Origin: Sciscionella marina DSM 45152
Lineage (GTDB): Bacteria; Actinomycetota; Actinomycetes; Mycobacteriales; Pseudonocardiaceae
NCBI RefSeq assembly: GCF_000379465.1
Contig: NZ_KB905447.1
Span: 186,001 to 250,000 of the forward strand
Length of the DNA: 64,000 nt
Reading direction: 5' to 3'
The notes under the pieces are model-generated. The model was not told where the DNA came from and ran no database searches. It worked only from the letters and a program-made list of their open reading frames with translations. This document shows, in pieces, positions 1-64,000 of this stretch (position 1 is the stretch's first letter; each line of letters opens with the position of its first letter). The translations under genes and the position numbers were made by a program.

Positions 1-1
1 G

Positions 2-1660
2 GACTTCACCATCGAGATGGCTGCCGCCTTTCTCGGCTCGTCCTTCCCGGATACCGCGCGGCTGCTCGACCATCTGGCCGCGGCGAGCCTGGTGAGCCAC
101 CACAGCTCCGGCAGGCTCTGGATGCACGATCTCATCCGGCTCTACGCGATCGAACGCTGCGAGCAGGAGGAGCCGACGGCCGAACTCAGCGAGGCGCGCG
201 GCCGTATCGTGGATTTCTACTTCCGCAAGGCATCCGCCGCTGCCGAACTGACCAATCCGATGCGCGCACGACTGCCTCCTTCGCCGGATGAGATACGACC
301 GGAAACCGAGTTCGCGGACGCTTCGGAAGCGACTCGGTGGTTCGATGCGGAGTGCCCGAATCTGATCGCGACGATCCGGGAGGTTCGGGACACCGCGCAT
401 CGCGAGCAGGTGGTCCGGCTGGCAGAGGCAATACGCCCACATCTGTTCACCAATGGGCGGCATCTTCCCGAAGCGCTGGTGGCCTATCGCGCCCTGCTGC
501 AGTCGGCGATCGAATCCGACGATGTGCACACCGAGGCGGCGATGCATCACGCGATCGGCGCACTGCTGGAACGAAGCCTGGAACACGCCCCGGCGATTCA
601 CCACTTCACCAGGGAACTGCGCGCCCACCGGATCAGCGGATCGGTGCCGAGCCAGGCACGGGCGTTGATCAGCCTGGGCAATGTGCTCTACATGGCGGGG
701 GAGCTGGAGAAAGCCAGTGCACGCCTCGGCGAGGGAATCCAGCTCGCCGGACAGGTCGGGGAAGAACCCTTGGTCTCGTTCGGAAAGCTGAACCAGGCGG
801 CCGTGGAATCCCGGCGTGGTCGGCTGTATGAGGCCGAACAGGTGGCGCGCGAGGCCATCGCTATCAACGAACACTCCACGGCGCGAGCGACAGCGGACGA
901 TCCGCGCCGGATTCTGGGCGAGACTCTGGTGCAGCGCGGTGCCTACCGGGAGGCGACCAGGGAACTAAGGCTGGCACTCGAATCGTTGCGCGCCACGCTT
1001 TCGCCGTACTGTCAAGCGGTGACACAGAGTCAGCTGGCGGTTGCCCACGACGCGATCGGTGACGTGGCCATCGCGCAGCGGTACGCCCAGGACGCTTTCG
1101 AGACCGCCCGTGAGCAAGGGGCACTCGACGAGGAAGCCGAAGTCATGGTGGCACTCGTTTCCGTGGATCCGGACATGGCATGGCGGGCCCGCCACGATGC
1201 CCTCGAGCGCGCGGTACAGCTGTGCCACAGGGTTGATCATCGCTATATGGAGGCGACCGCCCTGTGTGAGCTCGCCGAGCTGTACGTAGAGCTGCGGGAG
1301 CACGGCCAAGCCAGGATGCGGGCCAGGGAAAGCATGGTGATCAGCGAGGATTTCGGTTACCTGGTGTTGCACGGCCGGGCGGAGCTCGCCCTGGCACGGG
1401 CCGAGCTTTCCGCGGATGCCGAGCGCACGGCAGTCGAGCACGCCGAGCGCGCGGTGACGGTGTTCGCCCGTACCGGCGCGCTGGTCGAGCACGCGCGCGG
1501 CCTCATCGTGCTCGGCACCGCGAAGCGTGCGCTGGGAGCCGGGCAGGAGGCGCGGGACTCCTGGCAGCAGGCCCTTCGATGCTTGGCGGACACGGATTTA
1601 CCGGAGGATGCCGAGCTGGTTGTCTCGCTTCATTCGCTCCTGGACACCGATTCGGCTTGA
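2..1660 (+). CDS. AfsR-like NB-ARC/TPR transcriptional regulator, 5' end outside window
   Basis: The frame is already open at base 2, so this is the C-terminal part (about 552 aa) of a larger protein. The first 50 residues hold the winged-helix end of an NB-ARC ATPase module, with the typical WMHDLIRLYAIERC motif. The rest is alpha-helical and rich in A/L/E, with degenerate tetratricopeptide repeats as in AfsR, SARP-like and other STAND regulators. By analogy such proteins use ATP-dependent oligomerisation to control secondary metabolism or stress genes. The DNA-binding part, if present, lies upstream of the window. Its 3' end overlaps the 3' end of a small opposite-strand gene at 1630-1791. 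It faces the LanK/HopA1 locus, so local control is possible but only inferred from position. Confidence 0.85.
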   Translation, partial: DFTIEMAAAFLGSSFPDTARLLDHLAAASLVSHHSSGRLWMHDLIRLYAIERCEQEEPTAELSEARGRIVDFYFRKASAAAELTNPMRARLPPSPDEIRPETEFADASEATRWFDAECPNLIATIREVRDTAHREQVVRLAEAIRPHLFTNGRHLPEALVAYRALLQSAIESDDVHTEAAMHHAIGALLERSLEHAPAIHHFTRELRAHRISGSVPSQARALISLGNVLYMAGELEKASARLGEGIQLAGQVGEEPLVSFGKLNQAAVESRRGRLYEAEQVAREAIAINEHSTARATADDPRRILGETLVQRGAYREATRELRLALESLRATLSPYCQAVTQSQLAVAHDAIGDVAIAQRYAQDAFETAREQGALDEEAEVMVALVSVDPDMAWRARHDALERAVQLCHRVDHRYMEATALCELAELYVELREHGQARMRARESMVISEDFGYLVLHGRAELALARAELSADAERTAVEHAERAVTVFARTGALVEHARGLIVLGTAKRALGAGQEARDSWQQALRCLADTDLPEDAELVVSLHSLLDTDSA

Positions 1661-1791
1661 TCGTGCGGTTCCATCCCGAAATGTACGGCCGTTCCCGGGC
1701 GGGCGTACAGCAGCTGGTCCGAGGGAACACTGGCGAGTTCTTCGTCGCTGGTGAAGGTGCGGTATCCGGCGAAAAGATCGTGCAGTTCCAT
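1630..1791 (-). CDS. Small acidic 53-aa protein, unknown function
   Basis: The ATG at 1791 has a GGAG ribosome-binding site seven bases upstream, and TGA lies at 1632-1630. The product begins MELHDLFAGYRTFTSDEEL. Its first half is acidic and probably helical, followed by an ARPGTAVHFG segment and an acidic/Ser-rich tail. It contains no cysteine. It lies 59 bp downstream of the MFS gene on the same strand and could be the last gene of the exonuclease-LanK-HopA1-MFS group. Its last 31 bp overlap the end of the NB-ARC gene antisense. I do not recognise the family. A RiPP precursor is conceivable from size and place, but absence of cysteine excludes an ordinary lanthionine precursor. Start choice rests on the ribosome-binding site. 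Confidence 0.5.
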   Translation of the reverse strand: MELHDLFAGYRTFTSDEELASVPSDQLLYARPGTAVHFGMEPHDQAESVSRSE

Positions 1792-1850
1792 GGTGGGCTC
1801 CGTCCGACGCGAACAGATTCCATCGTGTCATGTTCGGGCGGCAAGACCAA

Positions 1851-3089
1851 TCAGCTTTCCGTGAGCTGAGCTTCGCGCGGTGTGCCGCCGAGCTGCCGAA
1901 CGGCCGGGAGCGCCAGCATGCCCAGGCAGGAGATCCCGACCAGGACGGCGGCGCCGATGAGCGTGGTGCGGGTACCGACTCCGGCGGCGATGGGACCGGC
2001 GAGGGCCTGGCCGAGCGGAGTCAGGCCGAGCGAGACCAGCCAGTCGTAGGACATGACCCGGGACAGCGAGTGTGCCGGAATCCGCTGCTGCACTGTGGTC
2101 TGCCAGAGGGCGTTCAGCACGGTGAGCCCGCCGTACATGAACCCGGCGGTCACCGCGATCACCGGAGCGGGCACCGGGACGGCGAGCAGTGCGGGCGGGA
2201 TGCAGCCGAGGGCCAGCGCGAGGTTCCCGACGACCAGCGGGCGGCGCGGGCGGATACGCAGCGCCACGAGGGCCCCGACCAGACCGCCTACGGCCGCACC
2301 CTGCGCGATCATGCCCCAGGACACCTGACCGCCGAGCATCGTCACCGCGACGAGCGGGCCGAGCGTCTGGTATGCCGAGCGGGCCAGATTCCAGCAGGAG
2401 TGCGCGATCAGGTTCGTCCAGTACCAGGTGTGCCGCCAGAGCTCGCGCCAGCCCTGGCGCAGTTCGGTCCAGAATCCGGCGCGCTCGGTGGGGACGTGCG
2501 CAACCCGCAGCAGGGCGAGGGTGCCGAGGCTGATCGCGTAGGTGACCGCGTTGGCCAGCATCGCCCATCCAGCACCGACCGTCACCGCGAGCGTGGTGGC
2601 GATAGCGGGTCCGAGCACGATGCCGATCTGCTTGGAGAGCCCGAGCAGCGCGTTCGCCGAGGGCAGCTGAGTGGCGTCGACCGTAGCAGGAACGATCGCG
2701 TCCGAGGCGGGCCAGAAGAAGGCGTTCGCCGTGCCCGCACAGGCCGCGAAGATCATCAGATGCGAAATGTGCACCCCACTGACCAGCAGCTCGGTGCCCA
2801 TCGCCGTCTGGGCGGCGAGGTTGAGCGCATCGGCGAAGAACATCACCCAGCGCCGGGGCAGCCGATCCGCCCAGACCCCGCCGACCAGCAGCAGGACCAG
2901 TTGCGGAACCGCCTCCGCGGCCAGCACCAGCCCGAGGTCCGCCGCCGAACCGGTGCCCTTGATGATCGCCAGGGTCAGCGCGACGGGCAGGATCCCGTCG
3001 CCGAGCAGGGACATCGAGCGGCCGATCCACAGCAGGAGGAACTTGCGGTCGCCGAGTGGCCCGGCGAGTTCCCGCAGTCTTCCCACCAT
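1851..3089 (-). CDS. MFS transporter, MFS_3/EntS-like
   Basis: This 412-aa integral membrane protein has about 12 predicted membrane segments. The N-terminal FLLLWIGRSMSLLGDGILPV and VWADRLPRRWVMFFADALN signatures are those of the MFS_3 group, which includes exporters such as EntS. The start ATG has an AGGGGGA purine tract directly before it; a GTG one codon later would be better spaced. It is co-directional with the HopA1-like gene, and a 12-codon mini-ORF sits in the 78-bp gap. In context it could export a product of the LanK/HopA1 pair, but MFS proteins of this type are too common to fix a substrate. Confidence 0.85.
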   Translation of the reverse strand: MVGRLRELAGPLGDRKFLLLWIGRSMSLLGDGILPVALTLAIIKGTGSAADLGLVLAAEAVPQLVLLLVGGVWADRLPRRWVMFFADALNLAAQTAMGTELLVSGVHISHLMIFAACAGTANAFFWPASDAIVPATVDATQLPSANALLGLSKQIGIVLGPAIATTLAVTVGAGWAMLANAVTYAISLGTLALLRVAHVPTERAGFWTELRQGWRELWRHTWYWTNLIAHSCWNLARSAYQTLGPLVAVTMLGGQVSWGMIAQGAAVGGLVGALVALRIRPRRPLVVGNLALALGCIPPALLAVPVPAPVIAVTAGFMYGGLTVLNALWQTTVQQRIPAHSLSRVMSYDWLVSLGLTPLGQALAGPIAAGVGTRTTLIGAAVLVGISCLGMLALPAVRQLGGTPREAQLTES

Positions 3090-3129
3090 TCCCCCTGTTC
3101 GGTGTTGGCTCTGCAGCGTGCGAGTCCGG

Positions 3130-3168
3130 TTACCGACGGAAGCCGACTCCGGGAATTATGTTGCACAT
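3130..3168 (-). CDS. Possible 12-codon mini-ORF coupled to HopA1-like gene
   Basis: The stop of the HopA1-like gene and an ATG overlap as TGATG. The following frame encodes MCNIIPGVGFRR before TAA, and the MFS gene starts 40 bases later. The overlap suits translational re-initiation, so the peptide could be a leader or spacer that carries ribosomes toward the transporter. It could equally be chance, since there is no separate ribosome-binding site and the length is tiny. Confidence 0.18.
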   Translation of the reverse strand: MCNIIPGVGFRR

Positions 3169-4073
3169 CACAGATCGGGGGAAGAGGTGTTCCGGTGCAG
3201 GGTAGCGGGATCGATGGCGTACTCCAGCAGCGTCGCGGCCACAGTCTCCGCGCGAGCCCGGTCCGGTTCGGTGCAGGCGTGCCGGAGCAGCCCATCGGCG
3301 ACGGCCAGGCAGCGATGGGCGCCGAAACCCCGGCCCGCGGCATCCGCGAACGGTTCCCAGGCCATCGCCAGTCCCGGTCCGAGCCGGTGCGCGAACAGTG
3401 AGGTCTCCGTGCCGGTCCACCGGCCCGCCAGCTCGACGATGTCCGGAAGCGCGGTCCACGCGTCCGGTCCGAGGTACAGCACGAGCGCGTCCCGGCGCGG
3501 CAGCAGGCTCCGGGCCGAGACGACCTTGGCGCGGTAGGGCATCGAACGTGCCTCGAGCGCGCCGAGCAGCGCCCGCCATGCCGATACGGTGCGCTCCGGA
3601 TCGGTCAGGTGCGCGTAGACCCGCAGCAGGTGTTCGCCGGTGCGGCCATGACCGCGGGAGCCGTCCACGACGAGGTGCCCCGGTGAGCGGCACGGGCGGC
3701 AAGGCCCGATGCCGACGGTCACGGTGTCCGCATCGCGCCTTGCCCGCAGCGCCGCGGCGGGCACCCGGACCCGGACTCCGTCCAGCCACACCGTGAGCTC
3801 CTCCTGGGTGGCGGCGTCGAGTCGCGCGTGCCGCCGGGTCTCCCGGTGCGGCACGGCGGCACGCAGCTCCCGCTCGAACGGCGCATCCGGCTCCGGAGGT
3901 CCGGTGTTCGCCGCCCCGGCGTGCCAGCGCGCATAGAACTCCTCGGCCAGGAGGGTGCGCAGTTCCTCGGTGGTTCCGGCCGCGCACACCCGGCCGTCGA
4001 CGCTGGCCCGGGGCGGATCGAGATACACCGTCTCGAGCGCCGCGGCCAGTCTCGGCGCGATGATCACCGGCAC
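3168..4073 (-). CDS. HopA1 (T3SS effector)-fold family protein, lanthionine-synthetase-like subunit
   Basis: 301 aa from a GTG at 4073 that overlaps the end of the upstream kinase-fold gene by 10 bp. An upstream GTG at 4160 is open but would lie deep inside that gene. The central and C-terminal part shows HopA1-domain features: an N-terminal FYARWH helix, SMPYRAKVVSA, a RRDALVLYLG strand, and the C-terminal RLGPGLAMAWEP and FGAHRC motifs. HopA1-like proteins in thioamitide (TvaD) and class V lanthipeptide (Lxm) clusters act with a kinase-fold partner, where they are implicated in forming the dehydrated or cyclised peptide. That pairing is exactly what is seen here. The substrate is unknown and no Cys-rich precursor is visible nearby. 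Confidence 0.72.
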   Translation of the reverse strand: MPVIIAPRLAAALETVYLDPPRASVDGRVCAAGTTEELRTLLAEEFYARWHAGAANTGPPEPDAPFERELRAAVPHRETRRHARLDAATQEELTVWLDGVRVRVPAAALRARRDADTVTVGIGPCRPCRSPGHLVVDGSRGHGRTGEHLLRVYAHLTDPERTVSAWRALLGALEARSMPYRAKVVSARSLLPRRDALVLYLGPDAWTALPDIVELAGRWTGTETSLFAHRLGPGLAMAWEPFADAAGRGFGAHRCLAVADGLLRHACTEPDRARAETVAATLLEYAIDPATLHRNTSSPDL

Positions 4074-5062
4074 AGCCCCACCGCCTCGATGAGGTCGGCG
4101 GGAGACAACAGCGCCACGCGGCCGATTCCCACGGCCGCCCGCTCGACCGGGTGCAGCCACGCCCGGGACCGGGCGATCGCGAACACCCGGTCGATCTGGT
4201 GCCAGCCCGCGAACGCCACCGAGCGGCGCGCCAGCTCCCCGTCGGCCGCACTACGGGCGGACCGGTAGGCGGACCAGAACGCCGCCACCAGGGGCCGGGT
4301 GCCCGCGAAATCCTCGGTCCCGGCCGCCGTTCCCGACCGGACCTTCCGCGCGGAACGGTGCAGCCATTCGCCGAGGAACGCACCGATATCGCGGGCCGGA
4401 TCCGTGAGACAGGCCTGATCCCAGTCGGTCAGCCAGATCCCTCCCGCGCCGAGCAGGAGCTGATCGAGCCGGAGATCCGCGTGACACGGGAGCTGCGCGA
4501 CCGCGCAAGCCTCCTCGGCCAGACGCGTAGCCGCGGCCGCGAGCGCCGTGTCCTCGTGCAGCATCCCGAGCAGCTCCAGCTCCGCCCCGCTGGCTTCGAG
4601 GAAAGCGGGCAGCGAAATGGCTTCGAGGAGCGCGACCGGCGGATGCGGCTGTTCGGCCGGACGCAATGGGCCGTCCCCGTCGACCGGAGCGCCGTGCAGC
4701 AGGGCGAGGGTCCGGCCGAGTTCGCGCGCCGTGGGCACGTCGAAGGCGTCCTTCTCGGCAGCGCGCAGGCCGTCGACGGTTCCGCGCAGGTGCGCGAACA
4801 CGATGAGCGATTCCCGCGCATCCCAGCCGAGGCAGCGCGGCCGGGGGAGACCCGGGAGGGCGACAGCGAACCGTTCGAAGGCCACCGCACGCCCGAACAC
4901 CGCCGGATCGGTGATGTGTTTGACGAAGACCGGCGCGCCCTGGCGGGTGATTCCGGTGATGGCATGCCAGCGGCCCCGGTGCTCGGTCACTGATTCGCGG
5001 CGCAACGGACCCAGCCCGAGGCGCTCAAGCAGCGAGTCGATCACCGGGAGCTCAGTCCGCAC
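4064..5062 (-). CDS. APH/kinase-fold protein, LanK/LxmK/TvaC-like
   Basis: 332 aa from GTG at 5062, 32 bp after the exonuclease stop. Kinase-fold motifs are present: the N-lobe GAPVFVKHI lysine strand, the catalytic loop CHADLRLDQLLL (HxD) and the metal-binding LTDWDQACLTDPARDIG (DxD-type). The relaxed loops fit the phosphotransferases found beside HopA1 proteins in class V lanthionine synthetases and thioamitide clusters, which phosphorylate Ser/Thr of a peptide before elimination. The 10-bp overlap with the HopA1-like gene indicates a translationally coupled pair. A generic small-molecule phosphotransferase is the alternative; the neighbour makes the peptide-modifying reading more likely. 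Confidence 0.7.
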   Translation of the reverse strand: MRTELPVIDSLLERLGLGPLRRESVTEHRGRWHAITGITRQGAPVFVKHITDPAVFGRAVAFERFAVALPGLPRPRCLGWDARESLIVFAHLRGTVDGLRAAEKDAFDVPTARELGRTLALLHGAPVDGDGPLRPAEQPHPPVALLEAISLPAFLEASGAELELLGMLHEDTALAAAATRLAEEACAVAQLPCHADLRLDQLLLGAGGIWLTDWDQACLTDPARDIGAFLGEWLHRSARKVRSGTAAGTEDFAGTRPLVAAFWSAYRSARSAADGELARRSVAFAGWHQIDRVFAIARSRAWLHPVERAAVGIGRVALLSPADLIEAVGLCR

Positions 5063-5094
5063 AGCCGCAGGCTAGTCCGGGGCGGGCCTTCGCG

Positions 5095-6030
5095 TCAGCC
5101 GTTGAGGGCGGCGATCAACCGGTCCACGCTGCCGCCGAGGTTCCACCGCTGCTGGAGTTCGCGCAGGGCCGGCTCGTCGGCGGGCACCTCCGGCACGGTG
5201 TCCGATGTGGACAGCTCGACCCCGGCGTCCGCGGCGACCGCGACCACCTTCGGGGCCACCGCGAGGTAGTCGGTGGCATCGAGGAAGCGCTGCCGCATCT
5301 TCGCGGTGAACGGGGACCCGGGATCGGCGGCCAGCTCGATGAGCGCCTGCAGGCTGCCGTGCTCGGTGATGAGTTTCGCCGCGGTCTTCTCACCGATCCC
5401 GGCGACACCGGGCAGCCCGTCCGACGGGTCGCCGCGCATGATGGACATGTCCAGATACGCCTTGCCGGTGCCGTGTCCGGGGAGGCCGTACTTCGCCGCC
5501 AGTGCCTGCTCATCCAGGGTTTCGGCCTTGGCCCAGCCGCGCCCGTTGTAGATCACCCGCACCCGGGTGGGCTCGGCGCGGACCAGCTGGAACAGGTCCC
5601 GGTCCCCGGTGATCACCTCGACCGGATCGGTGTTCTCGCCCGTGGTGAGTGTGCCGATCACGTCGTCCGCCTCGAACCCGGCGGCCTCACCGGTCGCGAT
5701 GCCCGCCGCGGCGAGCACGTCCAGGATGATCGGCACCTGCGGGCTGAGCGTGTCCGGCACCTCCTCCTCGGCGCCGTCGGAGCCCACCGCGACCCGGTGC
5801 GCCTTGTAGGAGGGCAGCAGATCGACCCGGAACTGCGGGCGCCAATCCGCGTCCAGGCAGGCCACGAGCCGTTTGGGGCGCCGGTCGCTGAGCACCCGGG
5901 CCACCGTGTCGGTGAACCCGCGCACCGCGTTCACCGAGGTGCCGTCGGCGGCGGTGAGCGAGTCCGGCTGCGCGAAGTAGGCGCGGAAATACAGGCTCGC
6001 GGAGTCGAGCAGGACCAGGGGAGCGTTCAC
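5095..6030 (-). CDS. 5'-3' exonuclease (Pol I N-domain-like, FEN fold)
   Basis: 311 aa, a stand-alone 5' nuclease resembling the N-terminal domain of DNA polymerase I. Visible motifs: LLDSASLYFRAYFA near the N-terminus, the arch region around KAHR, GFEADDVIGTL, ITGDRDLFQLV and the helix-hairpin-helix GDPSDGLPGVAGIGEKTAAKL. The aspartates in these motifs bind the catalytic metals. It removes flaps and RNA primers in repair and lagging-strand maturation. GTG at 6030 is chosen because homology begins there; longer upstream readings enter non-conserved sequence. It is first in the leftward group but is a common housekeeping gene, so a functional link with LanK/HopA1 is not implied. Confidence 0.93.
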   Translation of the reverse strand: MNAPLVLLDSASLYFRAYFAQPDSLTAADGTSVNAVRGFTDTVARVLSDRRPKRLVACLDADWRPQFRVDLLPSYKAHRVAVGSDGAEEEVPDTLSPQVPIILDVLAAAGIATGEAAGFEADDVIGTLTTGENTDPVEVITGDRDLFQLVRAEPTRVRVIYNGRGWAKAETLDEQALAAKYGLPGHGTGKAYLDMSIMRGDPSDGLPGVAGIGEKTAAKLITEHGSLQALIELAADPGSPFTAKMRQRFLDATDYLAVAPKVVAVAADAGVELSTSDTVPEVPADEPALRELQQRWNLGGSVDRLIAALNG

Positions 6031-6257
6031 CCGGCGCAGTCTACCCAGTGCCGCCGCCTTGCCGGTCCCCGTTCGGCGGCAGCACCGTGTAGTCCGGCAG
6101 GCAAAGCTCGACGGCCCGGTGCCAGCGCGCCGGATCGCACCGGTTCCCGCACCTGCTGTATCCGGGACGGGCGTTCGGTTCCGGTGCCCGAACACATCCC
6201 CGGCGACCTCGCGCACCCTCCCGGTCGCAGGCGCGGTTCCGCCGAGCACGCGGGAAC
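6031..6257. other. Gap between exonuclease and deaminase remnant, no confident gene
   Basis: About 230 bp with no frame I can assign. On the minus strand one frame carries a Cys-spaced stretch (YSRCGNRCDPARWH) ending at a stop near 6041. This may be the tail of a lost gene. Confidence 0.3.
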
Positions 6258-6432
6258 CCTTGCCGCGCTCGCCGCCGTTGCGCTCCTGCCAGTAGGCGTA
6301 CACCGCCGCGGCGGCCAACGCATCGGCAGCCTGCGCTCGCCGTAGTCCTGGCGATGACGGTCGCGAAGGACGGCGCTCGCCATCGGCGACGTTCTGCCTG
6401 GCGATCTCGATGGTGCGCTGAACGAAGTCCAC
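6258..6432 (-). pseudogene. Nucleoside (guanine-type) deaminase remnant, core deleted
   Basis: A GTG at 6432 with a good GGAGG ribosome-binding site opens a frame DFVQRTIEIARQNVADG, the normal N-terminus of guanine/nucleoside deaminases. The next piece, FATVIA, is in another frame. The sequence then jumps to C-terminal signatures ERRLPMRW and VYAYWQERNGGERG in still other frames. The catalytic HAE and PCxxC zinc motifs, which should lie between, are absent. Some 100 residues have therefore been lost by internal deletion, with at least two frameshifts. The intact enzyme would deaminate guanine or related bases in purine salvage. It is divergent from the ArsR gene. Confidence 0.7.
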
Positions 6433-6493
6433 GGGAGTCCTCCGGATGCCGGGTTCTGCCGGAACCACAGCGACGGACCACAAAGGAATATTT

Positions 6494-6509
6494 GCAAATG
6501 ATTCTTTGC
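6494..6509. promoter_or_regulatory. Inverted repeat upstream of ArsR-family gene
   Basis: GCAAA-N6-TTTGC is a perfect 5-bp inverted repeat in a locally AT-rich stretch 17 bp before the regulator's ATG. The position suits an autoregulatory operator for the ArsR-type protein and may also touch the promoter of the dead divergent deaminase. No binding data. Confidence 0.4.
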
Positions 6510-6526
6510 GGTCGTACGGTTTCCGC

Positions 6527-7090
6527 ATGGACGAACGCTGGGTCTCGCTGGACGCCAAACGACTCCGGGCTATGGGGCATCCGCTGCGGTTGCGCCTGCT
6601 CGGGCTGCTGCGCATGGACGGTCCCTCCACGGCGACCGCGCTCGGCCGCCGGATCGGGGAGAACTCGGCGAACACGAGCTGGCATCTGCGCCAGCTCGCC
6701 GAGGCGGGCATGGTCGTGGAGGACACCGAGCGGGGCAACCGTAGGGAGCGCTGGTGGGCCGCCGCGCACGAGGTCACCACGATGGAGGTGGAACAGCTCG
6801 CCGCCGATCCGGAACTGGCCGGTTCGGTCGGGGCCTATCTGCACGCGGCGAACGCGCTGCAGTACGAGTGGATGGGCAACTTCATCAGCGAGCTGCCCAG
6901 CTGGCCGCAGGAGTGGCAGCGGGCCAGCGAACTCTCCGACCGGCGGATGTGCCTGAGCGCCGAACAGGCCCAGGAGCTCACCGAGCGGATGGCCGAGCTG
7001 ATCGAGTCGTACCATCGCGAACCGGAACCGGGGGACGCGGAGGTGCACGTGCAGTGGCGACTGGCCCCGCTGCGCAGGTACCTGTCATGA
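6527..7090 (+). CDS. ArsR-family winged-helix transcriptional regulator
   Basis: 187 aa. An N-terminal HTH_20/ArsR-type domain covers residues 8-75, with AMGHPLRLRLLGLLR and the recognition region ANTSWHLRQLAEAGMVVED. A helical C-terminal half of unknown ligand specificity follows. No metal-binding cysteine pair is evident, so metal sensing is unlikely. ATG at 6527 is preferred because the domain begins just after it, though its ribosome-binding site is weak. The stop overlaps the start of the MFS gene (ATGA), so both are translated together. This arrangement, ArsR-HTH_20 plus MFS exporter, is a common self-controlled efflux pair. Confidence 0.85.
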   Translation: MDERWVSLDAKRLRAMGHPLRLRLLGLLRMDGPSTATALGRRIGENSANTSWHLRQLAEAGMVVEDTERGNRRERWWAAAHEVTTMEVEQLAADPELAGSVGAYLHAANALQYEWMGNFISELPSWPQEWQRASELSDRRMCLSAEQAQELTERMAELIESYHREPEPGDAEVHVQWRLAPLRRYLS

Positions 7091-8304
7091 GCCACCCGGT
7101 GGCCGGGCTCGCCGCAGCCGCGGGGATCTCGGGGCTCGGCACCGGTATCACCGCGGTCGCGCTCCCGTGGTTCGTGCTCGAGACCACCGGGCGCGGTACC
7201 GATCTGGGACTGGTGCTGCTCGCCGAGACGGTGGGCATCGTGTTCGTGAACGCGTTCGCGGGCCCGCTGATCGACCGGCTCGGGCCACGCCGTTGCGCGG
7301 TGCTGTTCGACCTGCTCGCCTGCGTGGTCGTCCTCGCGGTCCCGGTCCTGTACCGGGGGAACCTGCTCAGCCTGCCGCTGCTGGTGGTGCTCGCCCTGAG
7401 CCTCGGCCTGTCCAGGGGCCCGGCGGACGCGGCGCGCTCGGTGCTCATCCCGGACATCGCGAGCCGCGCACGCGTCCGGGTGGAACGGGTGACCACGAGT
7501 TTCGATGCCCCGCTGCAGGGCGGCCGTGCACTGGGCGCCCCGGTCGCGGCGGCGATCATCGCGGCCGGCGGGGCACCGGCCGCGCTGTACGCGGACGCGG
7601 CCAGCTTCGTACTGTCCTCCCTGATCACCCTCGCCACGATCGCCGAGGTACGGCACAGCCGGGCGGGGGAGCCGTACCTGCACCAGCTCCGCGCCGGGAT
7701 CGCCTTCCTGCACCGGGACCGCTTGCTGCGCTCGATCCTGTACGCCGTCATGGTGATGAACGCGCTCAACGCGGGATTCAGCTCGACCCTGCTGATCGCG
7801 TACGGCAAGCAGGTGCTGCGTTCGGCGACCGCGGTGTCGGTGATCCTCGCCGTCTCCGGGGCGGCACTGATCCTGGGCTCGGTGCTGTTCTCCGCGTTCG
7901 GGCTCGGATTGCGGCGCTGGCCGGTGGTGGCCGTCTGCTACCTGCTCTGGTTCGCCCCGCGCATGGTGGTGTTCCTGTTCCCCGTGCCGCTGTGGGTACT
8001 GGTGCTCGTCGTGGGTACCGCGATGCTGCTGTTCGGCCCGCTCAACCCGATCTACGACGCGGTGAAGGCGGAACGAGTGCCACCGGAGCTGCGGGCCAGG
8101 GTGTTCGGCGCGATCGGCGCGGCCGCCATGTTCGGTGTGCCGCTCGGGCAGGGCGTGGCCGGGGTGCTGATGGACGAGATCGGACTGTTGCCCGCGATCG
8201 CGGTATTCACCGGAATCGGTGCGGTGATGTCCTTGTCTCCCTTGGTGTTCCGCGCATGGCGGGACCTGGACCGGGCACCGCTTACCGCTACAGTGGGCGG
8301 ATGA
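7087..8304 (+). CDS. MFS transporter
   Basis: 405 aa with about 12 hydrophobic segments. The cytoplasmic loop 2-3 signature GPLIDRLGPRRCAVLFD is MFS-typical. The start overlaps the ArsR stop (ATGA) and its own stop overlaps the next start (ATGA), giving a tightly coupled three-gene operon. Likely a drug/metabolite exporter repressed by the upstream regulator. Substrate unknown. Confidence 0.87.
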   Translation: MSHPVAGLAAAAGISGLGTGITAVALPWFVLETTGRGTDLGLVLLAETVGIVFVNAFAGPLIDRLGPRRCAVLFDLLACVVVLAVPVLYRGNLLSLPLLVVLALSLGLSRGPADAARSVLIPDIASRARVRVERVTTSFDAPLQGGRALGAPVAAAIIAAGGAPAALYADAASFVLSSLITLATIAEVRHSRAGEPYLHQLRAGIAFLHRDRLLRSILYAVMVMNALNAGFSSTLLIAYGKQVLRSATAVSVILAVSGAALILGSVLFSAFGLGLRRWPVVAVCYLLWFAPRMVVFLFPVPLWVLVLVVGTAMLLFGPLNPIYDAVKAERVPPELRARVFGAIGAAAMFGVPLGQGVAGVLMDEIGLLPAIAVFTGIGAVMSLSPLVFRAWRDLDRAPLTATVGG

Positions 8305-9371
8305 CGCGTTTGCAGAGGGCACGTGACCTGGCGCGGGAGCGCGGCGTGGACGCACTGCTGGTCACTCCGGGGCCCGATCTCCGGTACCTGATCGGTGCCG
8401 GCGGGGAATCGCATGAACGGCTGACCTGCCTGGTGCTGCCCGTCGACCGGGACCCGGTGCTGGTCGTGCCGAAGCTGGAGCACGCGGGCTACGGCGAACT
8501 CCCGGTCGCGGCCCGCACCTGGATCGACGGCGAGGACCCGCACGCACTGGTCGCCGACCTCGCCGGGAACGCGGCGACGGTGGCGCTCGCCGATGCGATG
8601 CCCGCCATGCACGTGCTTCCGCTCGGGCAGCGGCTCCCGGGCGCGCGCCAGGTGCTCGCCGCACCGATCCTGCGGGAACTGCGCATGCGCAAGGACGAGA
8701 CCGAGATCGCCGAACTGGCCTCGGTCGGCGCCGCGATCGACCGGGTGCACACGCGGGTTCCCGAAGTACTGCGGGCGGGGCGCACCGAGGCCGAGGTCGG
8801 CGCGGACATCGAGGCACTGATCGTGGCCGAGGGACACGAGTCCGCGGCCTTCGTGATCGTGGGCTCCGGCCCCAACGGAGCGAGCCCGCACCACGAGGTC
8901 TCGCAGCGGCGCATCGAACCGGGCGATTTCGTGGTCGTGGACATCGGCGGACCGAACCCTGCCGGATACAACTCCGATTCCACCCGCACCTACGTGGTCG
9001 GCGAGCCGGCACCCGAGCGGGCCGAGATCTACGAGGTGCTGCGGCGCGCCCAGCAGGCCGCTGTGGACGCGGTCCGTCCCGGGGCCACCGCGGAATCGAT
9101 CGACGCGGCGGCCCGTTCGATCATCGCCGAGGCGGGATACGGGAAACGGTTCATCCACCGCACCGGCCACGGGATCGGGCTCGACGTGCACGAGGAGCCC
9201 TACATCGTCGAGGGCAACGGCCTGGAACTCGCCGAGGGAATGGCCTTCTCGGTGGAGCCCGGCGTGTACTTCGCGGGCGAGTGGGGCGCACGGATCGAGG
9301 ACATCGTCCTGGTCACCGCCGACGGGGTGCGCGCACTGAACAACCGGCCGCACGAACTGGTGAGGGTATGA
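8301..9371 (+). CDS. M24-family Xaa-Pro aminopeptidase/dipeptidase
   Basis: 356 aa: an N-terminal creatinase-like domain (about 1-125) and a C-terminal pita-bread metallopeptidase domain. Metal ligands are visible in VVDIGG (D), NSDSTRTY (D), HRTGHGIGLDVHE (H), SVEPGVYF (E) and ARIEDIVLV (E). It removes N-terminal residues before proline, or splits X-Pro dipeptides, in the cytosol using two Mn/Co ions. It is translationally coupled to the MFS gene. That coupling is probably an operon convenience. Confidence 0.9.
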   Translation: MTRLQRARDLARERGVDALLVTPGPDLRYLIGAGGESHERLTCLVLPVDRDPVLVVPKLEHAGYGELPVAARTWIDGEDPHALVADLAGNAATVALADAMPAMHVLPLGQRLPGARQVLAAPILRELRMRKDETEIAELASVGAAIDRVHTRVPEVLRAGRTEAEVGADIEALIVAEGHESAAFVIVGSGPNGASPHHEVSQRRIEPGDFVVVDIGGPNPAGYNSDSTRTYVVGEPAPERAEIYEVLRRAQQAAVDAVRPGATAESIDAAARSIIAEAGYGKRFIHRTGHGIGLDVHEEPYIVEGNGLELAEGMAFSVEPGVYFAGEWGARIEDIVLVTADGVRALNNRPHELVRV

Positions 9372-9432
9372 CCCGGCCAGTCCGAAGCGGCCGCTCCTCC
9401 CTTCCTTGGACGCTCGGGAAAGGCCGCCGCCC

Positions 9433-9882
9433 ATGACCGGACTCGAACCAACCGACGCGGCGATCGTGCGTGCGCTCACCGAGGACGGCAGGCGCTCGTT
9501 CACCGAACTGGCCGAACATGTCGGCCTCTCGGTTTCCGCGGTGCACCAGCGGGTCCGCAGGCTCGAACAGCGTGGGGTGCTGCGCGGCTACACCGCGCGG
9601 GTGGATCCCGAACAGCTCGGTATGCCGATGACCGCGCTGATTTCGCTGACCCCGTTCGACCCGTCCGCCCCGGACGACTACCCGAAGCGGCTGGAGCACC
9701 TCAGCCAGATCGAGTCCTGCTACTCGGTCGCGGGCGACGAGTCCTACATCCTGCTGGTGCGGGTCGCCTCGCCTGGTGGCCTCGAAGAACTGCTGCAGCA
9801 GATCAGGGCGGCCGCGAACGTCTCGACCCGGACCACCGTGGTGCTCTCCACGCCCTATGAGCACCGCTCACCGGCCGTCTAG
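9433..9882 (+). CDS. Lrp/AsnC-family transcriptional regulator
   Basis: 149 aa. An N-terminal HTH (TELAEHVGLSVSAVHQRVRR) is followed by a RAM/ligand-binding alpha-beta domain (GYTARVDPEQLGMPMTALI; CYSVAGDESYILLVR). Such regulators sense amino acids or other small molecules and form octamers. ATG at 9433 has GGGAAAGG nine bases upstream. The gene stands alone, 61 bp after the peptidase, so the peptidase or a distant amino-acid gene could be its target. Confidence 0.9.
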   Translation: MTGLEPTDAAIVRALTEDGRRSFTELAEHVGLSVSAVHQRVRRLEQRGVLRGYTARVDPEQLGMPMTALISLTPFDPSAPDDYPKRLEHLSQIESCYSVAGDESYILLVRVASPGGLEELLQQIRAAANVSTRTTVVLSTPYEHRSPAV

Positions 9883-10080
9883 GTGTGTCTGATGATCCAC
9901 TGCCGTCGCGAGCGGAGTCAGCGTGGATGTTTCCTGCGGGACACCCGCGCGCGAGAGCGGCAAGGCGGTGGACTGAGCCATGGCGGTCGCTATGGTGTTT
10001 GCGCGCCTTCGCCGCGTGCCGCCGCGCTGGCACGCCGCCGACGTCGCGGCACAGCAGGCTATGGGATGGTCAGACGCGCC
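9883..10080. other. Gap with coding-like but unassigned sequence
   Basis: About 200 bp between convergent genes. The plus strand carries a GTG-started frame VSDDPLPSRAESAWMFPAG and, in another frame, a 34-codon ORF from 9980. Neither is recognisable. It may be an interspersed repeat or a degraded gene. No clear terminator hairpin was found here. Confidence 0.25.
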
Positions 10081-10602
10081 CTAGCCTGAGCGCAGCGCGT
10101 ACAGCGCGATCCCGGAGGCCACCGAGACGTTCAGCGAGTCCTTGGTGCCGTGCATCGGGATCTCCAGCAACTCGTCGCAGCTGGCGCGCAGCTTCACCGG
10201 GATCCCGTTCACTTCCTCGCCGAGCAGCAGCGCGAGTTTGGCCGGTGTCCGATAGCCGGCGATGTTCACCGCGCGGTCGTCCACCTCGAGCCCCGCGATC
10301 GTGTACCCCTCGGCGCGCAGTTCGGCCAGCAGCGCGCTGATCCCGGGATGGTGCAGGCAGCGCACCGTCTCCTCGGCCCCGAGCGCGGATTTGTGGATCT
10401 TGTGCCCGAGCCGGGAGATCAGCTCCGGTGACCGGGCGTCGTCCCGCTGCCGGGGATAGGGCGTGTACCCGGTGCAGTACACGGTGCGTACCGCGAACAC
10501 ATCCGCGGTACGCAACAGGGCACCGACGTTGTAGGCCGAGCGCATGTTGTGCGCGATGACGACGAGCTCGGCGCACTCGGTGTGTTCGGTGTGCTCAGTC
10601 AT
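10081..10602 (-). CDS. TrmH/SpoU-family RNA 2'-O-methyltransferase
   Basis: 173 aa, the SPOUT knot methylase without an N-terminal RNA-binding extension. Motif 1 is NMRSAYNVGALLRTADVF, motif 2 LLLGEEVNGIP and motif 3 IPMHGTKDSLNVSVASGIALY. It transfers a methyl from SAM to a ribose 2'-OH of tRNA or rRNA; the exact position cannot be told. Its start overlaps the upstream esterase gene by 8 bp. The first residues are an odd TEHTEHTE repeat from a short DNA duplication. Confidence 0.9.
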   Translation of the reverse strand: MTEHTEHTECAELVVIAHNMRSAYNVGALLRTADVFAVRTVYCTGYTPYPRQRDDARSPELISRLGHKIHKSALGAEETVRCLHHPGISALLAELRAEGYTIAGLEVDDRAVNIAGYRTPAKLALLLGEEVNGIPVKLRASCDELLEIPMHGTKDSLNVSVASGIALYALRSG

Positions 10603-11659
10603 CGGCCGGTTCGGGGTGCAGGGTCTTGTCCTCGCCCGCGACGCAGGCCGCCCTGCGGTCGGTACCCGCGACGAACGCGGACAGGCAGCGAGCGAAGGCG
10701 GCGTGCCCGGCCGCGTTCGGGTGGAACGAGGACGCGATGGCGTGGTCCGCCCTGGCCAGGACCCGCAGATCGGTCCAGTCGACTTTGAGCCGGTTGAACC
10801 ATTCGCCGTCCGGCTTCTGTTTGGGCCCGTTGTCGTTCATGGTGCCGCTGCACGCTTCGTGCCCGAAACCGGCGCGGGACATGTCCAGATAACGGGCACC
10901 CACCGCGTCCGCCGCACGGCGCAGGCCACCGTCGAGGGAACCGACACCCTTGCCGTGCACCCAGTTCAGGTCCGGTCCGGTGAACGGGCAGCCGTTGAGA
11001 TTGCGCAGCTGCTCGCGTGCGTCCGGGCCGACCGGGGCCGCATAGGACTGCACGATCAGCTGATAGGCGTCATCCTGGTAACCGGCTTTGTGCATCACTT
11101 CCCGGACTTCGCGCAGCGCGCCGGTCACCTTCGGCACCATCGCGCCCACCCGGGACTTCCACTCACCGCCGAATCCTTCCGAGCACGGGGATCCGAAAAG
11201 GCTTGCCTCGATGCACTTGCCGAGCAGCCCGGAGAAATCCGGTGCGTCATTGGCCCCGACGGTCACCACGATCGCACCGACCGGGTGCTGTTTGGCGATC
11301 TTCGCCAGCTGCGCGGTCTGCGGGGGCTCGCGGTACCGGCCGCCCTTGGTGATGTCCGAGGAACGGGCACCGGAGCAGGCCAGGTTGTAGCGGAACGGGT
11401 AACCCTCGATCCGGGTCCGCAGCACCTCGGCGACCGTCGAGCGGTGGCAGAAGTTGCCGTCCTTGCCGTCGGTGTCCGCGGTGTAGGAGCCCGCGCCCTC
11501 CCCGGAGGCCACGCTGTCCCCGAGCGCGACGATCGCCTTCGGCACCGGTGGCGGAGTCGGTCTGCCGGGTCCGCCGGTACCGAGCCAGACGGCTCCGGTC
11601 ACCACGATCGCGATGACGACGACGCCGAGTACCGTCCATTTCCACCATCGCGCGCGCAT
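10595..11659 (-). CDS. Membrane-anchored SGNH/GDSL esterase
   Basis: 354 aa. One N-terminal membrane segment (residues 7-28, VLGVVVIAIVVTGAVWLG) and a Pro-rich spacer precede an SGNH hydrolase domain exposed outside the cell. Catalytic blocks: block I ALGDSVASGEG (Ser), block III VTVGANDAP (Asn) and block V SSFHPNAAGHAAF (Asp/His-type). Six or more cysteines (for example FCHRS, LACSGARS, GSPCSE) suggest disulfides. Likely a lipid or polysaccharide esterase at the envelope. It is first gene of a two-gene operon with the RNA methylase. Confidence 0.87.
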   Translation of the reverse strand: MRARWWKWTVLGVVVIAIVVTGAVWLGTGGPGRPTPPPVPKAIVALGDSVASGEGAGSYTADTDGKDGNFCHRSTVAEVLRTRIEGYPFRYNLACSGARSSDITKGGRYREPPQTAQLAKIAKQHPVGAIVVTVGANDAPDFSGLLGKCIEASLFGSPCSEGFGGEWKSRVGAMVPKVTGALREVREVMHKAGYQDDAYQLIVQSYAAPVGPDAREQLRNLNGCPFTGPDLNWVHGKGVGSLDGGLRRAADAVGARYLDMSRAGFGHEACSGTMNDNGPKQKPDGEWFNRLKVDWTDLRVLARADHAIASSFHPNAAGHAAFARCLSAFVAGTDRRAACVAGEDKTLHPEPADD

Positions 11660-11719
11660 CGTCGCTCAGTCTACGCAGCCCGTGGCCGCCGCCGGCCGTT
11701 CGGCTGCGAAGATCACCGT

Positions 11720-13306
11720 GTGGTGCAACCGAAAACGACCCTGCTCACCGGCGGGCACATCTACACGCCTGGCGACCCGGACGCGACCGCGATGGCGATC
11801 ACCGGGGAGACCGTGGTGTGGATCGGCCAGGACGGACCGGCCCGCGCCCTCTACCCGGACGCCGAGCACCGTGATCTCGATGGCGCATTCGTCGCCCCGG
11901 CCTTCGTGGACGCGCACGTGCACGCGACCGCGACCGGGCTGCTCACCGAGGGAGTGGACCTGCGCGCGGCCGGCTCGGCGCAGGACTGCCTCACGCTGCT
12001 GCGTGCCGCGGCCGCCGGGGTATCCGAGGGCGGTGTGCTGTGGGCGCACGGCTGGGACGAGAGCGGATGGCCGGGGCAGCGGATCCCGAGCAGGACCGAA
12101 CTGGACGAAGCGGTCGGGCAGACCGCCGTCTACGCATCCCGGATCGACGCGCATTCGGCCCTGGTGTCCGGTGCCCTGCTCGCGGCCGCCCCGGATGTGC
12201 GCGAATCGGACGGCTGGTCGGCCGGGGGACCGGTGACCAAAGCGGCCCATCACGCCGCCCGCGCGCACGCGATCGGCGCGCTGAGTGGGCAGCAGCGGGA
12301 GCGCGCGCAGCGGGCCTTTCTCGCCGAGGCGGCGGCACAGGGGATCGCCGCCGTGCACGAATGCTCCGGCCCGGAGATCGCCGGACGGTCCGATCTGGCC
12401 GCGCTGCTCGAACTCGGCACCCGCCCGGAGCTCCCGGATGTCACCGGCTACTGGGGGCAGCGCTCGGTCGAACTTCCCGAAGGGGTGCACGGGCTCGGCG
12501 GAGACCTGTTCGTGGACGGGGCGCTCGGCTCGCGTACCGCGGCGCTGCGTGCGCCCTACACCGACGCCCCGGGATCACGGGGCACCCGCTATCTGGACGC
12601 CGAACAGATCGCCGAGCACCTCGTCGACTGCACACGAGCCCGTATCCAGGCGGGATTCCACGTGATCGGGGACGCGGCGCTCGAGGAGATCCTTGCCGGG
12701 TTCGCGCTGGCCAGGGAACGTATCGAGGGCATCGCCATGCGCAGGCACCGGCTCGAACACCTGGAGATGGCCGGGGCCGAGCAGATCGCCGCGCTCGCGG
12801 AGCTCGGGGTGGTCGGCTCGGTGCAGCCGCTGTTCGACCGGGCCTGGGGCGGCGACTCCGGGATGTACACCCAACGGCTCGGTGCCGACCGGGCCTCGGC
12901 GATGAACCCGTTCGCCGCGCTCGCCGCTGCCGGGGTGATCCTGGCCTTCGGGTCGGACAGCCCCGTCACCCCGATGCGGCCGTGGGAAGCGGTGCGCGCG
13001 GCCGTGCACCACCGGACACCGGGTTCGGGCATCTCCCCGCGTGCCGCGTTCGCCGCGCACACCAGGGGCGGCTGGCGCGCGGCCGGGGTGGACGACGGGA
13101 TCACCGGGACCCTGGTGCCCGGTGCACCGGCGACCTATGCGGTGTGGGAGGTCGAGGAACTGGTGAGCGCACCCGGCGATGAACGCGTGCAGCGCTGGTC
13201 GACCGATCCACGCGCCCGGGTGCCCGCCCTGCCCTCGCTCGCCGAGGACTCCGCCCCGCCACGCTGCCTGGCCACCGTGCTGCGCGGAGCGACCATTCAT
13301 TCCTAG
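11720..13306 (+). CDS. YtcJ-like metal-dependent amidohydrolase
   Basis: 528 aa, Amidohydro_3 family. The HxH motif VDAHVHATATG, later metal ligands in FHVIGDAAL and HRLEHLEM, and the catalytic Asp in FGSDSPVTP are all present, so it should be active on an amide, formamide or cyclic imide. GTG at 11720 (or the adjacent GTG at 11723) is taken as start, 60 bp from the divergent esterase gene. The C-terminus overlaps the convergent DUF5313 gene by 4 bp. A second, related amidohydrolase lies at 50247-51683. Confidence 0.87.
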   Translation: MVQPKTTLLTGGHIYTPGDPDATAMAITGETVVWIGQDGPARALYPDAEHRDLDGAFVAPAFVDAHVHATATGLLTEGVDLRAAGSAQDCLTLLRAAAAGVSEGGVLWAHGWDESGWPGQRIPSRTELDEAVGQTAVYASRIDAHSALVSGALLAAAPDVRESDGWSAGGPVTKAAHHAARAHAIGALSGQQRERAQRAFLAEAAAQGIAAVHECSGPEIAGRSDLAALLELGTRPELPDVTGYWGQRSVELPEGVHGLGGDLFVDGALGSRTAALRAPYTDAPGSRGTRYLDAEQIAEHLVDCTRARIQAGFHVIGDAALEEILAGFALARERIEGIAMRRHRLEHLEMAGAEQIAALAELGVVGSVQPLFDRAWGGDSGMYTQRLGADRASAMNPFAALAAAGVILAFGSDSPVTPMRPWEAVRAAVHHRTPGSGISPRAAFAAHTRGGWRAAGVDDGITGTLVPGAPATYAVWEVEELVSAPGDERVQRWSTDPRARVPALPSLAEDSAPPRCLATVLRGATIHS

Positions 13307-13626
13307 CGCTTGTTCCTGGCCAGCACCAGATCGGGAATGAAGCCGTGCTTGTAGAGCCGATGGTTGCGTGCGTCCCTGGCGAACATCATCGCCACCCACA
13401 CGCCGCCGATCACCACGATCGCGGGCAGGTAGAACAGGAACGGGAACGAACCGGGAAGCAGCAGCAGGAGGAACCCGGGGGAGCACTGGATGAACGAGTG
13501 CAGCGCATGCCGGAGCAACCAGGTGCGACAGGTCAGATCGTGCAGCACCCACTGTGCGTGTTTCGGTATCGTGCCGCCGCACGCGTAGTACAACCACGGC
13601 AGCACGCCGGGACGGCCACCGGTCAT
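13303..13626 (-). CDS. DUF5313 membrane protein
   Basis: 107 aa with two adjacent hydrophobic segments (residues 45-90) and an N-terminal motif RPGVLPWLYYACGGTIP that marks the DUF5313 family, common in mycobacteria and Pseudonocardiales. The PKHAQWVLHDLTCRTW stretch is conserved in the family as I recall it. Function unknown. It is divergent from lnt with 35 bp between start codons. Confidence 0.8.
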   Translation of the reverse strand: MTGGRPGVLPWLYYACGGTIPKHAQWVLHDLTCRTWLLRHALHSFIQCSPGFLLLLLPGSFPFLFYLPAIVVIGGVWVAMMFARDARNHRLYKHGFIPDLVLARNKR

Positions 13627-13661
13627 GAGTCAATGGTAGTGCCGACCGTACAGTTCTGGGC

Positions 13662-15248
13662 ATGGCGATCACCGCCGAGCATCCCGTCGAAGACCGTTCC
13701 CCGGCCTGCCGCAGGCCCCGGCTGTGGTGGGTGCTGCGGATGCTGCTCAGCCTTGCCGCCGGTGCCCTGGTCACCGTGGCCGCCCCGCCGCGGGACCTGT
13801 GGTGGCTCGCCCCGATCGGGGTCGCGCTGTTGTGCCTGGTACTGGACGGCAGGCGGGCGCGCAGCGGGTTCGGCTACGGGCTGCTCTTCGGACTCGGCTG
13901 GACCCTGCCGCTGCTGACCTGGCTGTGGGACTTCCTCGGACCGGGCGGGTTCGGACCGTGGCCATGGCTCGGCGTGGCGCTGATCGAATCGGTGTTGTTC
14001 GCGGCGCCGTGCGCGATCGCGGCGCTGGTGTCCCGGCTGCGGCTGGCCCCGGTGTGGATCGCCGCGAGCTTCGTGCTCGGTGAACTGCTCCGGGACACCC
14101 TGCCATTCGGCGGCTTCCCCTGGGCACGGCTGGCGTTCACCCAGCCGTCCGGGCCACTGCTGCCGTTGGCCTCGCTCGCCGGTGCGCCGCTGCTGAGCTT
14201 CGCGGTCGCCCTGCTCGGTGCCTCGCTGGCCAGGCTGGCGCTGCTGCGCCGCACCCCGCCCCGCCTTGCGCTGCCCACGGCCACCTTCGTGCTGCCGCTG
14301 GTGCTCGGCCTGGCGCTGTGGCCGACCATCGGCAACCCGGAGCCGGGCGGGACGGTGCGCGCCATGGCCATCCAGGGCAGCGGACCGAATATCGGCATCA
14401 ACCTCAACTACGCGGGCAACGTGCTGTGGCGGCGCACCGTCGAACAGACCGAGCGCACCGAACAGGACATCGCCAAGGGCAAGACACGCCGCCCGGATGT
14501 GGTGGTCGTGCCGGAGACCGTGGTCTCGCTGACCGGAACCAGCGCGGCCGATCTGTACCCGGTCGAATCGGTGGCCAAGGCGCTCGGTGCGCCGACCGTG
14601 ATCGGTGTGGCGATGAATCCCGAGCAGGGCAAGCCGATGAACAGCACGCTCGGTATCGATCCGAGACGCGGGCTCACCGGCCGGTACGTCAAACAGCACC
14701 TGGTGCCGTTCGGCGAGAAGGTCCCGCTGTACTGGCTCGCCAAGTACGTGACTCCGTTTCTGGACGAGATGGCGCAGCTGCAAGCAGGGGACAAACCCGG
14801 AGTGCTGCCCGCGGGCGCGGCGCGGGTCGGCATCGCCTCCTGCTACGACCTCGGCTATGACGACGTACTGCGCGGTGCGGCGAACTCCGGGGCGAACCTG
14901 CTCGCGGTACCTACGAACAACGCCTGGTATGGCTTCAGCGAGATGCCCTACCAGCAGCAGGCGATGGCCCGGATCCGCGCGGTGGAGCACGACCGGTCGG
15001 TCGTGGTCGCCGCGACAACCGGGACGAGCGCGATCATCCGCCCGGATGGGGGCGTTGTACACCAGACCGGACTGTTCACCCCGGCCACGATCGCGGCCGA
15101 GGTGCCGCTCCGCACACACATCACACTGGCGGATACCCTGGGCCCTTGGCCGGAGTGGGTGCTGGCCGCCGTCGGGCTCGCCGGGCTGCTTCCCGGTATC
15201 CGCTCTCGGCGCACCCGGAAGGGAGTCCCGGCCGCCGAACTGACGTGA
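13662..15248 (+). CDS. lnt: Apolipoprotein N-acyltransferase
   Basis: 528 aa. About seven N-terminal membrane segments precede a nitrilase-type periplasmic domain. The catalytic triad is visible: Glu in [12 protein letters not shown], Lys in [11 protein letters not shown] and Cys in [12 protein letters not shown]. It N-acylates the lipid-modified cysteine of lipoproteins at the membrane. It lies 19 bp before the polyprenol-phosphomannose synthase gene; in Mycobacterium tuberculosis these two functions are fused in Ppm1, here they are separate neighbours. Confidence 0.95.
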
Positions 15249-15267
15249 CAGCGAAAGGGAGACGGTG

Positions 15268-16029
15268 ATGGGCGAGTCGGGGGCTGCTCGGGACGAAGCC
15301 GTGCTTGTCGTGATCCCCACCTACAACGAGCGGGACACCATCGGCGCCGTCCTCGAGCGGTTGCACACCGCCAACCCGGACGTCGACGCGCTGATCGTGG
15401 ACGACGGCAGCCCGGACGGGACGGGGGAGTTCGCCGACAAGCTGGCGGCCGCCGATCCGCGGATCACGGTCCTGCACCGGACCGAGAAGGCCGGCCTCGG
15501 GGTCGCCTACATCGCCGGGTTCCTGCTCGCGCTGGAGCGCTCCTACGACATCATCGTGGAGATGGACGCCGACGGTTCGCACCCGCCGGAGCGGTTGCCC
15601 GCGATCCTCGCCGCCACCGAGCACGCCGACCTGGTCATCGGCTCGCGGTACGTCCCCGGCGGGAAACTGGTCAACTGGCCGAAGTACCGCGAACTGCTGT
15701 CCCGCGGCGCCAACCTGTACGCCAAGCTCGCCCTCGGCGTACGCATCCGCGACATCACCGCGGGTTACCGGGCCTACCGCGCCGAAGTACTGAAGAATCT
15801 GCCGCTCGACCAGGTCGAGTCGCACGGTTATTGCTTCCAGGTCGACCTGTCCTGGCGCACCGTGCTCGCCGGGTTCCGGGTGGTCGAGGTGCCGATCACG
15901 TTCACCGAGCGCGAGTCCGGGCAGTCGAAGATGAGCGGTTCGATCATGCGTGAGGCGATGTTCAAGATCGGCCGCTGGGGTCTCGGGCACCGGCTGCGGC
16001 AACTGCGCGGACTGTTCACCCGCGAATGA
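15268..16029 (+). CDS. ppm1: Polyprenol monophosphomannose synthase
   Basis: 253 aa family-2 glycosyltransferase. N-terminal [17 protein letters not shown], nucleotide-binding [15 protein letters not shown], metal-binding [12 protein letters not shown] and the DPM-type region [17 protein letters not shown] are present. It transfers mannose from GDP-mannose to polyprenyl phosphate, feeding lipoglycan and protein O-mannosylation outside the membrane. ATG at 15268 is preferred over the adjoining GTG because the AAGGGAG ribosome-binding site is better spaced. No membrane segment, so it depends on Lnt or another partner for membrane contact (inference). Confidence 0.94.
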
Positions 16030-16037
16030 CGGCAAGA

Positions 16038-16076
16038 AAGCGGCCCGCCAGGGACATGTTCCCCGGCGGGCCGCTT
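16038..16076. terminator. Strong hairpin after ppm1
   Basis: A perfect 12-bp inverted repeat AAGCGGCCCGCC ... GGCGGGCCGCTT with a 15-base loop, 8 bp after the ppm1 stop. It probably works for both convergent transcripts. Confidence 0.85.
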
Positions 16077-16117
16077 CAGCTTCCCAGGAGACTCTTCCTA
16101 CCGTGGTGGACGTGACA

Positions 16118-16149
16118 GGGCCGCCTCGCGCTGTCGCGGGAGGCGGCCC
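16118..16149. terminator. Second hairpin between ppm1 and rbpA
   Basis: GGGCCGCCTC pairs with GAGGCGGCCC. The stem extends through CGCG/CGCG with one bulged base and a CTGT loop. Likely the rbpA terminator on the minus strand. Confidence 0.7.
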
Positions 16150-16184
16150 GTCCGTGGTGGGAGCAAGAGCCTTCGCTTGACCTC

Positions 16185-16529
16185 TTACGCCGAACGGCTG
16201 CGACGACCGCGAAGCTCCTCGAGCCGTTCGTTGAGGAGGTCCTCCAATTCCGCGATACTACGCCGTTCGAGCAGCATGTCCCAGTGCGTGCGCGGCGGCT
16301 TGGCCTTCTTCTCGTCGGGTTCCGAGCCGTCGATGATCTTCGACTCGCTTCCGTGCAGTCGACACTCCCAGGTCGGGGGGATCTCGGCGTCGTCCGAGAA
16401 CGGCACCTCGAAATCGTGGCCCTTCGGGCACGCGTAACTCACCGCGCGCCGCGGGGCGAGGTCGTGATTGCGGTCCGTCTCGTAACTGACGGCTCCGAGC
16501 CTGCTCCCACGAAGTACGCGGTCCGCCAT
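16185..16529 (-). CDS. rbpA: RNA polymerase-binding protein RbpA
   Basis: 114 aa. It starts MADRVLRGSRLGAVSYE, the conserved RbpA N-terminal tail. A zinc-binding core follows (ACPKGHDFEVPF ... WECRLHG), then the sigma-interacting C-terminal helix region THWDMLLERRSIAELEDLL. RbpA binds primary sigma factors and RNA polymerase and stabilises the open complex in actinobacteria. ATG at 16529 follows a GAAGGGACC ribosome-binding site. A sigma-R-type promoter lies 82 bp upstream. Confidence 0.97.
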   Translation of the reverse strand: MADRVLRGSRLGAVSYETDRNHDLAPRRAVSYACPKGHDFEVPFSDDAEIPPTWECRLHGSESKIIDGSEPDEKKAKPPRTHWDMLLERRSIAELEDLLNERLEELRGRRSRSA

Positions 16530-16550
16530 GATGTGGTCCCTTCGGTCGGC

Positions 16551-16580
16551 CCGGACAAGGCGTATGCCTGCTTTGTCCGG
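16551..16580 (-). other. Hairpin in the rbpA 5' untranslated region
   Basis: CCGGACAA pairs with TTGTCCGG around a 14-base loop. It lies between the predicted sigma-R promoter and the rbpA ribosome-binding site, so it would be in the mRNA leader. It could affect stability or translation; no known riboswitch is recognised. Confidence 0.4.
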
Positions 16581-16610
16581 TGTTTGGCTCCCAGTTCGGC
16601 TACTGTGTGC

Positions 16611-16636
16611 AACGGTCTCTCGGGGCAGGTTATTCC
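16611..16636 (-). promoter_or_regulatory. Sigma-R (thiol-stress) type promoter of rbpA
   Basis: On the minus strand GGAAT (16636-16632) is followed after exactly 18 bases by GTT (16613-16611), which matches the sigma-R/sigma-H consensus GGAAT-N18-19-GTT. In Streptomyces coelicolor rbpA is a known sigma-R target, so the match is expected biologically as well as visible. The rest of the gap to 16809 is AT-richer and shows no gene. Confidence 0.75.
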
Positions 16637-16809
16637 GTCTCCGACAGAGCCGGTTCACCGCGGTGTCCTTTACCCGTCAACGACTGTCCACGCCAGGGGG
16701 ACACCCCGGGAAGCAACTCGTGACGCGTTCGCCGCACATTCTCCAAAATATCACCCTTAATGGGGAGGTAAATTTGCGCATAGCATCTTGCTATCCCAGG
16801 TCCAACGGC

Positions 16810-18162
16810 CTATAAGGATGCGGGCGGTGTGTTGCCCGCTGCTCGAATGGCCTTGCGGACGTTCACCGGTATCAGCAGAACGAGCCCGAGGACGAAGAAG
16901 AAGATCAGCGAGAAGATGGCGACACGGTAGCTGCCCGTGTTCTGCAGCGCCAGTCCGAACAGCAGGGGACCGAGCGCGCTCGAGCCGGAGCTGGAGATCT
17001 CGTAGAGGCTGAAGTACTTGGCTTCGCTTCCGACGGGGATCATCGAGGCGTACAGCGAACGGGACAGCGCCTGCGAACCGGCCATGACCACGGACAACGC
17101 GATCGCCAGTGCGAAGAACTGGGCAGGGCTGTGCGCCTGCATGAAGTAGGCGGCGACCACGACACCGATCCAGACGATCAGGCTGTAGCAGACCACCCGC
17201 TTGGCGCCGAACCGTTCCGCGAGCTTGCCGAGCAGCAGCGCACCGCCGAATGCGGCGAACTGCACGATCAGGATCGCGGTGAGCAGGGTCGTCTCGCCCA
17301 GTTTCAGCTCCTGTTGACCGAAATCGGCGGCCATCGTAGTCACCGTGGTGATGCCGTCGTAGTAGATGAGGTAGGCGACCAGGAACAACAGGGTGATGGG
17401 GAAGGCCTTGAGTCCCTTGATCGCGGTGCCGAGCTCACGGAACCCGGCGGTGACCACCGAACCGCTGATGTCCCGCCTGTGCATCCTCGGCAGCCCACGC
17501 AGCGCGCGTACCGGGATGAGCGCGAACGCCGCCCACCACAGCCCGGCCAGGCAGAGCGCGAGCCTGGCCAGCAGCCCCGAGTCCGTGATCACGAAGGAGC
17601 CGACGAAGCTGGCCGCGAGCACGATGCCGCCGCCGAGGAAGGCATAGGCCCAGCCGACCGAGGACACCTTGTCCCGTTCATCGGCGGCCGCGAGGTCGGG
17701 AAGGATCGAGTTGAACACGACCTTCCCGCAGGTGTAGGTCACATAGGCGAACACGAGCAGCCCGGTACCCAGCTGCCAGTCGCTCGGCCCGACGAACACC
17801 ATGGCGGTGGTGCCGAGCGCGCCCGCGAAGCCGAAACCCAGCAGCAGCTCACGCTTGCGGCCGCTACGGTCGGCGATGGCGCCCACCACGGGCATGACGA
17901 ACACCAGCAGGATCGCGCAGAACGAGACCGTGTAGGCGAACAGCGAACTGGGGGCGATCGGGATGCCGAGTACGTGCAACCTGCCCTGGTCACCGACCGC
18001 CGCGCGCGCCGTCGCGGGCAGATAGCGGCTCATGAACACCGAGATCACCGAGACCTCGAAGGTGTGGCTGGCCCAGCCGTAGGCGTACCACCCGAACCGC
18101 TGCCTGCGCAGTTGAGCGCCGGTGCGCCCGTCGAGCGCGGCCGTGCCGGCGTCCTGTGTCAT
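16810..18162 (-). CDS. UMF1/Atg22-like MFS permease
   Basis: 450 aa with about 12 membrane segments. The N-terminal FGWYAYGWASHTFEVSVISVF is the UMF1-family signature, and IADRSGRKRELLLGF is the MFS loop. Relatives include the yeast vacuolar amino-acid effluxer Atg22, but the bacterial substrate is unknown. ATG at 18162 is chosen because upstream frame sequence is non-conserved and Arg-rich. Confidence 0.88.
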   Translation of the reverse strand: MTQDAGTAALDGRTGAQLRRQRFGWYAYGWASHTFEVSVISVFMSRYLPATARAAVGDQGRLHVLGIPIAPSSLFAYTVSFCAILLVFVMPVVGAIADRSGRKRELLLGFGFAGALGTTAMVFVGPSDWQLGTGLLVFAYVTYTCGKVVFNSILPDLAAADERDKVSSVGWAYAFLGGGIVLAASFVGSFVITDSGLLARLALCLAGLWWAAFALIPVRALRGLPRMHRRDISGSVVTAGFRELGTAIKGLKAFPITLLFLVAYLIYYDGITTVTTMAADFGQQELKLGETTLLTAILIVQFAAFGGALLLGKLAERFGAKRVVCYSLIVWIGVVVAAYFMQAHSPAQFFALAIALSVVMAGSQALSRSLYASMIPVGSEAKYFSLYEISSSGSSALGPLLFGLALQNTGSYRVAIFSLIFFFVLGLVLLIPVNVRKAIRAAGNTPPASL

Positions 18163-18421
18163 GTGTCGACTCTCCCTCGTGCCTCGCGGCACCCTACTGG
18201 CAACGAGCGGGACCGGGTGACCGATCGGAAAACTTTCGTCCGTGCCGGTCCGCGCGGCCATATTGTGTCCCGATATCTCGTCCGCCCAGCTCCGCCCGGC
18301 GAATAACAGGGGTGTCATTTTCAAGGTGTGTCGCTGCCACGTGTGGTGCAGGATATGTGTGAGAATGGCGTGTCGTCTGTGACTCTTGTGGTTTATGGTG
18401 CGGTTACCTAGTGTGTTTCGC

Positions 18422-19495
18422 ATGAACAGACCTCGCACACATCGGCTCACGCGCGTACTGGCGCGGATCGTCGCGGTCACCGCGGCCACGGCGGCCCTCG
18501 GAATCACCGCAGCGGACCTCGCCGGCGCCGACCCCTCCGCGGCCACGTGGTCGAAGCTCCGGCACTGCGAGTCCAGCGGCAATTACCAGACGGTCTCGAG
18601 TACCGGCAAATACCGCGGTGCCTACCAGTTCGACCAGCCGACCTGGGAGAGCGTCGGCGGAGCCGGGCGGCCGAACGCCGCGAGCCGCAGCGAGCAGGAT
18701 TACCGCGCGCTCTACCTGTACCGGATGCGCGGCTGGCAGCCCTGGGAGTGCGCGGACAGCAGGCACCTCGGACTGCGCAACGACTCGGACGGCCGCAGCA
18801 AGGTCGCGCCGAGCAGGGGAGAGTCGGCCTACATCGGCGGCGGTGGTTCCTCGGGCGGTTCGGGCGGTTCGGGTTCCGGCGGGTCTGGCGGTTCCGGTGG
18901 ATCGAGCGGGGGCAGTGGCGGCTCCTCCGGTGGCTCCGGCGGCACGGGCGGTTCCGGCGGTTCGGATGCTCCTGCGGGCACCACTCCGGAGGGCCTGCCG
19001 AAGTGGGACGGCAAGACCTACTTCAAGGGCGACTGCGCACCGGCCATCAAGACTTTCCAGGACCAGCTGAACAAGGCGGGTTCGACCTACAAGTTCAAGG
19101 CGACCGGCTGCTACCAGGAGCGCACCTTCGACGCGGTGGTCAAGCTGCAGAAGGACAACGGCATCAATCCGTCCGGCAGGCTCGGTTCCGCGACCTGGTA
19201 CGCGGCGTGGAACGGCAAGGGCTTCAGCGGTCAGAACCTTTACACGGTGCCTGCGAAGGCAGGCAAGTGGGACGGCAAGGTGTACTTCAAGGGCGACTGC
19301 TCAGCCTCGCTGCGCACCATCCAGCTGCGGCTCAACAAGATCGGCGCCGAACCCACGTTCAAGGGCACGAGCTGCTACGACGAGAACACCTTCGCGGCGA
19401 TCGTGAAGCTGCAGAAGGCCAATGGCATCAACCCGTCCGGCAGGCTCGGCCCGAAGACCTGGGAGGCCGCCTGGAACGGGAAGAGCCTGACCTAA
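18422..19495 (+). CDS. Secreted Rpf-like transglycosylase with duplicated C-terminal domain
   Basis: 357 aa. The signal peptide (RVLARIVAVTAATAALGIT, cut near ADLAGA) is followed by an Rpf domain at about 40-115, with catalytic Glu in LRHCESSGNY and the motif YRGAYQFDQPTWESVGG. Next come a Gly/Ser-only linker of about 45 residues and two tandem ~75-aa repeats, each KWDGK-YFKGDC ... INPSGRLG-TW-AAWNGK. The repeats resemble peptidoglycan-binding modules with a disulfide each. It should cleave peptidoglycan and help resuscitation or growth. ATG at 18422 precedes the signal peptide. The 259-bp upstream gap is AT-richer; I did not recognise a c-di-AMP riboswitch there. Confidence 0.9.
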   Translation: MNRPRTHRLTRVLARIVAVTAATAALGITAADLAGADPSAATWSKLRHCESSGNYQTVSSTGKYRGAYQFDQPTWESVGGAGRPNAASRSEQDYRALYLYRMRGWQPWECADSRHLGLRNDSDGRSKVAPSRGESAYIGGGGSSGGSGGSGSGGSGGSGGSSGGSGGSSGGSGGTGGSGGSDAPAGTTPEGLPKWDGKTYFKGDCAPAIKTFQDQLNKAGSTYKFKATGCYQERTFDAVVKLQKDNGINPSGRLGSATWYAAWNGKGFSGQNLYTVPAKAGKWDGKVYFKGDCSASLRTIQLRLNKIGAEPTFKGTSCYDENTFAAIVKLQKANGINPSGRLGPKTWEAAWNGKSLT

Positions 19496-19509
19496 ACGCG
19501 GCGCGCCCG

Positions 19510-19547
19510 AATGTGACACTGTTTCGGCGAGGTCTCAGTGCCACATT
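19510..19547. terminator. Hairpin between rpf-like gene and GDPD gene
   Basis: AATGTGACACTG ... CAGTGCCACATT, 11 of 12 pairs, 14-base loop. It overlaps the last codons of the convergent GDPD gene and may serve both. Confidence 0.6.
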
Positions 19548-20302
19548 CCGCGTTCCCGCAACACCGTGCGCAGTACGTCCGGCGCGTCCGTGACGAGTCC
19601 GTCCACCCCGAGGTCGAGCAGTTCGGTCATCTCGGGTTTCCCGTCGATGGTCCACACGTGCACCTCGATGCCCCGACGCCGCGCGGTACGCAGCAGCTGC
19701 TTCGTCACCAGGCGCAGCAGCCCCCGGTGCGGTGGGATCTGGGCCGCGGCCCCGGCGAGTGTTCCGCCGAACGGATTCCCGGGCAGCCAGGAGTTCACCA
19801 GCAGCGAGAACACCGCACGCGGGCCCATCGAGGTGAGCAGCTTCTCCCCACCAGACCCGCGTAGCCTGCGCAGCCGCTCATCGGAGAACGAGGCGAGGCA
19901 GACCCGGTCATAGGCCTTGGTCGCGCGCAGTACCTCCAGCACCGGCTCCACCGCTGCGTCCGCCTTCACGTCGATGTTGAAGAAGGTGTCCGGCAGCTCC
20001 TCGAGCAGCGCGGTCAGGGTGCACACCGGTTCGCGTCCGGCGATCTTCGCCCGGGACACCGCACTGAACGGCAGCTCGGCGATCGCCCCCGCCGAATCGG
20101 TCGTGCGATCCAGGCGTTCGTCGTGCGCCACCACGACGACCCCGTCCGAGGTGGCGTGCACATCGGTTTCCACGTACCGGTAGCCCTCGGTCACCGCGGC
20201 ACGGAAAGCCGAGAACGAGTTCTCCATACCTTCGGTCGCGCCGATGTGCCAGCCGCGGTGCGCGAACGCACGCGGATGCGGTCCGCGCAGGAAGGGGTGC
20301 AT
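19535..20302 (-). CDS. Glycerophosphodiester phosphodiesterase
   Basis: 255 aa GDPD TIM barrel. Motifs AFAHRGW, ENSFSAF, YVETDVHATSDGVVVVAHDE and later NIDVKAD contain the His pair and Glu/Asp metal ligands. It hydrolyses glycerophosphodiesters to glycerol-3-phosphate and an alcohol. ATG at 20302 has GGAGGAG nine bases upstream; the ATG three codons earlier abuts that site and is less likely. No signal peptide, so cytoplasmic. Confidence 0.92.
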   Translation of the reverse strand: MHPFLRGPHPRAFAHRGWHIGATEGMENSFSAFRAAVTEGYRYVETDVHATSDGVVVVAHDERLDRTTDSAGAIAELPFSAVSRAKIAGREPVCTLTALLEELPDTFFNIDVKADAAVEPVLEVLRATKAYDRVCLASFSDERLRRLRGSGGEKLLTSMGPRAVFSLLVNSWLPGNPFGGTLAGAAAQIPPHRGLLRLVTKQLLRTARRRGIEVHVWTIDGKPEMTELLDLGVDGLVTDAPDVLRTVLRERGMWH

Positions 20303-20378
20303 CGTGATCATCTCCTCCAGTCTGTCTGCCCGGCGTGGCACGGCGGCGACGAGAAGGTTGCACACTAGTCTCGGCGAC

Positions 20379-20735
20379 GTGTCCAGTACCGAACCGATAG
20401 CCCGGCGCACGCGTCGCGGACCGCGGCACTGCGGCTGGTGCGGCCGGAACCTCCCGGAAGCCGAACGGGGCGGCCGCCCGCGCAGGTACTGCGGACAGGC
20501 CTGCCGGCAACGTGCCTACGAACGGCGCACCGCCGCGGAGCGGACCGGGATCCCCGATGACGCCGTCGTACTGTCCTCGGCGGAACTCGGCGATCTCCAG
20601 GACCGGTTGTTCCAGCTACGTTGCGCTGCCGAGGATGTGCACACCGCCGCTGCCGAGGGAGCCGAGCTCGCGGAACTGCGCGACCTCGCGGAGCGCCTGG
20701 TCACAACGGTACGCGAGCTCGAGTATCTGCGGTGA
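20379..20735 (+). CDS. Small putative zinc-ribbon protein (CxxC ... CxxxCRQRAY)
   Basis: 118 aa from GTG at 20379. The N-terminal 50 residues are basic and carry HCGWCGRNLP and RRYCGQACRQRAYERR, a four-cysteine arrangement likely to bind zinc, seen in small actinobacterial proteins of unknown role. The C-terminal half is helical and acidic (LQDRLFQLRCAAEDVHTA), possibly coiled coil. It may bind nucleic acid. Divergent from GDPD with 76 bp between. Confidence 0.75.
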   Translation: MSSTEPIARRTRRGPRHCGWCGRNLPEAERGGRPRRYCGQACRQRAYERRTAAERTGIPDDAVVLSSAELGDLQDRLFQLRCAAEDVHTAAAEGAELAELRDLAERLVTTVRELEYLR

Positions 20736-20959
20736 GCCTCGTGCGGCACCGGTACTGTGAGTCCACAGTGGACGGTGGCCTCGCGGATTGGGCCGGATGT
20801 TCGCCGAGTTTGCGCATGCTCCGATCCTCGGCGCCCGGAGCGGCTCGCACCATCCGGTAACACCCCGAGTTTCCGGTGGGGCTGGCTCCAGCATGGAAAA
20901 CCGTTATCCTGCGCGGGGCCCAGCCTGCATGAGGAGTAGGCGCTCGATGAGGAGAGTCG
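20736..20959. promoter_or_regulatory. Leader region of the MBL-fold gene
   Basis: 224 bp with no convincing gene. A TTATCC -10-like element sits near 20902, and a GAGGAGAG ribosome-binding site is just before the ATG at 20960. Confidence 0.3.
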
Positions 20960-21583
20960 ATGACTGTACGGATTGATCACGTGGTGACCTCGGGGACGTT
21001 CTCGCTCGACGGCGGAACCTGGGAAGTCGACAACAACGTCTGGATTCTGGGGGACGACACCGAGGCGATCGTCATCGACGCGGCACACGATGTGGAGGCG
21101 ATCGTCCGCACAGTCGGCGAGCGGACACTGACCGCGATCGTGTGCACCCACGCGCACAACGACCACATCGACGCCGCACCGGAACTCGCGATGCGCACCG
21201 GCGCACCGATCCTGTTGCACCCGAAGGATTGGTTCCTGTGGAAGCAGACCCACGGCGATCGCGCACCGGACGACGAACTCGGCGACCGGGTCAGTGTCGC
21301 CGGTACCGAACTGAGCGTCCTGCACACCCCGGGGCACTCGCCGGGTTCCTGCTGTCTCTACTCGGCCGAGCTCGGCACCGTGTTCTCCGGAGACACGTTG
21401 TTCTCCGGTGGCCCGGGGGCGACCGGGCGCTCGTTCTCCGATTTCCCGACGATCATCGAGTCGATCCGCGAGCACCTGTTCACCCTGCCGCCGGAAACCG
21501 CGGTGCGGACCGGGCACGGGGACGGCACGACCATCGGTGCCGAGTCGCCACAGTTGGCGGAGTGGATCGAACGCGGCCACTGA
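20960..21583 (+). CDS. MBL-fold metallohydrolase (glyoxalase II-like)
   Basis: 207 aa metallo-beta-lactamase fold. Zinc ligands: CTHAHNDHID (HxHxDH), HTPGHSPGS, FSGDTLF and the last His in RTGHGDGTT. This short class is often found next to S-(hydroxymethyl)mycothiol dehydrogenase and may hydrolyse a mycothiol thioester; no dehydrogenase is adjacent here, so that role is only a family-based suggestion. Confidence 0.9.
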   Translation: MTVRIDHVVTSGTFSLDGGTWEVDNNVWILGDDTEAIVIDAAHDVEAIVRTVGERTLTAIVCTHAHNDHIDAAPELAMRTGAPILLHPKDWFLWKQTHGDRAPDDELGDRVSVAGTELSVLHTPGHSPGSCCLYSAELGTVFSGDTLFSGGPGATGRSFSDFPTIIESIREHLFTLPPETAVRTGHGDGTTIGAESPQLAEWIERGH

Positions 21584-21598
21584 TCCGGCCCTCCGGGA

Positions 21599-21639
21599 AC
21601 CCACCCTGCTTTCGTCACAGTGACGCAACCAGGGTGGGT
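21599..21639. terminator. Hairpin after MBL-fold gene
   Basis: ACCCACCCTG pairs with CAGGGTGGGT, and the loop itself can form CGTCAC/GTGACG. It lies 15 bp after the stop. Confidence 0.75.
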
Positions 21640-21914
21640 GCGACTGCGCCGAGAGAGCGGTCCTGGCAAGCCGTCCGGGGTGCGGAAGCCGAGACTTCGG
21701 CGGTGATAACGGAGGTCCGGGCGTGCGGTGGACACCGTGGTGATGGTGCGCGCAGTGCTCGGCTCGCAGCCCGGCGAGACGAGCGAATGGCCAGGTCAGT
21801 GCTGTCCGGGAGACGATGCCGAACGGCGTCCGAGCGCTCTTCCTCAACTCCTATAGTGTGCCGATAAGCTACATTATGTCAAGTAATCTCGATGAGCCCT
21901 TCTACCCGACAGCA
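21640..21914. other. Gap without confident gene; contains a TGTCAAGTA box
   Basis: I see no supported gene here. AT-rich sequence at 21850-21890 holds TGTCAAGTA (21877-21885), the same 9-mer as in the operator at 51902-51910. Read leftward it gives a TTGACA-like -35 with CACTAT 18 bases on. Confidence 0.35.
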
Positions 21915-22082
21915 CTAGACACCAGGTCCCTCGAGCAGGCCGATCTCGGAAGGAGTCCAGCCGGTCATCTCCCCGATGGCGAGACCTTCCTCGGACACGC
22001 CCTGCAGGTATCCGGTCGGTGGCGGGCATCCCGTGCCACGCCAGTCCCGCGGTTCCGCACGCCCCGGACGCCGCACCGGCAT
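21915..22082 (-). pseudogene. 55-codon fragment, possible C-terminus of a lost enzyme
   Basis: An ATG-to-TAG frame whose second half reads like a true protein end (GYLQGVSEEGLAIGEM then TGWTPSEIGLLEGPGV). It faintly recalls the C-terminal segment of CaiB/BaiF CoA-transferases, where an EIAALRAAGV-like end is typical. No ribosome-binding site and no N-terminal domain. I treat it as a remnant. Confidence 0.3.
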
Positions 22083-22132
22083 CATTCAGTGGTCCGGCTC
22101 GCGGAGCCGAAATTCATGGCACAGTCGGCACC

Positions 22133-23053
22133 GTGTCGTCGCACGATCTGCCGGAGTGGTTGCCGGCCTGGTGTCTGGACCAGTTCGGTAGTCCGCCCGC
22201 TGACGTGCTGTTCCACCGGCGATCGATGTCCGCCGTGTTCGGTCTCCAGCTGGCCGATGGGACCGATATCGTGATCAAGGCCCGTGCCGGGGACGGCCGG
22301 GCGGCCTCGTGTGTGGCGGCACAGCAGTGGCTGGCGGAGAACGGTTTTCCCTGCGCGTGTCCCCGCACACCGGTCAGCCGGGTCGGTCCGCTTGCCGTGC
22401 ACGTGGAGGAATTCCGGGCCGAGGGCGAGGTGCTGCCCGGAGATACGCCGGAGGTGGCGGTGCGTTGTGCCGAGGTGCTCGCGCGGCTGATGGCCGGACT
22501 GGCGGACCTCGCCGTGGCTCCACCGCTGCCGAACCCGCGCTGGGTGCGGTGGGATCACGCGGACTCCGGCTTGTGGCCCGCGATCGCGTCACTCGACGCG
22601 AAGGATCAGGAACTCGTCCCGGGATACCTCACGGACATCGCCGGACGGGCCCGCCGCCGCCTGCTGTCCGCCGGACTCCCCTGCGTGCTCGGCCACGCCG
22701 ACTTCGAGGCGCACAATCTCCGCTGGCTGGACGACCGGATATGGGTGGTACACGACTGGGACAGCCTGGCGTGGCAACCGGAGGCCGCTCTCGTGGGCGC
22801 CGCGAGCACGGTGTTCCCGAAGCTGGGACCGGCAAGGCTGGCGCCGATCGAGAGTACCGAGGCCTTCCTCGCCGCCTATCAGGACGCGCGCGGCCGGTGG
22901 TTCACCGCAGCCGAGCAAGAGGTCGCCTGGGCGGCCGGTCTGTGGCCGGTGGCACACGATATCCGGTGGGAAGCGCTCCACGGTTACACCGCGGTGTCCG
23001 GCGAGGCGTTCCCGGTACAGGCGGCCGAACGCCTCCACCGGGCGAACGCCTGA
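22133..23053 (+). CDS. APH-family phosphotransferase
   Basis: 306 aa from GTG at 22133. The N-lobe Lys is in TDIVIKARAG, the catalytic loop is LGHADFEAHNLRW and the metal-binding motif WVVHDWDSLAW. These aminoglycoside-phosphotransferase-fold proteins phosphorylate small molecules; most chromosomal copies are not resistance genes. The start is set by the beginning of family-like sequence; upstream in-frame codons are low-complexity. Convergent with the PrmC-like gene, 4 bp apart. Confidence 0.8.
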   Translation: MSSHDLPEWLPAWCLDQFGSPPADVLFHRRSMSAVFGLQLADGTDIVIKARAGDGRAASCVAAQQWLAENGFPCACPRTPVSRVGPLAVHVEEFRAEGEVLPGDTPEVAVRCAEVLARLMAGLADLAVAPPLPNPRWVRWDHADSGLWPAIASLDAKDQELVPGYLTDIAGRARRRLLSAGLPCVLGHADFEAHNLRWLDDRIWVVHDWDSLAWQPEAALVGAASTVFPKLGPARLAPIESTEAFLAAYQDARGRWFTAAEQEVAWAAGLWPVAHDIRWEALHGYTAVSGEAFPVQAAERLHRANA

Positions 23054-23057
23054 CGGT

Positions 23058-23807
23058 TCACCGGCGTTCGCCGGTGACCACGGTCGCGGCTCGTTCCTCA
23101 TCGTGCAGGACGACCGGCTCGAGCCCGTTCGCGGAGAAGGAATCGGCGAGCGCGGCGGACTGGCGCGTGCTCGTCTCGATCAGCAGCGAACCGCCCGGGG
23201 CGAGCCAGTGTCCTGCACGGGCGGCGATGCGGCGCGCGATGTCCAGCCCGTCAGGGCCGCCGTCGAGTGCCCGGTGCGGTTCGTGATCACGCGCTTCGGG
23301 TGGCATGAAGGCGATCTCCGCGCTCGGCACGTAGGGCGCGTTGGCGACCAGCACCCCGACTCGCCCGGCCAGTTCGCCGGGCAGCGGCTCGTCGAGGTCG
23401 CCCTGGTGGACCTGCGCGCAGTTGTGCCGGGCGTACCGGACCGCTTCCGGATCGAGTTCGGCGGCGTGCACCCGCGCCCCGGGCACGGCGTCGTGTACCG
23501 CGGCGGCGACCGCCGCGCAGCCACAGCACAGCTCGACCACGACGGCGCCCGGCCGGGTGCGCTCGATCGCTTGCAGGGCAAGGAATTCGGTGCGTTTCCT
23601 GGGCACGAACACGCCGGGCCCGACAGCGAGGCGCATGTCGAGGAACTCCACCCAGCCGAGCAGCTGCTCCAGCGGCAGTCCCTCGATCCGCCGCGCCACG
23701 AGCGATTCGAGTTCCCCCGGCGATCCGGCTGCCTCGAAAAGCAGCTGCGCCTCCTGTTCGGCGAACACACAGCCCGCCGCGCGCAACCGGTCGACGATCG
23801 CGGTCAT
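23058..23807 (-). CDS. PrmC-related putative protein-glutamine methyltransferase
   Basis: 249 aa class I methyltransferase. The SAM motif VVELCCGCAAVAAAV has cysteines replacing the usual glycines. The substrate motif is VANAPYVP, a variant of the NPPY motif of PrmC/HemK. The N-terminal helical domain matches PrmC relatives. The actinobacterial PrmC-rel subfamily has NAPY rather than NPPY, and its target is unproven. It overlaps the upstream P-loop kinase gene by 4 bp. Confidence 0.85.
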   Translation of the reverse strand: MTAIVDRLRAAGCVFAEQEAQLLFEAAGSPGELESLVARRIEGLPLEQLLGWVEFLDMRLAVGPGVFVPRKRTEFLALQAIERTRPGAVVVELCCGCAAVAAAVHDAVPGARVHAAELDPEAVRYARHNCAQVHQGDLDEPLPGELAGRVGVLVANAPYVPSAEIAFMPPEARDHEPHRALDGGPDGLDIARRIAARAGHWLAPGGSLLIETSTRQSAALADSFSANGLEPVVLHDEERAATVVTGERR

Positions 23808-24355
23808 TCCGCTCCGCCACTCCCCTCGTCCAGCAGCGCGAGCAGGGCACGGTAGGTGTCCTCGAGGGGGTTCTGCGCGTCGAGTGCGTGCGCGGTGGGC
23901 CGGTCCAGTCTGGTGAGCCGGTCGTGCATCGTGGAGAGCTCTATCGCTCCCCCGTACGCGGCGACAACGGCGCGCAGATGTTCGTGCAGCGGATTCCCTG
24001 TCCGACCGCCGAATCGCTGCAGGGCGGTCTCCTTCGGGCAGTGCAGCACGATCTCCACGAAGGCGGCGCCGGACTCCCGCGCGGCCGCGGCGAACTTGGC
24101 GATCTCGCTTTCCCTGCCGAGGTACTGCGGGAGTAGCACGTCGAATCCGGCACGCAGATGGGTGCCCGCCATGGCGAGCGCCAGCGGCCGCACCAGTTCA
24201 CCGGTCCGGCCGAAGTGCTCCTGCCAACCGCCGATCAGCGGGCGCAGCTGGTCGGTGTCGAGATCGAGCACGCCGGGATGTTGCTCGGCATAACGGGCTG
24301 CGAGGGTGGATTTCCCGGCTCCCGGTGGTCCGTTGAGGTGGATCAGGCGCGGCAT
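23804..24355 (-). CDS. P-loop (AAA_33-like) small kinase
   Basis: 183 aa. Walker A is LNGPPGAGKSTLA at residues 7-19. A DLDTDQLRPLIGGW motif and a VEIVLHCPKE strand resemble small nucleoside/chloramphenicol-phosphotransferase-like kinases. Substrate unknown. ATG at 24355 is only 19 bp from the divergent DUF1992 gene. Operon with the PrmC-like gene. Confidence 0.85.
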   Translation of the reverse strand: MPRLIHLNGPPGAGKSTLAARYAEQHPGVLDLDTDQLRPLIGGWQEHFGRTGELVRPLALAMAGTHLRAGFDVLLPQYLGRESEIAKFAAAARESGAAFVEIVLHCPKETALQRFGGRTGNPLHEHLRAVVAAYGGAIELSTMHDRLTRLDRPTAHALDAQNPLEDTYRALLALLDEGSGGAE

Positions 24356-24374
24356 ACGCTGGCAGCATAGCCGT

Positions 24375-24773
24375 ATGACCGAGAAGAAGCCGCGCGATAT
24401 GCCGTTCGAGTCCTGGGTGGACAAACAGGTCCGCGAGGCGAGCGAGCGCGGCCAGTTCGACGATCTGCCCGGGTACGGCAAGCCGCTGCCCGGCGCCGGT
24501 GAACGGTACGACGAGCTGTGGTGGGTCAAGGACAAGATCCGCCGGGAGAACATCACGCATCTGCCCGGGCCGTTCGCGATCCGGAAGGCGGCCGAGGACG
24601 CCCATCGCGCGGCACTCGAGGCGAAAACCGAGCGGGGTGCCCGGGAGATCGTCGAAACCATCAACGACCGCATCCGCGAGGAACTGCGCCGTCCCAACGA
24701 TGGGCCGCCGCTTGGGGTGCGCCCCTTCGACATCGACGCGGTACTGGCCGAATGGCGGCGGTCTCATGCCTGA
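24375..24773 (+). CDS. DUF1992 (DnaJ homologue subfamily C member 28-like) protein
   Basis: 132 aa. The conserved block SWVDKQVREASERGQFDDLPGYG then GKPLP defines DUF1992, followed by WWVKDKIRRENI. The domain occurs with J-domains in eukaryotes; the bacterial role is unknown. It overlaps the next gene by 8 bp. Confidence 0.88.
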   Translation: MTEKKPRDMPFESWVDKQVREASERGQFDDLPGYGKPLPGAGERYDELWWVKDKIRRENITHLPGPFAIRKAAEDAHRAALEAKTERGAREIVETINDRIREELRRPNDGPPLGVRPFDIDAVLAEWRRSHA

Positions 24774-25092
24774 CGCCACTCGGTTGCGGGCCCTCGCGCT
24801 CGGTCTCCCCGAGGTGTTCGAACGCGAGACCTGGGGCAAATCGGCTTTCCGGGTCGGTGCCAAGCTGTTCGCCACGCTCGCCGCGGACGAGCAGTGCGTG
24901 GTGCTGCGCGCGACGCACGAGGAGCAGGCCGCGGCGCTGGCGCTCGATCCGGGTACCTTCGCGGTGGCGCCCTATCAGGGGCAGCACGGCTGGATCCGGG
25001 TGCGGCTGGCCACGATCGCCGATGACCAGCTGGCCGAGCTGGTGACCGAGGCATGGCGGCAGGCCGCGCCGAAGCGCCTCGCGACCGGATGA
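24766..25092 (+). CDS. MmcQ/YjbR family DNA-binding-fold protein
   Basis: 108 aa. LALGLPEVFERETWGKSAFR and GWIRVRLATIADDQLAELV match the YjbR/MmcQ (CyaY-like) fold. Function is not established. It starts inside the DUF1992 gene, so the two are coupled. Convergent with ogt. Confidence 0.87.
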   Translation: MPDATRLRALALGLPEVFERETWGKSAFRVGAKLFATLAADEQCVVLRATHEEQAAALALDPGTFAVAPYQGQHGWIRVRLATIADDQLAELVTEAWRQAAPKRLATG

Positions 25093-25093
25093 G

Positions 25094-25630
25094 CTACAGC
25101 TCGAACAGCGCCGGTTCCAGTGCCCCTTCGATGGTCAGCATGCGGCGCTTGGTGTGCACGCCCCCGTTCGCGCTGAAGCCGTGCATCGAGCCGTCCGAGG
25201 CCAGCACCCGGTGGCAGGGCACGATGATCGTGACCGGGTTGTTCCCGAGTGCCCGCCCGACGGCCTGCGCGGCACCGGGTTCGCCGACACGGCCCGCGAT
25301 CTCTCCGTAGCTGACCGTCGTTCCGGGTACCACGGCCCGGGTCGCCCGGTACACGGCGACGGCGAACTCCGGCACTTCCGTGTAGTCGACCGGGATGTCG
25401 ACCAGGTCGTCCCGCTCCCCCTCCAGCAGCCGGGCCACCCGGTCCGTGGCGGTGCGCACCCAGTCCGGTGGCTGCGGTTCGTTCTCCTCCGCGCCCGTCA
25501 GCAGCAGGGTGCGTTCGGTGCTCGACTCCGGCAGCCGCAGCGAGCGCACTCCGGTGTCGGACCAGGTGATCGCGCACTGGCCGATCGCGGTCGGGAAAAG
25601 GTAGCCACGCATCACCGGTATCCGTTTCAT
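25094..25630 (-). CDS. ogt: Methylated-DNA-[protein]-cysteine S-methyltransferase
   Basis: 178 aa. The active-site VPCHRVLASDG holds the methyl-accepting cysteine, and VSYGEIAGRVGEPGAAQAVG is the DNA-binding HTH. It repairs O6-alkylguanine by a one-time transfer to itself. The first six residues are optional; ATG at 25612 is an alternative start. Confidence 0.93.
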   Translation of the reverse strand: MKRIPVMRGYLFPTAIGQCAITWSDTGVRSLRLPESSTERTLLLTGAEENEPQPPDWVRTATDRVARLLEGERDDLVDIPVDYTEVPEFAVAVYRATRAVVPGTTVSYGEIAGRVGEPGAAQAVGRALGNNPVTIIVPCHRVLASDGSMHGFSANGGVHTKRRMLTIEGALEPALFEL

Positions 25631-25705
25631 TCGGTTCGCCCCTTGCGCATTCTAGCCCGCTGCGTGCAGGCTACTGCGCGGCTCGTGCGACGAAGGGCGG
25701 CTTGG

Positions 25706-27061
25706 GTGGTACTCGAACACGGTGATGCTGAGCAGTCCCTGCGCGCGGGCGAGGACACGCGTACCACACGCTCCCAGGTCCGCAGGGCGGCCGCGGCGAG
25801 CGCGATCGGCACCACCATCGAGTGGTACGACTTCTTCCTCTACAACACGGCGAGCGCGCTCATCTTCCCGGCGCTGTTCTTCCCCGCTTCGAGCGAATAC
25901 GCCGGAATCATGCAGTCCTTCGGGACCTACGCGGTCGGGTTCGTCGCCCGGCCGATCGGTGCCGCGATCTTCGGCTACTGGGGAGACCGGCTCGGCCGCA
26001 AGACGACGCTGATCATCACGCTGCTGCTGATGGGGATCGCCTCCGGCATCATCGGGGTGCTGCCCGGGGCGGGCACGATCGGGCTCTGGGCTCCGCTGCT
26101 GCTCGTGCTGCTGCGCGTCGTACAGGGCATCGCGGTCGGCGGCGAGTGGAGCGGTTCGGTGCTACTCACCATGGAGTGGGGCGCGCAGGGCAAACGGGGG
26201 TTCTTCGGCAGTTTCGCCCAGGTCGGGGTGCCGATCGGGCTCGTGGTGGGTACCGGCGGCATGACGCTGGTGTCCTCGGTGATGGACCCGGAGTCCTTCG
26301 CTTCCTGGGGCTGGCGGCTGCCGTTCCTGTTCAGCCTGGTGCTCGTGGCGATCGGGCTGGTCATCCGGCTCTCGATCCTGGAGACCCCGATGTTCGCGCG
26401 GGTCATCGCGGAGAAGCGCACCGCGCGCAAACCGGTGACGGAGGCGATCCGGAAACATCCCAAGGAGATCCTGCTCTCCGCGGGTCTGCGGTTCTCCGAG
26501 CAGCTGCCGTTCTACCTGTTCTCCAGTTTCGTGCTCACCTATCTCGAGGATCAGGGCTTCTCGAAGTCCTTCGCGCTCACCGCGCTGATGGTCGCGGCCG
26601 CTTTCGAATTGATCACGATTCCGTTGTTCTCCGCGTTCTCGGACAGGTTCGGACGCAAGCGGATCTATGCCATCGGCGCGGTCGGCATCATCGTGATCGC
26701 GGCCCCGTATTTCGCCGTTCTGGACAACGCAGGGCCGGTCGCGGTGTTCGCGATGGTGATCATCTCGTTCATCCCGCACGCGCTGCATTACGGCCCGCAA
26801 GCAGCGCTGATCAGCGAAAGCTTCCCGACCAGGCTGCGCTATGGCGGGGCGGGTCTCGGCTATCAGCTGGCGAGTGTGTTCGCCGGTGGGCCCGCTCCCC
26901 TGCTGGCGACCTTCCTGCTGCACGAGACCATGACGCCGTACGCCATTTCCGGGCTGATGGTGTTCACCGCGATCGTTACCTTGATCTGTTTGTGGCTGCT
27001 TCCCGACCGTTCTCGCGCCGATATCGATGACGAGAGCCTTTACCGCAAGGCGATACGGTGA
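25706..27061 (+). CDS. MHS-family MFS symporter (ShiA/ProP-like)
   Basis: 451 aa, 12 membrane segments. The N-terminal IGTTIEWYDFFLYNTASALI, GYWGDRLGRKTTLIITL and VQGIAVGGEWSGSVLL are signatures of the metabolite:H+ symporter family, which imports carboxylates, shikimate, osmolytes and similar. GTG at 25706 has AAGGGCGG upstream. The substrate cannot be told. Followed after 18 bp by a reductase-like gene. Confidence 0.9.
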   Translation: MVLEHGDAEQSLRAGEDTRTTRSQVRRAAAASAIGTTIEWYDFFLYNTASALIFPALFFPASSEYAGIMQSFGTYAVGFVARPIGAAIFGYWGDRLGRKTTLIITLLLMGIASGIIGVLPGAGTIGLWAPLLLVLLRVVQGIAVGGEWSGSVLLTMEWGAQGKRGFFGSFAQVGVPIGLVVGTGGMTLVSSVMDPESFASWGWRLPFLFSLVLVAIGLVIRLSILETPMFARVIAEKRTARKPVTEAIRKHPKEILLSAGLRFSEQLPFYLFSSFVLTYLEDQGFSKSFALTALMVAAAFELITIPLFSAFSDRFGRKRIYAIGAVGIIVIAAPYFAVLDNAGPVAVFAMVIISFIPHALHYGPQAALISESFPTRLRYGGAGLGYQLASVFAGGPAPLLATFLLHETMTPYAISGLMVFTAIVTLICLWLLPDRSRADIDDESLYRKAIR

Positions 27062-27079
27062 CCGATAACGGAGAGTTCC

Positions 27080-27631
27080 ATGGGCAGGATCATCTCGCAC
27101 TTCTTCATCTCGCTCGACGGCGTCGTCGAGTCCCCGGACAAGTGGCATTTCCGGTACTTCAACGAGGAAATGGGCGCGGCGATGGACCGGAGCATCGCTT
27201 CCACGGAAGCGATGCTGATGGGCCGGCTACTGTACGACGAATGGTCGGTGCACTGGCCGGAGGATCCATCCGGGGATCCGTTCGGTGAGTTCATCAACCG
27301 GATCCCCAAGTACGTGGTGTCGAACTCGATCACCGAGCCGGCGTGGCGGAACACGACCGCGCTCGCCGTGGATGTCGCGGAGATCGAGAAGCTCAAGGTG
27401 TGGACCCCCGGCGCTATCGGGATCTCCGGCAGTGCGACGCTGGTGCGCTGGCTGCTGGCGAACGGTCTGCTCGACGAGCTGAACCTCATGGTGCATCCGA
27501 TCGCGGTCGGCGAAGGGCAACGGCTGTTCGACGCGGTCGGGATCCATCCGATGCGGCTCCTGCGGCAGGAGACGTTCTCCACCGGCGTGCTCAACCTGCA
27601 CTATGCGCCCACGGATGTGCCCCGACCCTGA
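27080..27631 (+). CDS. Dihydrofolate reductase/RibD C-terminal domain protein
   Basis: 183 aa. SLDGVVESPDKWHF, LMGRLLYDEW, ISGSATLVRWLLANGLLDEL and HPIAVGEGQRLF are typical of the RibD_C/YwjB group of stand-alone reductases. These use NADPH; substrates are mostly unknown. A GGAG ribosome-binding site lies seven bases before ATG. Confidence 0.9.
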   Translation: MGRIISHFFISLDGVVESPDKWHFRYFNEEMGAAMDRSIASTEAMLMGRLLYDEWSVHWPEDPSGDPFGEFINRIPKYVVSNSITEPAWRNTTALAVDVAEIEKLKVWTPGAIGISGSATLVRWLLANGLLDELNLMVHPIAVGEGQRLFDAVGIHPMRLLRQETFSTGVLNLHYAPTDVPRP

Positions 27632-27648
27632 GAAAGTTCAGGGTCGGG
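27621..27648. terminator. Terminator overlapping the reductase stop codon
   Basis: CCCGACCCTG pairs with CAGGGTCGGG around an 8-base loop; the TGA stop lies at the end of the first arm. Confidence 0.75.
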
Positions 27649-27700
27649 ATACGGCCTGAACCTGATGCGCGGGCGTACCGGTGTGCCGATCATTGATGGC

Positions 27701-28147
27701 ATGAGTACGCCAACCGAACCCGCAGGCCAGCCGCGTGTGGTCGCCGGCGAGTACCGCATCGGGGACGTGGAGCGCGAACAGGCCTCGCGGCGGATCATCG
27801 CCGCGGTCGGTTCCGGTCACCTCACCGTCGCCGAAGCCGATCAGCGCATGGCCGATGTGTACGAGGCACGCTGGCCGAGCGATCTGCTGGCCCTGCTCGG
27901 TGATCTGCCGCCGGCGGGCCAGCAGTCACCGCCGCCCCCACCACCGCCGGTGCAGCCCGCCTATCCGGCGCCGCCACAGCACCGGAACCGGGTGCCGCTG
28001 TTCCCGGTGCTGCTGCTCGCCTTCGGCGTATCGGTGTTCTTCGGCCCGGTCCTGCACGAGTGGATCCTGCCGCTGTTTCCCGTCGTCCTCGGTGGGCTCC
28101 TGCTGATGCGCTGGCAGCTGAACAACAACCAGCGGTCCGATGCCTGA
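27701..28147 (+). CDS. DUF1707 (SHOCT-like) membrane protein
   Basis: 148 aa. The DUF1707 domain at 10-65 (YRIGDVEREQASRRIIAAV, LTVAEADQRMADVYEA) is followed by a poly-Pro segment and two C-terminal hydrophobic helices (PLFPVLLLAFGVSVFF; LPLFPVVLGGLLLMRW). Found in many actinobacteria; function unknown. ATG at 27701. Confidence 0.85.
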   Translation: MSTPTEPAGQPRVVAGEYRIGDVEREQASRRIIAAVGSGHLTVAEADQRMADVYEARWPSDLLALLGDLPPAGQQSPPPPPPPVQPAYPAPPQHRNRVPLFPVLLLAFGVSVFFGPVLHEWILPLFPVVLGGLLLMRWQLNNNQRSDA

Positions 28148-28298
28148 GCTCGGCGAGCGGCGGGTGTACGAGGTCCGGGTGCACGGCTGCACCAGCGACG
28201 AGGAACAGCTCGCGGCGCGGGAACCGATCGCCCGCACCCTGTGCCCGGACGAGTGGCACGCCAGCCCTTGCCCGGTGCCGTGGGAATTCCGGGCTTGA
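28140..28298 (+). CDS. Small 52-aa three-cysteine protein
   Basis: The ATG overlaps the end of the DUF1707 gene by 8 bp, so it is probably translationally coupled. The product (RVYEVRVHGCTSDEEQ, later CPDEWHASPCPVPWEF) has three cysteines and reads as real coding sequence. I do not recognise the family. The pattern could bind a metal or form a disulfide. Confidence 0.6.
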   Translation: MPELGERRVYEVRVHGCTSDEEQLAAREPIARTLCPDEWHASPCPVPWEFRA

Positions 28299-28322
28299 GT
28301 AGCAGCGGTACAGCGGTGAGCG

Positions 28323-29927
28323 CTAAGCCGGAGCTTCCGGAGTCTGGCTCGAATGTGCCAGTGGGACGCCGAGCCAGGCCTGCAGTGCCTTGTCCAGCGA
28401 GCTCCGGTCGGGTTCGCCGGCCCAGCCAACGTAACCGTCGGGCCGTACGAACATAGCCGCCGGAGCGTCGTCGGTCAGTGGGGCCGTGGTGATCGTCCGC
28501 ATGCGGTCGCGGTATGGGGCAACGAGGTCGTGCCGCGCACCGGAGGGATCCAACAGGAGCGCCCTGCCGTCGTGCATGTGGTCGGCGAGCCGGGACCCGT
28601 CAGCCAACTCGTAGTCGGGTGCGCTTGCGCCGACAAGCGGATGGTCACCGGAAAGGTCGTATCGCTGCCAGAGGCCCGAGATCTTCTTCGCGAAGTACGT
28701 GGCACCGTCCACGGTCCGTGCCAGGTCGGTCACCACCTCGCGCAGCGCACGGGCATGGGGCTCCGGGCGCATCACCGTGATTTGGGCACGCGTCCAGTTC
28801 AGCACCCAGGCGCCGAGGGGATGCCGCTCGGCGGTGTAGGTGTCCAGCAGCCCGTCCGGTGCCGTCCCCCGCACGGTGGCGGCGAGCTTCCAACCGAGGT
28901 TCATCGCGTCGCCCACGCTCAGGTTGAGCCCCTGCCCGCCGAACGGAGGGTGCACGTGGGCCGCGTCGCCGGCGAGCAGCACTCGCCCCTGCCGGTAGGT
29001 CGTGGCCTGACGGGTGTTGTCGGTGAACCGGGTCAGGCTCGTGATCCCGGTGACCGTGGCATCGGCGCCGGTCACGTAGCGGATGGATGCCTGTAGGTCC
29101 TCGGCCGTCGCCGGAGTGTCGTGGTCGGCCGGTGCACCGTCGAACGCGACCGTGGTGATTCGCCCGCGCGGCGGGTCGTTGAGGTAGACGCCGGTGTCGG
29201 TCGCGTGCCAACCGACACCAAGGTCCTGCACGCCGACGATGTCGGCGATCCCGTGGTAGGCGGTGATTTCCGGGTCAGTGCCGGGAAAGTCGAACCCGGC
29301 GAGCTTGCGCACCGTACTGCGGCCGCCGTCGCAGCCGACGAGCCATCCGCACTGGATCGGCCCCTGATCGGTCGCGACCGTCACCCCTTCGGCGTCCTGT
29401 TCGAAACCAGTCACCTCCACCCCGCGACGAACTTCCACGCCGAGCCCGGCAGCGTGATCGGCGAGGATCGCCTCGACCTGCTTCTGGTGGACCAGGTCGA
29501 CCATGTCCGGGGGATTGAGCCCAGCCAGGTCCGGGTCGGACTCGTCCAGCATCTCGCCGCTGAGCATGATCGCCGCGAAATGTCCGGAGAACCTGGGCAG
29601 CGCGCTCGTGCCGTCCGGCCGCCGGGTGGAGAGGTAGGAGACGGTCCACTCCGTCTCCTGCTGGGCTTGCCGCAGCGCGGGAAGCAGGCCGCGCCGGTAG
29701 AACGCCTCGATATTGGGCCGGTTCACGGTTCCTGCCTTGAGGATAGGATCGGCCTCGGTCAACCGTTCCAGCACGATTACCGAGGCACCGCCGGCCCGCA
29801 ACTCACCGGCCAGCATCAGCCCCGCGGGGCCGGCCCCGGCGACCACCACGTCGTAGTCGACCGGACGCTTCCCCGTGTGGGATCGCGGGGAGGCGGAAGC
29901 GGTGGCGGTTTTGGATGGTGTGGTCAT
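28323..29927 (-). CDS. FAD-dependent aromatic monooxygenase (PheA/TfdB, Rox-like)
   Basis: 534 aa class A flavin monooxygenase. GxGxxG is in VVVAGAGPAGLMLAGEL, the DG motif in GWLVGCDGGRSTVRKLAGF and the GD motif in VLLAGDAAHVHPPFGGQGLN. The C-terminal 120 residues form the thioredoxin-like tail of the group. Members hydroxylate aromatic substrates, including rifampicin in Rox enzymes and polyketide intermediates. The gene follows its MarR regulator by 35 bp with CGGAGGTAG before the ATG, so induction by a phenolic ligand or antibiotic is plausible. Confidence 0.9.
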   Translation of the reverse strand: MTTPSKTATASASPRSHTGKRPVDYDVVVAGAGPAGLMLAGELRAGGASVIVLERLTEADPILKAGTVNRPNIEAFYRRGLLPALRQAQQETEWTVSYLSTRRPDGTSALPRFSGHFAAIMLSGEMLDESDPDLAGLNPPDMVDLVHQKQVEAILADHAAGLGVEVRRGVEVTGFEQDAEGVTVATDQGPIQCGWLVGCDGGRSTVRKLAGFDFPGTDPEITAYHGIADIVGVQDLGVGWHATDTGVYLNDPPRGRITTVAFDGAPADHDTPATAEDLQASIRYVTGADATVTGITSLTRFTDNTRQATTYRQGRVLLAGDAAHVHPPFGGQGLNLSVGDAMNLGWKLAATVRGTAPDGLLDTYTAERHPLGAWVLNWTRAQITVMRPEPHARALREVVTDLARTVDGATYFAKKISGLWQRYDLSGDHPLVGASAPDYELADGSRLADHMHDGRALLLDPSGARHDLVAPYRDRMRTITTAPLTDDAPAAMFVRPDGYVGWAGEPDRSSLDKALQAWLGVPLAHSSQTPEAPA

Positions 29928-29962
29928 GGTCTACCTCCGGAATGGATCGGGTGGTCAAGTCG

Positions 29963-30436
29963 TCAGGACGTGGCCTGGGTGTCCGACCGGCGGGCGGTCT
30001 CGATCAACCGCCGGATGATCGGTCGAGTCACATTCATCGCCAACCGAAGCGAGGCATCGTCCTCGGGGGAGAGCGTTGCCAGCAACTCCGCCAGGCGGTC
30101 ATGGCGATCGCGGAGACGGTTGGCCACCAGGGTGCGACCGGCGTCGCTGAGCGCGATGAGCGACGCTCTCCCGTCCTCGGGATCCCTGACCCGCACCACC
30201 AGCCCCTGCCGCTCCAGGCGCTGCACCAGCTGGCTCGTCGAGGGCTGGCTGGTACCTTCCGCCGCCGCCAGTACCGTCAGCCGCGTCGGGCCGTCCCGGT
30301 AGAGCCTGCCAAGGCACATGATCGCGGTGAACGTCAGACTTCCGTGGTCGGTCAGATGCCGGATCACCAGGCGGATGACCTCGTCGAAAACCTCCGTGAC
30401 GTCATCCCGCCCCTGGTCGCGCTCCATCTCACCCAT
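29963..30436 (-). CDS. MarR-family regulator
   Basis: 157 aa. A winged helix (TRLTVLAAAEGTSQPSTSQL, VQRLERQGLVVRVRDPEDGR) is flanked by dimer helices. It likely represses itself and the downstream monooxygenase through the palindrome just upstream of its ATG and releases DNA on binding an aromatic ligand. Confidence 0.9.
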   Translation of the reverse strand: MGEMERDQGRDDVTEVFDEVIRLVIRHLTDHGSLTFTAIMCLGRLYRDGPTRLTVLAAAEGTSQPSTSQLVQRLERQGLVVRVRDPEDGRASLIALSDAGRTLVANRLRDRHDRLAELLATLSPEDDASLRLAMNVTRPIIRRLIETARRSDTQATS

Positions 30437-30443
30437 AGCTCAT

Positions 30444-30464
30444 TTATATCATGGAGTTATATAA
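30444..30464. promoter_or_regulatory. MarR operator
   Basis: TTATAT-N9-ATATAA, a 6-bp inverted repeat in an AT-rich tract 8 bp upstream of the marR-type start codon. Position and symmetry suit autoregulation. Confidence 0.6.
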
Positions 30465-30733
30465 CCTATCTAGCAACTCGACGACTACTACCCCCTTCGT
30501 GTTGCGGTACTATGAGTTTGACCTCGATCACGCCTGGGTGGTGCCACTCGAACCTTCTCACCACCCGGGACATTTAGATAATTTTTCTATGTAATTACTC
30601 TTGGCTCTCCGGAACCATCGGTGTGCGGCCGTACAGCCCGGCATGAAGAACCGGTCCACCTGCGGCAGACGTCTCATCGCCCAGACGGTATGCGCTGTCA
30701 CCGGCACCGGACATGTTTCGGATCGAGATCGGC
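30465..30733. other. AT-richer gap with one doubtful mini-gene
   Basis: No strong gene. A minus-strand frame of 39 codons (30714 to 30595; product starts MSGAGDSAYRLGDETSAAGG) has coding-like composition but no ribosome-binding site. Sequence around 30570-30600 is unusually AT-rich for this genome, in keeping with acquired or decayed DNA next to the monooxygenase pair. Confidence 0.3.
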
Positions 30734-31201
30734 CTATGAGACGAGATCGACCGTGACCGTGCTGTACCCGACATCGAGAGCGTCGAGTGCGAGCAGGTCC
30801 GCGTGCTCGTGATGCCACCGTCGGGTTCGTAGATCGTCGGCAAGCTGCTGGAGCCCGGGCGCAAGCGCTTCGGTGTCTGTCTTGGCCAGCATTGACATGC
30901 CAGCACGCACATCGGGGTCGAGGTAGGTCTCGGGGCGGCGCCAGTACGCGGCCCCGAAGCCGTCGATGCAGTCGTACGGCACGGGCACCGCCCGCACCGT
31001 CGCATCCGCCCCAAGCAGTCGGCACAAGCGCTGTACCGGAATCGCCTGAGTGGCGTCAGTTCGTGCGGCAGCCGGAAGGTACTCGGAGAGCAGCCAGAAC
31101 TCGGCCATCCTTTCCGGCCGCCACGTGAAGAACACCAGGCGGCGCCTTGCGACCCGGCGCATCTCCGCCACCCCGGCGGCAACATCGCTCCAGTGATGCA
31201 C
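30734..31201 (-). pseudogene. C-terminal fragment of a SAM-dependent methyltransferase
   Basis: 155 codons starting LTV/MHHWSDVAAGVAEMRRVARR, the middle of a Methyltransf_11-type enzyme (the usual 'hhW.d...l.E..RV' block). The SAM-binding N-terminal part with its GxG motif is missing. The same frame runs upstream to about 31247 with no start codon before a stop, so the gene looks truncated at its 5' end. The remaining part is uninterrupted, so the truncation may be recent. Confidence 0.55.
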
Positions 31202-31353
31202 CGTCAGCTTGCCGGCCAGACGGCGATCCTCTCTACTCGGAACGTCCCGCAGGACTCCCCCTGCTCATCGGTCAGAAACCCCACCGGCACGGCGAAACCG
31301 TATCCGCACCGCGCTGACCAGCAGACTCCGGCTCAGCACTAAGCGCTGTACCG

Positions 31354-31554
31354 ATGCTACTCAACCCCGGATTCGGGTTCGCGGACGACGATCTCGCGCT
31401 CAGGATTCTGGCCACCCCGTACACCGCGTTCGAGGTGACCGGCCGGGTCCGCCCGGTCGTCGGCGATACCCGGGTGGTGAGCCTGCACGTCGCCGGAGAG
31501 GACGATTTTCCGGAGCTGCTGGAGCAATACCGGGCCGAGCGCGGCCTGAGCTGA
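31354..31554 (+). CDS. Hypothetical 66-aa protein
   Basis: Reads as a genuine small protein (FADDDLALRILATPYTAFEV; later HVAGEDDFPELLEQYRAERG) and is followed by a strong terminator. No family recognised and the ribosome-binding site is weak. It may be a whole small protein or the intact end of a decayed gene. Confidence 0.5.
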   Translation: MLLNPGFGFADDDLALRILATPYTAFEVTGRVRPVVGDTRVVSLHVAGEDDFPELLEQYRAERGLS

Positions 31555-31572
31555 ACCACGGCGGACACACAC

Positions 31573-31605
31573 AAACGGGCGGGGTACCAGGTACCCCGCC
31601 CGTTT
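31573..31605. terminator. Bidirectional terminator
   Basis: AAACGGGCGGGGTAC pairs perfectly with GTACCCCGCCCGTTT (15 bp, 3-base loop). It has A-tract/T-tract ends on both sides and lies between convergent genes. Confidence 0.9.
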
Positions 31606-31618
31606 CTGCCGGATGAGC

Positions 31619-33082
31619 TCAGTCGGACAGCTCCGGCGAGCCGCCTCCGGTGGCCGGCGGCTGCTGCGGACGCTGATAGGGCTGGTGTCCCTGGTACGGC
31701 TGCTGACCGCCCTGCTGGGGCCATCCCTGCTGGGGCTGCTGCCCCTGGCCCGGGTGCGGCTGCTGGTAGGGCTGCTGCTGCGCGGGCGGCGGTGGTGTCG
31801 GGTGCCCCTGCTGCGGCGGAAGCGGCGGGTACTGCTGCTGACCGGCCGGTTTCGCGGGCTCCACCTGCTGCGGCGCCTCGGGCGCGGCCTGCTGCTTCGG
31901 TTCGGCCTTCTTGGGTTCGCTTTCCTCGGCGCCGAGCGCCCGCTTGGCAGACCCGCTCGCCTTCGGCTGGTCCAGCGGGCTCTCCACCTCCTGCCGTGCG
32001 ACCGCTTCGGCGGCGGCCACCGCTTCGGCGACCCTGGGGTCGGTCGAGGTGTCGAACCAGTGCTTGATGGTCTCGTCCTCGTCCTCGGCGTGCTCGCTCG
32101 GCTGCTCGTAGGCGGGCGGCTCGTAGCGGAACACCCCGTCCTCGCCGGGCGCCCCGAGCATCTTGGCAAAGCCTTCGAGCGCCTTGCCGTAGTCGGTGGG
32201 CACCATCCAGACTTTGTTCGCATCGCCCTGCGCCATCTGCGGCAAGGTCTGCAGGTACTGGTAGGCGAGCACTTCCGGGGTCGGGCGGCCCTGCTTGATC
32301 GCCGAGAACACCTTCTCGATCGCCTTCGCCTGCCCCTGCGCCTGCAGGTAGCGGGCGGCGCGGTCACCCTGGGCGCGCAGGATCCGGGACTGCCGCTCGG
32401 CTTCCGCGTTCAGGATCGCGGCCTGCTTGGCGCCTTCCGCGGACAGGATCTCGCTTTGCTTCTGTCCTTCCGCGGTCTTGATCGCGGACTCCCGCTCACC
32501 CTCGGCGTTCAGGATCATCGCGCGCTTCTCCCGGTCGGCACGCATCTGCTTCTCCATCGAGTCCTGAATGGACGGTGGCGGATCGATCGCCTTGAGCTCC
32601 ACTCGCGCGACCCGGATACCCCAGCGTCCGGTCGCCTCGTCGAGCACCCCACGCAGCTGCTGGTTGATCTGATCGCGGGAGGTCAGCGTCTCCTCGAGGC
32701 TCATCCCACCGACCAGGTTGCGCAGCGTGGTGGTGGTCAGCTGCTCGACACCGACGATGTAGTTCGAGATCTCGTACACCGCGTCGTGCGGGTTGGTGAC
32801 CTGGAAGTACACCACCGTGTCGATGGAGACGGTCAGGTTGTCCTGGGTGATCACCGGCTGCGGTGGGAAGGAGACGACCTGTTCGCGCAGATCGATCCGG
32901 GCACGCACCCGGTCGAGGAACGGTACGAGAAAGTTCAGACCAGGCGTCGCGGTCGCCTTGTACCGCCCGAGGCGCTCGATCACCGCCGCCGTCGCCTGCG
33001 GGATCACGATCACCGCCTTGACGACGATGATGAGCACGATGATGACTACGACGGCTATCACGATCCAAGCGCCGACACTCAC
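31619..33082 (-). CDS. SPFH/Band 7 (stomatin-like) membrane protein with Pro/Gln-rich tail
   Basis: 487 aa. One N-terminal membrane segment (residues 5-27) and the stomatin motif VIERLGRYKATATPGLNFLVP open an SPFH domain. A long charged coiled coil with NAEGERESA/SAEGAKQAAIL repeats follows. The last ~115 residues are Pro/Gln/Gly low complexity, absent from most stomatins. It scaffolds membrane microdomains, usually with an NfeD partner, which is the gene just upstream (16 bp). Confidence 0.92.
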   Translation of the reverse strand: MSVGAWIVIAVVVIIVLIIVVKAVIVIPQATAAVIERLGRYKATATPGLNFLVPFLDRVRARIDLREQVVSFPPQPVITQDNLTVSIDTVVYFQVTNPHDAVYEISNYIVGVEQLTTTTLRNLVGGMSLEETLTSRDQINQQLRGVLDEATGRWGIRVARVELKAIDPPPSIQDSMEKQMRADREKRAMILNAEGERESAIKTAEGQKQSEILSAEGAKQAAILNAEAERQSRILRAQGDRAARYLQAQGQAKAIEKVFSAIKQGRPTPEVLAYQYLQTLPQMAQGDANKVWMVPTDYGKALEGFAKMLGAPGEDGVFRYEPPAYEQPSEHAEDEDETIKHWFDTSTDPRVAEAVAAAEAVARQEVESPLDQPKASGSAKRALGAEESEPKKAEPKQQAAPEAPQQVEPAKPAGQQQYPPLPPQQGHPTPPPPAQQQPYQQPHPGQGQQPQQGWPQQGGQQPYQGHQPYQRPQQPPATGGGSPELSD

Positions 33083-33098
33083 GTCAATTGCTCCCCTA

Positions 33099-33530
33099 TC
33101 AAGACTTGGCGATCACGACGGCGGTGGCACCGGATATCTCCACCACTGTCACGTCCGCACCGGGTTTGATTACTTCACTTTCCAGGCTGCGTGCCGACCA
33201 CACGTCCCCGCGGATCTTCACCCGGCCATCCTCATTGGTCACCTCGGTGATCGCGACCGCGTCGGCCCCGACCAGAGCATCGGTGTTGGTCTGGGTGATC
33301 GTGCCGGCGTGGAACCGCCGCTTCACCACGGGCCGGATACCAAGCACCATGGCCACCGACAGCACGGCGAACACGACCGCGCTGATCAACGGATTCGCAC
33401 CGAGAGCACCCGCTCCTGCCGCACCGAGCGCCCCTATTCCGAGCATGACGAGCACGAAGTCGCCGGACAGAGTCTCGGCGGCGACGAGCACAAGCCCGAG
33501 AACGAGCCACACGATCGGCCACATGCGCAC
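33099..33530 (-). CDS. NfeD-like membrane protein
   Basis: 143 aa, the short NfeD1b type: four N-terminal hydrophobic helices (WPIVWLVLGLVLVAAETLS onward) then an OB-fold domain (GADAVAITEVTNEDGRVKIR; WSARS). It has no ClpP-like protease domain. It partners the downstream SPFH protein in one operon. Confidence 0.9.
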   Translation of the reverse strand: MRMWPIVWLVLGLVLVAAETLSGDFVLVMLGIGALGAAGAGALGANPLISAVVFAVLSVAMVLGIRPVVKRRFHAGTITQTNTDALVGADAVAITEVTNEDGRVKIRGDVWSARSLESEVIKPGADVTVVEISGATAVVIAKS

Positions 33531-33601
33531 ATCGTGACAGACACGGCAAGGGCACGGTTCAGGGACGCTGGGTGCGTAACCGGAGCGTGATCTTCACGCG
33601 G

Positions 33602-34408
33602 TCAGTCGAGGACGGTGACGTGATCGATGAGCCGCTCCACCGCGCCGATGAGCGGGGTCTCGACGTCCCGGTAGGAGGACACCGCGGCGAGCACCCGGCG
33701 CCAGCCCTCGGCCGGTTCACCCCAGCCGAGCGCGGCGCACACGCCTTCCTTCCACGGTGTTCCCTTCGGGATCACCGGCCATTCCCGGATGCCGAGCACC
33801 GCGGGCTTGACCGCCTGCCAGATGTCCACATAGGGGTGCCCGGTGATGAGCACGTTGTCCTGGCGGGCCCGCTCGACGATGTGCCATTCCTTGGTGCCTT
33901 CCAGGAGATGGTCCACGAGCACGCCGAGGCGCCTGCGCGGGGCGGGACCGAATTCGCCGATGAGCCCGGCGAGATCGTCCACGCCGTGCAGGGGTTCCAC
34001 GACGATGCCCTCGACCCGCAGATCGTGTCCCCAGACGCGTTCGACCAGCGCGGCGTCGTGGATGCCCTCCACCCAGATCCGGCTCGCCTTCGCGGTGCTC
34101 GCGGCGTGCCCTTCCACGCGCACCGAACCGGAGGCGCTCATCCGTGGTTTCGCCGCCGCGGCCTTCGGTTTGACCAGCGTGACGGGTTTGCCCTCCAGCA
34201 GAAAGGCCGCCGGGCGCAGCGGGAACACCCGATGCTTGCCGAGCCGGTCCTCGAGCACCACACCGCCGGCCTCGATGCGGACGACGGCCCCGCAGAAGCC
34301 CGATGCCGGGTCCTCCACGACGAGTCCTGCCTCCGCGGGTACCTCGGGGATCTTCTTGCGTCCCCGGCCACTGCCGAGCACATCGGGTCCATAGTTCTTG
34401 GCACGCAC
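33602..34408 (-). CDS. DUF3097 family protein
   Basis: 268 aa. The central ASRIWVEGIHDAALVERVWG and VEPLHGVDDLAGLIGEF are hallmark blocks of DUF3097, an actinobacteria-wide family with a Toprim-like flavour. Function unproven. It lies 11 bp after the EamA gene, same strand. Confidence 0.88.
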   Translation of the reverse strand: MRAKNYGPDVLGSGRGRKKIPEVPAEAGLVVEDPASGFCGAVVRIEAGGVVLEDRLGKHRVFPLRPAAFLLEGKPVTLVKPKAAAAKPRMSASGSVRVEGHAASTAKASRIWVEGIHDAALVERVWGHDLRVEGIVVEPLHGVDDLAGLIGEFGPAPRRRLGVLVDHLLEGTKEWHIVERARQDNVLITGHPYVDIWQAVKPAVLGIREWPVIPKGTPWKEGVCAALGWGEPAEGWRRVLAAVSSYRDVETPLIGAVERLIDHVTVLD

Positions 34409-34419
34409 GAACCGCGAGG

Positions 34420-35328
34420 TTACCGTTCGGCGAATGCCTTGACCGGCTGCGACACCCGCGCCTTCCGCGGTTCCCGGGAGGAAAGCCAGAGCGCGACCAC
34501 CACGATGGCGCAGCCGAGCAGCTGCACCGTACCGGGCCGTTCACCGAGCACGAGCGCGCCCCAGCCGACCGCGAGCACCGGCTGCAGCAGCAACAGCACC
34601 GCACCGGTCGCCGAGGAGAGCCCGGGCAGTCCGGCACCGACCAGGACCCAGCCGAGTACCTGTCCGGTGACCGCGAGCACGAGCAGCCAGCCGAAGGAGG
34701 CGGCGCCGGGCAGGTGGAAGGAACCGCCGATCGTTCCCGCGAGCAGCCCGACGAGCGCGGTGGCCACGGTCGCGGTGGTCACCGGGATGAACTTGCCCGA
34801 GTCCTTCGCGGTGCGGCGCATGATCACCAGGTAACCGCTGTAGCAGACTCCGGCCCCGAGCGCGCACAGGCTGCCGCGCAGTGTGTGGTCCCCCGGCGTG
34901 GTCAGCCCGGAGGCGAGCACCACGCCGGTCAGCGCGACCGGCGCGACGACCAGGAACCGCCGGTTGATGCGTTCTCCGCTGAGCCTGGCAAGCAGCGGTA
35001 CCACGATCACCTGCACGTTGACCAGCACCGTGGAGATACCCGCACCGATATCCGCGATGGACTGGCTCCACAGCACGAAATCGCAGCCCAGCAGCGCACC
35101 GGCGCCGAGGTGGGCAGGCCAGCGGCTGCCGAACCCGATCCGCCTGATCTCCCAGAGGGCCAGCGGGATCAGGAACGGAAGAGCGAGCAGACAACGGAAC
35201 ACCGTCGCGATCGCCGGCGTGGTCGCGGCCAGCGCGATGAACATTCCCGAGCAGGAGATGTTCACCGTGCCCGCGATCACCAGGGCGCGCGGGTTCGAAC
35301 GCAACGTAGAGAGGCCCATGCATTCCAT
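34420..35328 (-). CDS. EamA/DMT-superfamily transporter
   Basis: 302 aa with ten membrane segments in two EamA repeats (first at about 15-145, second 155-290, ending LQPVLAVGWGALVLGERPGT). These export amino acids or metabolites. Start ATG 35328, or 35319 three codons on. Divergent from a LysR gene across 65 bp, so that regulator probably controls it. Confidence 0.87.
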   Translation of the reverse strand: MECMGLSTLRSNPRALVIAGTVNISCSGMFIALAATTPAIATVFRCLLALPFLIPLALWEIRRIGFGSRWPAHLGAGALLGCDFVLWSQSIADIGAGISTVLVNVQVIVVPLLARLSGERINRRFLVVAPVALTGVVLASGLTTPGDHTLRGSLCALGAGVCYSGYLVIMRRTAKDSGKFIPVTTATVATALVGLLAGTIGGSFHLPGAASFGWLLVLAVTGQVLGWVLVGAGLPGLSSATGAVLLLLQPVLAVGWGALVLGERPGTVQLLGCAIVVVALWLSSREPRKARVSQPVKAFAER

Positions 35329-35393
35329 GGTGGTGGCGATTCAAATGTAGCACAAGTGAATCTTTCTACCCATAATCCAGTAGGCTCACTACC

Positions 35394-36293
35394 GTGTTGA
35401 ACGCGGAACGACTACGGGTCCTGCTGGCGGTGCGGGACCACGGATCGGTGGCCGCCGCGGCCACCGCCCTCTCGGTGACCCCGAGCGGGGTCTCCCAGCA
35501 GCTCGGCAAGCTGGAGCACGAGGCGGGGCATGCGCTGACCGCCCGCGATGGGCGTTCGGTCCGGCTGACCAACGCGGGCGTGGTGCTTGCCGACCGGGCC
35601 GAGCGGATGACCGCCGAACTGCGCGAGGCCGAGCGCGAACTGGCCGATCTGGACCGGGAGGTGCTCGGCCCGGTGCGGATCGGCTCACTGGGCAGCTCCA
35701 TCCGGCTGCTCGTCGCCCCCGCGCTCGCCGAACTGACCGCCGAACATCCGCGGGTGCGCCCGAGCGTGTTCGACGGCGAATCGCTGGAGCACATGCCACT
35801 GTTGCAGGCGGGCAAGCTGGACCTGATCGTCGGTGAGCGGTGGCCGGACATGCCCTCCCCCATGCCCGCGCCGATCGAGTACCAGGTGCTCATCGAGGAG
35901 GAGGTGCACGTGGCGCTCGCCGAGAACCATCCCTACGCCGACCGGCCGGTGCTCGACCTCGCCGAGGCGGCGGACCTCGTCTGGGTGTCCTGCCCGGAAA
36001 GCGACATCCGCAACGCCCTGGTCGCGGCGCTGGCGAGCCAGCACATCGAGCCGCGGCTGGACTACAACATCGTGGAGCTCCCCACCCAGGCCGCGATCGT
36101 GCGCGCCGGGCTCGCCGCCGCCCTGATGCCCGCGATCTCCATCGGCGAGGTGCCCGACGGCGTGGTCGGCCGTCCCCTTCGCCCACCGATGACCAGGCAG
36201 ATCTACGTGGCCTGGCGGCGCGGCTCGGACCGGCCAGTGGTGCGCGCCTTCGTCCGGACGCTGCGGCGGGTCGCGGCCGGACTCAAGACCTGA
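35394..36293 (+). CDS. LysR-family regulator
   Basis: 299 aa. The N-terminal winged HTH (LRVLLAVRDHGSVAAAATAL, TPSGVSQQLGKLEHEAGH) is followed by a periplasmic-binding-type effector domain. GTG start. Placed head-to-head with the EamA exporter, the classic arrangement for a LysR protein activating a divergent target on binding the exported metabolite. Confidence 0.92.
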   Translation: MLNAERLRVLLAVRDHGSVAAAATALSVTPSGVSQQLGKLEHEAGHALTARDGRSVRLTNAGVVLADRAERMTAELREAERELADLDREVLGPVRIGSLGSSIRLLVAPALAELTAEHPRVRPSVFDGESLEHMPLLQAGKLDLIVGERWPDMPSPMPAPIEYQVLIEEEVHVALAENHPYADRPVLDLAEAADLVWVSCPESDIRNALVAALASQHIEPRLDYNIVELPTQAAIVRAGLAAALMPAISIGEVPDGVVGRPLRPPMTRQIYVAWRRGSDRPVVRAFVRTLRRVAAGLKT

Positions 36294-36312
36294 ATCAGCA
36301 GAGGAGCCGCTC

Positions 36313-37077
36313 ATGAACGCGCGCACCGACTTCGATTCGGAACTGCGGCGCTACACCGAGGTGCTGAACCGGGCATGCGGGATCCGGCCCCGTGATCGAG
36401 TCCTGGATATCGGCTGTGGGGCCGGGCAGACGACCCGGCACGCCGCTCGCCGCGCCGGGGAAGGCAGTGCGCTCGGCATCGATGTGTCCGCACCGTCGGT
36501 CGACCGCGCCCGGGAGCTCGCCGATACCGAACAGCTCGGCAACCTGGTGTTCACGCACGGCGACGCCCAGACCCACCGCTTCCCTCCGGAGCACTTCGAC
36601 CTGGCGATCAGCAGGTTCGGCACCATGTTCTTCGCCGATCCCGCCGCTGCCTTCGGCAACATCGCCCACGCGCTGCGCCCGGGCGGGCGGCTGGTGATGC
36701 TGGTCTGGCAGGCCAGGGAGCGCAACGACTGGATTCGCGCCATCGACCGTGCGCTCGATGTGCCCGGAGCGGCCGAGGAGCTGGATCCGTTCTCGCTGTC
36801 CGACCCCCGGGCCGTGACCGAGATCCTGGAGAGCGCGGGCTTCGTCGGGATCGACTTCGCCGACGTCCGCGAGCCCGTCTGCTACGGCGCGGACATTCCC
36901 GCGGCCCTCGACTGGATCCGCGGCTTCACGTGCACGAGCTCGGCGCTGCGGCGGATGGATTCCGTGGCCGCGGAACACACCATCGACCGGTTGCGCGCCA
37001 TGCTCGCCGCGCACACCAGCGCGGAGGGTGTCTGGTTCGACTCCAGCACCTGGCTCGTCAGCGCACGGCGCGGTTGA
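36313..37077 (+). CDS. Class I SAM-dependent methyltransferase
   Basis: 254 aa. Motif I VLDIGCGAGQTTRHAA, then LGIDVSAPSVDRARE and FDLAISRFGTMFFADP; ubiE/COQ5-like. Substrate unknown. It is 19 bp after the LysR gene and may share its transcript. Confidence 0.9.
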   Translation: MNARTDFDSELRRYTEVLNRACGIRPRDRVLDIGCGAGQTTRHAARRAGEGSALGIDVSAPSVDRARELADTEQLGNLVFTHGDAQTHRFPPEHFDLAISRFGTMFFADPAAAFGNIAHALRPGGRLVMLVWQARERNDWIRAIDRALDVPGAAEELDPFSLSDPRAVTEILESAGFVGIDFADVREPVCYGADIPAALDWIRGFTCTSSALRRMDSVAAEHTIDRLRAMLAAHTSAEGVWFDSSTWLVSARRG

Positions 37078-37144
37078 GGCGATAGCGCGAAAGGTGGGTT
37101 TTCCGACCTTGATGCCATCGCCGCCGCGGGCCAGGATCCTAGGC

Positions 37145-38086
37145 ATGCGAAGCGTGCTCATCCCCCTGTTCGACGGCGTGCAGAGCCTGGACGTGACGGG
37201 CCCGCTCGAGGTGTTCACCGGCGCCCGCACCGCCAAGGGTGAGCCCGCTTACCGGGTGGTGACGGCCGGCCTCGACGGCGCACCGGTGCGCACATCCGCC
37301 GCGCTGCGCCTGCTCCCGGACACGGACCTGCGGGCCTGCGAGACGCCGGAGATCCTGCTCGTTCCCGGCGGTCCGGGGACGAAAGCGCCCGATCCCGCGC
37401 TGCTCGACTGGCTGCGCGTGACCGGATCGGCCGCGGACCGGGTGCTCTCGGTGTGCACCGGTGCCTTCCTGCTCGCCGAGGCCGGTCTGCTGGACGGGCG
37501 CCGCGCGACGACGCATTGGTACTACTGCGCGGCCCTGGCCGACCGGTACCCGGATGTGCGCGTCGATCCTGAGCCGATCTTCGTCCGGGACGGACCGGTG
37601 GCCACATCGGCGGGCGTGACCTCGGGAATCGATCTGGCGCTCGCGATCGTCGAGGAGCACCACGGCAGGGACACCGCGCTGCGGATCGCCCGCGGACTGG
37701 TCATGTTCCTGCGCCGACCGGGAAACCAGGCGCAGTTCAGTGCCCAGCTCGACGCGCAACTCGCGCACCGGGACCCGGTCCGCCGCGCCCAGCAGTGGAT
37801 CCTCGAGCATCCCGAGGCCGATCTCTGCGTCACCGCGCTCGCCGAACGCGCCAGCCTGTCCCCGCGCCAGTTCACCCGCGCGTTCACCGCGGAGGTCGGG
37901 GTCCCACCCGGCCGGTTCGTCGACCAGGTCCGGCTCGAGGCGGCCCGCCGCGGGCTCGAGGACACCGGTGCCGGCATCGGGGAGGTCGCGCGGGACTGCG
38001 GCTACGGCACCCCGGAAGCCATGCGCAGGGCGTTCATCCGCGCCCTCGCGGTCAGTCCCGCCGAATACCGCAGGCGGGTTTGTTGA
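37145..38086 (+). CDS. GlxA-family AraC regulator (DJ-1/PfpI + HTH)
   Basis: 313 aa. N-terminal class I amidotransferase-like domain with the nucleophile-elbow cysteine in VLSVCTGAFLLAEAGLLDG and HWYYC; C-terminal AraC HTH pair (CVTALAERASLSPRQFTRAF; IGEVARDCGYGTPEAMRRAF). Members regulate arginine, betaine or stress genes. It is followed after 17 bp by a second DJ-1-type protein. Confidence 0.92.
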   Translation: MRSVLIPLFDGVQSLDVTGPLEVFTGARTAKGEPAYRVVTAGLDGAPVRTSAALRLLPDTDLRACETPEILLVPGGPGTKAPDPALLDWLRVTGSAADRVLSVCTGAFLLAEAGLLDGRRATTHWYYCAALADRYPDVRVDPEPIFVRDGPVATSAGVTSGIDLALAIVEEHHGRDTALRIARGLVMFLRRPGNQAQFSAQLDAQLAHRDPVRRAQQWILEHPEADLCVTALAERASLSPRQFTRAFTAEVGVPPGRFVDQVRLEAARRGLEDTGAGIGEVARDCGYGTPEAMRRAFIRALAVSPAEYRRRVC

Positions 38087-38103
38087 GGACGAAAGGTAAC
38101 CCC

Positions 38104-38742
38104 ATGGAGATCGCCATCCTGCTGTTCGACCGGTTCACCGCACTGGACGCGGTCGGGCCGTACGAAGTGCTCAGCCGGGTCGGAACGGTGCGCTTCGTCG
38201 GCACCGAGACCGGCCCGGCGCGCACCGACAACGGCATGCTCGCCCTGTCCGCGGACGCCACGCTCGCCGAGGTCACCGCGCCGGACGTGGTCGTGGTCCC
38301 CGGCGGCCCAGGACAGACCGAGCAGATGACCGACGGCCCGGTGCACGAATGGCTGCGTGGGGTGGACGCGGGCAGCACCTGGACCACCTCGGTGTGCACG
38401 GGTTCGCTGGTGCTCGCCGCCGCGGGGCTGCTGCGCGGCAGGCGGGCGACCTCGCACTGGCTGGCCACCGACCAGTTGTCCCGCTACGGGGCGACGCCGG
38501 CGGAGGAACGGGTGGTCGTGGACGGTAAGTACATCACCGCGGCCGGGGTCTCGGCCGGGATCGACATGGGCCTGACCCTCGCCGCGCGGATCGCCGGGGA
38601 GGACGCGGCCCGCGCCATTCAGCTGGGCATCGAATACGACCCGCGGCCACCGTTCGACGCGGGTTCACCGCACACGGCACCTGCGGAGATCGTCGAGCGA
38701 CTGCGGGCGAACAGCAGGTTCCTGCTCACCGGCGGCTCCTAG
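38104..38742 (+). CDS. DJ-1/PfpI-family protein
   Basis: 212 aa, the same fold as the preceding protein's N-terminal half (LLFDRFTALDAVGPYEVLS; cysteine in TTSVCTGSLVLAAAGLL; AAGVSAGIDMGL). It lacks the HTH. It may be an isonitrile-hydratase-like enzyme or sensor working with the GlxA regulator. GAAAGG ribosome-binding site. Confidence 0.9.
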   Translation: MEIAILLFDRFTALDAVGPYEVLSRVGTVRFVGTETGPARTDNGMLALSADATLAEVTAPDVVVVPGGPGQTEQMTDGPVHEWLRGVDAGSTWTTSVCTGSLVLAAAGLLRGRRATSHWLATDQLSRYGATPAEERVVVDGKYITAAGVSAGIDMGLTLAARIAGEDAARAIQLGIEYDPRPPFDAGSPHTAPAEIVERLRANSRFLLTGGS

Positions 38743-39542
38743 AAGACCGGCCACGGGATCGCGCGCCACTGGTTGCCCGGTTCGGGGTAGGTGTCCGCGG
38801 CGCACAGCAGCCGGGTGCGGGTGCGCAGCGCGTGCAGTTCCTCGGCGGTGAGGTACCCGGCGAGCGTGCCACCGAGCGTGCCGTCGAGTTCCCCGCTCAG
38901 CCGTTCGAGGCCGGCGCGCACCCGGTCCCCGAGCGGTTCGCCCATGAAGCCCCACAGGATCGTGCGCAGCTTGTCCTCCTGGTGCAGGCAGATTCCGTGG
39001 TCCACGCCGTACACCCCGGCCGCGGTGTTGAGCACGTGCCCGCCCTTGCGGTCGGTGTTGTTCACGACCACATCGAGGGCCGCCATCGCGCGCAGCTCCG
39101 GGACATCGGCGTGCGCGAGCACCGCGGGGTTTCCCGCCCCGTCCTCGGCGCGCAGGATCGGCCGCCAGCCCTCCGGAACCTCGTCCGGGGCGGTGATGTC
39201 CACCAGTTCGGTTTCCTCGTCGGTGTCCACCCACAGCTGCACCATGCCGGAGCCGAACGGGCCCTCACGCAACACGGTCGGCGGAACGACGTGGAATCCG
39301 GCGGCCTCGGACACCAGGTAGGTGGCGAACTCACGCCAGGCCAGATGACCGTCCGGGAAGTCCCACAGCGGCCGTTCCCCGCTGATCGGCTTGTAGACGC
39401 AGTGCGCCTGCACGCCGTCCGCGCTGAGTCCGCAGTACAGGGTGGCGTTGGACGCGTCCACGAGCCGCCCCTCGACCTCGATCTCGGCACGGTCGAGGAA
39501 CTCCGTGGCGCACGGGTCGGCCGGGGTGAGCTCCGTGCTCAC
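38739..39542 (-). CDS. SCO1664-family protein
   Basis: 267 aa. YCGLSADGVQAHCVYKPISG, LWDFPDGHLAWREFATYLVS and VVNNTDRKGGHVL match the SCO1664 family, whose PI3/4-kinase-like core has a Lys-containing strand and a D-containing catalytic loop. Activity not established. It is 1 bp after the DUF3090 gene; the two travel together in actinobacteria, often near mshC. Confidence 0.88.
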   Translation of the reverse strand: MSTELTPADPCATEFLDRAEIEVEGRLVDASNATLYCGLSADGVQAHCVYKPISGERPLWDFPDGHLAWREFATYLVSEAAGFHVVPPTVLREGPFGSGMVQLWVDTDEETELVDITAPDEVPEGWRPILRAEDGAGNPAVLAHADVPELRAMAALDVVVNNTDRKGGHVLNTAAGVYGVDHGICLHQEDKLRTILWGFMGEPLGDRVRAGLERLSGELDGTLGGTLAGYLTAEELHALRTRTRLLCAADTYPEPGNQWRAIPWPVF

Positions 39543-39543
39543 C

Positions 39544-40116
39544 TCACTCCTCGGACTCGGCGAGGTCGCGCCGGTACCCGTTCTGCCGCGGGCAGATGTG
39601 CCCGGCCGGGTCCAGCGGCTCCGAGCACAGCGGGCAGGGCTTACGGCCCGCGTTGACCACCCGGTCGGCGCGCTCGGCGAAGGCCCGTGCCGCGGTCGGG
39701 GTCAGGAACACGCGCAGCGCGTCCGGGCCCTCCTCGGCGTCATCGAGTACGACGGACTCGTCGACCTCTTCCTCGGTGACCGCCAGCAGCTCGATCACCA
39801 CCGCACTGGCCTCGGCATCCCAGCCGAGTCCCATGGTCCCGACGCGGAACTCCTCGTCGATCGGGACCTCGAGCGGATCGGAGTCGAGCAGGTCCGCGGC
39901 CGAATCGGGTACCTCGGCCCCGAACTGCCGCTGGATCTCCTCGAGCAGTGAGCCCAGGCGTTCGGCGAGCACCGACACCTGCTGTTTCTCCAGGGACACG
40001 CTCACCGTGCGCGCCTGCTCGCTCGCCTGCAGGTAAAACGACCGCTCTCCTGGCTGGCCCACCGTGCCCGCCACGAACCGGTCGGGTTCGCGGAATACGT
40101 GAATGACTCGAGACAT
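39544..40116 (-). CDS. DUF3090 family protein
   Basis: 190 aa. N-terminal VIHVFREPDRFVAGTVGQPG and RSFYLQASEQ, and a C-terminal zinc-ribbon-like CPLCSEPLDPAGHICPR. Conserved in actinobacteria and paired with the SCO1664 protein; function unknown. Confidence 0.9.
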   Translation of the reverse strand: MSRVIHVFREPDRFVAGTVGQPGERSFYLQASEQARTVSVSLEKQQVSVLAERLGSLLEEIQRQFGAEVPDSAADLLDSDPLEVPIDEEFRVGTMGLGWDAEASAVVIELLAVTEEEVDESVVLDDAEEGPDALRVFLTPTAARAFAERADRVVNAGRKPCPLCSEPLDPAGHICPRQNGYRRDLAESEE

Positions 40117-40258
40117 GACACCATCGACCCTAGGTCATGCGCGTGCTGTGCGGCATCGGCCACCCGCCTCGGCCCTGCGCATACCGGGGTGTGTTCGCGT
40201 ACAGCGAACTCGGCGCAGCATCCGGGCGGGTCCGGGGCCTCTACTAATGTGCGCGGAC

Positions 40259-42187
40259 ATGACCCGAACCGAACGCCCGTACGGCGCATGGACCTCCCCG
40301 ATCACCGCCGAACTCGTCGCCGAGGCCGACAACCGGCCGTCGTGGCCCGCCTGGCACGGTGACCGGCTGGTGTACGCGCAGGCGCTGCCCGAGGAAGGCG
40401 GCCGGGTCGGGTTGTTCGCGCACGGCGCGGGCGGGCCGGTCGAGCTGCTGGCCACTCCGTGGAACGTGCGCAACCGGGTGCACGAGTACGGTGGCCGCCC
40501 CTGGACGAGCGTTCCCGGGGCGATCGTGTTCACCAACTGGGACGACCAGCGGCTGTACGCACTCGAGGACTCGGCCGGGCAGCCACGCCCGATCACCGCG
40601 GAGCCGGGACGCCCGCACGGGGCGCGGTACACCGATCTGCACCCCGGCCCGGACGGTTCGGTGTGGTGTGTCCGGGAAACCGTGACCGGGGACCGGCCGA
40701 CCGATGTCACCCGCGATGTGGTGGCGGTACCGCTGGACGGTGGCGAACCGCGCACGGTGCTCGCCACCCACCATTTCCTCTCGGTCGCCAAGGTCTCCCC
40801 GGATGGCCGCCACCTGGCCTGGCTCGGCTGGGATCACCCTGCCATGCCGTGGAACGGCACCGAGCTGTGCGTGGCCGAGATGCGCGCGGACGGGACGGCG
40901 GGTGAGCACCGGGTGCTCGCCGGCGGTCCGCGGGAAGCGGTGTGCCAGTTCGAATGGGAGGACTCGGACAATCTGGTCGCGCTCACCGATCCGACCGGCT
41001 GGTGGAACCTGTACCGGGTGCCGCTGAGCGGGCAACCGGGCAACCTCGCCCCACTGGATGCCGAATGCGGCGGTGCGCTCTGGGTCGCGGGCAGTCAATG
41101 GTTCGCCCAGCTCGGCGGCGGACGCTTCGTGCTGCTGCGCGGTGGTACTCCGGTGCTCGTCGGGGAAGACGGGATCACCGAGATCGGGGGCCTCGCGGAC
41201 ATTCCGGTGTTCTCCGCGATGCTCGCGGTGCGCAACGGAACCCTCTACGCGACCGCGGCCGGGCCCGCACGCAAGTCCGCGCTCGTGGCGGTGGATCTCG
41301 AACGCGGCGGCTACACCGAGCTCACCGGGCAACCGGCCGATCTCCCCGACCCCGCCTATCTGCCAACACCCGAGTCCCGGACGTTTACCGACGAGGCGGG
41401 CAACGAGATCCCGGCGATCGTCTTCCCACCGGCCAATCCCGGGTTCACCGCCCCCGAGGGGGAACTTCCGCCGTTCGTGGTGCACGTGCACGGCGGGCCG
41501 ACCGGTGCGGTGGCTCCGGTGCTCTCGCTGGAGTTCGCCTACCTCACCAGCAGGGGTATCGGCGTGGTCGCGGTCAACCACGGCGGCTCCACGGGCCACG
41601 GCCGGGCGTTCCGGGAGCGGCTGGAGGGACAGTGGGGCGTTGTCGACCTCGCCGATTGCGCCACTGTCGTCGCGGCGCTCGGCCGGGAGGGCACCGCCGA
41701 TCCGGGCCGGTTGGCGATCCGCGGTGGTTCGGCGGGCGGATACAGCGCGGCGCACGCGATCGCGACCACCGGCACCTACCATGCGGCGACCGTGCGCTTC
41801 CCGGTGATCGACATGCTGCGCTTCGCCGAAGGAGACACCCACGACTTCGAGTCGCAGTACCTGCACTCGCTCGTCGGCGCGCTCCCCGGGCACGAGCAGC
41901 GTTACCGGGACCGTTCGCCGATCACCCACGTCGGAGAGGTCCGCGATCCGGTGCTGGTGCTGCAGGGCGACGAGGACGCGATCTGCCCACCGGAACAGGC
42001 GCGGGCGTTCAGCGCGGCGCTCGGCGGCACCGGGATCCCGCACGCCTATCTGGAGTTCGCCGGGGAACAGCACGGTTTCCGCAAGGCCGCCAACATCATC
42101 ACCGCGATGTGTGCCGAACTGTCCTTCTACGGCCAGGTGTTCGGTTTCGTCCCGCCCGCCGTGGAACCGATCGAGCTGCGGAAGTGA
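40259..42187 (+). CDS. S9-family prolyl oligopeptidase/acylaminoacyl peptidase
   Basis: 642 aa: an N-terminal beta-propeller (to about 390) and a C-terminal alpha/beta hydrolase. Triad: Ser in AIRGGSAGGYSA, Asp in LQGDEDAICPPEQ, His in GEQHGFRKA. It cleaves small peptides in the cytosol. No ribosome-binding site precedes the ATG at 40259; a TACTAAT -10-like element ends about 12 bp upstream, so a leaderless transcript is likely (inference). An upstream ATG at 40247 is possible. Confidence 0.9.
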   Translation: MTRTERPYGAWTSPITAELVAEADNRPSWPAWHGDRLVYAQALPEEGGRVGLFAHGAGGPVELLATPWNVRNRVHEYGGRPWTSVPGAIVFTNWDDQRLYALEDSAGQPRPITAEPGRPHGARYTDLHPGPDGSVWCVRETVTGDRPTDVTRDVVAVPLDGGEPRTVLATHHFLSVAKVSPDGRHLAWLGWDHPAMPWNGTELCVAEMRADGTAGEHRVLAGGPREAVCQFEWEDSDNLVALTDPTGWWNLYRVPLSGQPGNLAPLDAECGGALWVAGSQWFAQLGGGRFVLLRGGTPVLVGEDGITEIGGLADIPVFSAMLAVRNGTLYATAAGPARKSALVAVDLERGGYTELTGQPADLPDPAYLPTPESRTFTDEAGNEIPAIVFPPANPGFTAPEGELPPFVVHVHGGPTGAVAPVLSLEFAYLTSRGIGVVAVNHGGSTGHGRAFRERLEGQWGVVDLADCATVVAALGREGTADPGRLAIRGGSAGGYSAAHAIATTGTYHAATVRFPVIDMLRFAEGDTHDFESQYLHSLVGALPGHEQRYRDRSPITHVGEVRDPVLVLQGDEDAICPPEQARAFSAALGGTGIPHAYLEFAGEQHGFRKAANIITAMCAELSFYGQVFGFVPPAVEPIELRK

Positions 42188-43095
42188 GCACGCGCCTGCC
42201 GCGGTTGCGCGCCGGTGACCGGATCGGGCTCGTCGCCCCCTCCGGACCGCTGCCGCCGGGACAGCTCGCGGAAGGCGTGGCACACCTGCGGTCCTGGGGC
42301 CTGGAGGTCGTGCTGGGCGCGCACCTGAACACGCGGCACGCCGAGCTCGGCTATCTGGCGGGCACCGACGCCGAGCGGGCGCGGGATCTGCACGAGCTGT
42401 GGACCCGGCCGGACATCCGCGCCGTGTGCTGTGCGCGGGGCGGCTACGGCGGCCAGCGGATGGCGACCGCGCTCGACCTGACCGCGCTGCGGGCGGCGGG
42501 GAACCGCTTGCTGATCGGGTCCAGCGACGCCACCCTGCTGCACGAGCACCTCGCCGCCCGGTTCGGGTTCGCCAGCCTGTTCGCGCCGATGCCGGTCACC
42601 GACGCGTTCCGCACCGAACCCGAGGTGCGTGAACACCTGCGCCGTGCGCTGTTCGAACCGGCTCCGGTCGTGCTGCATGGCGCGCCGATCGGCCCCGTCC
42701 GGCCGGTGCGCGGGAGCACGGTCGGCGGCACCGCGAGCCTGCTCGTCTCCACCGTGGGCACCCCGCTGCAGGTGCGTCCGCGCCCCGGTTCGATCGCCCT
42801 GCTCGAGGACGTGACCGAATCCCCCTACCGGCTCGATCGCATCCTCACCCAGCTCGTGCAGTCCGGCTGGTTCGACTCGGTGGCCGGGATCGGGATCGGC
42901 AGCCTGCACAACTGTGGTGAACCGGCCGCGGTGCGGGCGGCGGTGTGCTCGGTGCTCGAACCGCTGGGCCTGCCGATGCTGTGGGGACTCGAATTCGGGC
43001 ACGCACCGGGGCAGCACACCGTGCCGCTCGGCACGCCCACGGTCCTGGATCCCCGCGCGGGAACACTCACGATCGAACCGGCCCTGACGGCATAG
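42184..43095 (+). CDS. S66-family LD-carboxypeptidase
   Basis: 303 aa from GTG overlapping the S9 stop (GTGA). The nucleophile region is LLIGSSDATLLHEHL, the Glu region ALLEDVTESPYRLDR and the His region EFGHAPGQHTVPLG, the Ser-Glu-His triad of the family. It removes the terminal D-Ala of muropeptides in cell-wall recycling, or acts on microcin-like peptides (MccF group). Coupled to the S9 peptidase. Confidence 0.9.
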   Translation: MSTRLPRLRAGDRIGLVAPSGPLPPGQLAEGVAHLRSWGLEVVLGAHLNTRHAELGYLAGTDAERARDLHELWTRPDIRAVCCARGGYGGQRMATALDLTALRAAGNRLLIGSSDATLLHEHLAARFGFASLFAPMPVTDAFRTEPEVREHLRRALFEPAPVVLHGAPIGPVRPVRGSTVGGTASLLVSTVGTPLQVRPRPGSIALLEDVTESPYRLDRILTQLVQSGWFDSVAGIGIGSLHNCGEPAAVRAAVCSVLEPLGLPMLWGLEFGHAPGQHTVPLGTPTVLDPRAGTLTIEPALTA

Positions 43096-43314
43096 GCAGG
43101 CGATCGGAGGTGCACCCCTTCGGCCGTCCCCGAGCGACAGCGATCGCGCCGCCAGCGTCAGCACCGAGTACTTCGGTACCGCCCCAACCCCAGTGCGGGC
43201 CCGGCCTGCGAGACGAAGATCGCGATCACGACCTGTTCGCACGACCCGCTGTGTAGTACTGGCAGGGCCAGCCAGGCCCTTGGTGAGCGACTCCGCGGAG
43301 AGCAGACTTCAATC
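43096..43314. other. Gap before XRE gene
   Basis: 219 bp with no supported gene. A TAGTAC -10-like element near 43253 may serve the downstream regulator. Confidence 0.25.
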
Positions 43315-44184
43315 ATGGGCAACAACGACTTGGCCGGATTCCTGCGGGCCCGCCGTGCGGGACTGACACCGGACGAGGTCGGTCTGCCGGTCGAGTTCGG
43401 CACCGGTCGCCGGGTCACCGGTCTGCGGCGCAGTGAGGTCGCGCAGCTGGCCGGGGTGAGTACCGAGTACTACACCCGCCTGGAGCAGGGCCGCGCCCGG
43501 CAGCCCTCCGAACAGGTGCTGCATGCCCTCGCCGAAGCACTGCGGTTCGACGACATCGAGCGGCGGCACCTGTTCGCGCTCGCGGGCGGCGCCGCCGGGC
43601 GCAAGGACCGGTCCGAGCACCCGGCACGGCTGCGACCGGCGCTGCGCCAGGTGCTGGACTCGATGGATCTGGCTCCCGCCTTCGTCAACGACCGGAACCT
43701 CACCGTCCTCGGCGGGAACACGTTGTGGGCCTTGCTGTTTCCCGATGTGGCCGCCATGCCGCGCCGGGAACGCAGCATGGCGCGCTGGACGCTGCTGGAT
43801 CCGCGCGCTCGCCTGGTGTGGCGCGACTGGGAACGGGTCGCCCGCGACTACGTGCACGGCTTACGGCTGGCCGCCGCCGCACAGCCGCGAAACCAGCACA
43901 TCGCCAACCTGATCGGTGAGCTGATGATGCGCTCCCCCGAGTTCCCGGCCTGGTGGTCGGAACACCGCGTCCAGGAACGCAGCACCGGCCTCAAACACCT
44001 CCGCCACCCTGTCGCCGGTGACCTGGAACTGCAGTACGAGATCTTCACCTCGGTCGCCGATCCGGGCCAGTCGCTGGTCGTCTACAGCGCACCGTCCGGC
44101 TCGCCATCTCAGGAACGCCTGCGGCTGCTGGCCAGCTGGGGCAGCGAGCCGGCCACCACGGGGGACACCGCCGCCGAGTCCTGA
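43315..44184 (+). CDS. XRE-family regulator with MmyB-like ligand domain
   Basis: 289 aa. HTH_31 at 5-75 (GLRRSEVAQLAGVSTEYYTR, LEQGRARQPSEQVLHAL) and a C-terminal MmyB-like PAS domain (ALRQVLDSMDLAPAFVNDRN, LTVLGGNTLWALLFPD) thought to bind fatty acids. In actinobacteria these commonly regulate an adjacent SDR, as here. Confidence 0.92.
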   Translation: MGNNDLAGFLRARRAGLTPDEVGLPVEFGTGRRVTGLRRSEVAQLAGVSTEYYTRLEQGRARQPSEQVLHALAEALRFDDIERRHLFALAGGAAGRKDRSEHPARLRPALRQVLDSMDLAPAFVNDRNLTVLGGNTLWALLFPDVAAMPRRERSMARWTLLDPRARLVWRDWERVARDYVHGLRLAAAAQPRNQHIANLIGELMMRSPEFPAWWSEHRVQERSTGLKHLRHPVAGDLELQYEIFTSVADPGQSLVVYSAPSGSPSQERLRLLASWGSEPATTGDTAAES

Positions 44185-44300
44185 CGCTCACCGGACACAC
44201 CGACACCACCCGGACCCGGCCCCGCCGTATCCGCGGGGTCGATGCCGCCGTGCCCACGCACGCCCTGCGGCCGGACACCCATCCACGAAAGGAACCCGTA

Positions 44301-45152
44301 GTGAGCAAGACATTCCTGATCACCGGCGTCAGCACCGGCCTCGGACTGGCGATCGCCCGCCGAGCCCTGGCAGCCGGGCACCGGGTCGCCGGCACCGTGC
44401 GCACCGAGCAGCATGCCGCCGAATTCCGGGCGCTGGATCCCGACCGAGCCCGCGCCTTCATCCTCGACCTGTCCGATACGGACCGGATCGAGACCACGGT
44501 GCGGGCCGCCGAAGCGGAACTGGGACAGATCGACGTGCTCGTGGCCAACGCGGGCTACGGGCTCGAAGGCACCTTCGAAGAGTCCTCGATGGCCGAGCTG
44601 CGCCACCAGTTCGAGATCAACGTATTCGGCACGGTCGCGACCCTCAAAGCGGTTCTGCCCGGCATGCGGGAACGGCGGGAGGGCCAGATCTTCGTCATCA
44701 CCTCGATGGGCGGGCACACCACCTTCCCCGGGCTCGCCTTCTACGAGGGCAGCAAACACGCCATGGAAGGCATCACCGACACCCTCGCCCAGGAGGTCGC
44801 CCAGTTCGGCGTGCGGGTCACCGCCGTGGCTCCCGGCGCGTTCAAGACCGACTGGGCGGGCAGGTCGCTGGTCCGCGCACCACGCAGTATCGCCGACTAC
44901 GACGAACTGTTCGACCCGATCCGCTCCCGCCGCCAGGCCCTCGCGGGTCAGGGCATCGGTGACCCCGACCGTGCGGGCGAGGCCATCCTCACGCTTCTGG
45001 ACGTGGAAAAGCCGCCCGTGCATCTCCTGCTCGGCTCGGACGCACTGCGCCTGGTCACCGCCGGGCGCCGGCGCGTCCAGGAGGACATCGACACCTGGGA
45101 GGAACTCAGCCGCTCCACCGACTCCACCGAAGGCGGGGTGACAGTCGGCTGA
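44301..45152 (+). CDS. Short-chain dehydrogenase/reductase
   Basis: 283 aa. TGxxxGxG in ITGVSTGLGLAIARRAL, NAGYG, catalytic Ser in VITSMGG and YxxxK in FYEGSK. NADP-preferring classical SDR, close to the group often called oxidoreductase with oleate/ketone-like substrates. GTG at 44301 with AAAGGAA seven bases upstream. Target of the neighbouring XRE regulator by context. Confidence 0.92.
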   Translation: MSKTFLITGVSTGLGLAIARRALAAGHRVAGTVRTEQHAAEFRALDPDRARAFILDLSDTDRIETTVRAAEAELGQIDVLVANAGYGLEGTFEESSMAELRHQFEINVFGTVATLKAVLPGMRERREGQIFVITSMGGHTTFPGLAFYEGSKHAMEGITDTLAQEVAQFGVRVTAVAPGAFKTDWAGRSLVRAPRSIADYDELFDPIRSRRQALAGQGIGDPDRAGEAILTLLDVEKPPVHLLLGSDALRLVTAGRRRVQEDIDTWEELSRSTDSTEGGVTVG

Positions 45153-45167
45153 GCACGGCCGCCCCGG

Positions 45168-46109
45168 TCAGCCGACGACCAGCAGCGTCTTCCCGGTCGT
45201 GGCACGGGATTCGATCGCCGTATGCGCCTTCGCGGCCTCGGCGAGGGCGAACCGCTGCCCGATCACCGGATGCAGCACTCCGGCGGCCGCCTGCCGCAGC
45301 GCCGCCCGGGTGAGGGCGCGCATATCGTCCGGATCGGGCACTTTCCAGGACAACACGGTCGGCCCGGCGTCCTCGGGCACCTCCGCGGGGCGGCCACTGG
45401 ATCCGCCGTACGGCACGAACCGGCCGCCTTCACCGAGCGCGGTGAAGGCGGCCTCGCCGAGTTCCCCGCCGACCCCGTCGAACACCACATCCACCGGCCC
45501 GATCCCGCCGGCCCAGCCGGGCTCACGGTAGTCCACGCCATGCGCGGCACCGAGTTCCCCTGCCATGGCGAGCTTCTCCGGGCCTCCCGCGGCGGCGATC
45601 ACTTGCGCGCCCGCCTCCGCGGCCAGCTGGACCAGCAGGTGGCCCACCCCGCCGGCCGCGGCGAGCACGAGCACCCGTTCCCCTTTCCGGATGCCCGCTT
45701 CACGCGCCACATAGTTCGCGGTGCGCCCGTCCGCGAGCAGTGCGGTCGCCTCGTCCAGACCGAGCCCGTCCGGTACCGGGATCAGCCCCGCGGCGGAGAC
45801 CGCGACCTCCTCCGCGTACCCGCCCGTTCCCCCGGTCGCGGTGACCACGCGGGAGCCGAGCCAATCGGGATCGGCTCCCGGTCCGAGCCGCGTGACGATC
45901 CCGCCGACCCCGTTACCCGGAACGAACGGCGGCCGCAGCCCCGCGAACGGCCCGATCGCCTGCCCCGCTCTGGTGACGGTCTCCACGAAGGTGATGTTCG
46001 CGAACGACACCCGAACCACGACCTGTCCGGTCTCCGGGACCGGATCCTGGGCGGTTCCGATCCGCAGCATCTCGGCGGGCCCGAACTCCCGCAACCACAC
46101 GGCATCCAT
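45168..46109 (-). CDS. Zinc-independent quinone oxidoreductase (MDR family)
   Basis: 313 aa medium-chain reductase. VPGNGVGGIV, nucleotide-binding LAAAGGVGHLLVQLAAEAGA, and no structural-zinc cysteines. Reduces quinones or enones with NADPH. Confidence 0.92.
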   Translation of the reverse strand: MDAVWLREFGPAEMLRIGTAQDPVPETGQVVVRVSFANITFVETVTRAGQAIGPFAGLRPPFVPGNGVGGIVTRLGPGADPDWLGSRVVTATGGTGGYAEEVAVSAAGLIPVPDGLGLDEATALLADGRTANYVAREAGIRKGERVLVLAAAGGVGHLLVQLAAEAGAQVIAAAGGPEKLAMAGELGAAHGVDYREPGWAGGIGPVDVVFDGVGGELGEAAFTALGEGGRFVPYGGSSGRPAEVPEDAGPTVLSWKVPDPDDMRALTRAALRQAAAGVLHPVIGQRFALAEAAKAHTAIESRATTGKTLLVVG

Positions 46110-46143
46110 ACCCGGAAGCCTGGTTCCTCAAGTGTGGTCGAGG

Positions 46144-46500
46144 TCAATGAGCAGGCGGGGAGAGCTGGCTCACCTCGGTGCCCGCGACGCCCGCGACGTC
46201 CGCGGTGTCCGCGACCTCGGCGGCGAGCCGTTCCAGGGTCCCGCTGATCTCCGACTGGGCCTGTTCGACGGCGGCCGCGATCCGGGCACGCTCGTGCCCG
46301 GAAAGTTCCTCCTGCTGCTCGCAGGCGTAGCCCACTTCGACGGGCACGATCGCGGCGACCGGACGGCGGTTCGCGCCGCGGACGATGAACGTGACATGCC
46401 CTGCTCGGGCGTCGTCCCACACATCCATCTGCTGGCTCTTCAGCTCCGTGGAGGTCAGTTCCCGAGGGGCGATCTTCTGGCGCGTGACTCCGGTAGGCAT
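46144..46500 (-). CDS. Phd/YefM-like antitoxin-type protein without toxin
   Basis: 118 aa. The Phd fold shows in RELTSTELKSQQMDVWDDAR then VTFIVRGANRRPVAAIVPVE. A C-terminal extension of about 45 residues is helical and Ala/Glu-rich. No toxin ORF is adjacent; the upstream side is the AT-rich tract. It may be an orphan antitoxin, or a Phd-fold regulator. Confidence 0.7.
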   Translation of the reverse strand: MPTGVTRQKIAPRELTSTELKSQQMDVWDDARAGHVTFIVRGANRRPVAAIVPVEVGYACEQQEELSGHERARIAAAVEQAQSEISGTLERLAAEVADTADVAGVAGTEVSQLSPPAH

Positions 46501-46509
46501 GGTCGGATC

Positions 46510-47050
46510 GTACTACTCGACGGCCGAGAAGTCCGTGACAGACTTTTCGCCTCATAGCTCGACCTTCTGGTCCGTTTACTGCATAATCCCGGTTATGTGG
46601 TTACCAGACCAGACCTCCTCATAACGGACCTAAAGGATGACACGGACCAGATGCACCTGTCAGACACATGTCTCTACACACCAGAAAAACGATACAACGA
46701 TCACGCTGCGGCATTTATGGTAACGCCATCAGAAGAATCTTGAAGTGCTACTAGTCTATTGTCAAAATAGAGGTTTAAAACTTCAAATAGCTACGTCCTG
46801 GTTATTGTAAAGCCGATGCATCAACAGTTCATGAACAGACATTCCGGTATGACACTGTATTCGAGCATGCTGTTCTGAAACCGTTGACGGACCATGACAG
46901 AAATCTGCGTCGGTTGCGTTGAAGAGTGTTCATAATCAATTGGTTAGGATTCTTATCGAACGGACCAGACAGACGACTCGTTCATCGCACTCCAATAGTC
47001 GGACCACTAGCGCTAACGGTCCGCTATGATGCCGATCCAAGAGTGAAGAT
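46510..47050. repeat. AT-rich tract with ACGGACC(A/T) octamer repeats before a tyrosine recombinase
   Basis: A 0.5-kb non-coding tract much poorer in GC than its surroundings (46681-46740 is 45% GC). ACGGACCA occurs at 46642, 46887 and 46960, and on the minus strand at 46575-46568; ACGGACCT at 46624; TCGGACCA at 46999; an inverted CGGACCG at 47023-47017. Also AGACCAGAC/AGACAGAC-like stretches and the palindrome GTTCATGAAC near 46829. The layout suggests protein-binding sites, for example arm-type recombinase sites or iterons. No gene seen. Confidence 0.65.
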
Positions 47051-47087
47051 CTCCGGTACGTTTGTCCAAGACGGGGAGGCCGCGCCG

Positions 47088-48116
47088 ATGACCGATCTGC
47101 CGTTCCGGCCCGGACCGGCAACGGAACCCCCACGGCCGGTGGAGGTCTACCTGGCGCCCACCGGGTATCGCCTCGATCAGCTCGTGGTGTCCTTCCTGGC
47201 GGATCCGCGATTCGGGGCGAACACCGCCGAGGCCTATCGCCGTGACCTGCGGACTTTCCTGCAGTGGTGCGACCGGAACGAACTGGACCCGCTCACCCTG
47301 GGGCTGCCCGAGGTCAATGTGTTCAGCACCTGGCTCAAGCAGACCCCGAGCGAGCGCACCGGCAGGGTTCGTTCGGATCGCACGATCGCCCGTGCGGTGA
47401 ACGCGATCTCGAGCTTCTACACCTACCTGAACCGTGCCGGGGCGATGCACTATCAGCCCGCCGCCGGGGCCGGGCGCCCCAGAGTAGAGCGAAAGCAGTC
47501 CAGGACCCGCCCGCTCACCGAGCAGCAGGCTGCGGACCTGTGCCGGCTCGCCCCGGGCAAGGCCCCGCGCACCTGGCCGCCGGGGTGCGCCCAGCTGACC
47601 ATGCACCTGCTGGTGGACCTCGGCGCGCGGGTTTCGGAGATCTGCAACGCGGACCTCGGGCATCTCGGCTACCGGGTGGACGGCACCGGCACCGAATGGC
47701 GGGTGATCGAACTGCACATGAAGGGCGGCAAACTGCGCTACCGGCCCGTCCCACTGCAGCTCGCTCCCCTGCTCGACAGCTGGCTCGCCGAACGGATCGC
47801 GGCACCGCACCAGCGGGCGCTGCTCGTCGACCGGGACGGTGACCGCATCACCCGCGCCCAGGTGGGCACCCTGGTGAAAACCCTTGCCGCGGCCGCGAAT
47901 GTGCCACAGCCACACGAGATCAGCCCGCACTCGGCGCGGCACGCCTTCAACACGATCGCCCGGCTGCGCGGCGCCTCCCTTGAGGGGCGCCAGCACGCGC
48001 TCGGTCACGCCTCGCCGGAGACAACCCAGCTCTACGACCACGCGGGCGAGTCCCTGGCCTCCGATCCGGCCCATCTGGTCGCCTCCGCGACGTTCACCGC
48101 ACCGGCCGAACGGTAG
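47088..48116 (+). CDS. Tyrosine recombinase/integrase (XerC/D-like)
   Basis: 342 aa. SAM-like N-domain (about 20-115) and catalytic domain with Arg in LVDLGARVSEICNADL, Lys in MKGGKLRYRP, HxxR in ISPHSARHAFN, His in LGHASPETTQLYDH and its Tyr. All catalytic residues are present, so it is probably active. ATG at 47088 has GGGGAGG nine bases upstream. It is not in an evident complete mobile element: no tRNA, excisionase or transfer genes are visible. The repeats upstream may be its sites. Confidence 0.9.
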   Translation: MTDLPFRPGPATEPPRPVEVYLAPTGYRLDQLVVSFLADPRFGANTAEAYRRDLRTFLQWCDRNELDPLTLGLPEVNVFSTWLKQTPSERTGRVRSDRTIARAVNAISSFYTYLNRAGAMHYQPAAGAGRPRVERKQSRTRPLTEQQAADLCRLAPGKAPRTWPPGCAQLTMHLLVDLGARVSEICNADLGHLGYRVDGTGTEWRVIELHMKGGKLRYRPVPLQLAPLLDSWLAERIAAPHQRALLVDRDGDRITRAQVGTLVKTLAAAANVPQPHEISPHSARHAFNTIARLRGASLEGRQHALGHASPETTQLYDHAGESLASDPAHLVASATFTAPAER

Positions 48117-48137
48117 GCCGAGCGTGAGCTTCCGGCC

Positions 48138-48369
48138 ATGCGGATCGGCGAACTGTCCAAGCGCACCGGGGTGAGCCCGCGCTCGCTGCGGTACTACGAA
48201 GAGCAGGACCTGCTGACCAGCTCACGCTCGGAAACGGGGCAACGGCACTATTCCGCGGCCGGGATGCAACGCGTCCGGCTGATCCGGCAGTTGTTCGACG
48301 CGGGTCTGTCCAGCCGGATGATCGCGATCGTGCTGCCGTGCGTGGAAACCCCGGCGATGCGGGCGTGGG
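48138..48369 (+). pseudogene. MerR-family regulator, truncated at a deletion joint
   Basis: Starts as a normal MerR HTH (MRIGELSKRTGVSPRSLRYY, EEQDLLTSSRSETGQRHY, VRLIRQLFDAGLSSRMIA) and is intact to about residue 77 (LPCVETPA). After this the sequence turns, in another frame, into the end of an oxidoreductase. The dimerisation helix and ligand part are lost. The open frame continues as nonsense before it dies. Confidence 0.75.
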
Positions 48370-48546
48370 CGTTTCATCGAGCGTCACCTGGACCGCGAGA
48401 GCCTCGAGCGGTCCGCCCGACTGGCGCTGGACGGTGCCCTCGCGCCGGTGATCACGGCGGTCCATCCACCCTCCGCCGCTGCGGCCGCCCTCGCGACCGT
48501 CGAGAACGGGCATGCTTCGGGAAAGGTCGTCATCACGATGCCCTGA
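48370..48546 (+). pseudogene. C-terminal remnant of an NADPH:quinone oxidoreductase
   Basis: Frame RFIERHLDRESLERSARLAL, then DGALAPVITAVHPPS and ATVENGHASGKVVITMP to a stop is the usual end of MDR-family reductases (the HPL..A..A...V..GH..GKVVLT pattern). No N-terminal part exists; the sequence joins directly to the MerR remnant, indicating a deletion between two formerly adjacent genes. Confidence 0.7.
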
Positions 48547-48601
48547 GCGGGACCGGGCTTCCGGCAACCTCCGGAGACCTCGATCACGAAGCTGTCATAC
48601 C

Positions 48602-48620
48602 TATACCCCCTAAGGGTATA
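48602..48620. promoter_or_regulatory. CsoR/RcnR-family operator
   Basis: TATACCCCCTAAGGGTATA: 7-bp inverted repeats TATACCC/GGGTATA around a G/C tract, the form of CsoR (copper) or CstR (sulfide/persulfide) sites. It is 25 bp before the DUF4396 start codon, overlapping the expected promoter. No csoR gene is in the window. Confidence 0.7.
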
Positions 48621-48644
48621 TTGACGAGATCGAAGGAGGTCGTT

Positions 48645-49118
48645 ATGCCCGAGGTTTCCGCCACTTGGCAGAACACATCCTGGAAGAGCGCCGCACAGGC
48701 CACCCTGCACTGCCTCACCGGCTGCGCCATCGGTGAGGTCGGCGGCATGGTTATCGGTACCGCGGCCGGGCTGAGCAACGGTGCGACGATCGTGCTCTCG
48801 GTCGCCCTCGCCTTCGTGTTCGGCTACGCCCTGACCATGCGCGGGGTCCGGCGCAGCGGCCTGAGCCTGCGCCAGGCACTGCGCATCGCACTCGCCGCGG
48901 ACACGGTCTCGATCCTGGTGATGGAGCTGATCGACAACCTGTTCATGGTGATCGTTCCCGGGGCGATGAGCGCGGGCCTGCTCACCGCGCTGTTCTGGTC
49001 GTCCCTGGCCGGTTCGCTCGTGCTCGCCTTCCTCATCACGACCCCGGTCAACCGCTGGATGATCAGCCGGGGCAAGGGGCATGCCGTGGCACACGCACAC
49101 CACCACGGCCACGCCTGA
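48645..49118 (+). CDS. DUF4396 membrane protein with His-rich tail
   Basis: 157 aa. The conserved TLHCLTGCAIGEVGGMVIGT motif (two Cys and a Glu in the first membrane helix) defines DUF4396. Four membrane segments end in HAVAHAHHHGHA. Perfect GAAGGAGG ribosome-binding site. The upstream CsoR-type operator and the Cys/His content suggest a copper or reactive-sulfur response; the activity is unknown. Confidence 0.85.
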   Translation: MPEVSATWQNTSWKSAAQATLHCLTGCAIGEVGGMVIGTAAGLSNGATIVLSVALAFVFGYALTMRGVRRSGLSLRQALRIALAADTVSILVMELIDNLFMVIVPGAMSAGLLTALFWSSLAGSLVLAFLITTPVNRWMISRGKGHAVAHAHHHGHA

Positions 49119-49141
49119 GCGGGCCGCATTCGAGACCGGGC

Positions 49142-50191
49142 TCAGTGCTCGCCGGTGCGCGCCGCGAGCCCGTTCTCGATGAGCCGCAGCACGATGTCCC
49201 CCATCTGTTCGAAGCCGGCGCCGACGGTGCCGCCGGTACTGAACCGGTAGTGGATGCCTTCGAGGATCACCGCGAGCTTGTAGCAGCCGAGCGCCACGTA
49301 CCAGTGCAGTTCGCCGATATCGGTGCCGGAATAGCGCGCGTAGTGCTCGGCGAGCTCGGCGAAGGTGGGAAACCCCGAGCGCTTGGTCAGTCCGCCGGTG
49401 ATCGGGTCCGCCGAGTTGTCCGACTCCCCCGTCCCCGTCCAGTAGACGTACAGCAGGCCGAGATCGGCGAGCGGATCGCCGAGGGTGGCCATCTCCCAGT
49501 CGAGCACGGCGGTGATCTCCAGCGGATCCGCCCGCACCAGTGCGTTGTCCAGGCGGTAGTCGCCGTGCACGATCGCGGCCCTGCGTGATTCGGGAAGGTT
49601 GGCGCGCAGCCAGGAAGCCAGTTCCTCGATGCCCGGCAGTTCCCGGCTGCGGGAGGACTCGAGCTGCTTGCCGAACCGGTCGAGCTGGCGGCGCAGATAG
49701 CCGTCGGGTTTGCCGAATTCGCCGAGACCGACCCGGTCCGGATCGATGGCATGTAACTCCGCCAGCACCTCGACCAGGCGCAGGGAAACCGCGCGGGCCT
49801 GTTCGTCGGACATCCATGCGGCGTCCTCGAGGGAGCGCATCGCCACCCCGTCGACCCGCTGCATGAGATAGAAGGGCGCACCCAGCACCTCGGCCTCGGT
49901 GCACAACAGTTCGGTGTGCGGCACCGGAACCAGGGTCGTTTCGAGGGCGCTCAGCACCCGGAACTCGCGGCCCATATCGTGCGCGGTCGCCAGCACATGG
50001 GACAGCGGCGGACGGCGCAGCACCAGCTCCCGCTGCCCATCGGTGACCACGTACGTCAGGTTCGACCGCCCGCCCGCGATCAGGTGCCCGGAAAGTTCCC
50101 CGGTGAACAGGCCCGGTCGCGCGGTATCCAGGTATCCACGGAGTGCGGCAAGATCAAGTCCGGGCAGCGCGGACGCGGTGTCCTCTGTCAT
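49142..50191 (-). CDS. APH-family phosphotransferase (ACAD10/11-like)
   Basis: 349 aa. GGRSNLTYVVTDGQRELVLR, catalytic AIVHGDYRLDNALVR, metal-binding ITAVLDWEMATLGDPLADLG. This subgroup occurs beside acyl-CoA dehydrogenases and phosphorylates hydroxyacyl chains in relatives. No acyl-CoA gene is next to it here. Start ATG 50191. Confidence 0.9.
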   Translation of the reverse strand: MTEDTASALPGLDLAALRGYLDTARPGLFTGELSGHLIAGGRSNLTYVVTDGQRELVLRRPPLSHVLATAHDMGREFRVLSALETTLVPVPHTELLCTEAEVLGAPFYLMQRVDGVAMRSLEDAAWMSDEQARAVSLRLVEVLAELHAIDPDRVGLGEFGKPDGYLRRQLDRFGKQLESSRSRELPGIEELASWLRANLPESRRAAIVHGDYRLDNALVRADPLEITAVLDWEMATLGDPLADLGLLYVYWTGTGESDNSADPITGGLTKRSGFPTFAELAEHYARYSGTDIGELHWYVALGCYKLAVILEGIHYRFSTGGTVGAGFEQMGDIVLRLIENGLAARTGEH

Positions 50192-50246
50192 GGACGGACA
50201 CGGTACCGACCAGCCGGTATGTCCGGCAAGAGAGGTGGTGCACGAG

Positions 50247-51683
50247 GTGGGCGATGCGGTGCTGCTGCGCGGTGTGCGAGTCGGAAGCGAGGGGGCGGTC
50301 GCGGATGTGCGACTGGCCGATGGGCGGATCGCCGCGATCGAGGAACCCGGTGCCGGGGCAGAGGGCGCCGAGGTGTTCGAGGGCGGCACCCTGCTCCCCG
50401 GGCTCGTCGACGGGCACGCGCATCTGTTGCAGTGGGCGCAGTTCCGCAGGCGGATCGACCTGTCCGGCGCCGCTTCGGCGGACGCAGCGGCGCAGCTGAT
50501 GACCGCGGGGCCGCCGGACGGTGAGCTACTGCTCGGCGCCGGGTTCACCGACGGTCTGTGGCCGGACAGCCCGCACAAGAGCACCCTAGACGTGGTCGTC
50601 GGCGATCAGCCCGCCGTGCTGTTGAGCAGGGATCTGCACACCCTCTGGTGCAACTCCCCCGCCCTGCGGCTGCTCGGCAGGGACCATCCGAGCGGGGTGT
50701 TCGTCGAGGACGAATGCATGCGGATCACCGCGGAACTGCCCCGGCCCGCACTCATGGTCACCGACAAGTGGGTACTGGAGGCCACGGAGGCCGCTGCCAC
50801 GCGCGGGGTCACCGCGATCAGCGACTACGAGTTCACCGATACGGTGGCCGACTGGACCCGGCGCCTGGAGATCCGCCCGCCGGGCACCCGGGTGCGATGC
50901 GTGCTCGCCAGGTACCTGCTCGAGCAGGCGATCGAGCGCGGACACCGCACCGGGATGCCGATCGCCGAACTGCTCACCGTCGGCCCGTACAAGCTGTTCG
51001 TGGACGGTTCGCTGAACACCAGGACCGCGTTCTGCCTCGAGCGGTACCCGGGAACAGAGAGCACCGGCGAACTGGTCACGCCGCCGGACGAACTGGAACC
51101 GCTCGTGCATCGCGCGGTAACCGCGGGCATCACCCCCGCGCTGCACGCCATCGGGGACGCCGCCACCCGGATCGCCCTGGACGCCTTCGAGCGCTGCGGG
51201 AGCGGCGGGCGGATCGAACACGCTCAGCTGGTCGCCGAGGCGGACCTGGCGCGGTTCGCGCGGCTCGGGGTGACGGCGAGCGTGCAGCCGGGGCACTGTC
51301 CGGACGACCGGGATGTGGCCGAGCGGTACTGGGCGGGTCGGACCGCGCATGCCTACCCCTACGCGGCGCTACACCGTGCGGGCGCCCGGCTGGAGTTCAG
51401 CTCCGACGCTCCGGTCGCCCCGCTCGACCCTTGGGATGCGATCGCCTCGGCGGTCACCAGGACCGATGACGAACGGCCGCCGTGGCATCCGGAGCAGTGC
51501 CTGCCGCTTCCGGTGGCACTGGCCGCGGCGGCGGGCGGGCGCACCGCGATCCGCGAAGGGGACCCCGCCGACCTCGTGCTCACCTCGGTCGATCCCGCCG
51601 AGCTCGATCCGCGGGGACTGCGCGAGATCCCGATCCGCGCGACCTTCCTGGCCGGCGTGCCCAGCTACCGGGCCGAAGGCTGA
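50247..51683 (+). CDS. Amidohydrolase (YtcJ-like)
   Basis: 478 aa. HxH in GLVDGHAHLLQW, further ligands in LHAIGDAATRIAL and RIEHAQLV, Asp in EFSSDAPVAPLDPW. GTG at 50247 is chosen for its AGAGAGGTGG ribosome-binding site; earlier in-frame GTG (50235) and ATG (50190) exist but the last overlaps the divergent gene. Same family as 11720-13306, but only moderately alike in the parts I compared. Confidence 0.87.
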   Translation: MGDAVLLRGVRVGSEGAVADVRLADGRIAAIEEPGAGAEGAEVFEGGTLLPGLVDGHAHLLQWAQFRRRIDLSGAASADAAAQLMTAGPPDGELLLGAGFTDGLWPDSPHKSTLDVVVGDQPAVLLSRDLHTLWCNSPALRLLGRDHPSGVFVEDECMRITAELPRPALMVTDKWVLEATEAAATRGVTAISDYEFTDTVADWTRRLEIRPPGTRVRCVLARYLLEQAIERGHRTGMPIAELLTVGPYKLFVDGSLNTRTAFCLERYPGTESTGELVTPPDELEPLVHRAVTAGITPALHAIGDAATRIALDAFERCGSGGRIEHAQLVAEADLARFARLGVTASVQPGHCPDDRDVAERYWAGRTAHAYPYAALHRAGARLEFSSDAPVAPLDPWDAIASAVTRTDDERPPWHPEQCLPLPVALAAAAGGRTAIREGDPADLVLTSVDPAELDPRGLREIPIRATFLAGVPSYRAEG

Positions 51684-51691
51684 GCAGCACG

Positions 51692-51743
51692 CCGAAGACG
51701 CCGGTGCCGATCACCCCCATCAGGTCGGCACCGGCGTCTTCGG
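51692..51743. terminator. Very strong terminator after amidohydrolase
   Basis: A perfect 19-bp inverted repeat, 51692-51710 with 51725-51743, loop 14. It isolates the amidohydrolase from the next operon. Confidence 0.9.
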
Positions 51744-51859
51744 TCGGTGTCCCGCTCCCACGTACCGATCGGGACATCCGCGCCGGCGACTGTCACCGGC
51801 ACTGACGGACCAGCAGGGGCGCCGGTCCGCGCGAAGGAATACCGTCAATCTGACTGGTA

Positions 51860-51910
51860 TACTTGACACCGCTCGATTAACGTAGGGTGTACTTGACTGA
51901 ATGTCAAGTA
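51860..51910. promoter_or_regulatory. Palindromic operator/promoter of the XRE-ImmA operon
   Basis: TACTTGAC (51890-51897), five bases, GTCAAGTA (51903-51910) form a perfect 21-bp palindrome. A further direct copy TACTTGACA lies exactly 30 bp upstream (51860-51868), three helix turns away. TTGACT at 51892 followed by 17 bases and TACATG could be the -35/-10, so a bound repressor would block polymerase. Confidence 0.7.
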
Positions 51911-51977
51911 TGCCGTACATGCGAGGTATCGCGTATGGGTCGCACGACGCCCGTGCGCGTGAGAGAGGGGTAAGCGG

Positions 51978-52382
51978 ATGGCCGGGGAACAGGGATCGGA
52001 GAACGCCTTCGCCACCAGACTTCAGCGTCTCTTTGCAAGCGTACGGCGCGAGGACGGCACCAAATACGGTAAGGCGGAGGTCGCGGCGGCCGTGGGAATT
52101 TCGCGCGGATACCTCTACGAATTGCTCAACGGCAAGTACGATCCGGGCTACACACTGGTAGAAAGGATCGCCGGCTTCTTCGAGGTTCCGTTGGAGTACT
52201 TCAGTTCTTCCGCGAAGGGGCAGGAGCTGAACCGCCAGTACGAGCTGCTGGCCAAGCTGGGGGCGGAGAAGGTCGACCGACTGGCCACCCGGGCCAGTCA
52301 GCTCTCCCCCGAAGGCCTGCGCTCCGTACTCGAATACATCGATTTCCAGGCCAGCCGAGACCGAGGAGAGGCCCGTGAGTGA
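51978..52382 (+). CDS. XRE-family HTH regulator
   Basis: 134 aa. HTH at about 15-70 (GKAEVAAAVGISRGYLYELL then LNGKYDPGYTLVERIAGFF), with a helical C-terminal segment suited to dimerisation. Likely repressor acting at the palindrome just upstream. Its stop lies inside the next gene's start (8-bp overlap). Confidence 0.9.
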   Translation: MAGEQGSENAFATRLQRLFASVRREDGTKYGKAEVAAAVGISRGYLYELLNGKYDPGYTLVERIAGFFEVPLEYFSSSAKGQELNRQYELLAKLGAEKVDRLATRASQLSPEGLRSVLEYIDFQASRDRGEARE

Positions 52383-53178
52383 AGTGCGGTCGGGAACCGT
52401 GGATGTGCGTGGCGCCCAGCTGTACTACGAGGTTCGGGGGCAGGGCGATCCGCTCTTGCTGATCCAGGGTGGGATCAGCGACGCCGCCGCCACGGCACAA
52501 CTGGCCGCCGAGCTCGCCGAGCGGTACCAGGTGATCAGCTATGACCGCCGCGGGATCTCGCGCTCGACCGCCGCGGGGGACGTGCCGGTCACGATGCCCC
52601 AGCACGCCGAGGACGCGGCCCGGTTGCTGGAAGCCTGCACCGATCGGCCCGCCCGGGTTCTCGGATCCAGCATCGGCGCGGTGATCGCACTGCACCTGGC
52701 CGCCGAACATCCCGGGCGGGTGGCGACCGTGATCGCCCACGAGCCGCCGCTGTCCAGCGTGCTGCGTGAGCAGGACCGCGAGGCGGAACTGGACACCGTC
52801 GCCGAATTGGCCCGTACCGATGTCCGTGGCGCGATCCGGCACATGGTGACCATCTCCGCACACCAGGGCGAACCCGAGGAGGGCGCCCGGCCGGGAAAAC
52901 CCGCCGGGGACCCGAACGCCAACCTGGAGTTCTTCTTCGCGCACGATTTCCCGGCTGTGCGGGCCTCGGCACTGCGCGCCGAGCAGCTCGCCGCGGTGCC
53001 GGTGACCGTCCGGCCGACCGGCGGCAGTGAGGGGGCGAGCCGCTGGGAGTACCGGTGCGCGCAGCAGCTCGCGAAGGAGCTGGACGGCACGTTCACCGAG
53101 GTACCGGGTGGCCACATGGCACCGAGCAGTCATCCGCGGGGTACCGCGGAGGCGGTACGGCGACTCCTCGCCGAGTGA
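52375..53178 (+). CDS. Alpha/beta-fold hydrolase
   Basis: 267 aa from GTG overlapping the XRE gene. The nucleophile elbow is LGSSIGAVIAL (Ser), with YDRRGISRS and PGGHMAPSSHP (His). A canonical hydrolase of unknown substrate. Coupled between the regulator and the metalloprotease, so it is part of the system; a signal-hydrolysing role is conceivable. Confidence 0.88.
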   Translation: MSEVRSGTVDVRGAQLYYEVRGQGDPLLLIQGGISDAAATAQLAAELAERYQVISYDRRGISRSTAAGDVPVTMPQHAEDAARLLEACTDRPARVLGSSIGAVIALHLAAEHPGRVATVIAHEPPLSSVLREQDREAELDTVAELARTDVRGAIRHMVTISAHQGEPEEGARPGKPAGDPNANLEFFFAHDFPAVRASALRAEQLAAVPVTVRPTGGSEGASRWEYRCAQQLAKELDGTFTEVPGGHMAPSSHPRGTAEAVRRLLAE

Positions 53179-53182
53179 TCCC

Positions 53183-53719
53183 GTGCGGGCGGACAGCGGG
53201 CGGCGCTGGCGCAACGATCTGCAGCTGCGGCAGGGCGTCAAGCAGTTGCTGCGGGAACTCGAGATCGGGGCGCCGCTCGATGTTCCGCTGCTGTGCGCCC
53301 GGCTGGCCGAACACCGCGGGCGCCCGATCCGGCTGATGCCCTATCCCCTGCCGACTCCGGGCGCGTTCGGCCTGTGGATCGGGACTGCCGAGGAGGACTA
53401 CGTCCTCTACCAGCGTGATACGACTCCCGCGCACCAGGAACACATCATCCTGCACGAGCTGGGCCACATCCTCAGCGACCACGGCAGCGATGAGGACGAT
53501 GATGACATCTGGGCGCAGATCTTTCCCGACATCCCCATCGAGGTGGTGTTGCGGGCGTTGCGCCGCGAAGGGTATGACGCGGTCGCCGAACGCGAGGCCG
53601 AGATGGTCGCGACCGTGATCAAGGAATGGGCGGTCCTGCTCGACCGGCTCGACACCAGGCGCAAACACCGGGCGGATCCGGTCAGCGGTGCGTTCGACGA
53701 TCACCAGGGGTGGCTGTAG
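53183..53719 (+). CDS. ImmA/IrrE-family (M78) metalloprotease
   Basis: 178 aa from GTG, 4 bp after the hydrolase stop. Zinc motif HIILHELGHILSDH (HExxH) and a downstream AEREAEMVATVI helix whose Glu may be the third ligand. ImmA and IrrE cleave XRE-family repressors (ImmR, DdrO) to relieve repression. The XRE protein two genes upstream is the natural candidate substrate. Confidence 0.88.
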   Translation: MRADSGRRWRNDLQLRQGVKQLLRELEIGAPLDVPLLCARLAEHRGRPIRLMPYPLPTPGAFGLWIGTAEEDYVLYQRDTTPAHQEHIILHELGHILSDHGSDEDDDDIWAQIFPDIPIEVVLRALRREGYDAVAEREAEMVATVIKEWAVLLDRLDTRRKHRADPVSGAFDDHQGWL

Positions 53720-54880
53720 ATGGTGGCCGCCCTCATCATGTGGTGCGCGGCCCTCGCCGCCGCGGTGTGGAAGGGTTCGCAGCTGGCGCGCATGCCAAGG
53801 GATCGCGGCCTGTTGATCGTCACCATCTGCACGGTCCTGGTCGTGGCCGCGCTCACCGCGCAGCTCATGGTCAGCATTCCCGTCCTCGCCGGAAGTTTCC
53901 CCCGGCAGGCCCCGGTACTGATCGAGTTCGTCCTGCTGACCCTCTTCTTCGCGTTACTGCTCGGACTCTTGCGGTCGGTGCGCGCCTCGCCGACTTCCGG
54001 GGCGCGCGGCTATGTCGAGCTCGGCGTGGCGCTCGCGGTCAGCGCAGCCCTGACCGTGATCTTCTTCGGCACGGCGCTGACCGGTGGGGCGAACTACGGC
54101 GACTACACCGAGACCGCGGGCCCCGCAGGGGTGCTCGCCTTCCACCTGATCGGGAACCTCTACATGGCCTACGCGACCGCGTACGGCGCCTGCCTCGCCT
54201 GGTCCGCGGCTGCGGTATCGGTCACGCCACCGACAAGGCTCGGGCTCCGCGTCGCTGCCGTGGGACTGGTCATCTGCTGCCTCGGTACGCATCTGCCGCG
54301 GGTGCTCTCCACCGGCGGACGGCTGCTCCTGCGCACGTCCCTCGTCCCGGGCACCTCCGTGTGGACCTCGCCGCTGCTGGCGATCGGAGTCGGGGTCTTC
54401 TTCCTCGGAGTCGGCTATCCCGGCGCCCGAACCGGTATCGCCAAGGCGCGGATGTGGGTCGAGGCGCGGCGTCACTACGCCCAGCTGGGTCCGCTGTGGA
54501 CGGTGCTCTATCGGCAGTTCCCCACCATCGCGCTGTTCCCGCCGTCCGGTCCGGCCAGGGAACGGCTGCGGCTACGGCACATGCGGCTGCGTTATTACCG
54601 GCGGGTCATCGAATGCCGCGACGGATTGGTGTGTCTGAGTCCGTACATGGCCACCCCGGTGCGCGCAAGCGACTCCCCCGCCCGGCAGGCGAGTCTGATC
54701 CGCGAGGCGCTGGAACATGAAGCGCTGGACCGCTGCGCCCCGGACGGGCACCTCGCCGCCCCATCGGTCATCGCACCACCCGAGGGCACCGGAATGGACA
54801 GCGATGTGCGGGCGATTCTCGCACTGTCCCGGGCACTGGACCGAGCCGAGCGCGCGAAGGCCGGACAGTCCACCGCTTAG
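53720..54880 (+). CDS. MAB_1171c-like multi-pass membrane protein
   Basis: 386 aa starting on the base after the protease stop. Seven hydrophobic segments lie in the first 240 residues. A cytoplasmic domain follows, with RRHYAQLGPLWTVLYRQFP and LRLRHMRLRYYRRVIECRDG, as in the MAB_1171c putative-transporter/DUF6545 group. I infer a membrane sensor or transporter of the four-gene system. Confidence 0.8.
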   Translation: MVAALIMWCAALAAAVWKGSQLARMPRDRGLLIVTICTVLVVAALTAQLMVSIPVLAGSFPRQAPVLIEFVLLTLFFALLLGLLRSVRASPTSGARGYVELGVALAVSAALTVIFFGTALTGGANYGDYTETAGPAGVLAFHLIGNLYMAYATAYGACLAWSAAAVSVTPPTRLGLRVAAVGLVICCLGTHLPRVLSTGGRLLLRTSLVPGTSVWTSPLLAIGVGVFFLGVGYPGARTGIAKARMWVEARRHYAQLGPLWTVLYRQFPTIALFPPSGPARERLRLRHMRLRYYRRVIECRDGLVCLSPYMATPVRASDSPARQASLIREALEHEALDRCAPDGHLAAPSVIAPPEGTGMDSDVRAILALSRALDRAERAKAGQSTA

Positions 54881-54882
54881 GA

Positions 54883-56112
54883 TCACAGCTTTCCGAGATC
54901 GATCGCCCCGGCCATCACGCGATAGCCGCGATCGTTCGGGTGCAGCGCGTCCCCACTGTCATAGGCGGGATTCAGCTTCCCCGGATGCGCGGGATCGCGC
55001 ATCACCCGGTCGAAGTCGGCCACCGCGTCATAGGCGCCGGAATGCCGGATCCAGTCGTTGACCCGTTCCCGGACGAGTTCGCCCTGCGGGCTGTAGTAGT
55101 CCGCCCCCTGGAACGGGAGCAGCGTCGCACCGAGCACCGTGATTCCGCGTGCCCGTGCCGCATGGATGAGCCGCTGGTATCCCGCGATCAGCTGCCGCGC
55201 GGTGACCCTCGTGTTCGGCAGGAGACATTCCGAGGCCTGCGCGCTCGCCCCGATATCGTTGATCCCCTCGAGGATGATGGTGCTGCGGACACCCGGCCGG
55301 TCGAGCACATCACGGCCGAACCGGGCCAGCGCCCGCTCGCCGAAACACGGGGAATCGTGCAGCACCCGGTTCCCGCTGAGCCCGGAATTGAGCACGGTGT
55401 CGGTACTGCCCGCCGCCCTGAGCCGTTCGGCGAGCTCGTCCGGATACCGGTTGTCGGCGTCCACCGTCGAATTCGTCCCATCGGTGATCGAGTCCCCGAA
55501 CGGCACGACCGCGGCCCGCTGTCCGGCCGTGCGCACATCCACCCCGTCCAGGAAGTACCAGGAGGTGCCGCGGTCGGTGAACGCCGAGACCCCGGTGTCC
55601 GCCGTGTGGTCCCCCTTCGCGCGATAGCCGGTGGCGCGCGCTTCCGGGTGGTTGGTCGCCGGTCCGGTCGCTCCCGCGAAGTACAGGTTCACGGTCAGGG
55701 AATCCAGCGGGTGCACCGGGATCGTGGCCGGATCGCTGCGCAGCCGGGCACCCTCCGGCAGCACGGCGGAACGGGAACCGCCGAAGGTGAGCGGGCGCGG
55801 ATCGGTCACCGCTCCCGCCTTACCGGCGTACCCGATACTCGCCCCGGTCAGCCGAAGCGGCGTGGTGCCGTATCGGTTGGACAACCGCACCCGGACCTGT
55901 GGTCCGCCCGCATCGACCCGGATCACCTGACGGATCGTGTCGTTCCGGAAACCCTTCGCGGATCCGTTGTCGACCGAAGCGGGCAGCGGCGCACTGTCCG
56001 GGACCGCCCATCCCGCGCTCCAGGACTGCGCGGGCATGGGTGCCGCGCTCGCACCACCACCGGCGACCAGAAGCGCACCGAACACCGCGGCCAGATACCG
56101 AAATCGACGCAT
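54883..56112 (-). CDS. Secreted SGNH/GDSL hydrolase
   Basis: 409 aa. Signal peptide (RRFRYLAAVFGALLVAGGGA, cut near ASA-A), then an N-terminal beta-rich domain, then SGNH blocks VPFGDSITDGTNS, SGLSGNRVL, LEGINDIG and DALHPNDRGY. An extracellular esterase, near acyl/xylan esterases by layout. Convergent with the membrane gene, 2 bp apart. Confidence 0.9.
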   Translation of the reverse strand: MRRFRYLAAVFGALLVAGGGASAAPMPAQSWSAGWAVPDSAPLPASVDNGSAKGFRNDTIRQVIRVDAGGPQVRVRLSNRYGTTPLRLTGASIGYAGKAGAVTDPRPLTFGGSRSAVLPEGARLRSDPATIPVHPLDSLTVNLYFAGATGPATNHPEARATGYRAKGDHTADTGVSAFTDRGTSWYFLDGVDVRTAGQRAAVVPFGDSITDGTNSTVDADNRYPDELAERLRAAGSTDTVLNSGLSGNRVLHDSPCFGERALARFGRDVLDRPGVRSTIILEGINDIGASAQASECLLPNTRVTARQLIAGYQRLIHAARARGITVLGATLLPFQGADYYSPQGELVRERVNDWIRHSGAYDAVADFDRVMRDPAHPGKLNPAYDSGDALHPNDRGYRVMAGAIDLGKL

Positions 56113-56232
56113 TTCCGCACCCCAAACGCAGTCCGAAGAGTCTCCGGAGATCCTAGGCGAACACGGTGGAAAACGGAATGTCCCAGGAATTGAGTTGAAC
56201 TCAACCATACTTGAGGTTCTATCGTCGGCAGC

Positions 56233-56789
56233 ATGACCAATGCGCTGATCGTGGTGGACATGCAGAACCTGTTCGTCGAGCTCGTGTCGGGAGAATTTCC
56301 CAAGATCGTGTACGCGGTGAACGAGCAGATCGCGGGTGCGGTCGCGCGAGGTGATCCGGTGTTCTACAGCCGGGACTACGCGCCGGTGGACCTGCCCGAG
56401 GGCGATCCGCGGGGGCGGACCCTGCTGCATCCGGAACTGGATGTGCGCGGCGAGGTGTTCGAGAAGGGGCCGGGCAACCGGGGTAATTTCTCCGCGTTCC
56501 TGCTCGCTCCGGTGCTCGAACCGCAGCAGCCGTGCGCCGAGGGGCCCTCGGTCCACTGCTCGGGGCGCTGACCCAGTTCCGGCCGGATGCGGTCACCGTG
56601 GCCGGTATCGCCGCGGACGTCTGCGTCGCCGCCACCGCCAGGGATGCGCTGCGCCTCGGTTACCCGGTCACCGTGCCGCTCGAGGCGACCGCTTTCGTGC
56701 ACGCACATCCGGACGGGGACGCCGCCTCGGTCGCCGAGTTGCGCGCGGCCGGGGTCATGGTGACGCAGGACGCACACCGAAACGGTTGA
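56233..56789 (+). pseudogene. Isochorismatase/nicotinamidase-like gene with a frameshift
   Basis: The first frame (to 56571) starts ALIVVDMQNLF with the catalytic Asp and reaches GNFSAFLLAPV. The second frame (from about 56532) holds TVAGIAADVCVAATARDAL with the nucleophile Cys. A 1-base indel at about 56530-56560 separates them. If real, it inactivates the enzyme; a sequencing error is possible because both halves are otherwise intact. Confidence 0.75.
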
Positions 56790-56825
56790 GTTTCGATAGG
56801 GGCGGGCGTAGCGTAGTCAAGTGTA

Positions 56826-56838
56826 CGAAACCGTTTCG
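56826..56838. promoter_or_regulatory. TetR operator
   Basis: CGAAAC-C-GTTTCG, a perfect inverted repeat 26 bp before the tetR-type ATG; related half-sites CCGAAACGG and GTTTCG lie at 56777-56795. Confidence 0.6.
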
Positions 56839-56864
56839 GTTCGTTAGGGGCGAAGGGAGCAGCC

Positions 56865-57458
56865 GTGGAAAGCAAGACCGCACGCAAGACCCGGCTGACT
56901 CCGGAACGCGAGGCCGAGCTCTACGAGGCCGTGCTCGCCGAACTCTGCGAGATCGGTTACGAGCAGCTGACCATGGACGCGGTGGCCGCGCGCTGCCGGT
57001 GCAGCAAGGCGACGCTCTACCGGCAGTGGAGCGGTAAACCGCAGCTGGTCGCCCAGGCGGTACGGCACAGCAAGCGCGGGGAACTGTTGTCCTACAAGGA
57101 CACCGGCTCACTGCGCGGTGATCTGCACGTGATCGCGAGCCGGTTCGCCAAGGCCAAGGCGAAAAAGGACCTCGCGGTCGTCCGGGCGATCTCGCCCGCG
57201 ATGCGCGACTGCGCGGACCTGCGGGACGCGATGCGCGAAACCATCTTCGAACCCGAGCTGGGGGTCATCCGCTCGGTGGTGGACCACGCGGTGGCACGCG
57301 GCGAGCTCACCGAGGGGGCGAAGGCCAACGACTATCTGCCACATCTGCTTTTCGGCGCCGTGTTCACCCGCCCGTTCATCGAGGGCCGCGAACCCGACAC
57401 CGCCTACCTGCGGCGCTACGTGGACGACGTGGTGCTGCCCGCGCTCACGCGGAACTGA
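56865..57458 (+). CDS. TetR-family regulator
   Basis: 197 aa. N-terminal HTH (YEQLTMDAVAARCRCSKATL then YRQWSGKPQLVAQA) and a TetR_C-type helical ligand domain. Likely represses itself and the exporter 47 bp downstream. Confidence 0.92.
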   Translation: MESKTARKTRLTPEREAELYEAVLAELCEIGYEQLTMDAVAARCRCSKATLYRQWSGKPQLVAQAVRHSKRGELLSYKDTGSLRGDLHVIASRFAKAKAKKDLAVVRAISPAMRDCADLRDAMRETIFEPELGVIRSVVDHAVARGELTEGAKANDYLPHLLFGAVFTRPFIEGREPDTAYLRRYVDDVVLPALTRN

Positions 57459-57505
57459 GAACCACCGGCGCGATGAAGCGCCAGACATCGAACCGGAGGA
57501 CCCGT

Positions 57506-59818
57506 ATGTCTGCTACGACCATGGAACACGCGCCGCCGGGCAGCAGAGCGCCCGGTACGCGCAAACACACGCCGAGCCGCTGGTGGGCGCTCGCGGTGAT
57601 CGGGCTCGCCCAGCTGATGGTGGTGCTCGACGCGACGATCGTGAACATCGCGCTCCCCTCGGCACAGCACGACCTCGGCTTCACCAATGACGCGCGCACC
57701 TGGATCGTGACCGCGTACTCGCTCGCTTTCGGCAGCCTGCTGCTGCTCGGCGGGCGGCTCGCGGATCTGTTCGGGCGGCGCAACACCTTCATCATCGGCA
57801 TCATCGGTTTCGGCGTGGTCTCCGCGCTCGGTGGTGCCGCGAACGGGTTCACCATGCTGGTGATCGCCCGCGCGCTGCAGGGAATGTTCGGCGCCCTGCT
57901 CGCTCCGTCCGCACTGTCCCTGCTCACCACCACGTTCACCGATCCGAAGGAACGCGGCCGCGCGTTCGGTGTGTTCGGTGCGATCGCCGGTTCCGGTGGC
58001 GCGATCGGGCTGCTGCTCGGCGGGGTGCTCACCGAGCACCTGGACTGGCGCTGGACGATGTACGTGAACTGCGTGATCGCGGTGGTCGCCATTCTCGGTG
58101 CGCTGGTGTTCATCCGCCGCCAGACCCCGGTCGATCGACCGAAGCTGGACCTGCTCGGCACCGGTCTCGTCGCCGCGGGGCTGTTCTCCCTGGTGTTCGG
58201 GTTCTCCAACGCGGAGACCTACGACTGGAGCGACCCGATGTGCTGGGCGTTCCTCGCCGGGGGCGCGGTACTGATCGCCCTGTTCGCGTTCTGGGAGACC
58301 CGTGCGGCTCATCCACTGCTGCCGCTGCGCATTCTCGGTGATCGCAACCGGGCGGGGTCCTACCTGAGCGTGTTCATCTCGGGTGCGGGCATGTTCGGGG
58401 TGTTCCTGTTCCTGACCTACTACCTGCAGACCACGCTGCACTACACGCCGATCCAGACCGGGCTCGGTTTCCTGCCCATGGTCGGCATGATGATGCTGGT
58501 CTCGCAGCTGTCCACGAACGTGCTCGTGCCCTACGTGGGCCCGAAGGCCACGGTCCCGGTGGGGATGGCGCTGGCCGCGGGTGCGCTCGTGCTGCTGACC
58601 GGTCTCGGCCCGGACAGTTCCTATGCCGCGCACGTGCTGCCCTCGCTGCTGATGCTCGGGGCGGGCCTCGCACTGGTCATGCCGGTCGCGATGAGCCTGG
58701 CCACGCTCGGGGTCGCCAGCCACGACCAGGGTGTCGCCTCCGCGATGGTGAACACCATGCAGCAGGTCGGCGGTTCCATCGGTACCGCGCTGTTCAACAC
58801 GATGGCGGCCACGGCGGCGGTGGACTATTTCGCCGAGCATCGCACCGATCCCGATGTCGCCGTACAGGCCGGACTGCACAGCTACGCCTACGCGTACTGG
58901 TGGGCCGCGGGCTTCTTCGCTGCCGGGCTGCTCATCGCGGTGCTGATCTACCGCAAGGGCCGCCCCTACGGCCAGCGCAAGAAGGAACAGGAGACCACGC
59001 AGGAGGTCCCGGCCGACGTCGTGGAGCCGAAGCACGCACTGCGCGCGGAGACCAATGGCAGCGGGGTTTCGGTGCACGGCAAGGTATTGCGCGGCAGGCA
59101 GGAGCCGGCCGCCGGTGCGGTGGTCACGCTCATCGACCAGGCCGGGCGCCAGATCGACCGCATCACCGCCGACCAGAACGGGCGGTACGCGGTGCTCGCG
59201 CCGACCAGCGGGAACTACGTGCTGCTCGGCGCCTCGCAAGGCCACGAGCCGAGGGTCACCCCGCTCACGGTGGGCACCACCCCGCACGCCTTCGACATCC
59301 TGCTCAGCGAGAACACCGGTGAGCTCGAGGGCAGGGTGGTGGACCGTTCGGGGCCGATCGCCGGTGCGCTGACCGTGGTCACCGATGAGCAGGGCACCGT
59401 TTCCGGGTCCGCGCTCACCGCGACTGACGGCGGCTACCGGCACACCGAGCTCGTGCCCGGCATCTACACGCTGACGGTGACCGCGGACGGCTACCAGCCG
59501 ACGGCGGGACCGGTCACCGTGGCGGCCGGTGAGCCGACCAACCGGGATGTGGAACTGCGCGATGCCACGCGGTTGCACGGCACGGTACGCGATGCCGGCG
59601 GTGCCCCGCTGCACGATGCGCACGTCGCACTGCTGGACGAGGCGGGCAGCCTGGTGAATCGGTACCGGACCGGCGAGGACGGCGGCTTCGCCTTCGCCGA
59701 CCTTCCCGGAGGCAGCTACACCATCGTGGCCAGCGGCTACCCGCCGGCCTCCAATGCGGTGACCCTCACCGGAACCGGGCGCGACGACGTGGAGCTCACG
59801 CTGAGCCACGCGGACTGA
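57506..59818 (+). CDS. DHA2-family MFS exporter fused to CnaB-like C-terminal repeats
   Basis: 770 aa. Residues 20-500 are a 14-segment EmrB/QacA-type drug:H+ antiporter (MVVLDATIVNIALPSAQHDL; GGRLADLFGRRNTF). The last ~250 residues are three beta-sandwich repeats of the carboxypeptidase-regulatory/CnaB type (GKVLRGRQEPAAGAVVTLID; GRVVDRSGPIAGALTVV; GTVRDAGGAPLHDAHVALLD). With 14 segments both ends should be inside the cell, an odd place for such domains. CCGGAGGA ribosome-binding site; start after an in-frame Arg-rich stretch. Confidence 0.92.
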   Translation: MSATTMEHAPPGSRAPGTRKHTPSRWWALAVIGLAQLMVVLDATIVNIALPSAQHDLGFTNDARTWIVTAYSLAFGSLLLLGGRLADLFGRRNTFIIGIIGFGVVSALGGAANGFTMLVIARALQGMFGALLAPSALSLLTTTFTDPKERGRAFGVFGAIAGSGGAIGLLLGGVLTEHLDWRWTMYVNCVIAVVAILGALVFIRRQTPVDRPKLDLLGTGLVAAGLFSLVFGFSNAETYDWSDPMCWAFLAGGAVLIALFAFWETRAAHPLLPLRILGDRNRAGSYLSVFISGAGMFGVFLFLTYYLQTTLHYTPIQTGLGFLPMVGMMMLVSQLSTNVLVPYVGPKATVPVGMALAAGALVLLTGLGPDSSYAAHVLPSLLMLGAGLALVMPVAMSLATLGVASHDQGVASAMVNTMQQVGGSIGTALFNTMAATAAVDYFAEHRTDPDVAVQAGLHSYAYAYWWAAGFFAAGLLIAVLIYRKGRPYGQRKKEQETTQEVPADVVEPKHALRAETNGSGVSVHGKVLRGRQEPAAGAVVTLIDQAGRQIDRITADQNGRYAVLAPTSGNYVLLGASQGHEPRVTPLTVGTTPHAFDILLSENTGELEGRVVDRSGPIAGALTVVTDEQGTVSGSALTATDGGYRHTELVPGIYTLTVTADGYQPTAGPVTVAAGEPTNRDVELRDATRLHGTVRDAGGAPLHDAHVALLDEAGSLVNRYRTGEDGGFAFADLPGGSYTIVASGYPPASNAVTLTGTGRDDVELTLSHAD

Positions 59819-59824
59819 GCGATC

Positions 59825-59863
59825 GTGTTGCGGTACGCGCCCTCAGTGCGCGTACCGCAACAC
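59825..59863. terminator. Terminator shared with cobW-type gene end
   Basis: GTGTTGCGGTACGCGC pairs perfectly with GCGCGTACCGCAACAC (16 bp, 7-base loop). One arm encodes the last codons of the convergent GTPase. Confidence 0.88.
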
Positions 59864-60823
59864 ATCCAGCAGATCCTTCTCGGTGCGCGGGTCCTCGGCG
59901 AGGCATCCGCGCAGCCGTTTCTCGATGTCCCCCGCATCCAGCGCGCGGCCGATCAGCACCAGATCGGTCGCGCGCTGTTGTCCGCGCGGCCACGGCTCCC
60001 GGCGGAACCGCAGATGCCGCCCGACGGTCTGCAGACCGAACCGGTCCGGGTATCCGGGCACGTCGAAGTAGGTGTATCCCTTGACCCGGAACAGCTCCGG
60101 CGGCCGGTCGCGCAGGAATTCCATCAGCAGCACGGGATCGAGCGGTTCTTCGGCGTGGAAGGACACCGATTCGTAGGTCTCGTGCGCATGTCCCGCGTGC
60201 GAGTCCGGTCCCTCGAGCTCGTCGAAGGACAACTGCCGCGGACCGGTCTCAGCGCTGCGGTCGAACAGCAGCTGCGGATCGAGCGCGCCGCCCACGGTCT
60301 CCACGATCGGCACCGCGGTGCCGATCCGCTCCCGCACCCGGTGCAGCGTGGCCTCGTCGGCGAGGTCGATCTTGTTCAGCACCACGAGATCCGCGAACGC
60401 CAGATGCCGTTCCAGGTCCGGGTTCTGCTCGGCGACCCATTCGAATTCGGCGGCGTCCACCACCTCGAGCATGCCGCCGTACTCCAGCCGCTCCCCCGCG
60501 TTCGCCAACACCAGGCGCACCACGGCCTGCGGTTCGGCGAGCCCGCTCGGTTCCACGAGCACCACGTCGACATCCGCCTCCGCGAGCCCGGCGAGCGTGT
60601 CGCCCATGTCCTCGGTGTCGATCGCGCAGCACAGACAGCCGTTGCCGAACGAGACCATGGTGTCCACCTGGGCCGAGATCGCCATGGCGTCGATGTTGAT
60701 CGCGCCGAAGTCGTTCACCACGACCCCGACCCGCACCCCGTTCCTGTTGTGCAGCACGTGATTGAGCAGGCTCGTCTTGCCGGAGCCGAGGAACCCGGCT
60801 ACCACGATGACCGGAACCCGCAC
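59843..60823 (-). CDS. CobW/COG0523-family GTPase (metal chaperone)
   Basis: 326 aa. Walker A GFLGSGKTSLLNHVL, metal-binding FGNGCLCC (CxCC), Walker B VLVEPSGLAEP and NKID. A His-bearing SHAGHAHE loop joins the GTPase and CobW_C domains. It delivers zinc or cobalt to client proteins. No Zur box or client gene is visible beside it. GTG at 60823 with GAGGAGGAAA. Confidence 0.92.
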   Translation of the reverse strand: MRVPVIVVAGFLGSGKTSLLNHVLHNRNGVRVGVVVNDFGAINIDAMAISAQVDTMVSFGNGCLCCAIDTEDMGDTLAGLAEADVDVVLVEPSGLAEPQAVVRLVLANAGERLEYGGMLEVVDAAEFEWVAEQNPDLERHLAFADLVVLNKIDLADEATLHRVRERIGTAVPIVETVGGALDPQLLFDRSAETGPRQLSFDELEGPDSHAGHAHETYESVSFHAEEPLDPVLLMEFLRDRPPELFRVKGYTYFDVPGYPDRFGLQTVGRHLRFRREPWPRGQQRATDLVLIGRALDAGDIEKRLRGCLAEDPRTEKDLLDVLRYAH

Positions 60824-60942
60824 TCTTTCCTCCTCGCTTGATCCTCCGGGCCGCAACGGTACCGTCCGATTCCCGCCAGCACGCCACCCGCCGGTGCTGC
60901 CACGCTGATCCGGTCCACCCGAGCTGGAGCGAGGTGTGCACC

Positions 60943-61566
60943 ATGCCGCTGCCTAACCGGGTCACGCCGTACGGGGAGATCCTGCGCGCCCCGGAACGCG
61001 GCACCCTGCTCGGCAACCGTGGCCGGCTGCACCGGATCACCTCCGATGGCGATCGCGAACTCGTCCGGACCCACCGCACCCGGAACTGGCTCATCTGCCT
61101 GCTCGAGTTCAAGGGGCGGCGGCGCACCGTCATGGGGCCGCGTTCCTATACCGAGCTGTTCTTCCTGGACGAGGTCACCGCGCTGGCCGCGGGACACCGG
61201 CCGTGCGCCGAATGCCGCAACCGCGACCTCGACCGGTTCAAGCGCGCTGTGGGCATCACCGCGGCCGCACGGATCGACCAGCGCCTCGCCGCGGACCGGA
61301 TGACCGCACAGGGCACCCGACGCACCCGGCCGATGGTCTTCGCCGAACTGCCCGAGGGGGCGGTGTTCGACTGGCAGGGTTCGCCCTGGCTGCGCTGGCA
61401 CGGTGGCGTGCTGCGCTGGAGCCTCGGCGGCTACCGGGAACGGCGCACCGATTCCCTGGCACCCGCCGAGGTCCCCGTTCTCACCCCGCTGCTCACCGTG
61501 CAAGCTCTGCGCGGGGGCTATGTCCCCGGCGTGCACCCCAGCGCGGAGGACCTCAGTCGATCTTGA
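60943..61566 (+). CDS. Conserved hypothetical protein (GHRPCAECR family)
   Basis: 207 aa. RVTPYGEILRAPERGTLLGN, SYTELFFLDEVTALAAGHRP and PCAECR are widely conserved in bacteria as I recall, but the function is unknown to me. The Cys pair in RPCAECR may bind metal. It ends 14 bp inside the convergent monooxygenase gene. Confidence 0.8.
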   Translation: MPLPNRVTPYGEILRAPERGTLLGNRGRLHRITSDGDRELVRTHRTRNWLICLLEFKGRRRTVMGPRSYTELFFLDEVTALAAGHRPCAECRNRDLDRFKRAVGITAAARIDQRLAADRMTAQGTRRTRPMVFAELPEGAVFDWQGSPWLRWHGGVLRWSLGGYRERRTDSLAPAEVPVLTPLLTVQALRGGYVPGVHPSAEDLSRS

Positions 61567-61876
61567 GCTCGCCCATCTCGCTCCACCACGTCGCGCCCTC
61601 GATCTTGGTGCTGACGATGTCCGGGGTCCGGCGCACCATGGGGCGCATGGTCTCCAGGCCCGCCCGGAAGTGCTGCGAGTTCACGTGCGCCTCGGCCGCA
61701 TCGTCGGCGAAGGCCTCGACGAGCACGAAGGTGTTCTCCTCCTCGACGCTGCGCGACCACTCGAACCACAGGTTGCCCGATTCCGCCCGGGTGGCCTTGG
61801 TGAACGCGTCCACGCTGTCCAGCCAAGTGTCCGCGTACTCGGCCTTGACCCGGAATTTGACCACGATGAAAATCAT
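61553..61876 (-). CDS. Antibiotic-biosynthesis-type monooxygenase (quinol monooxygenase)
   Basis: 107 aa ABM/dimeric alpha-beta barrel: FIVVKFRVKAEYADTWLDSV, NLWFEWSRSVEEENTFVLVE. Cofactor-free oxygenases or YgiN-like quinol monooxygenases belong here. ATG overlaps the stop of the MarR-like fragment (ATGA). Confidence 0.88.
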   Translation of the reverse strand: MIFIVVKFRVKAEYADTWLDSVDAFTKATRAESGNLWFEWSRSVEEENTFVLVEAFADDAAEAHVNSQHFRAGLETMRPMVRRTPDIVSTKIEGATWWSEMGELKID

Positions 61877-62028
61877 CGCCCCAGTTTAGGCGGCCCGGTC
61901 CAGGCGGTTCCGCCGCCCGCCGCCCTGCCGAGCAGTTCGCGCAGCTGCTCGCGCTCCTCGGAACTCAGCCGGGACAGCAATACTTCGTCCACGCCGTCGG
62001 CGAGCACTTGCATCAAGACCGTCGTCAT
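61873..62028 (-). pseudogene. C-terminal MarR-like fragment
   Basis: 51 codons (LMQVLADGVDEVLLSRLSSE then EREQLRELLGRA) that read like the last dimer helix of a MarR-family regulator. The winged helix is missing and upstream in-frame sequence is unrelated. It is coupled by ATGA to the monooxygenase gene, the usual order for a MarR-enzyme operon. Confidence 0.5.
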
Positions 62029-62495
62029 GGTCGACCTTCGATCTGCCGGAGGCAATGTGGGCGTGGTCCACGAAGATGAGCCCGGCAGGCGATCCGGTGA
62101 ACATCCCGGATCTCCCGGTGCTCTCCCTCGATCCCGGTTCCCAGCCGGCCGGGATCGCGAACAAGCGGAGCAGAAGATCGAACGGCTCGCCGTCTCCCCC
62201 GTTCCCGGGGCCGGGGAGGTGTACTGCCGCGCCCGCTGTGGGTACAGCCCGCGCAGCACCGATCCGGACCAGTATCCCGAGCGGTTCCGGCTCACCGCGG
62301 AGGAGCTCGCCGCGGCCATCGAGGTTCCCGCGATCCCGCCGTTGCGGAGCCGGTCATGAGCGACACCCTGATGTGGAGGTGCGCGCATCTGTGTCGGCGC
62401 ACAGGACCGGGTCGTGGTGACCGCGCTGGTCCGGTGAACCCGTACGGTTACCGGATCCGCCGCAGGAATGGCTCGCCCGGCCGATAGCGCAGCGG
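62029..62495. other. Decayed or unassigned region
   Basis: About 470 bp. A plus-strand frame ending at 62359 has a coding-like stretch (VYCRARCGYSPRSTDPDQYP, then ERFRLTAEELAAAIE). The sequence ahead of it is coding-like in another frame (VNIPDLPVLSLDPGSQPAGI). A further tail GAQDRVVVTALVR ends near 62437. Frames change, so I see remnants rather than a gene. Confidence 0.35.
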
Positions 62496-62521
62496 CCGTT
62501 TCAGCGGTATAGCTGAAACGG
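62496..62521. promoter_or_regulatory. Operator overlapping the epimerase start
   Basis: CCGTTTCAGC-N6-GCTGAAACGG, a perfect 10-bp inverted repeat whose last base is the first base of the GTG start codon. A TetR- or MarR-type site; no intact regulator is adjacent. Confidence 0.7.
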
Positions 62522-63450
62522 TGCGCGTGTTCGTGACCGGGGCGACCGGGGCTATCGGCGGTCATGCCGTCCCCGCGCTGGTGCACGCCGGTCACGAGGT
62601 GACCGCGCTGGCCAGGTCCGGGCAGAAGGCCGCGGTACTCGCCGGGCATGGCGCACGCCCGGTATCGGTCTCGCTGTTCGACGCCCGCGCCCTCACCGCG
62701 GTGTTCACCGGTATGGACGCGGTGGTCAACCTCGCCTCCGCGATGCCGAGCACGCTGCGTTTCCCGCTCTATGGCGCCTGGTGGGAGACCGAACGGGTAC
62801 GCACCGAGGGCTCGGCCGCCGTGACCGAGGCGGCGCTCGCGGCGGGTGTCGGCAGGCTCGTCCAGGAATCGGTCGCGATGCTGTACCGGCCGGGCGGGAG
62901 CACCTGGATCCACGAGGACTGGCCGCTGGACGAGTACCCGCAGACCCGGGGGAACCTGGCCGCCGAGGCGAGCGCGCGCCGGTTCACCGCGGCCGGCGGC
63001 ATCGGAACCGTGCTGCGCCTCGGACTGTTCTACGGACCGGGCGCCGCGCACGCCGAACAGCTCTATGCCCTGGCACGGAAGCGGATCGGGGTGCGGTTCG
63101 GGCCGCCGGGGAACTACGTCTCGCTCATCCATCTCACCGATGCGGCACGGGCCGTCGTCGCCGCGCTGACGGCACCGGCGGGGCCGTTCAACGTGGTCGA
63201 CGACGAACCACTGACCCAGCGCGAACAGCTGGCGGCGCTCACCACCGCTGCCGGTCGCACCCCGCTGCTGCGCGGTCCGGGACGTGCCGGGCTGCTGCTT
63301 GGTTCCCGGCTGACCTCGCTGACCCGCTCACTGCGGGTCAGCAACACCGCCTTCCGTGCGGAGACCGGCTGGGCGCCGCGCTATCCCAGTGCCCGGGCGG
63401 GATGGCTGGCCACGGCCGCGGTACTGGACCGGCAAATTAGGCAAGGCTAA
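62521..63450 (+). CDS. NAD(P)-dependent epimerase/dehydratase-like oxidoreductase
   Basis: 309 aa extended-SDR. FVTGATGAIGGHAVPAL is the nucleotide-binding motif, with AVVNLASAMP and later SLIHLTDAARAVVAAL. The usual YxxxK is altered (ESVAMLYRPGG). Start GTG at 62521 lies at the end of the operator and has no ribosome-binding site, so a leaderless message is possible. Confidence 0.88.
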   Translation: MRVFVTGATGAIGGHAVPALVHAGHEVTALARSGQKAAVLAGHGARPVSVSLFDARALTAVFTGMDAVVNLASAMPSTLRFPLYGAWWETERVRTEGSAAVTEAALAAGVGRLVQESVAMLYRPGGSTWIHEDWPLDEYPQTRGNLAAEASARRFTAAGGIGTVLRLGLFYGPGAAHAEQLYALARKRIGVRFGPPGNYVSLIHLTDAARAVVAALTAPAGPFNVVDDEPLTQREQLAALTTAAGRTPLLRGPGRAGLLLGSRLTSLTRSLRVSNTAFRAETGWAPRYPSARAGWLATAAVLDRQIRQG

Positions 63451-63455
63451 CCTAA
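63437..63455. promoter_or_regulatory. IdeR/DtxR-type iron box
   Basis: TTAGGCAAGGCTAACCTAA matches the consensus TTAGGTTAGGCTAACCTAA at 17 of 19 positions. It spans the epimerase stop codon and lies 68 bp upstream of the final SDR gene. TATAGT at 63472-63477 would be the -10, placing the box over the -35. Confidence 0.8.
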
Positions 63456-63522
63456 AAGAGGAGATTCGGGATATAGTCGACGGCCGGAAAGGCGGACTCC
63501 GCGGCGCGATCAAGGAGTGGGT

Positions 63523-64000
63523 ATGGGGAGCCTCAGTGGCAAGATCGCATTGGTCACCGGTAGCAGCCGGGGAATCGGGCGAGGGATCGCCGAACGCCTG
63601 GCCAGGGACGGCGCCCTGGTCGGCGTGCACTACGGCAACAACGAGGCGGCCGCCAAGGAGACCGCCGCGCTCATCTCCGCGGCGGGTGGCCGGGCCTTCA
63701 TCGTCGGTGCGGAACTGGGCGTGCCCGGCGATATGGACACACTCATGGCCGGACTCGTCGCCGGGCTCGAGGCGCACGGCGAATCCACGATCGACATCCT
63801 GGTGCACAACGCGGGGCTCAACTTCATGGGCCGCTCGATCGAGGTGCTGACGCCCGAGGAATTCGACCGGATGATCGCGGTCAACGTCAAGGCCCCGTTC
63901 TTCCTGACCCAGCGGCTGCTGCCCCGGTTGCGCGAGGGCGGCCGGATCATCAACATCTCCTCGGTCTCCACCCGGGTGGCCTCCTCCGGGGACAGCATCG
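63523..64000 (+). CDS. Short-chain dehydrogenase/reductase, 3' end outside window
   Basis: First 159 codons of a classical SDR (FabG-like). TGSSRGIGRGIAERLARDGA, LVHNAGLNFMG and INISSVS (catalytic Ser) are present; the YxxxK lies beyond the window. AAGGAG ribosome-binding site. The iron box upstream suggests it is repressed by IdeR with iron and may open a siderophore or iron-stress operon. Confidence 0.9.
   Translation, partial: MGSLSGKIALVTGSSRGIGRGIAERLARDGALVGVHYGNNEAAAKETAALISAAGGRAFIVGAELGVPGDMDTLMAGLVAGLEAHGESTIDILVHNAGLNFMGRSIEVLTPEEFDRMIAVNVKAPFFLTQRLLPRLREGGRIINISSVSTRVASSGDSI

What the first reader, a model, noticed from the sequence alone, without database searches (positions are those of the whole stretch)
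1630..5062. LanK-like kinase and HopA1-fold pair: a possible lanthionine-forming or other peptide-modifying locus
A kinase-fold gene and a HopA1-fold gene overlap by 10 bp and are followed by an exporter and a 53-aa peptide gene. This pair is the enzyme signature of class V lanthipeptide synthetases and thioamitide clusters. Here the usual cysteine decarboxylase and a Cys-bearing precursor are not visible, so the pair may act on an unknown substrate. An AfsR-like regulator faces the group.
Basis: partly seen in the sequence, partly recalled or inferred. Interest (0 to 1): 0.8.

Follow-up and report, generated by a model that had tools for sequence, protein, structure and literature searches.

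The report
Cysteine-free dehydrated-peptide locus with linked sensor
Two enzymes of the kind that make lanthipeptide antibiotics sit beside a small peptide that has no cysteine and so cannot form the usual rings, and the active end of that peptide has changed together with the sensor end of a neighbouring regulator, as one would expect if the modified peptide were a signal.

Summary
Observation confirmed. The kinase is LxmK/LanK (347.9 bits, cut-off 315); its partner is a HopA1-type LanY with the reported catalytic residues. It has no cysteine, so lanthionine cannot form within it. The locus occurs in both Sciscionella genomes held and, with peptide and exporter swapped, in six genomes of another genus (three named Amycolatopsis); these eight kinases form one clade (100/98). 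Of 102 other loci, 66 have an LxmA-type precursor; 7 are Cys-free, and these 7 lack LanD within 20 kb and have a convergent SARP–NB-ARC–TPR regulator. Most surprising: between the two Sciscionella genomes one block (319–1689) has 19.7% mismatches against 7.5% outside. It spans the regulator's sensor part plus the peptide's end and stops at codon 35. Five other SARP regulators show no such dS step. Best reading: LanK/LanY make a linear dehydro-peptide; a signalling role through the regulator is possible but unproven (one genome pair). New variant of a known kind.

The parts
4064..5062 (-). K: LxmK/LanK-type Ser/Thr kinase of the precursor peptide (332 aa)
   Evidence: NF038156 347.9 bits, cut-off 315; HxDLRLDQ and DWD motifs invariant in 8 of 8 aligned kinases; phmmer match to the LxmKY kinase chain 9dk1_A, E 1.3e-44
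3168..4067 (-). Y: HopA1-type phospho-Ser/Thr lyase LanY; start GTG 4067 (4-bp overlap with K) or GTG 4073 (10-bp overlap)
   Evidence: PF17914 120.9 bits; R151, K183, R193, Y200 (numbered from 4073) at the spacing of CaoY R187, K219, R229, Y236, and H51 in 28 of 29 (CaoY data PMC9486802); 9dk1_B E 2.4e-33; starts
1851..3089 (-). MFS exporter (412 aa)
   Evidence: MFS_1 114.2 bits; in the six Amycolatopsis-type loci a different MFS gene is found beside the precursor
1630..1791 (-). A: 53-aa Cys-free precursor peptide with LxmA-type leader
   Evidence: NF038146 25.0 bits, at the cut-off of 25; only over-cut-off match in the genome; RBS-like GGAG upstream; conserved in 8 genomes
1690..1791 (-). 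Leader part, codons 1-34: 1 of 102 nt differs between the two Sciscionella genomes
1630..1689 (-). Divergent C-terminal part with the presumed core, codons 35-53: 15 of 19 codons differ, 10 of 19 residues identical
1..1660 (+). C-terminal half of a convergent AfsR-like SARP-NB-ARC-TPR regulator (1,088 aa in all; begins 1,606 bp before the window)
   Evidence: BTAD 132.9, NB-ARC 41.9, TPR_12 46.7 bits; NF053617 AfsR 103.9 bits for the half in the window, far below its cut-off of 1430
319..1689 (.). Block of raised divergence between the two Sciscionella genomes: sensor (arm/TPR) part of the regulator plus the divergent end of A
   Evidence: 19.7% mismatches inside, 7.5% outside, lnLR 87.6, 0 of 200 tile shuffles reach it; profile; dS 0.59 in residues 620-1088 against 0.24 in 1-600

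Best explanation
A small stand-alone RiPP locus. LanK binds the LxmA-type leader of peptide A and phosphorylates Ser/Thr in its C-terminal part; LanY eliminates the phosphate and leaves Dha/Dhb. Because A has no Cys and no LanD or LanC gene is near, the product is a linear (at least non-thioether) dehydro-peptide, most likely with Dhb at the Thr of the segment ARPGT in Sciscionella or [SA]RNT[TA]TP[GA]FL in Amycolatopsis; a protease outside the locus removes the leader and the MFS protein exports the product. Dehydration is inferred from characterised homologues and intact active sites; the absence of rings is inferred from the absence of Cys. Less certain: the product is the inducer read by the arm/TPR sensor of the convergent SARP-NB-ARC-TPR regulator, which would then drive the operon; this rests on the shared divergent block. 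The confidence given is for the non-thioether dehydro-peptide; I put the signal role at about 0.3.
For: Family matches and conserved catalytic residues; match to the solved LxmKY complex. In CaoKY and LxmKY the same pair dehydrates a leader-bearing peptide (PMC9486802; PMC12141560). Zero Cys in 8 of 8 precursors. LanD HMM: 0 of 7 Cys-free loci and not in the window's surroundings, against 52 of 59 Cys-bearing loci; flavoprotein-family genes of the own genome lie about 34 kb away or on other contigs; LanC-like genes are on other contigs. One clade of 8 kinases. Purifying selection in K and Y (dN/dS 0.07/0.25 and 0.10/0.26). Signal role: block 319-1689 ends at codon 35 and begins just past the nucleotide-binding domain; five control SARP pairs have no dS step; where the core is constant, in 15 Amycolatopsis pairs, the sensor half has no marked dN excess (0.90-1.41 against 4.8).
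Against: No activity or product was seen. The NCBIfam leader model matches only 3 of the 8 precursors at E up to 1, the window's exactly at its cut-off. The leader position matching CaoA Tyr-17, which could not be Ala or Gln in CaoA, is Phe in all eight, so recognition must differ a little. LanX-type cyclases may be too divergent for the kinase HMM used. No protease gene in the locus. For the signal role: a single pair of genomes; K and Y also dip in identity (83-88% in several 200-bp steps between 3400 and 4800); a chance recombination tract is possible; one control regulator (L197/L204) has a mild amino-acid excess in its C half (96.0% to 92.3%), without a dS excess.
Confidence: 0.75

Rival explanations
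1. Same enzymology, but the product is an ordinary bioactive peptide (antibiotic or other), the SARP is only a pathway activator, and the divergent block is an incidental homologous-recombination tract or allele.
For: SARPs are common activators of biosynthetic clusters and the cacaoidin cluster is SARP-associated (PMC12224297 passages). dS as well as dN is raised in the block (0.59 and 0.12), as recombination would give. A and the sensor are neighbours in Sciscionella, so one tract can cover both. Only one genome pair was available.
Against: The best-fit right edge falls at codon 35 of A, and the left edge just after the NB-ARC region, a striking coincidence for a random tract; the part of A outside the overlap is much more divergent (14 of 29 nt) than the regulator part next to it (24 of 129).
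Confidence: 0.5
2. The dehydrated residues are attacked by another nucleophile (His, or an outside thiol such as mycothiol or free Cys), so the product is cross-linked or conjugated and not a free dehydro-peptide.
For: CaoA dehydrated in E. coli was seen with glutathione added (PMC9486802). His 37 and 43 are kept in both Sciscionella peptides.
Against: No His lies at a position shared by all the Amycolatopsis-type precursors and no Lys occurs in any of the eight; no cyclase gene is near.
Confidence: 0.12
3. A decaying class V lanthipeptide cluster that has lost its Cys and its decarboxylase.
For: No LanD or LanC near; leader model match only at the cut-off.
Against: Kept in two genera as one kinase clade; K and Y have dN/dS of about 0.29 and 0.38; catalytic residues intact; first 30 codons of A identical in DNA between two species.
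Confidence: 0.04

Closest known systems
Class V lanthipeptides (lexapeptide LxmKY, cacaoidin CaoKY, rosin RosKY)
   Same: LanK plus LanY dehydratase pair and an LxmA-type leader on the precursor
   Different: No Cys in the precursor, no LanD (class Va) and no LanC (class Vb) near; LxmA-leader Tyr replaced by Phe; own SARP-NB-ARC-TPR regulator and MFS exporter
Thioamitides (thioviridamide TvaC/TvaD)
   Same: Homologous kinase/HopA1 pair that dehydrates Ser/Thr (as told in PMC9486802)
   Different: Thioamitides have AviCys and thioamides (recalled and PMC7794033 passages); no LanD here, no Cys; a YcaO gene was not searched for as such, none was met among the neighbours scanned
RRNPP quorum sensing (Rap, NprR, PlcR and kin)
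   Same: Small propeptide gene next to a gene for an intracellular TPR protein (PMC10075063 passages)
   Different: Receptor is 1,088 aa with SARP and NB-ARC domains, not 250-500 aa; propeptide has an LxmA-type leader and modifying enzymes; binding untested
AfsR, large SARP of Streptomyces coelicolor
   Same: SARP-NB-ARC-TPR architecture; AfsR chains 8jke/8k60 match the sensor half
   Different: AfsR is a global regulator with no known inducer of its TPR part (PMC10936776 passages); this one sits convergent to a RiPP locus and scores far below the AfsR equivalog cut-off

Membership tests
Class V lanthipeptide | LanK kinase of the LxmK family | tested here: met
   347.9 bits, cut-off 315
Class V lanthipeptide | LanY lyase (HopA1) with catalytic residues | tested here: met
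   120.9 bits, cut-off 22.7; residues by spacing and alignment
Class V lanthipeptide | Precursor with LxmA-type leader | tested here: met
   25.0 bits at cut-off 25 for the window's peptide; model matches 3 of 8 orthologues at E up to 1; own leader HMM from 66 seeds, which include five of the Cys-free leaders, finds all 7 others
Class V lanthipeptide | Cys in the core for (methyl)lanthionine | tested here: not met
   0 Cys in 8 of 8 precursors (the start codons of L052 and L059 were chosen by me at the conserved Met)
Class V lanthipeptide | LanD and LanX (class Va) or LanC (class Vb) | tested here: not met
   LanD absent from 175-198 kb of the contig, PF02441 nearest about 34 kb off; LanC on other contigs. 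LanX: no second kinase hit at E 1e-5, a weak test
Class V lanthipeptide | Thioether product | not testable with these tools
   needs mass spectrometry
RRNPP quorum-sensing system | Propeptide and TPR-receptor genes adjacent | tested here: met
   convergent neighbours with 31-bp overlap; in the Amycolatopsis-type loci the MFS gene lies between them
RRNPP quorum-sensing system | Receptor of 250-500 aa | tested here: not met
   1,088 aa
RRNPP quorum-sensing system | Propeptide secreted by Sec | not tested
   no signal-peptide predictor here; an MFS exporter lies in the locus
RRNPP quorum-sensing system | Mature peptide binds the TPRs | not testable with these tools
   only indirect: core and sensor diverge as one block

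The most novel reading that the evidence does not exclude
A linear, dehydrated RiPP acts as a peptide pheromone in actinomycetes: LanK/LanY make it, an MFS protein exports it, and the arm/TPR sensor of the convergent SARP-NB-ARC-TPR regulator reads it, with peptide core and sensor domain exchanged together as a specificity cassette. It would be an RRNPP-like system with a post-translationally modified ligand, and would give a large AfsR-type SARP an inducer.
Probability: 0.3. Interest if true: 0.9.

Novelty: new variant of a known kind. Interest (0 to 1): 0.7.

Why it matters
LanK/LanY are known as machinery for lanthionine and AviCys peptides. Kloosterman et al. 2020 (PMC7794033, passages) noted that residues dehydrated by this pair might 'simply remain dehydrated'; here is a conserved clade in which no thioether can form within the precursor. 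[quoted passage not shown] Both claims can be tested with five genes.

Tried and rejected
Likeness of the LanY C-terminal tail (RNTTSP..) to the Amycolatopsis core (RNTTTPGFL): not taken as special, because tails of the form IDPxxPxRN occur in LanY of several Cys-bearing loci too. A GC3-based gene caller was too crude and served only for orientation. A first precursor regex had a spacing error and found nothing in 28 loci; corrected. tblastx bounds of synteny among the six Amycolatopsis-type loci were noise. SARP controls: of 9 further places in the own genome and 8 in G001 I fetched 8 and 7, leaving out the short pair; six pairs aligned at 60% or more; one (L190/L199) was dropped because the frame taken seems not to be the SARP frame (dS below dN); five remain, and the N-terminal ends of some carry untrimmed upstream residues, so the cut at residue 600 is approximate. 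Plasmid search with one Amycolatopsis-type precursor: no match. Defence-system models: one weak TPR hit. A second copy of the block in either Sciscionella genome: none found. Further Cys-free precursors: 8 of 390 family genomes at E 2.8e-25 or better, next E 8.2e-4; 1 of 397 order and 1 of 394 class genomes, the own one, at E 0.001 (sampled sets that include the own family). Structure prediction of the sensor half was planned, but the tool took no jobs.

Literature: ten searches listed no paper that I could recognise as about Cys-free LanK/LanY loci or a peptide inducer of a SARP; I saw listings and abstract starts. Read further: PMC9486802, parts 1-3 of 5; PMC12291118, abstract and two sections; passages only of PMC7794033, PMC10936776, PMC12141560, PMC12224297, PMC10075063. 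The library holds open-licence papers only, so absence there is weak evidence.
Full report
WHAT IS THERE. The window lies in an unnamed 8.5-Mb genome; the only other genome held of its genus is G001. G001 is Sciscionella sediminilitoris SE31, since the named locus L071 repeats L043 and the contig length agrees. On the minus strand run K (4064-5062), Y (3168 to 4067 or 4073), an MFS gene (1851-3089) and a 53-aa peptide A (1630-1791); a large regulator gene ends convergently at 1660. K is LxmK (347.9 bits, cut-off 315) and A hits the LxmA leader model exactly at its cut-off of 25 bits. Y is HopA1 (120.9 bits). In a six-frame search of the whole genome the leader model passes its cut-off once, here (E 3.3e-4; next 1.94).

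ACTIVE SITES. CaoY R187, K219, R229 and Y236 (PMC9486802) correspond by exact spacing to R151, K183, R193 and Y200 of the window protein; they are kept in 29, 28, 28 and 28 of 29 aligned LanY, and H51, aligned with the region of CaoY H57, in 28 of 29 (that H51 equals H57 is my inference). K keeps HxDLRLDQ and DWD in 8 of 8. Both match the solved complex 9dk1 (E 1.3e-44 and 2.4e-33), which is LxmKY (PMC12141560 passages). The leader positions important in CaoA (-24, -20, -17, -12, -11) fall by eye on L6, Y10, F13, E18 and L19. Phe at -17 is unusual: among regex-selected precursor ORFs, Tyr in 60 and Phe in 1 of 61 Cys-bearing, Phe in 5 of 5 Cys-free; the three Cys-free peptides not in that set (window, L052, L059) also have Phe. 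In CaoA, Tyr-17 to Ala or Gln abolished dehydration.

A CONSERVED CYS-FREE GROUP. 25 of 390 family genomes carry LxmK over the cut-off. I took 28 stretches around the 29 places other than the window's and 80 named loci from one scan of the genome collection (best 80 of 85 kept). After 6 duplicates were removed, 102 loci remained beside the window. With a leader HMM at E below 0.01, 66 of 102 have an LxmA-type precursor: 59 with Cys, 7 without. LanD, sought with an HMM grown from the Streptomyces cacaoi gene in frames of 110 aa or more, is found in 52 of the 59 and 0 of the 7; all 7 stretches are 20 kb long, whereas 18 of the 102 loci are shorter than 17 kb. A strong match to the window's SARP regulator (711 bits or more) is found in 7 of the 7 and 1 of the 59 (L050, Actinophytocola xinjiangensis, one Cys, no MFS between); the next among the 59 is L053 with 256 bits. 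The other 36 of 102 loci gave no precursor and say nothing here. The seven are S. sediminilitoris and six genomes of one other genus, three of them named Amycolatopsis (A. bullii, sp. A133, sp. 2-2). In a tree of 103 kinases the eight of Cys-free loci are one clade, 100/98 (its bootstrap had not fully settled). The Amycolatopsis-type order is K-Y-A-MFS, the Sciscionella order K-Y-MFS-A; the two MFS genes gave no tblastn hit to each other, and the six Amycolatopsis-type loci have a GNAT gene divergent from K. Shared: regulator, A, an MFS exporter, Y, K. Neighbours in the window's genome that I scanned are an exonuclease, ArsR-like, MFS, AsnC-like, GNAT, racemase, DUF4333, helicase and TatC genes, with no RiPP tailoring enzyme among them. 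The NCBIfam leader model matches only 3 of the 8 precursors at E up to 1; the others are tied in by alignment, place and neighbours.

THE PRECURSORS. All eight lack Cys. In the Amycolatopsis type, residues 1-19 hardly change, 20-28 vary, 29-38 ([SA]RNT[TA]TP[GA]FL) hardly change, and the tail varies, so the Thr-rich decapeptide is the likely product region. The aligned Sciscionella stretch is ARPGT(A/I)(V/I)H(F/L)G.

CORE AND SENSOR DIVERGE TOGETHER. Between the two Sciscionella genomes 1 of codons 1-34 and 15 of the 19 codons 35-53 of A differ (Fisher p 9e-9). In 200-bp steps nucleotide identity is mostly 88-97% outside and 78-86% from 200 to 1800. Outside, there are dips too: 83-87% in steps from 3800 to 4400 within Y and K, and in a few gap-rich steps. 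A two-breakpoint fit on -5800 to 6000 puts one block at 319-1689 with 19.7% mismatches inside and 7.5% outside; 0 of 200 shuffles of 100-bp tiles reach the statistic. Position 1689 is the first base of codon 35; 319 is residue 642-643 of the regulator, past the NB-ARC match (282-490); in S. coelicolor AfsR the nucleotide-binding domain ends at 618 (PMC10936776 passages). Divergence by part: regulator next to A 24 of 129 nt, overlap 8 of 31, rest of the core 14 of 29, leader 1 of 102, gap to MFS 4 of 59, MFS end 23 of 250. Regulator residues 1-600: 95% identity, dN 0.025, dS 0.24; 620-1088: 78.7%, dN 0.119, dS 0.59. Five control SARP pairs of the same genomes have C-half to N-half dS ratios of 0.90 to 1.13; one of them (L197/L204) has dN 0.040 against 0.019. 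In 15 Amycolatopsis-type pairs, where the core is nearly constant, the ratio of dN between the halves is 0.90-1.41, against 4.8 in Sciscionella. These pairs are not independent. No second copy of the block was found in either genome. Against the reading: there is one genome pair, A and sensor are neighbours, and a chance recombination tract cannot be excluded.

MECHANISM. Shown here: domain identity, intact active-site residues, a conserved locus, no Cys in A, no LanD or LanC near, the divergent block. Inferred from characterised relatives: K and Y dehydrate Ser/Thr of A. Inferred by absence: no thioether. Inferred and least certain: the product is a signal for the adjacent regulator; RRNPP systems, a propeptide gene next to a TPR receptor gene, are the analogy (PMC10075063 passages). 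That a SARP accompanies class V loci is not itself new: the cacaoidin cluster is described as SARP-associated (PMC12224297 passages).

VERDICT. It fails the lanthipeptide test on Cys and works like a class V dehydratase locus. New variant of a known kind; the signal reading, at about 0.3, would be much more.

Noticed in passing
L052, L055, L056, L058, L059, L063: All six Amycolatopsis-type loci have a GNAT acetyltransferase gene directly divergent from the kinase gene (69-79% identical to that of L056); no such gene was found at the Sciscionella locus.
   Followed up: partly
L052, L055, L056, L058, L059, L063, just before the kinase start: A conserved TAACAT hexamer lies 7-8 nt before the kinase start in all six, like the -10 box of a leaderless mRNA (read by eye).
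   Followed up: no
L050 (= L139, Actinophytocola xinjiangensis), 11197-11385 and 11368-14694: Same convergent SARP regulator, but a precursor with one Cys and no exporter gene between: perhaps an intermediate type.
   Followed up: partly
L046, L057, L062, L064, L065, L066, L068, L069, L070: LxmK loci in which neither an LxmA-type precursor (E below 0.01) nor LanD was found; their substrates are open.
   Followed up: no
L077, L102: Two near-identical precursor ORFs lie on opposite strands upstream of the kinase, an inverted duplicate.
   Followed up: no
window 1702-1791 (codons 1-30 of A): Ninety bases are identical in DNA between the two Sciscionella genomes although flanking genes differ at synonymous sites (dS 0.13-0.25), which hints at a further constraint on the leader's DNA or RNA.
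   Followed up: no
L035-type and L054 (G083): One contig of G083 carries two LxmK genes, each followed by a similar Thr-rich precursor ending in ..TTTTLIFSC...
   Followed up: no
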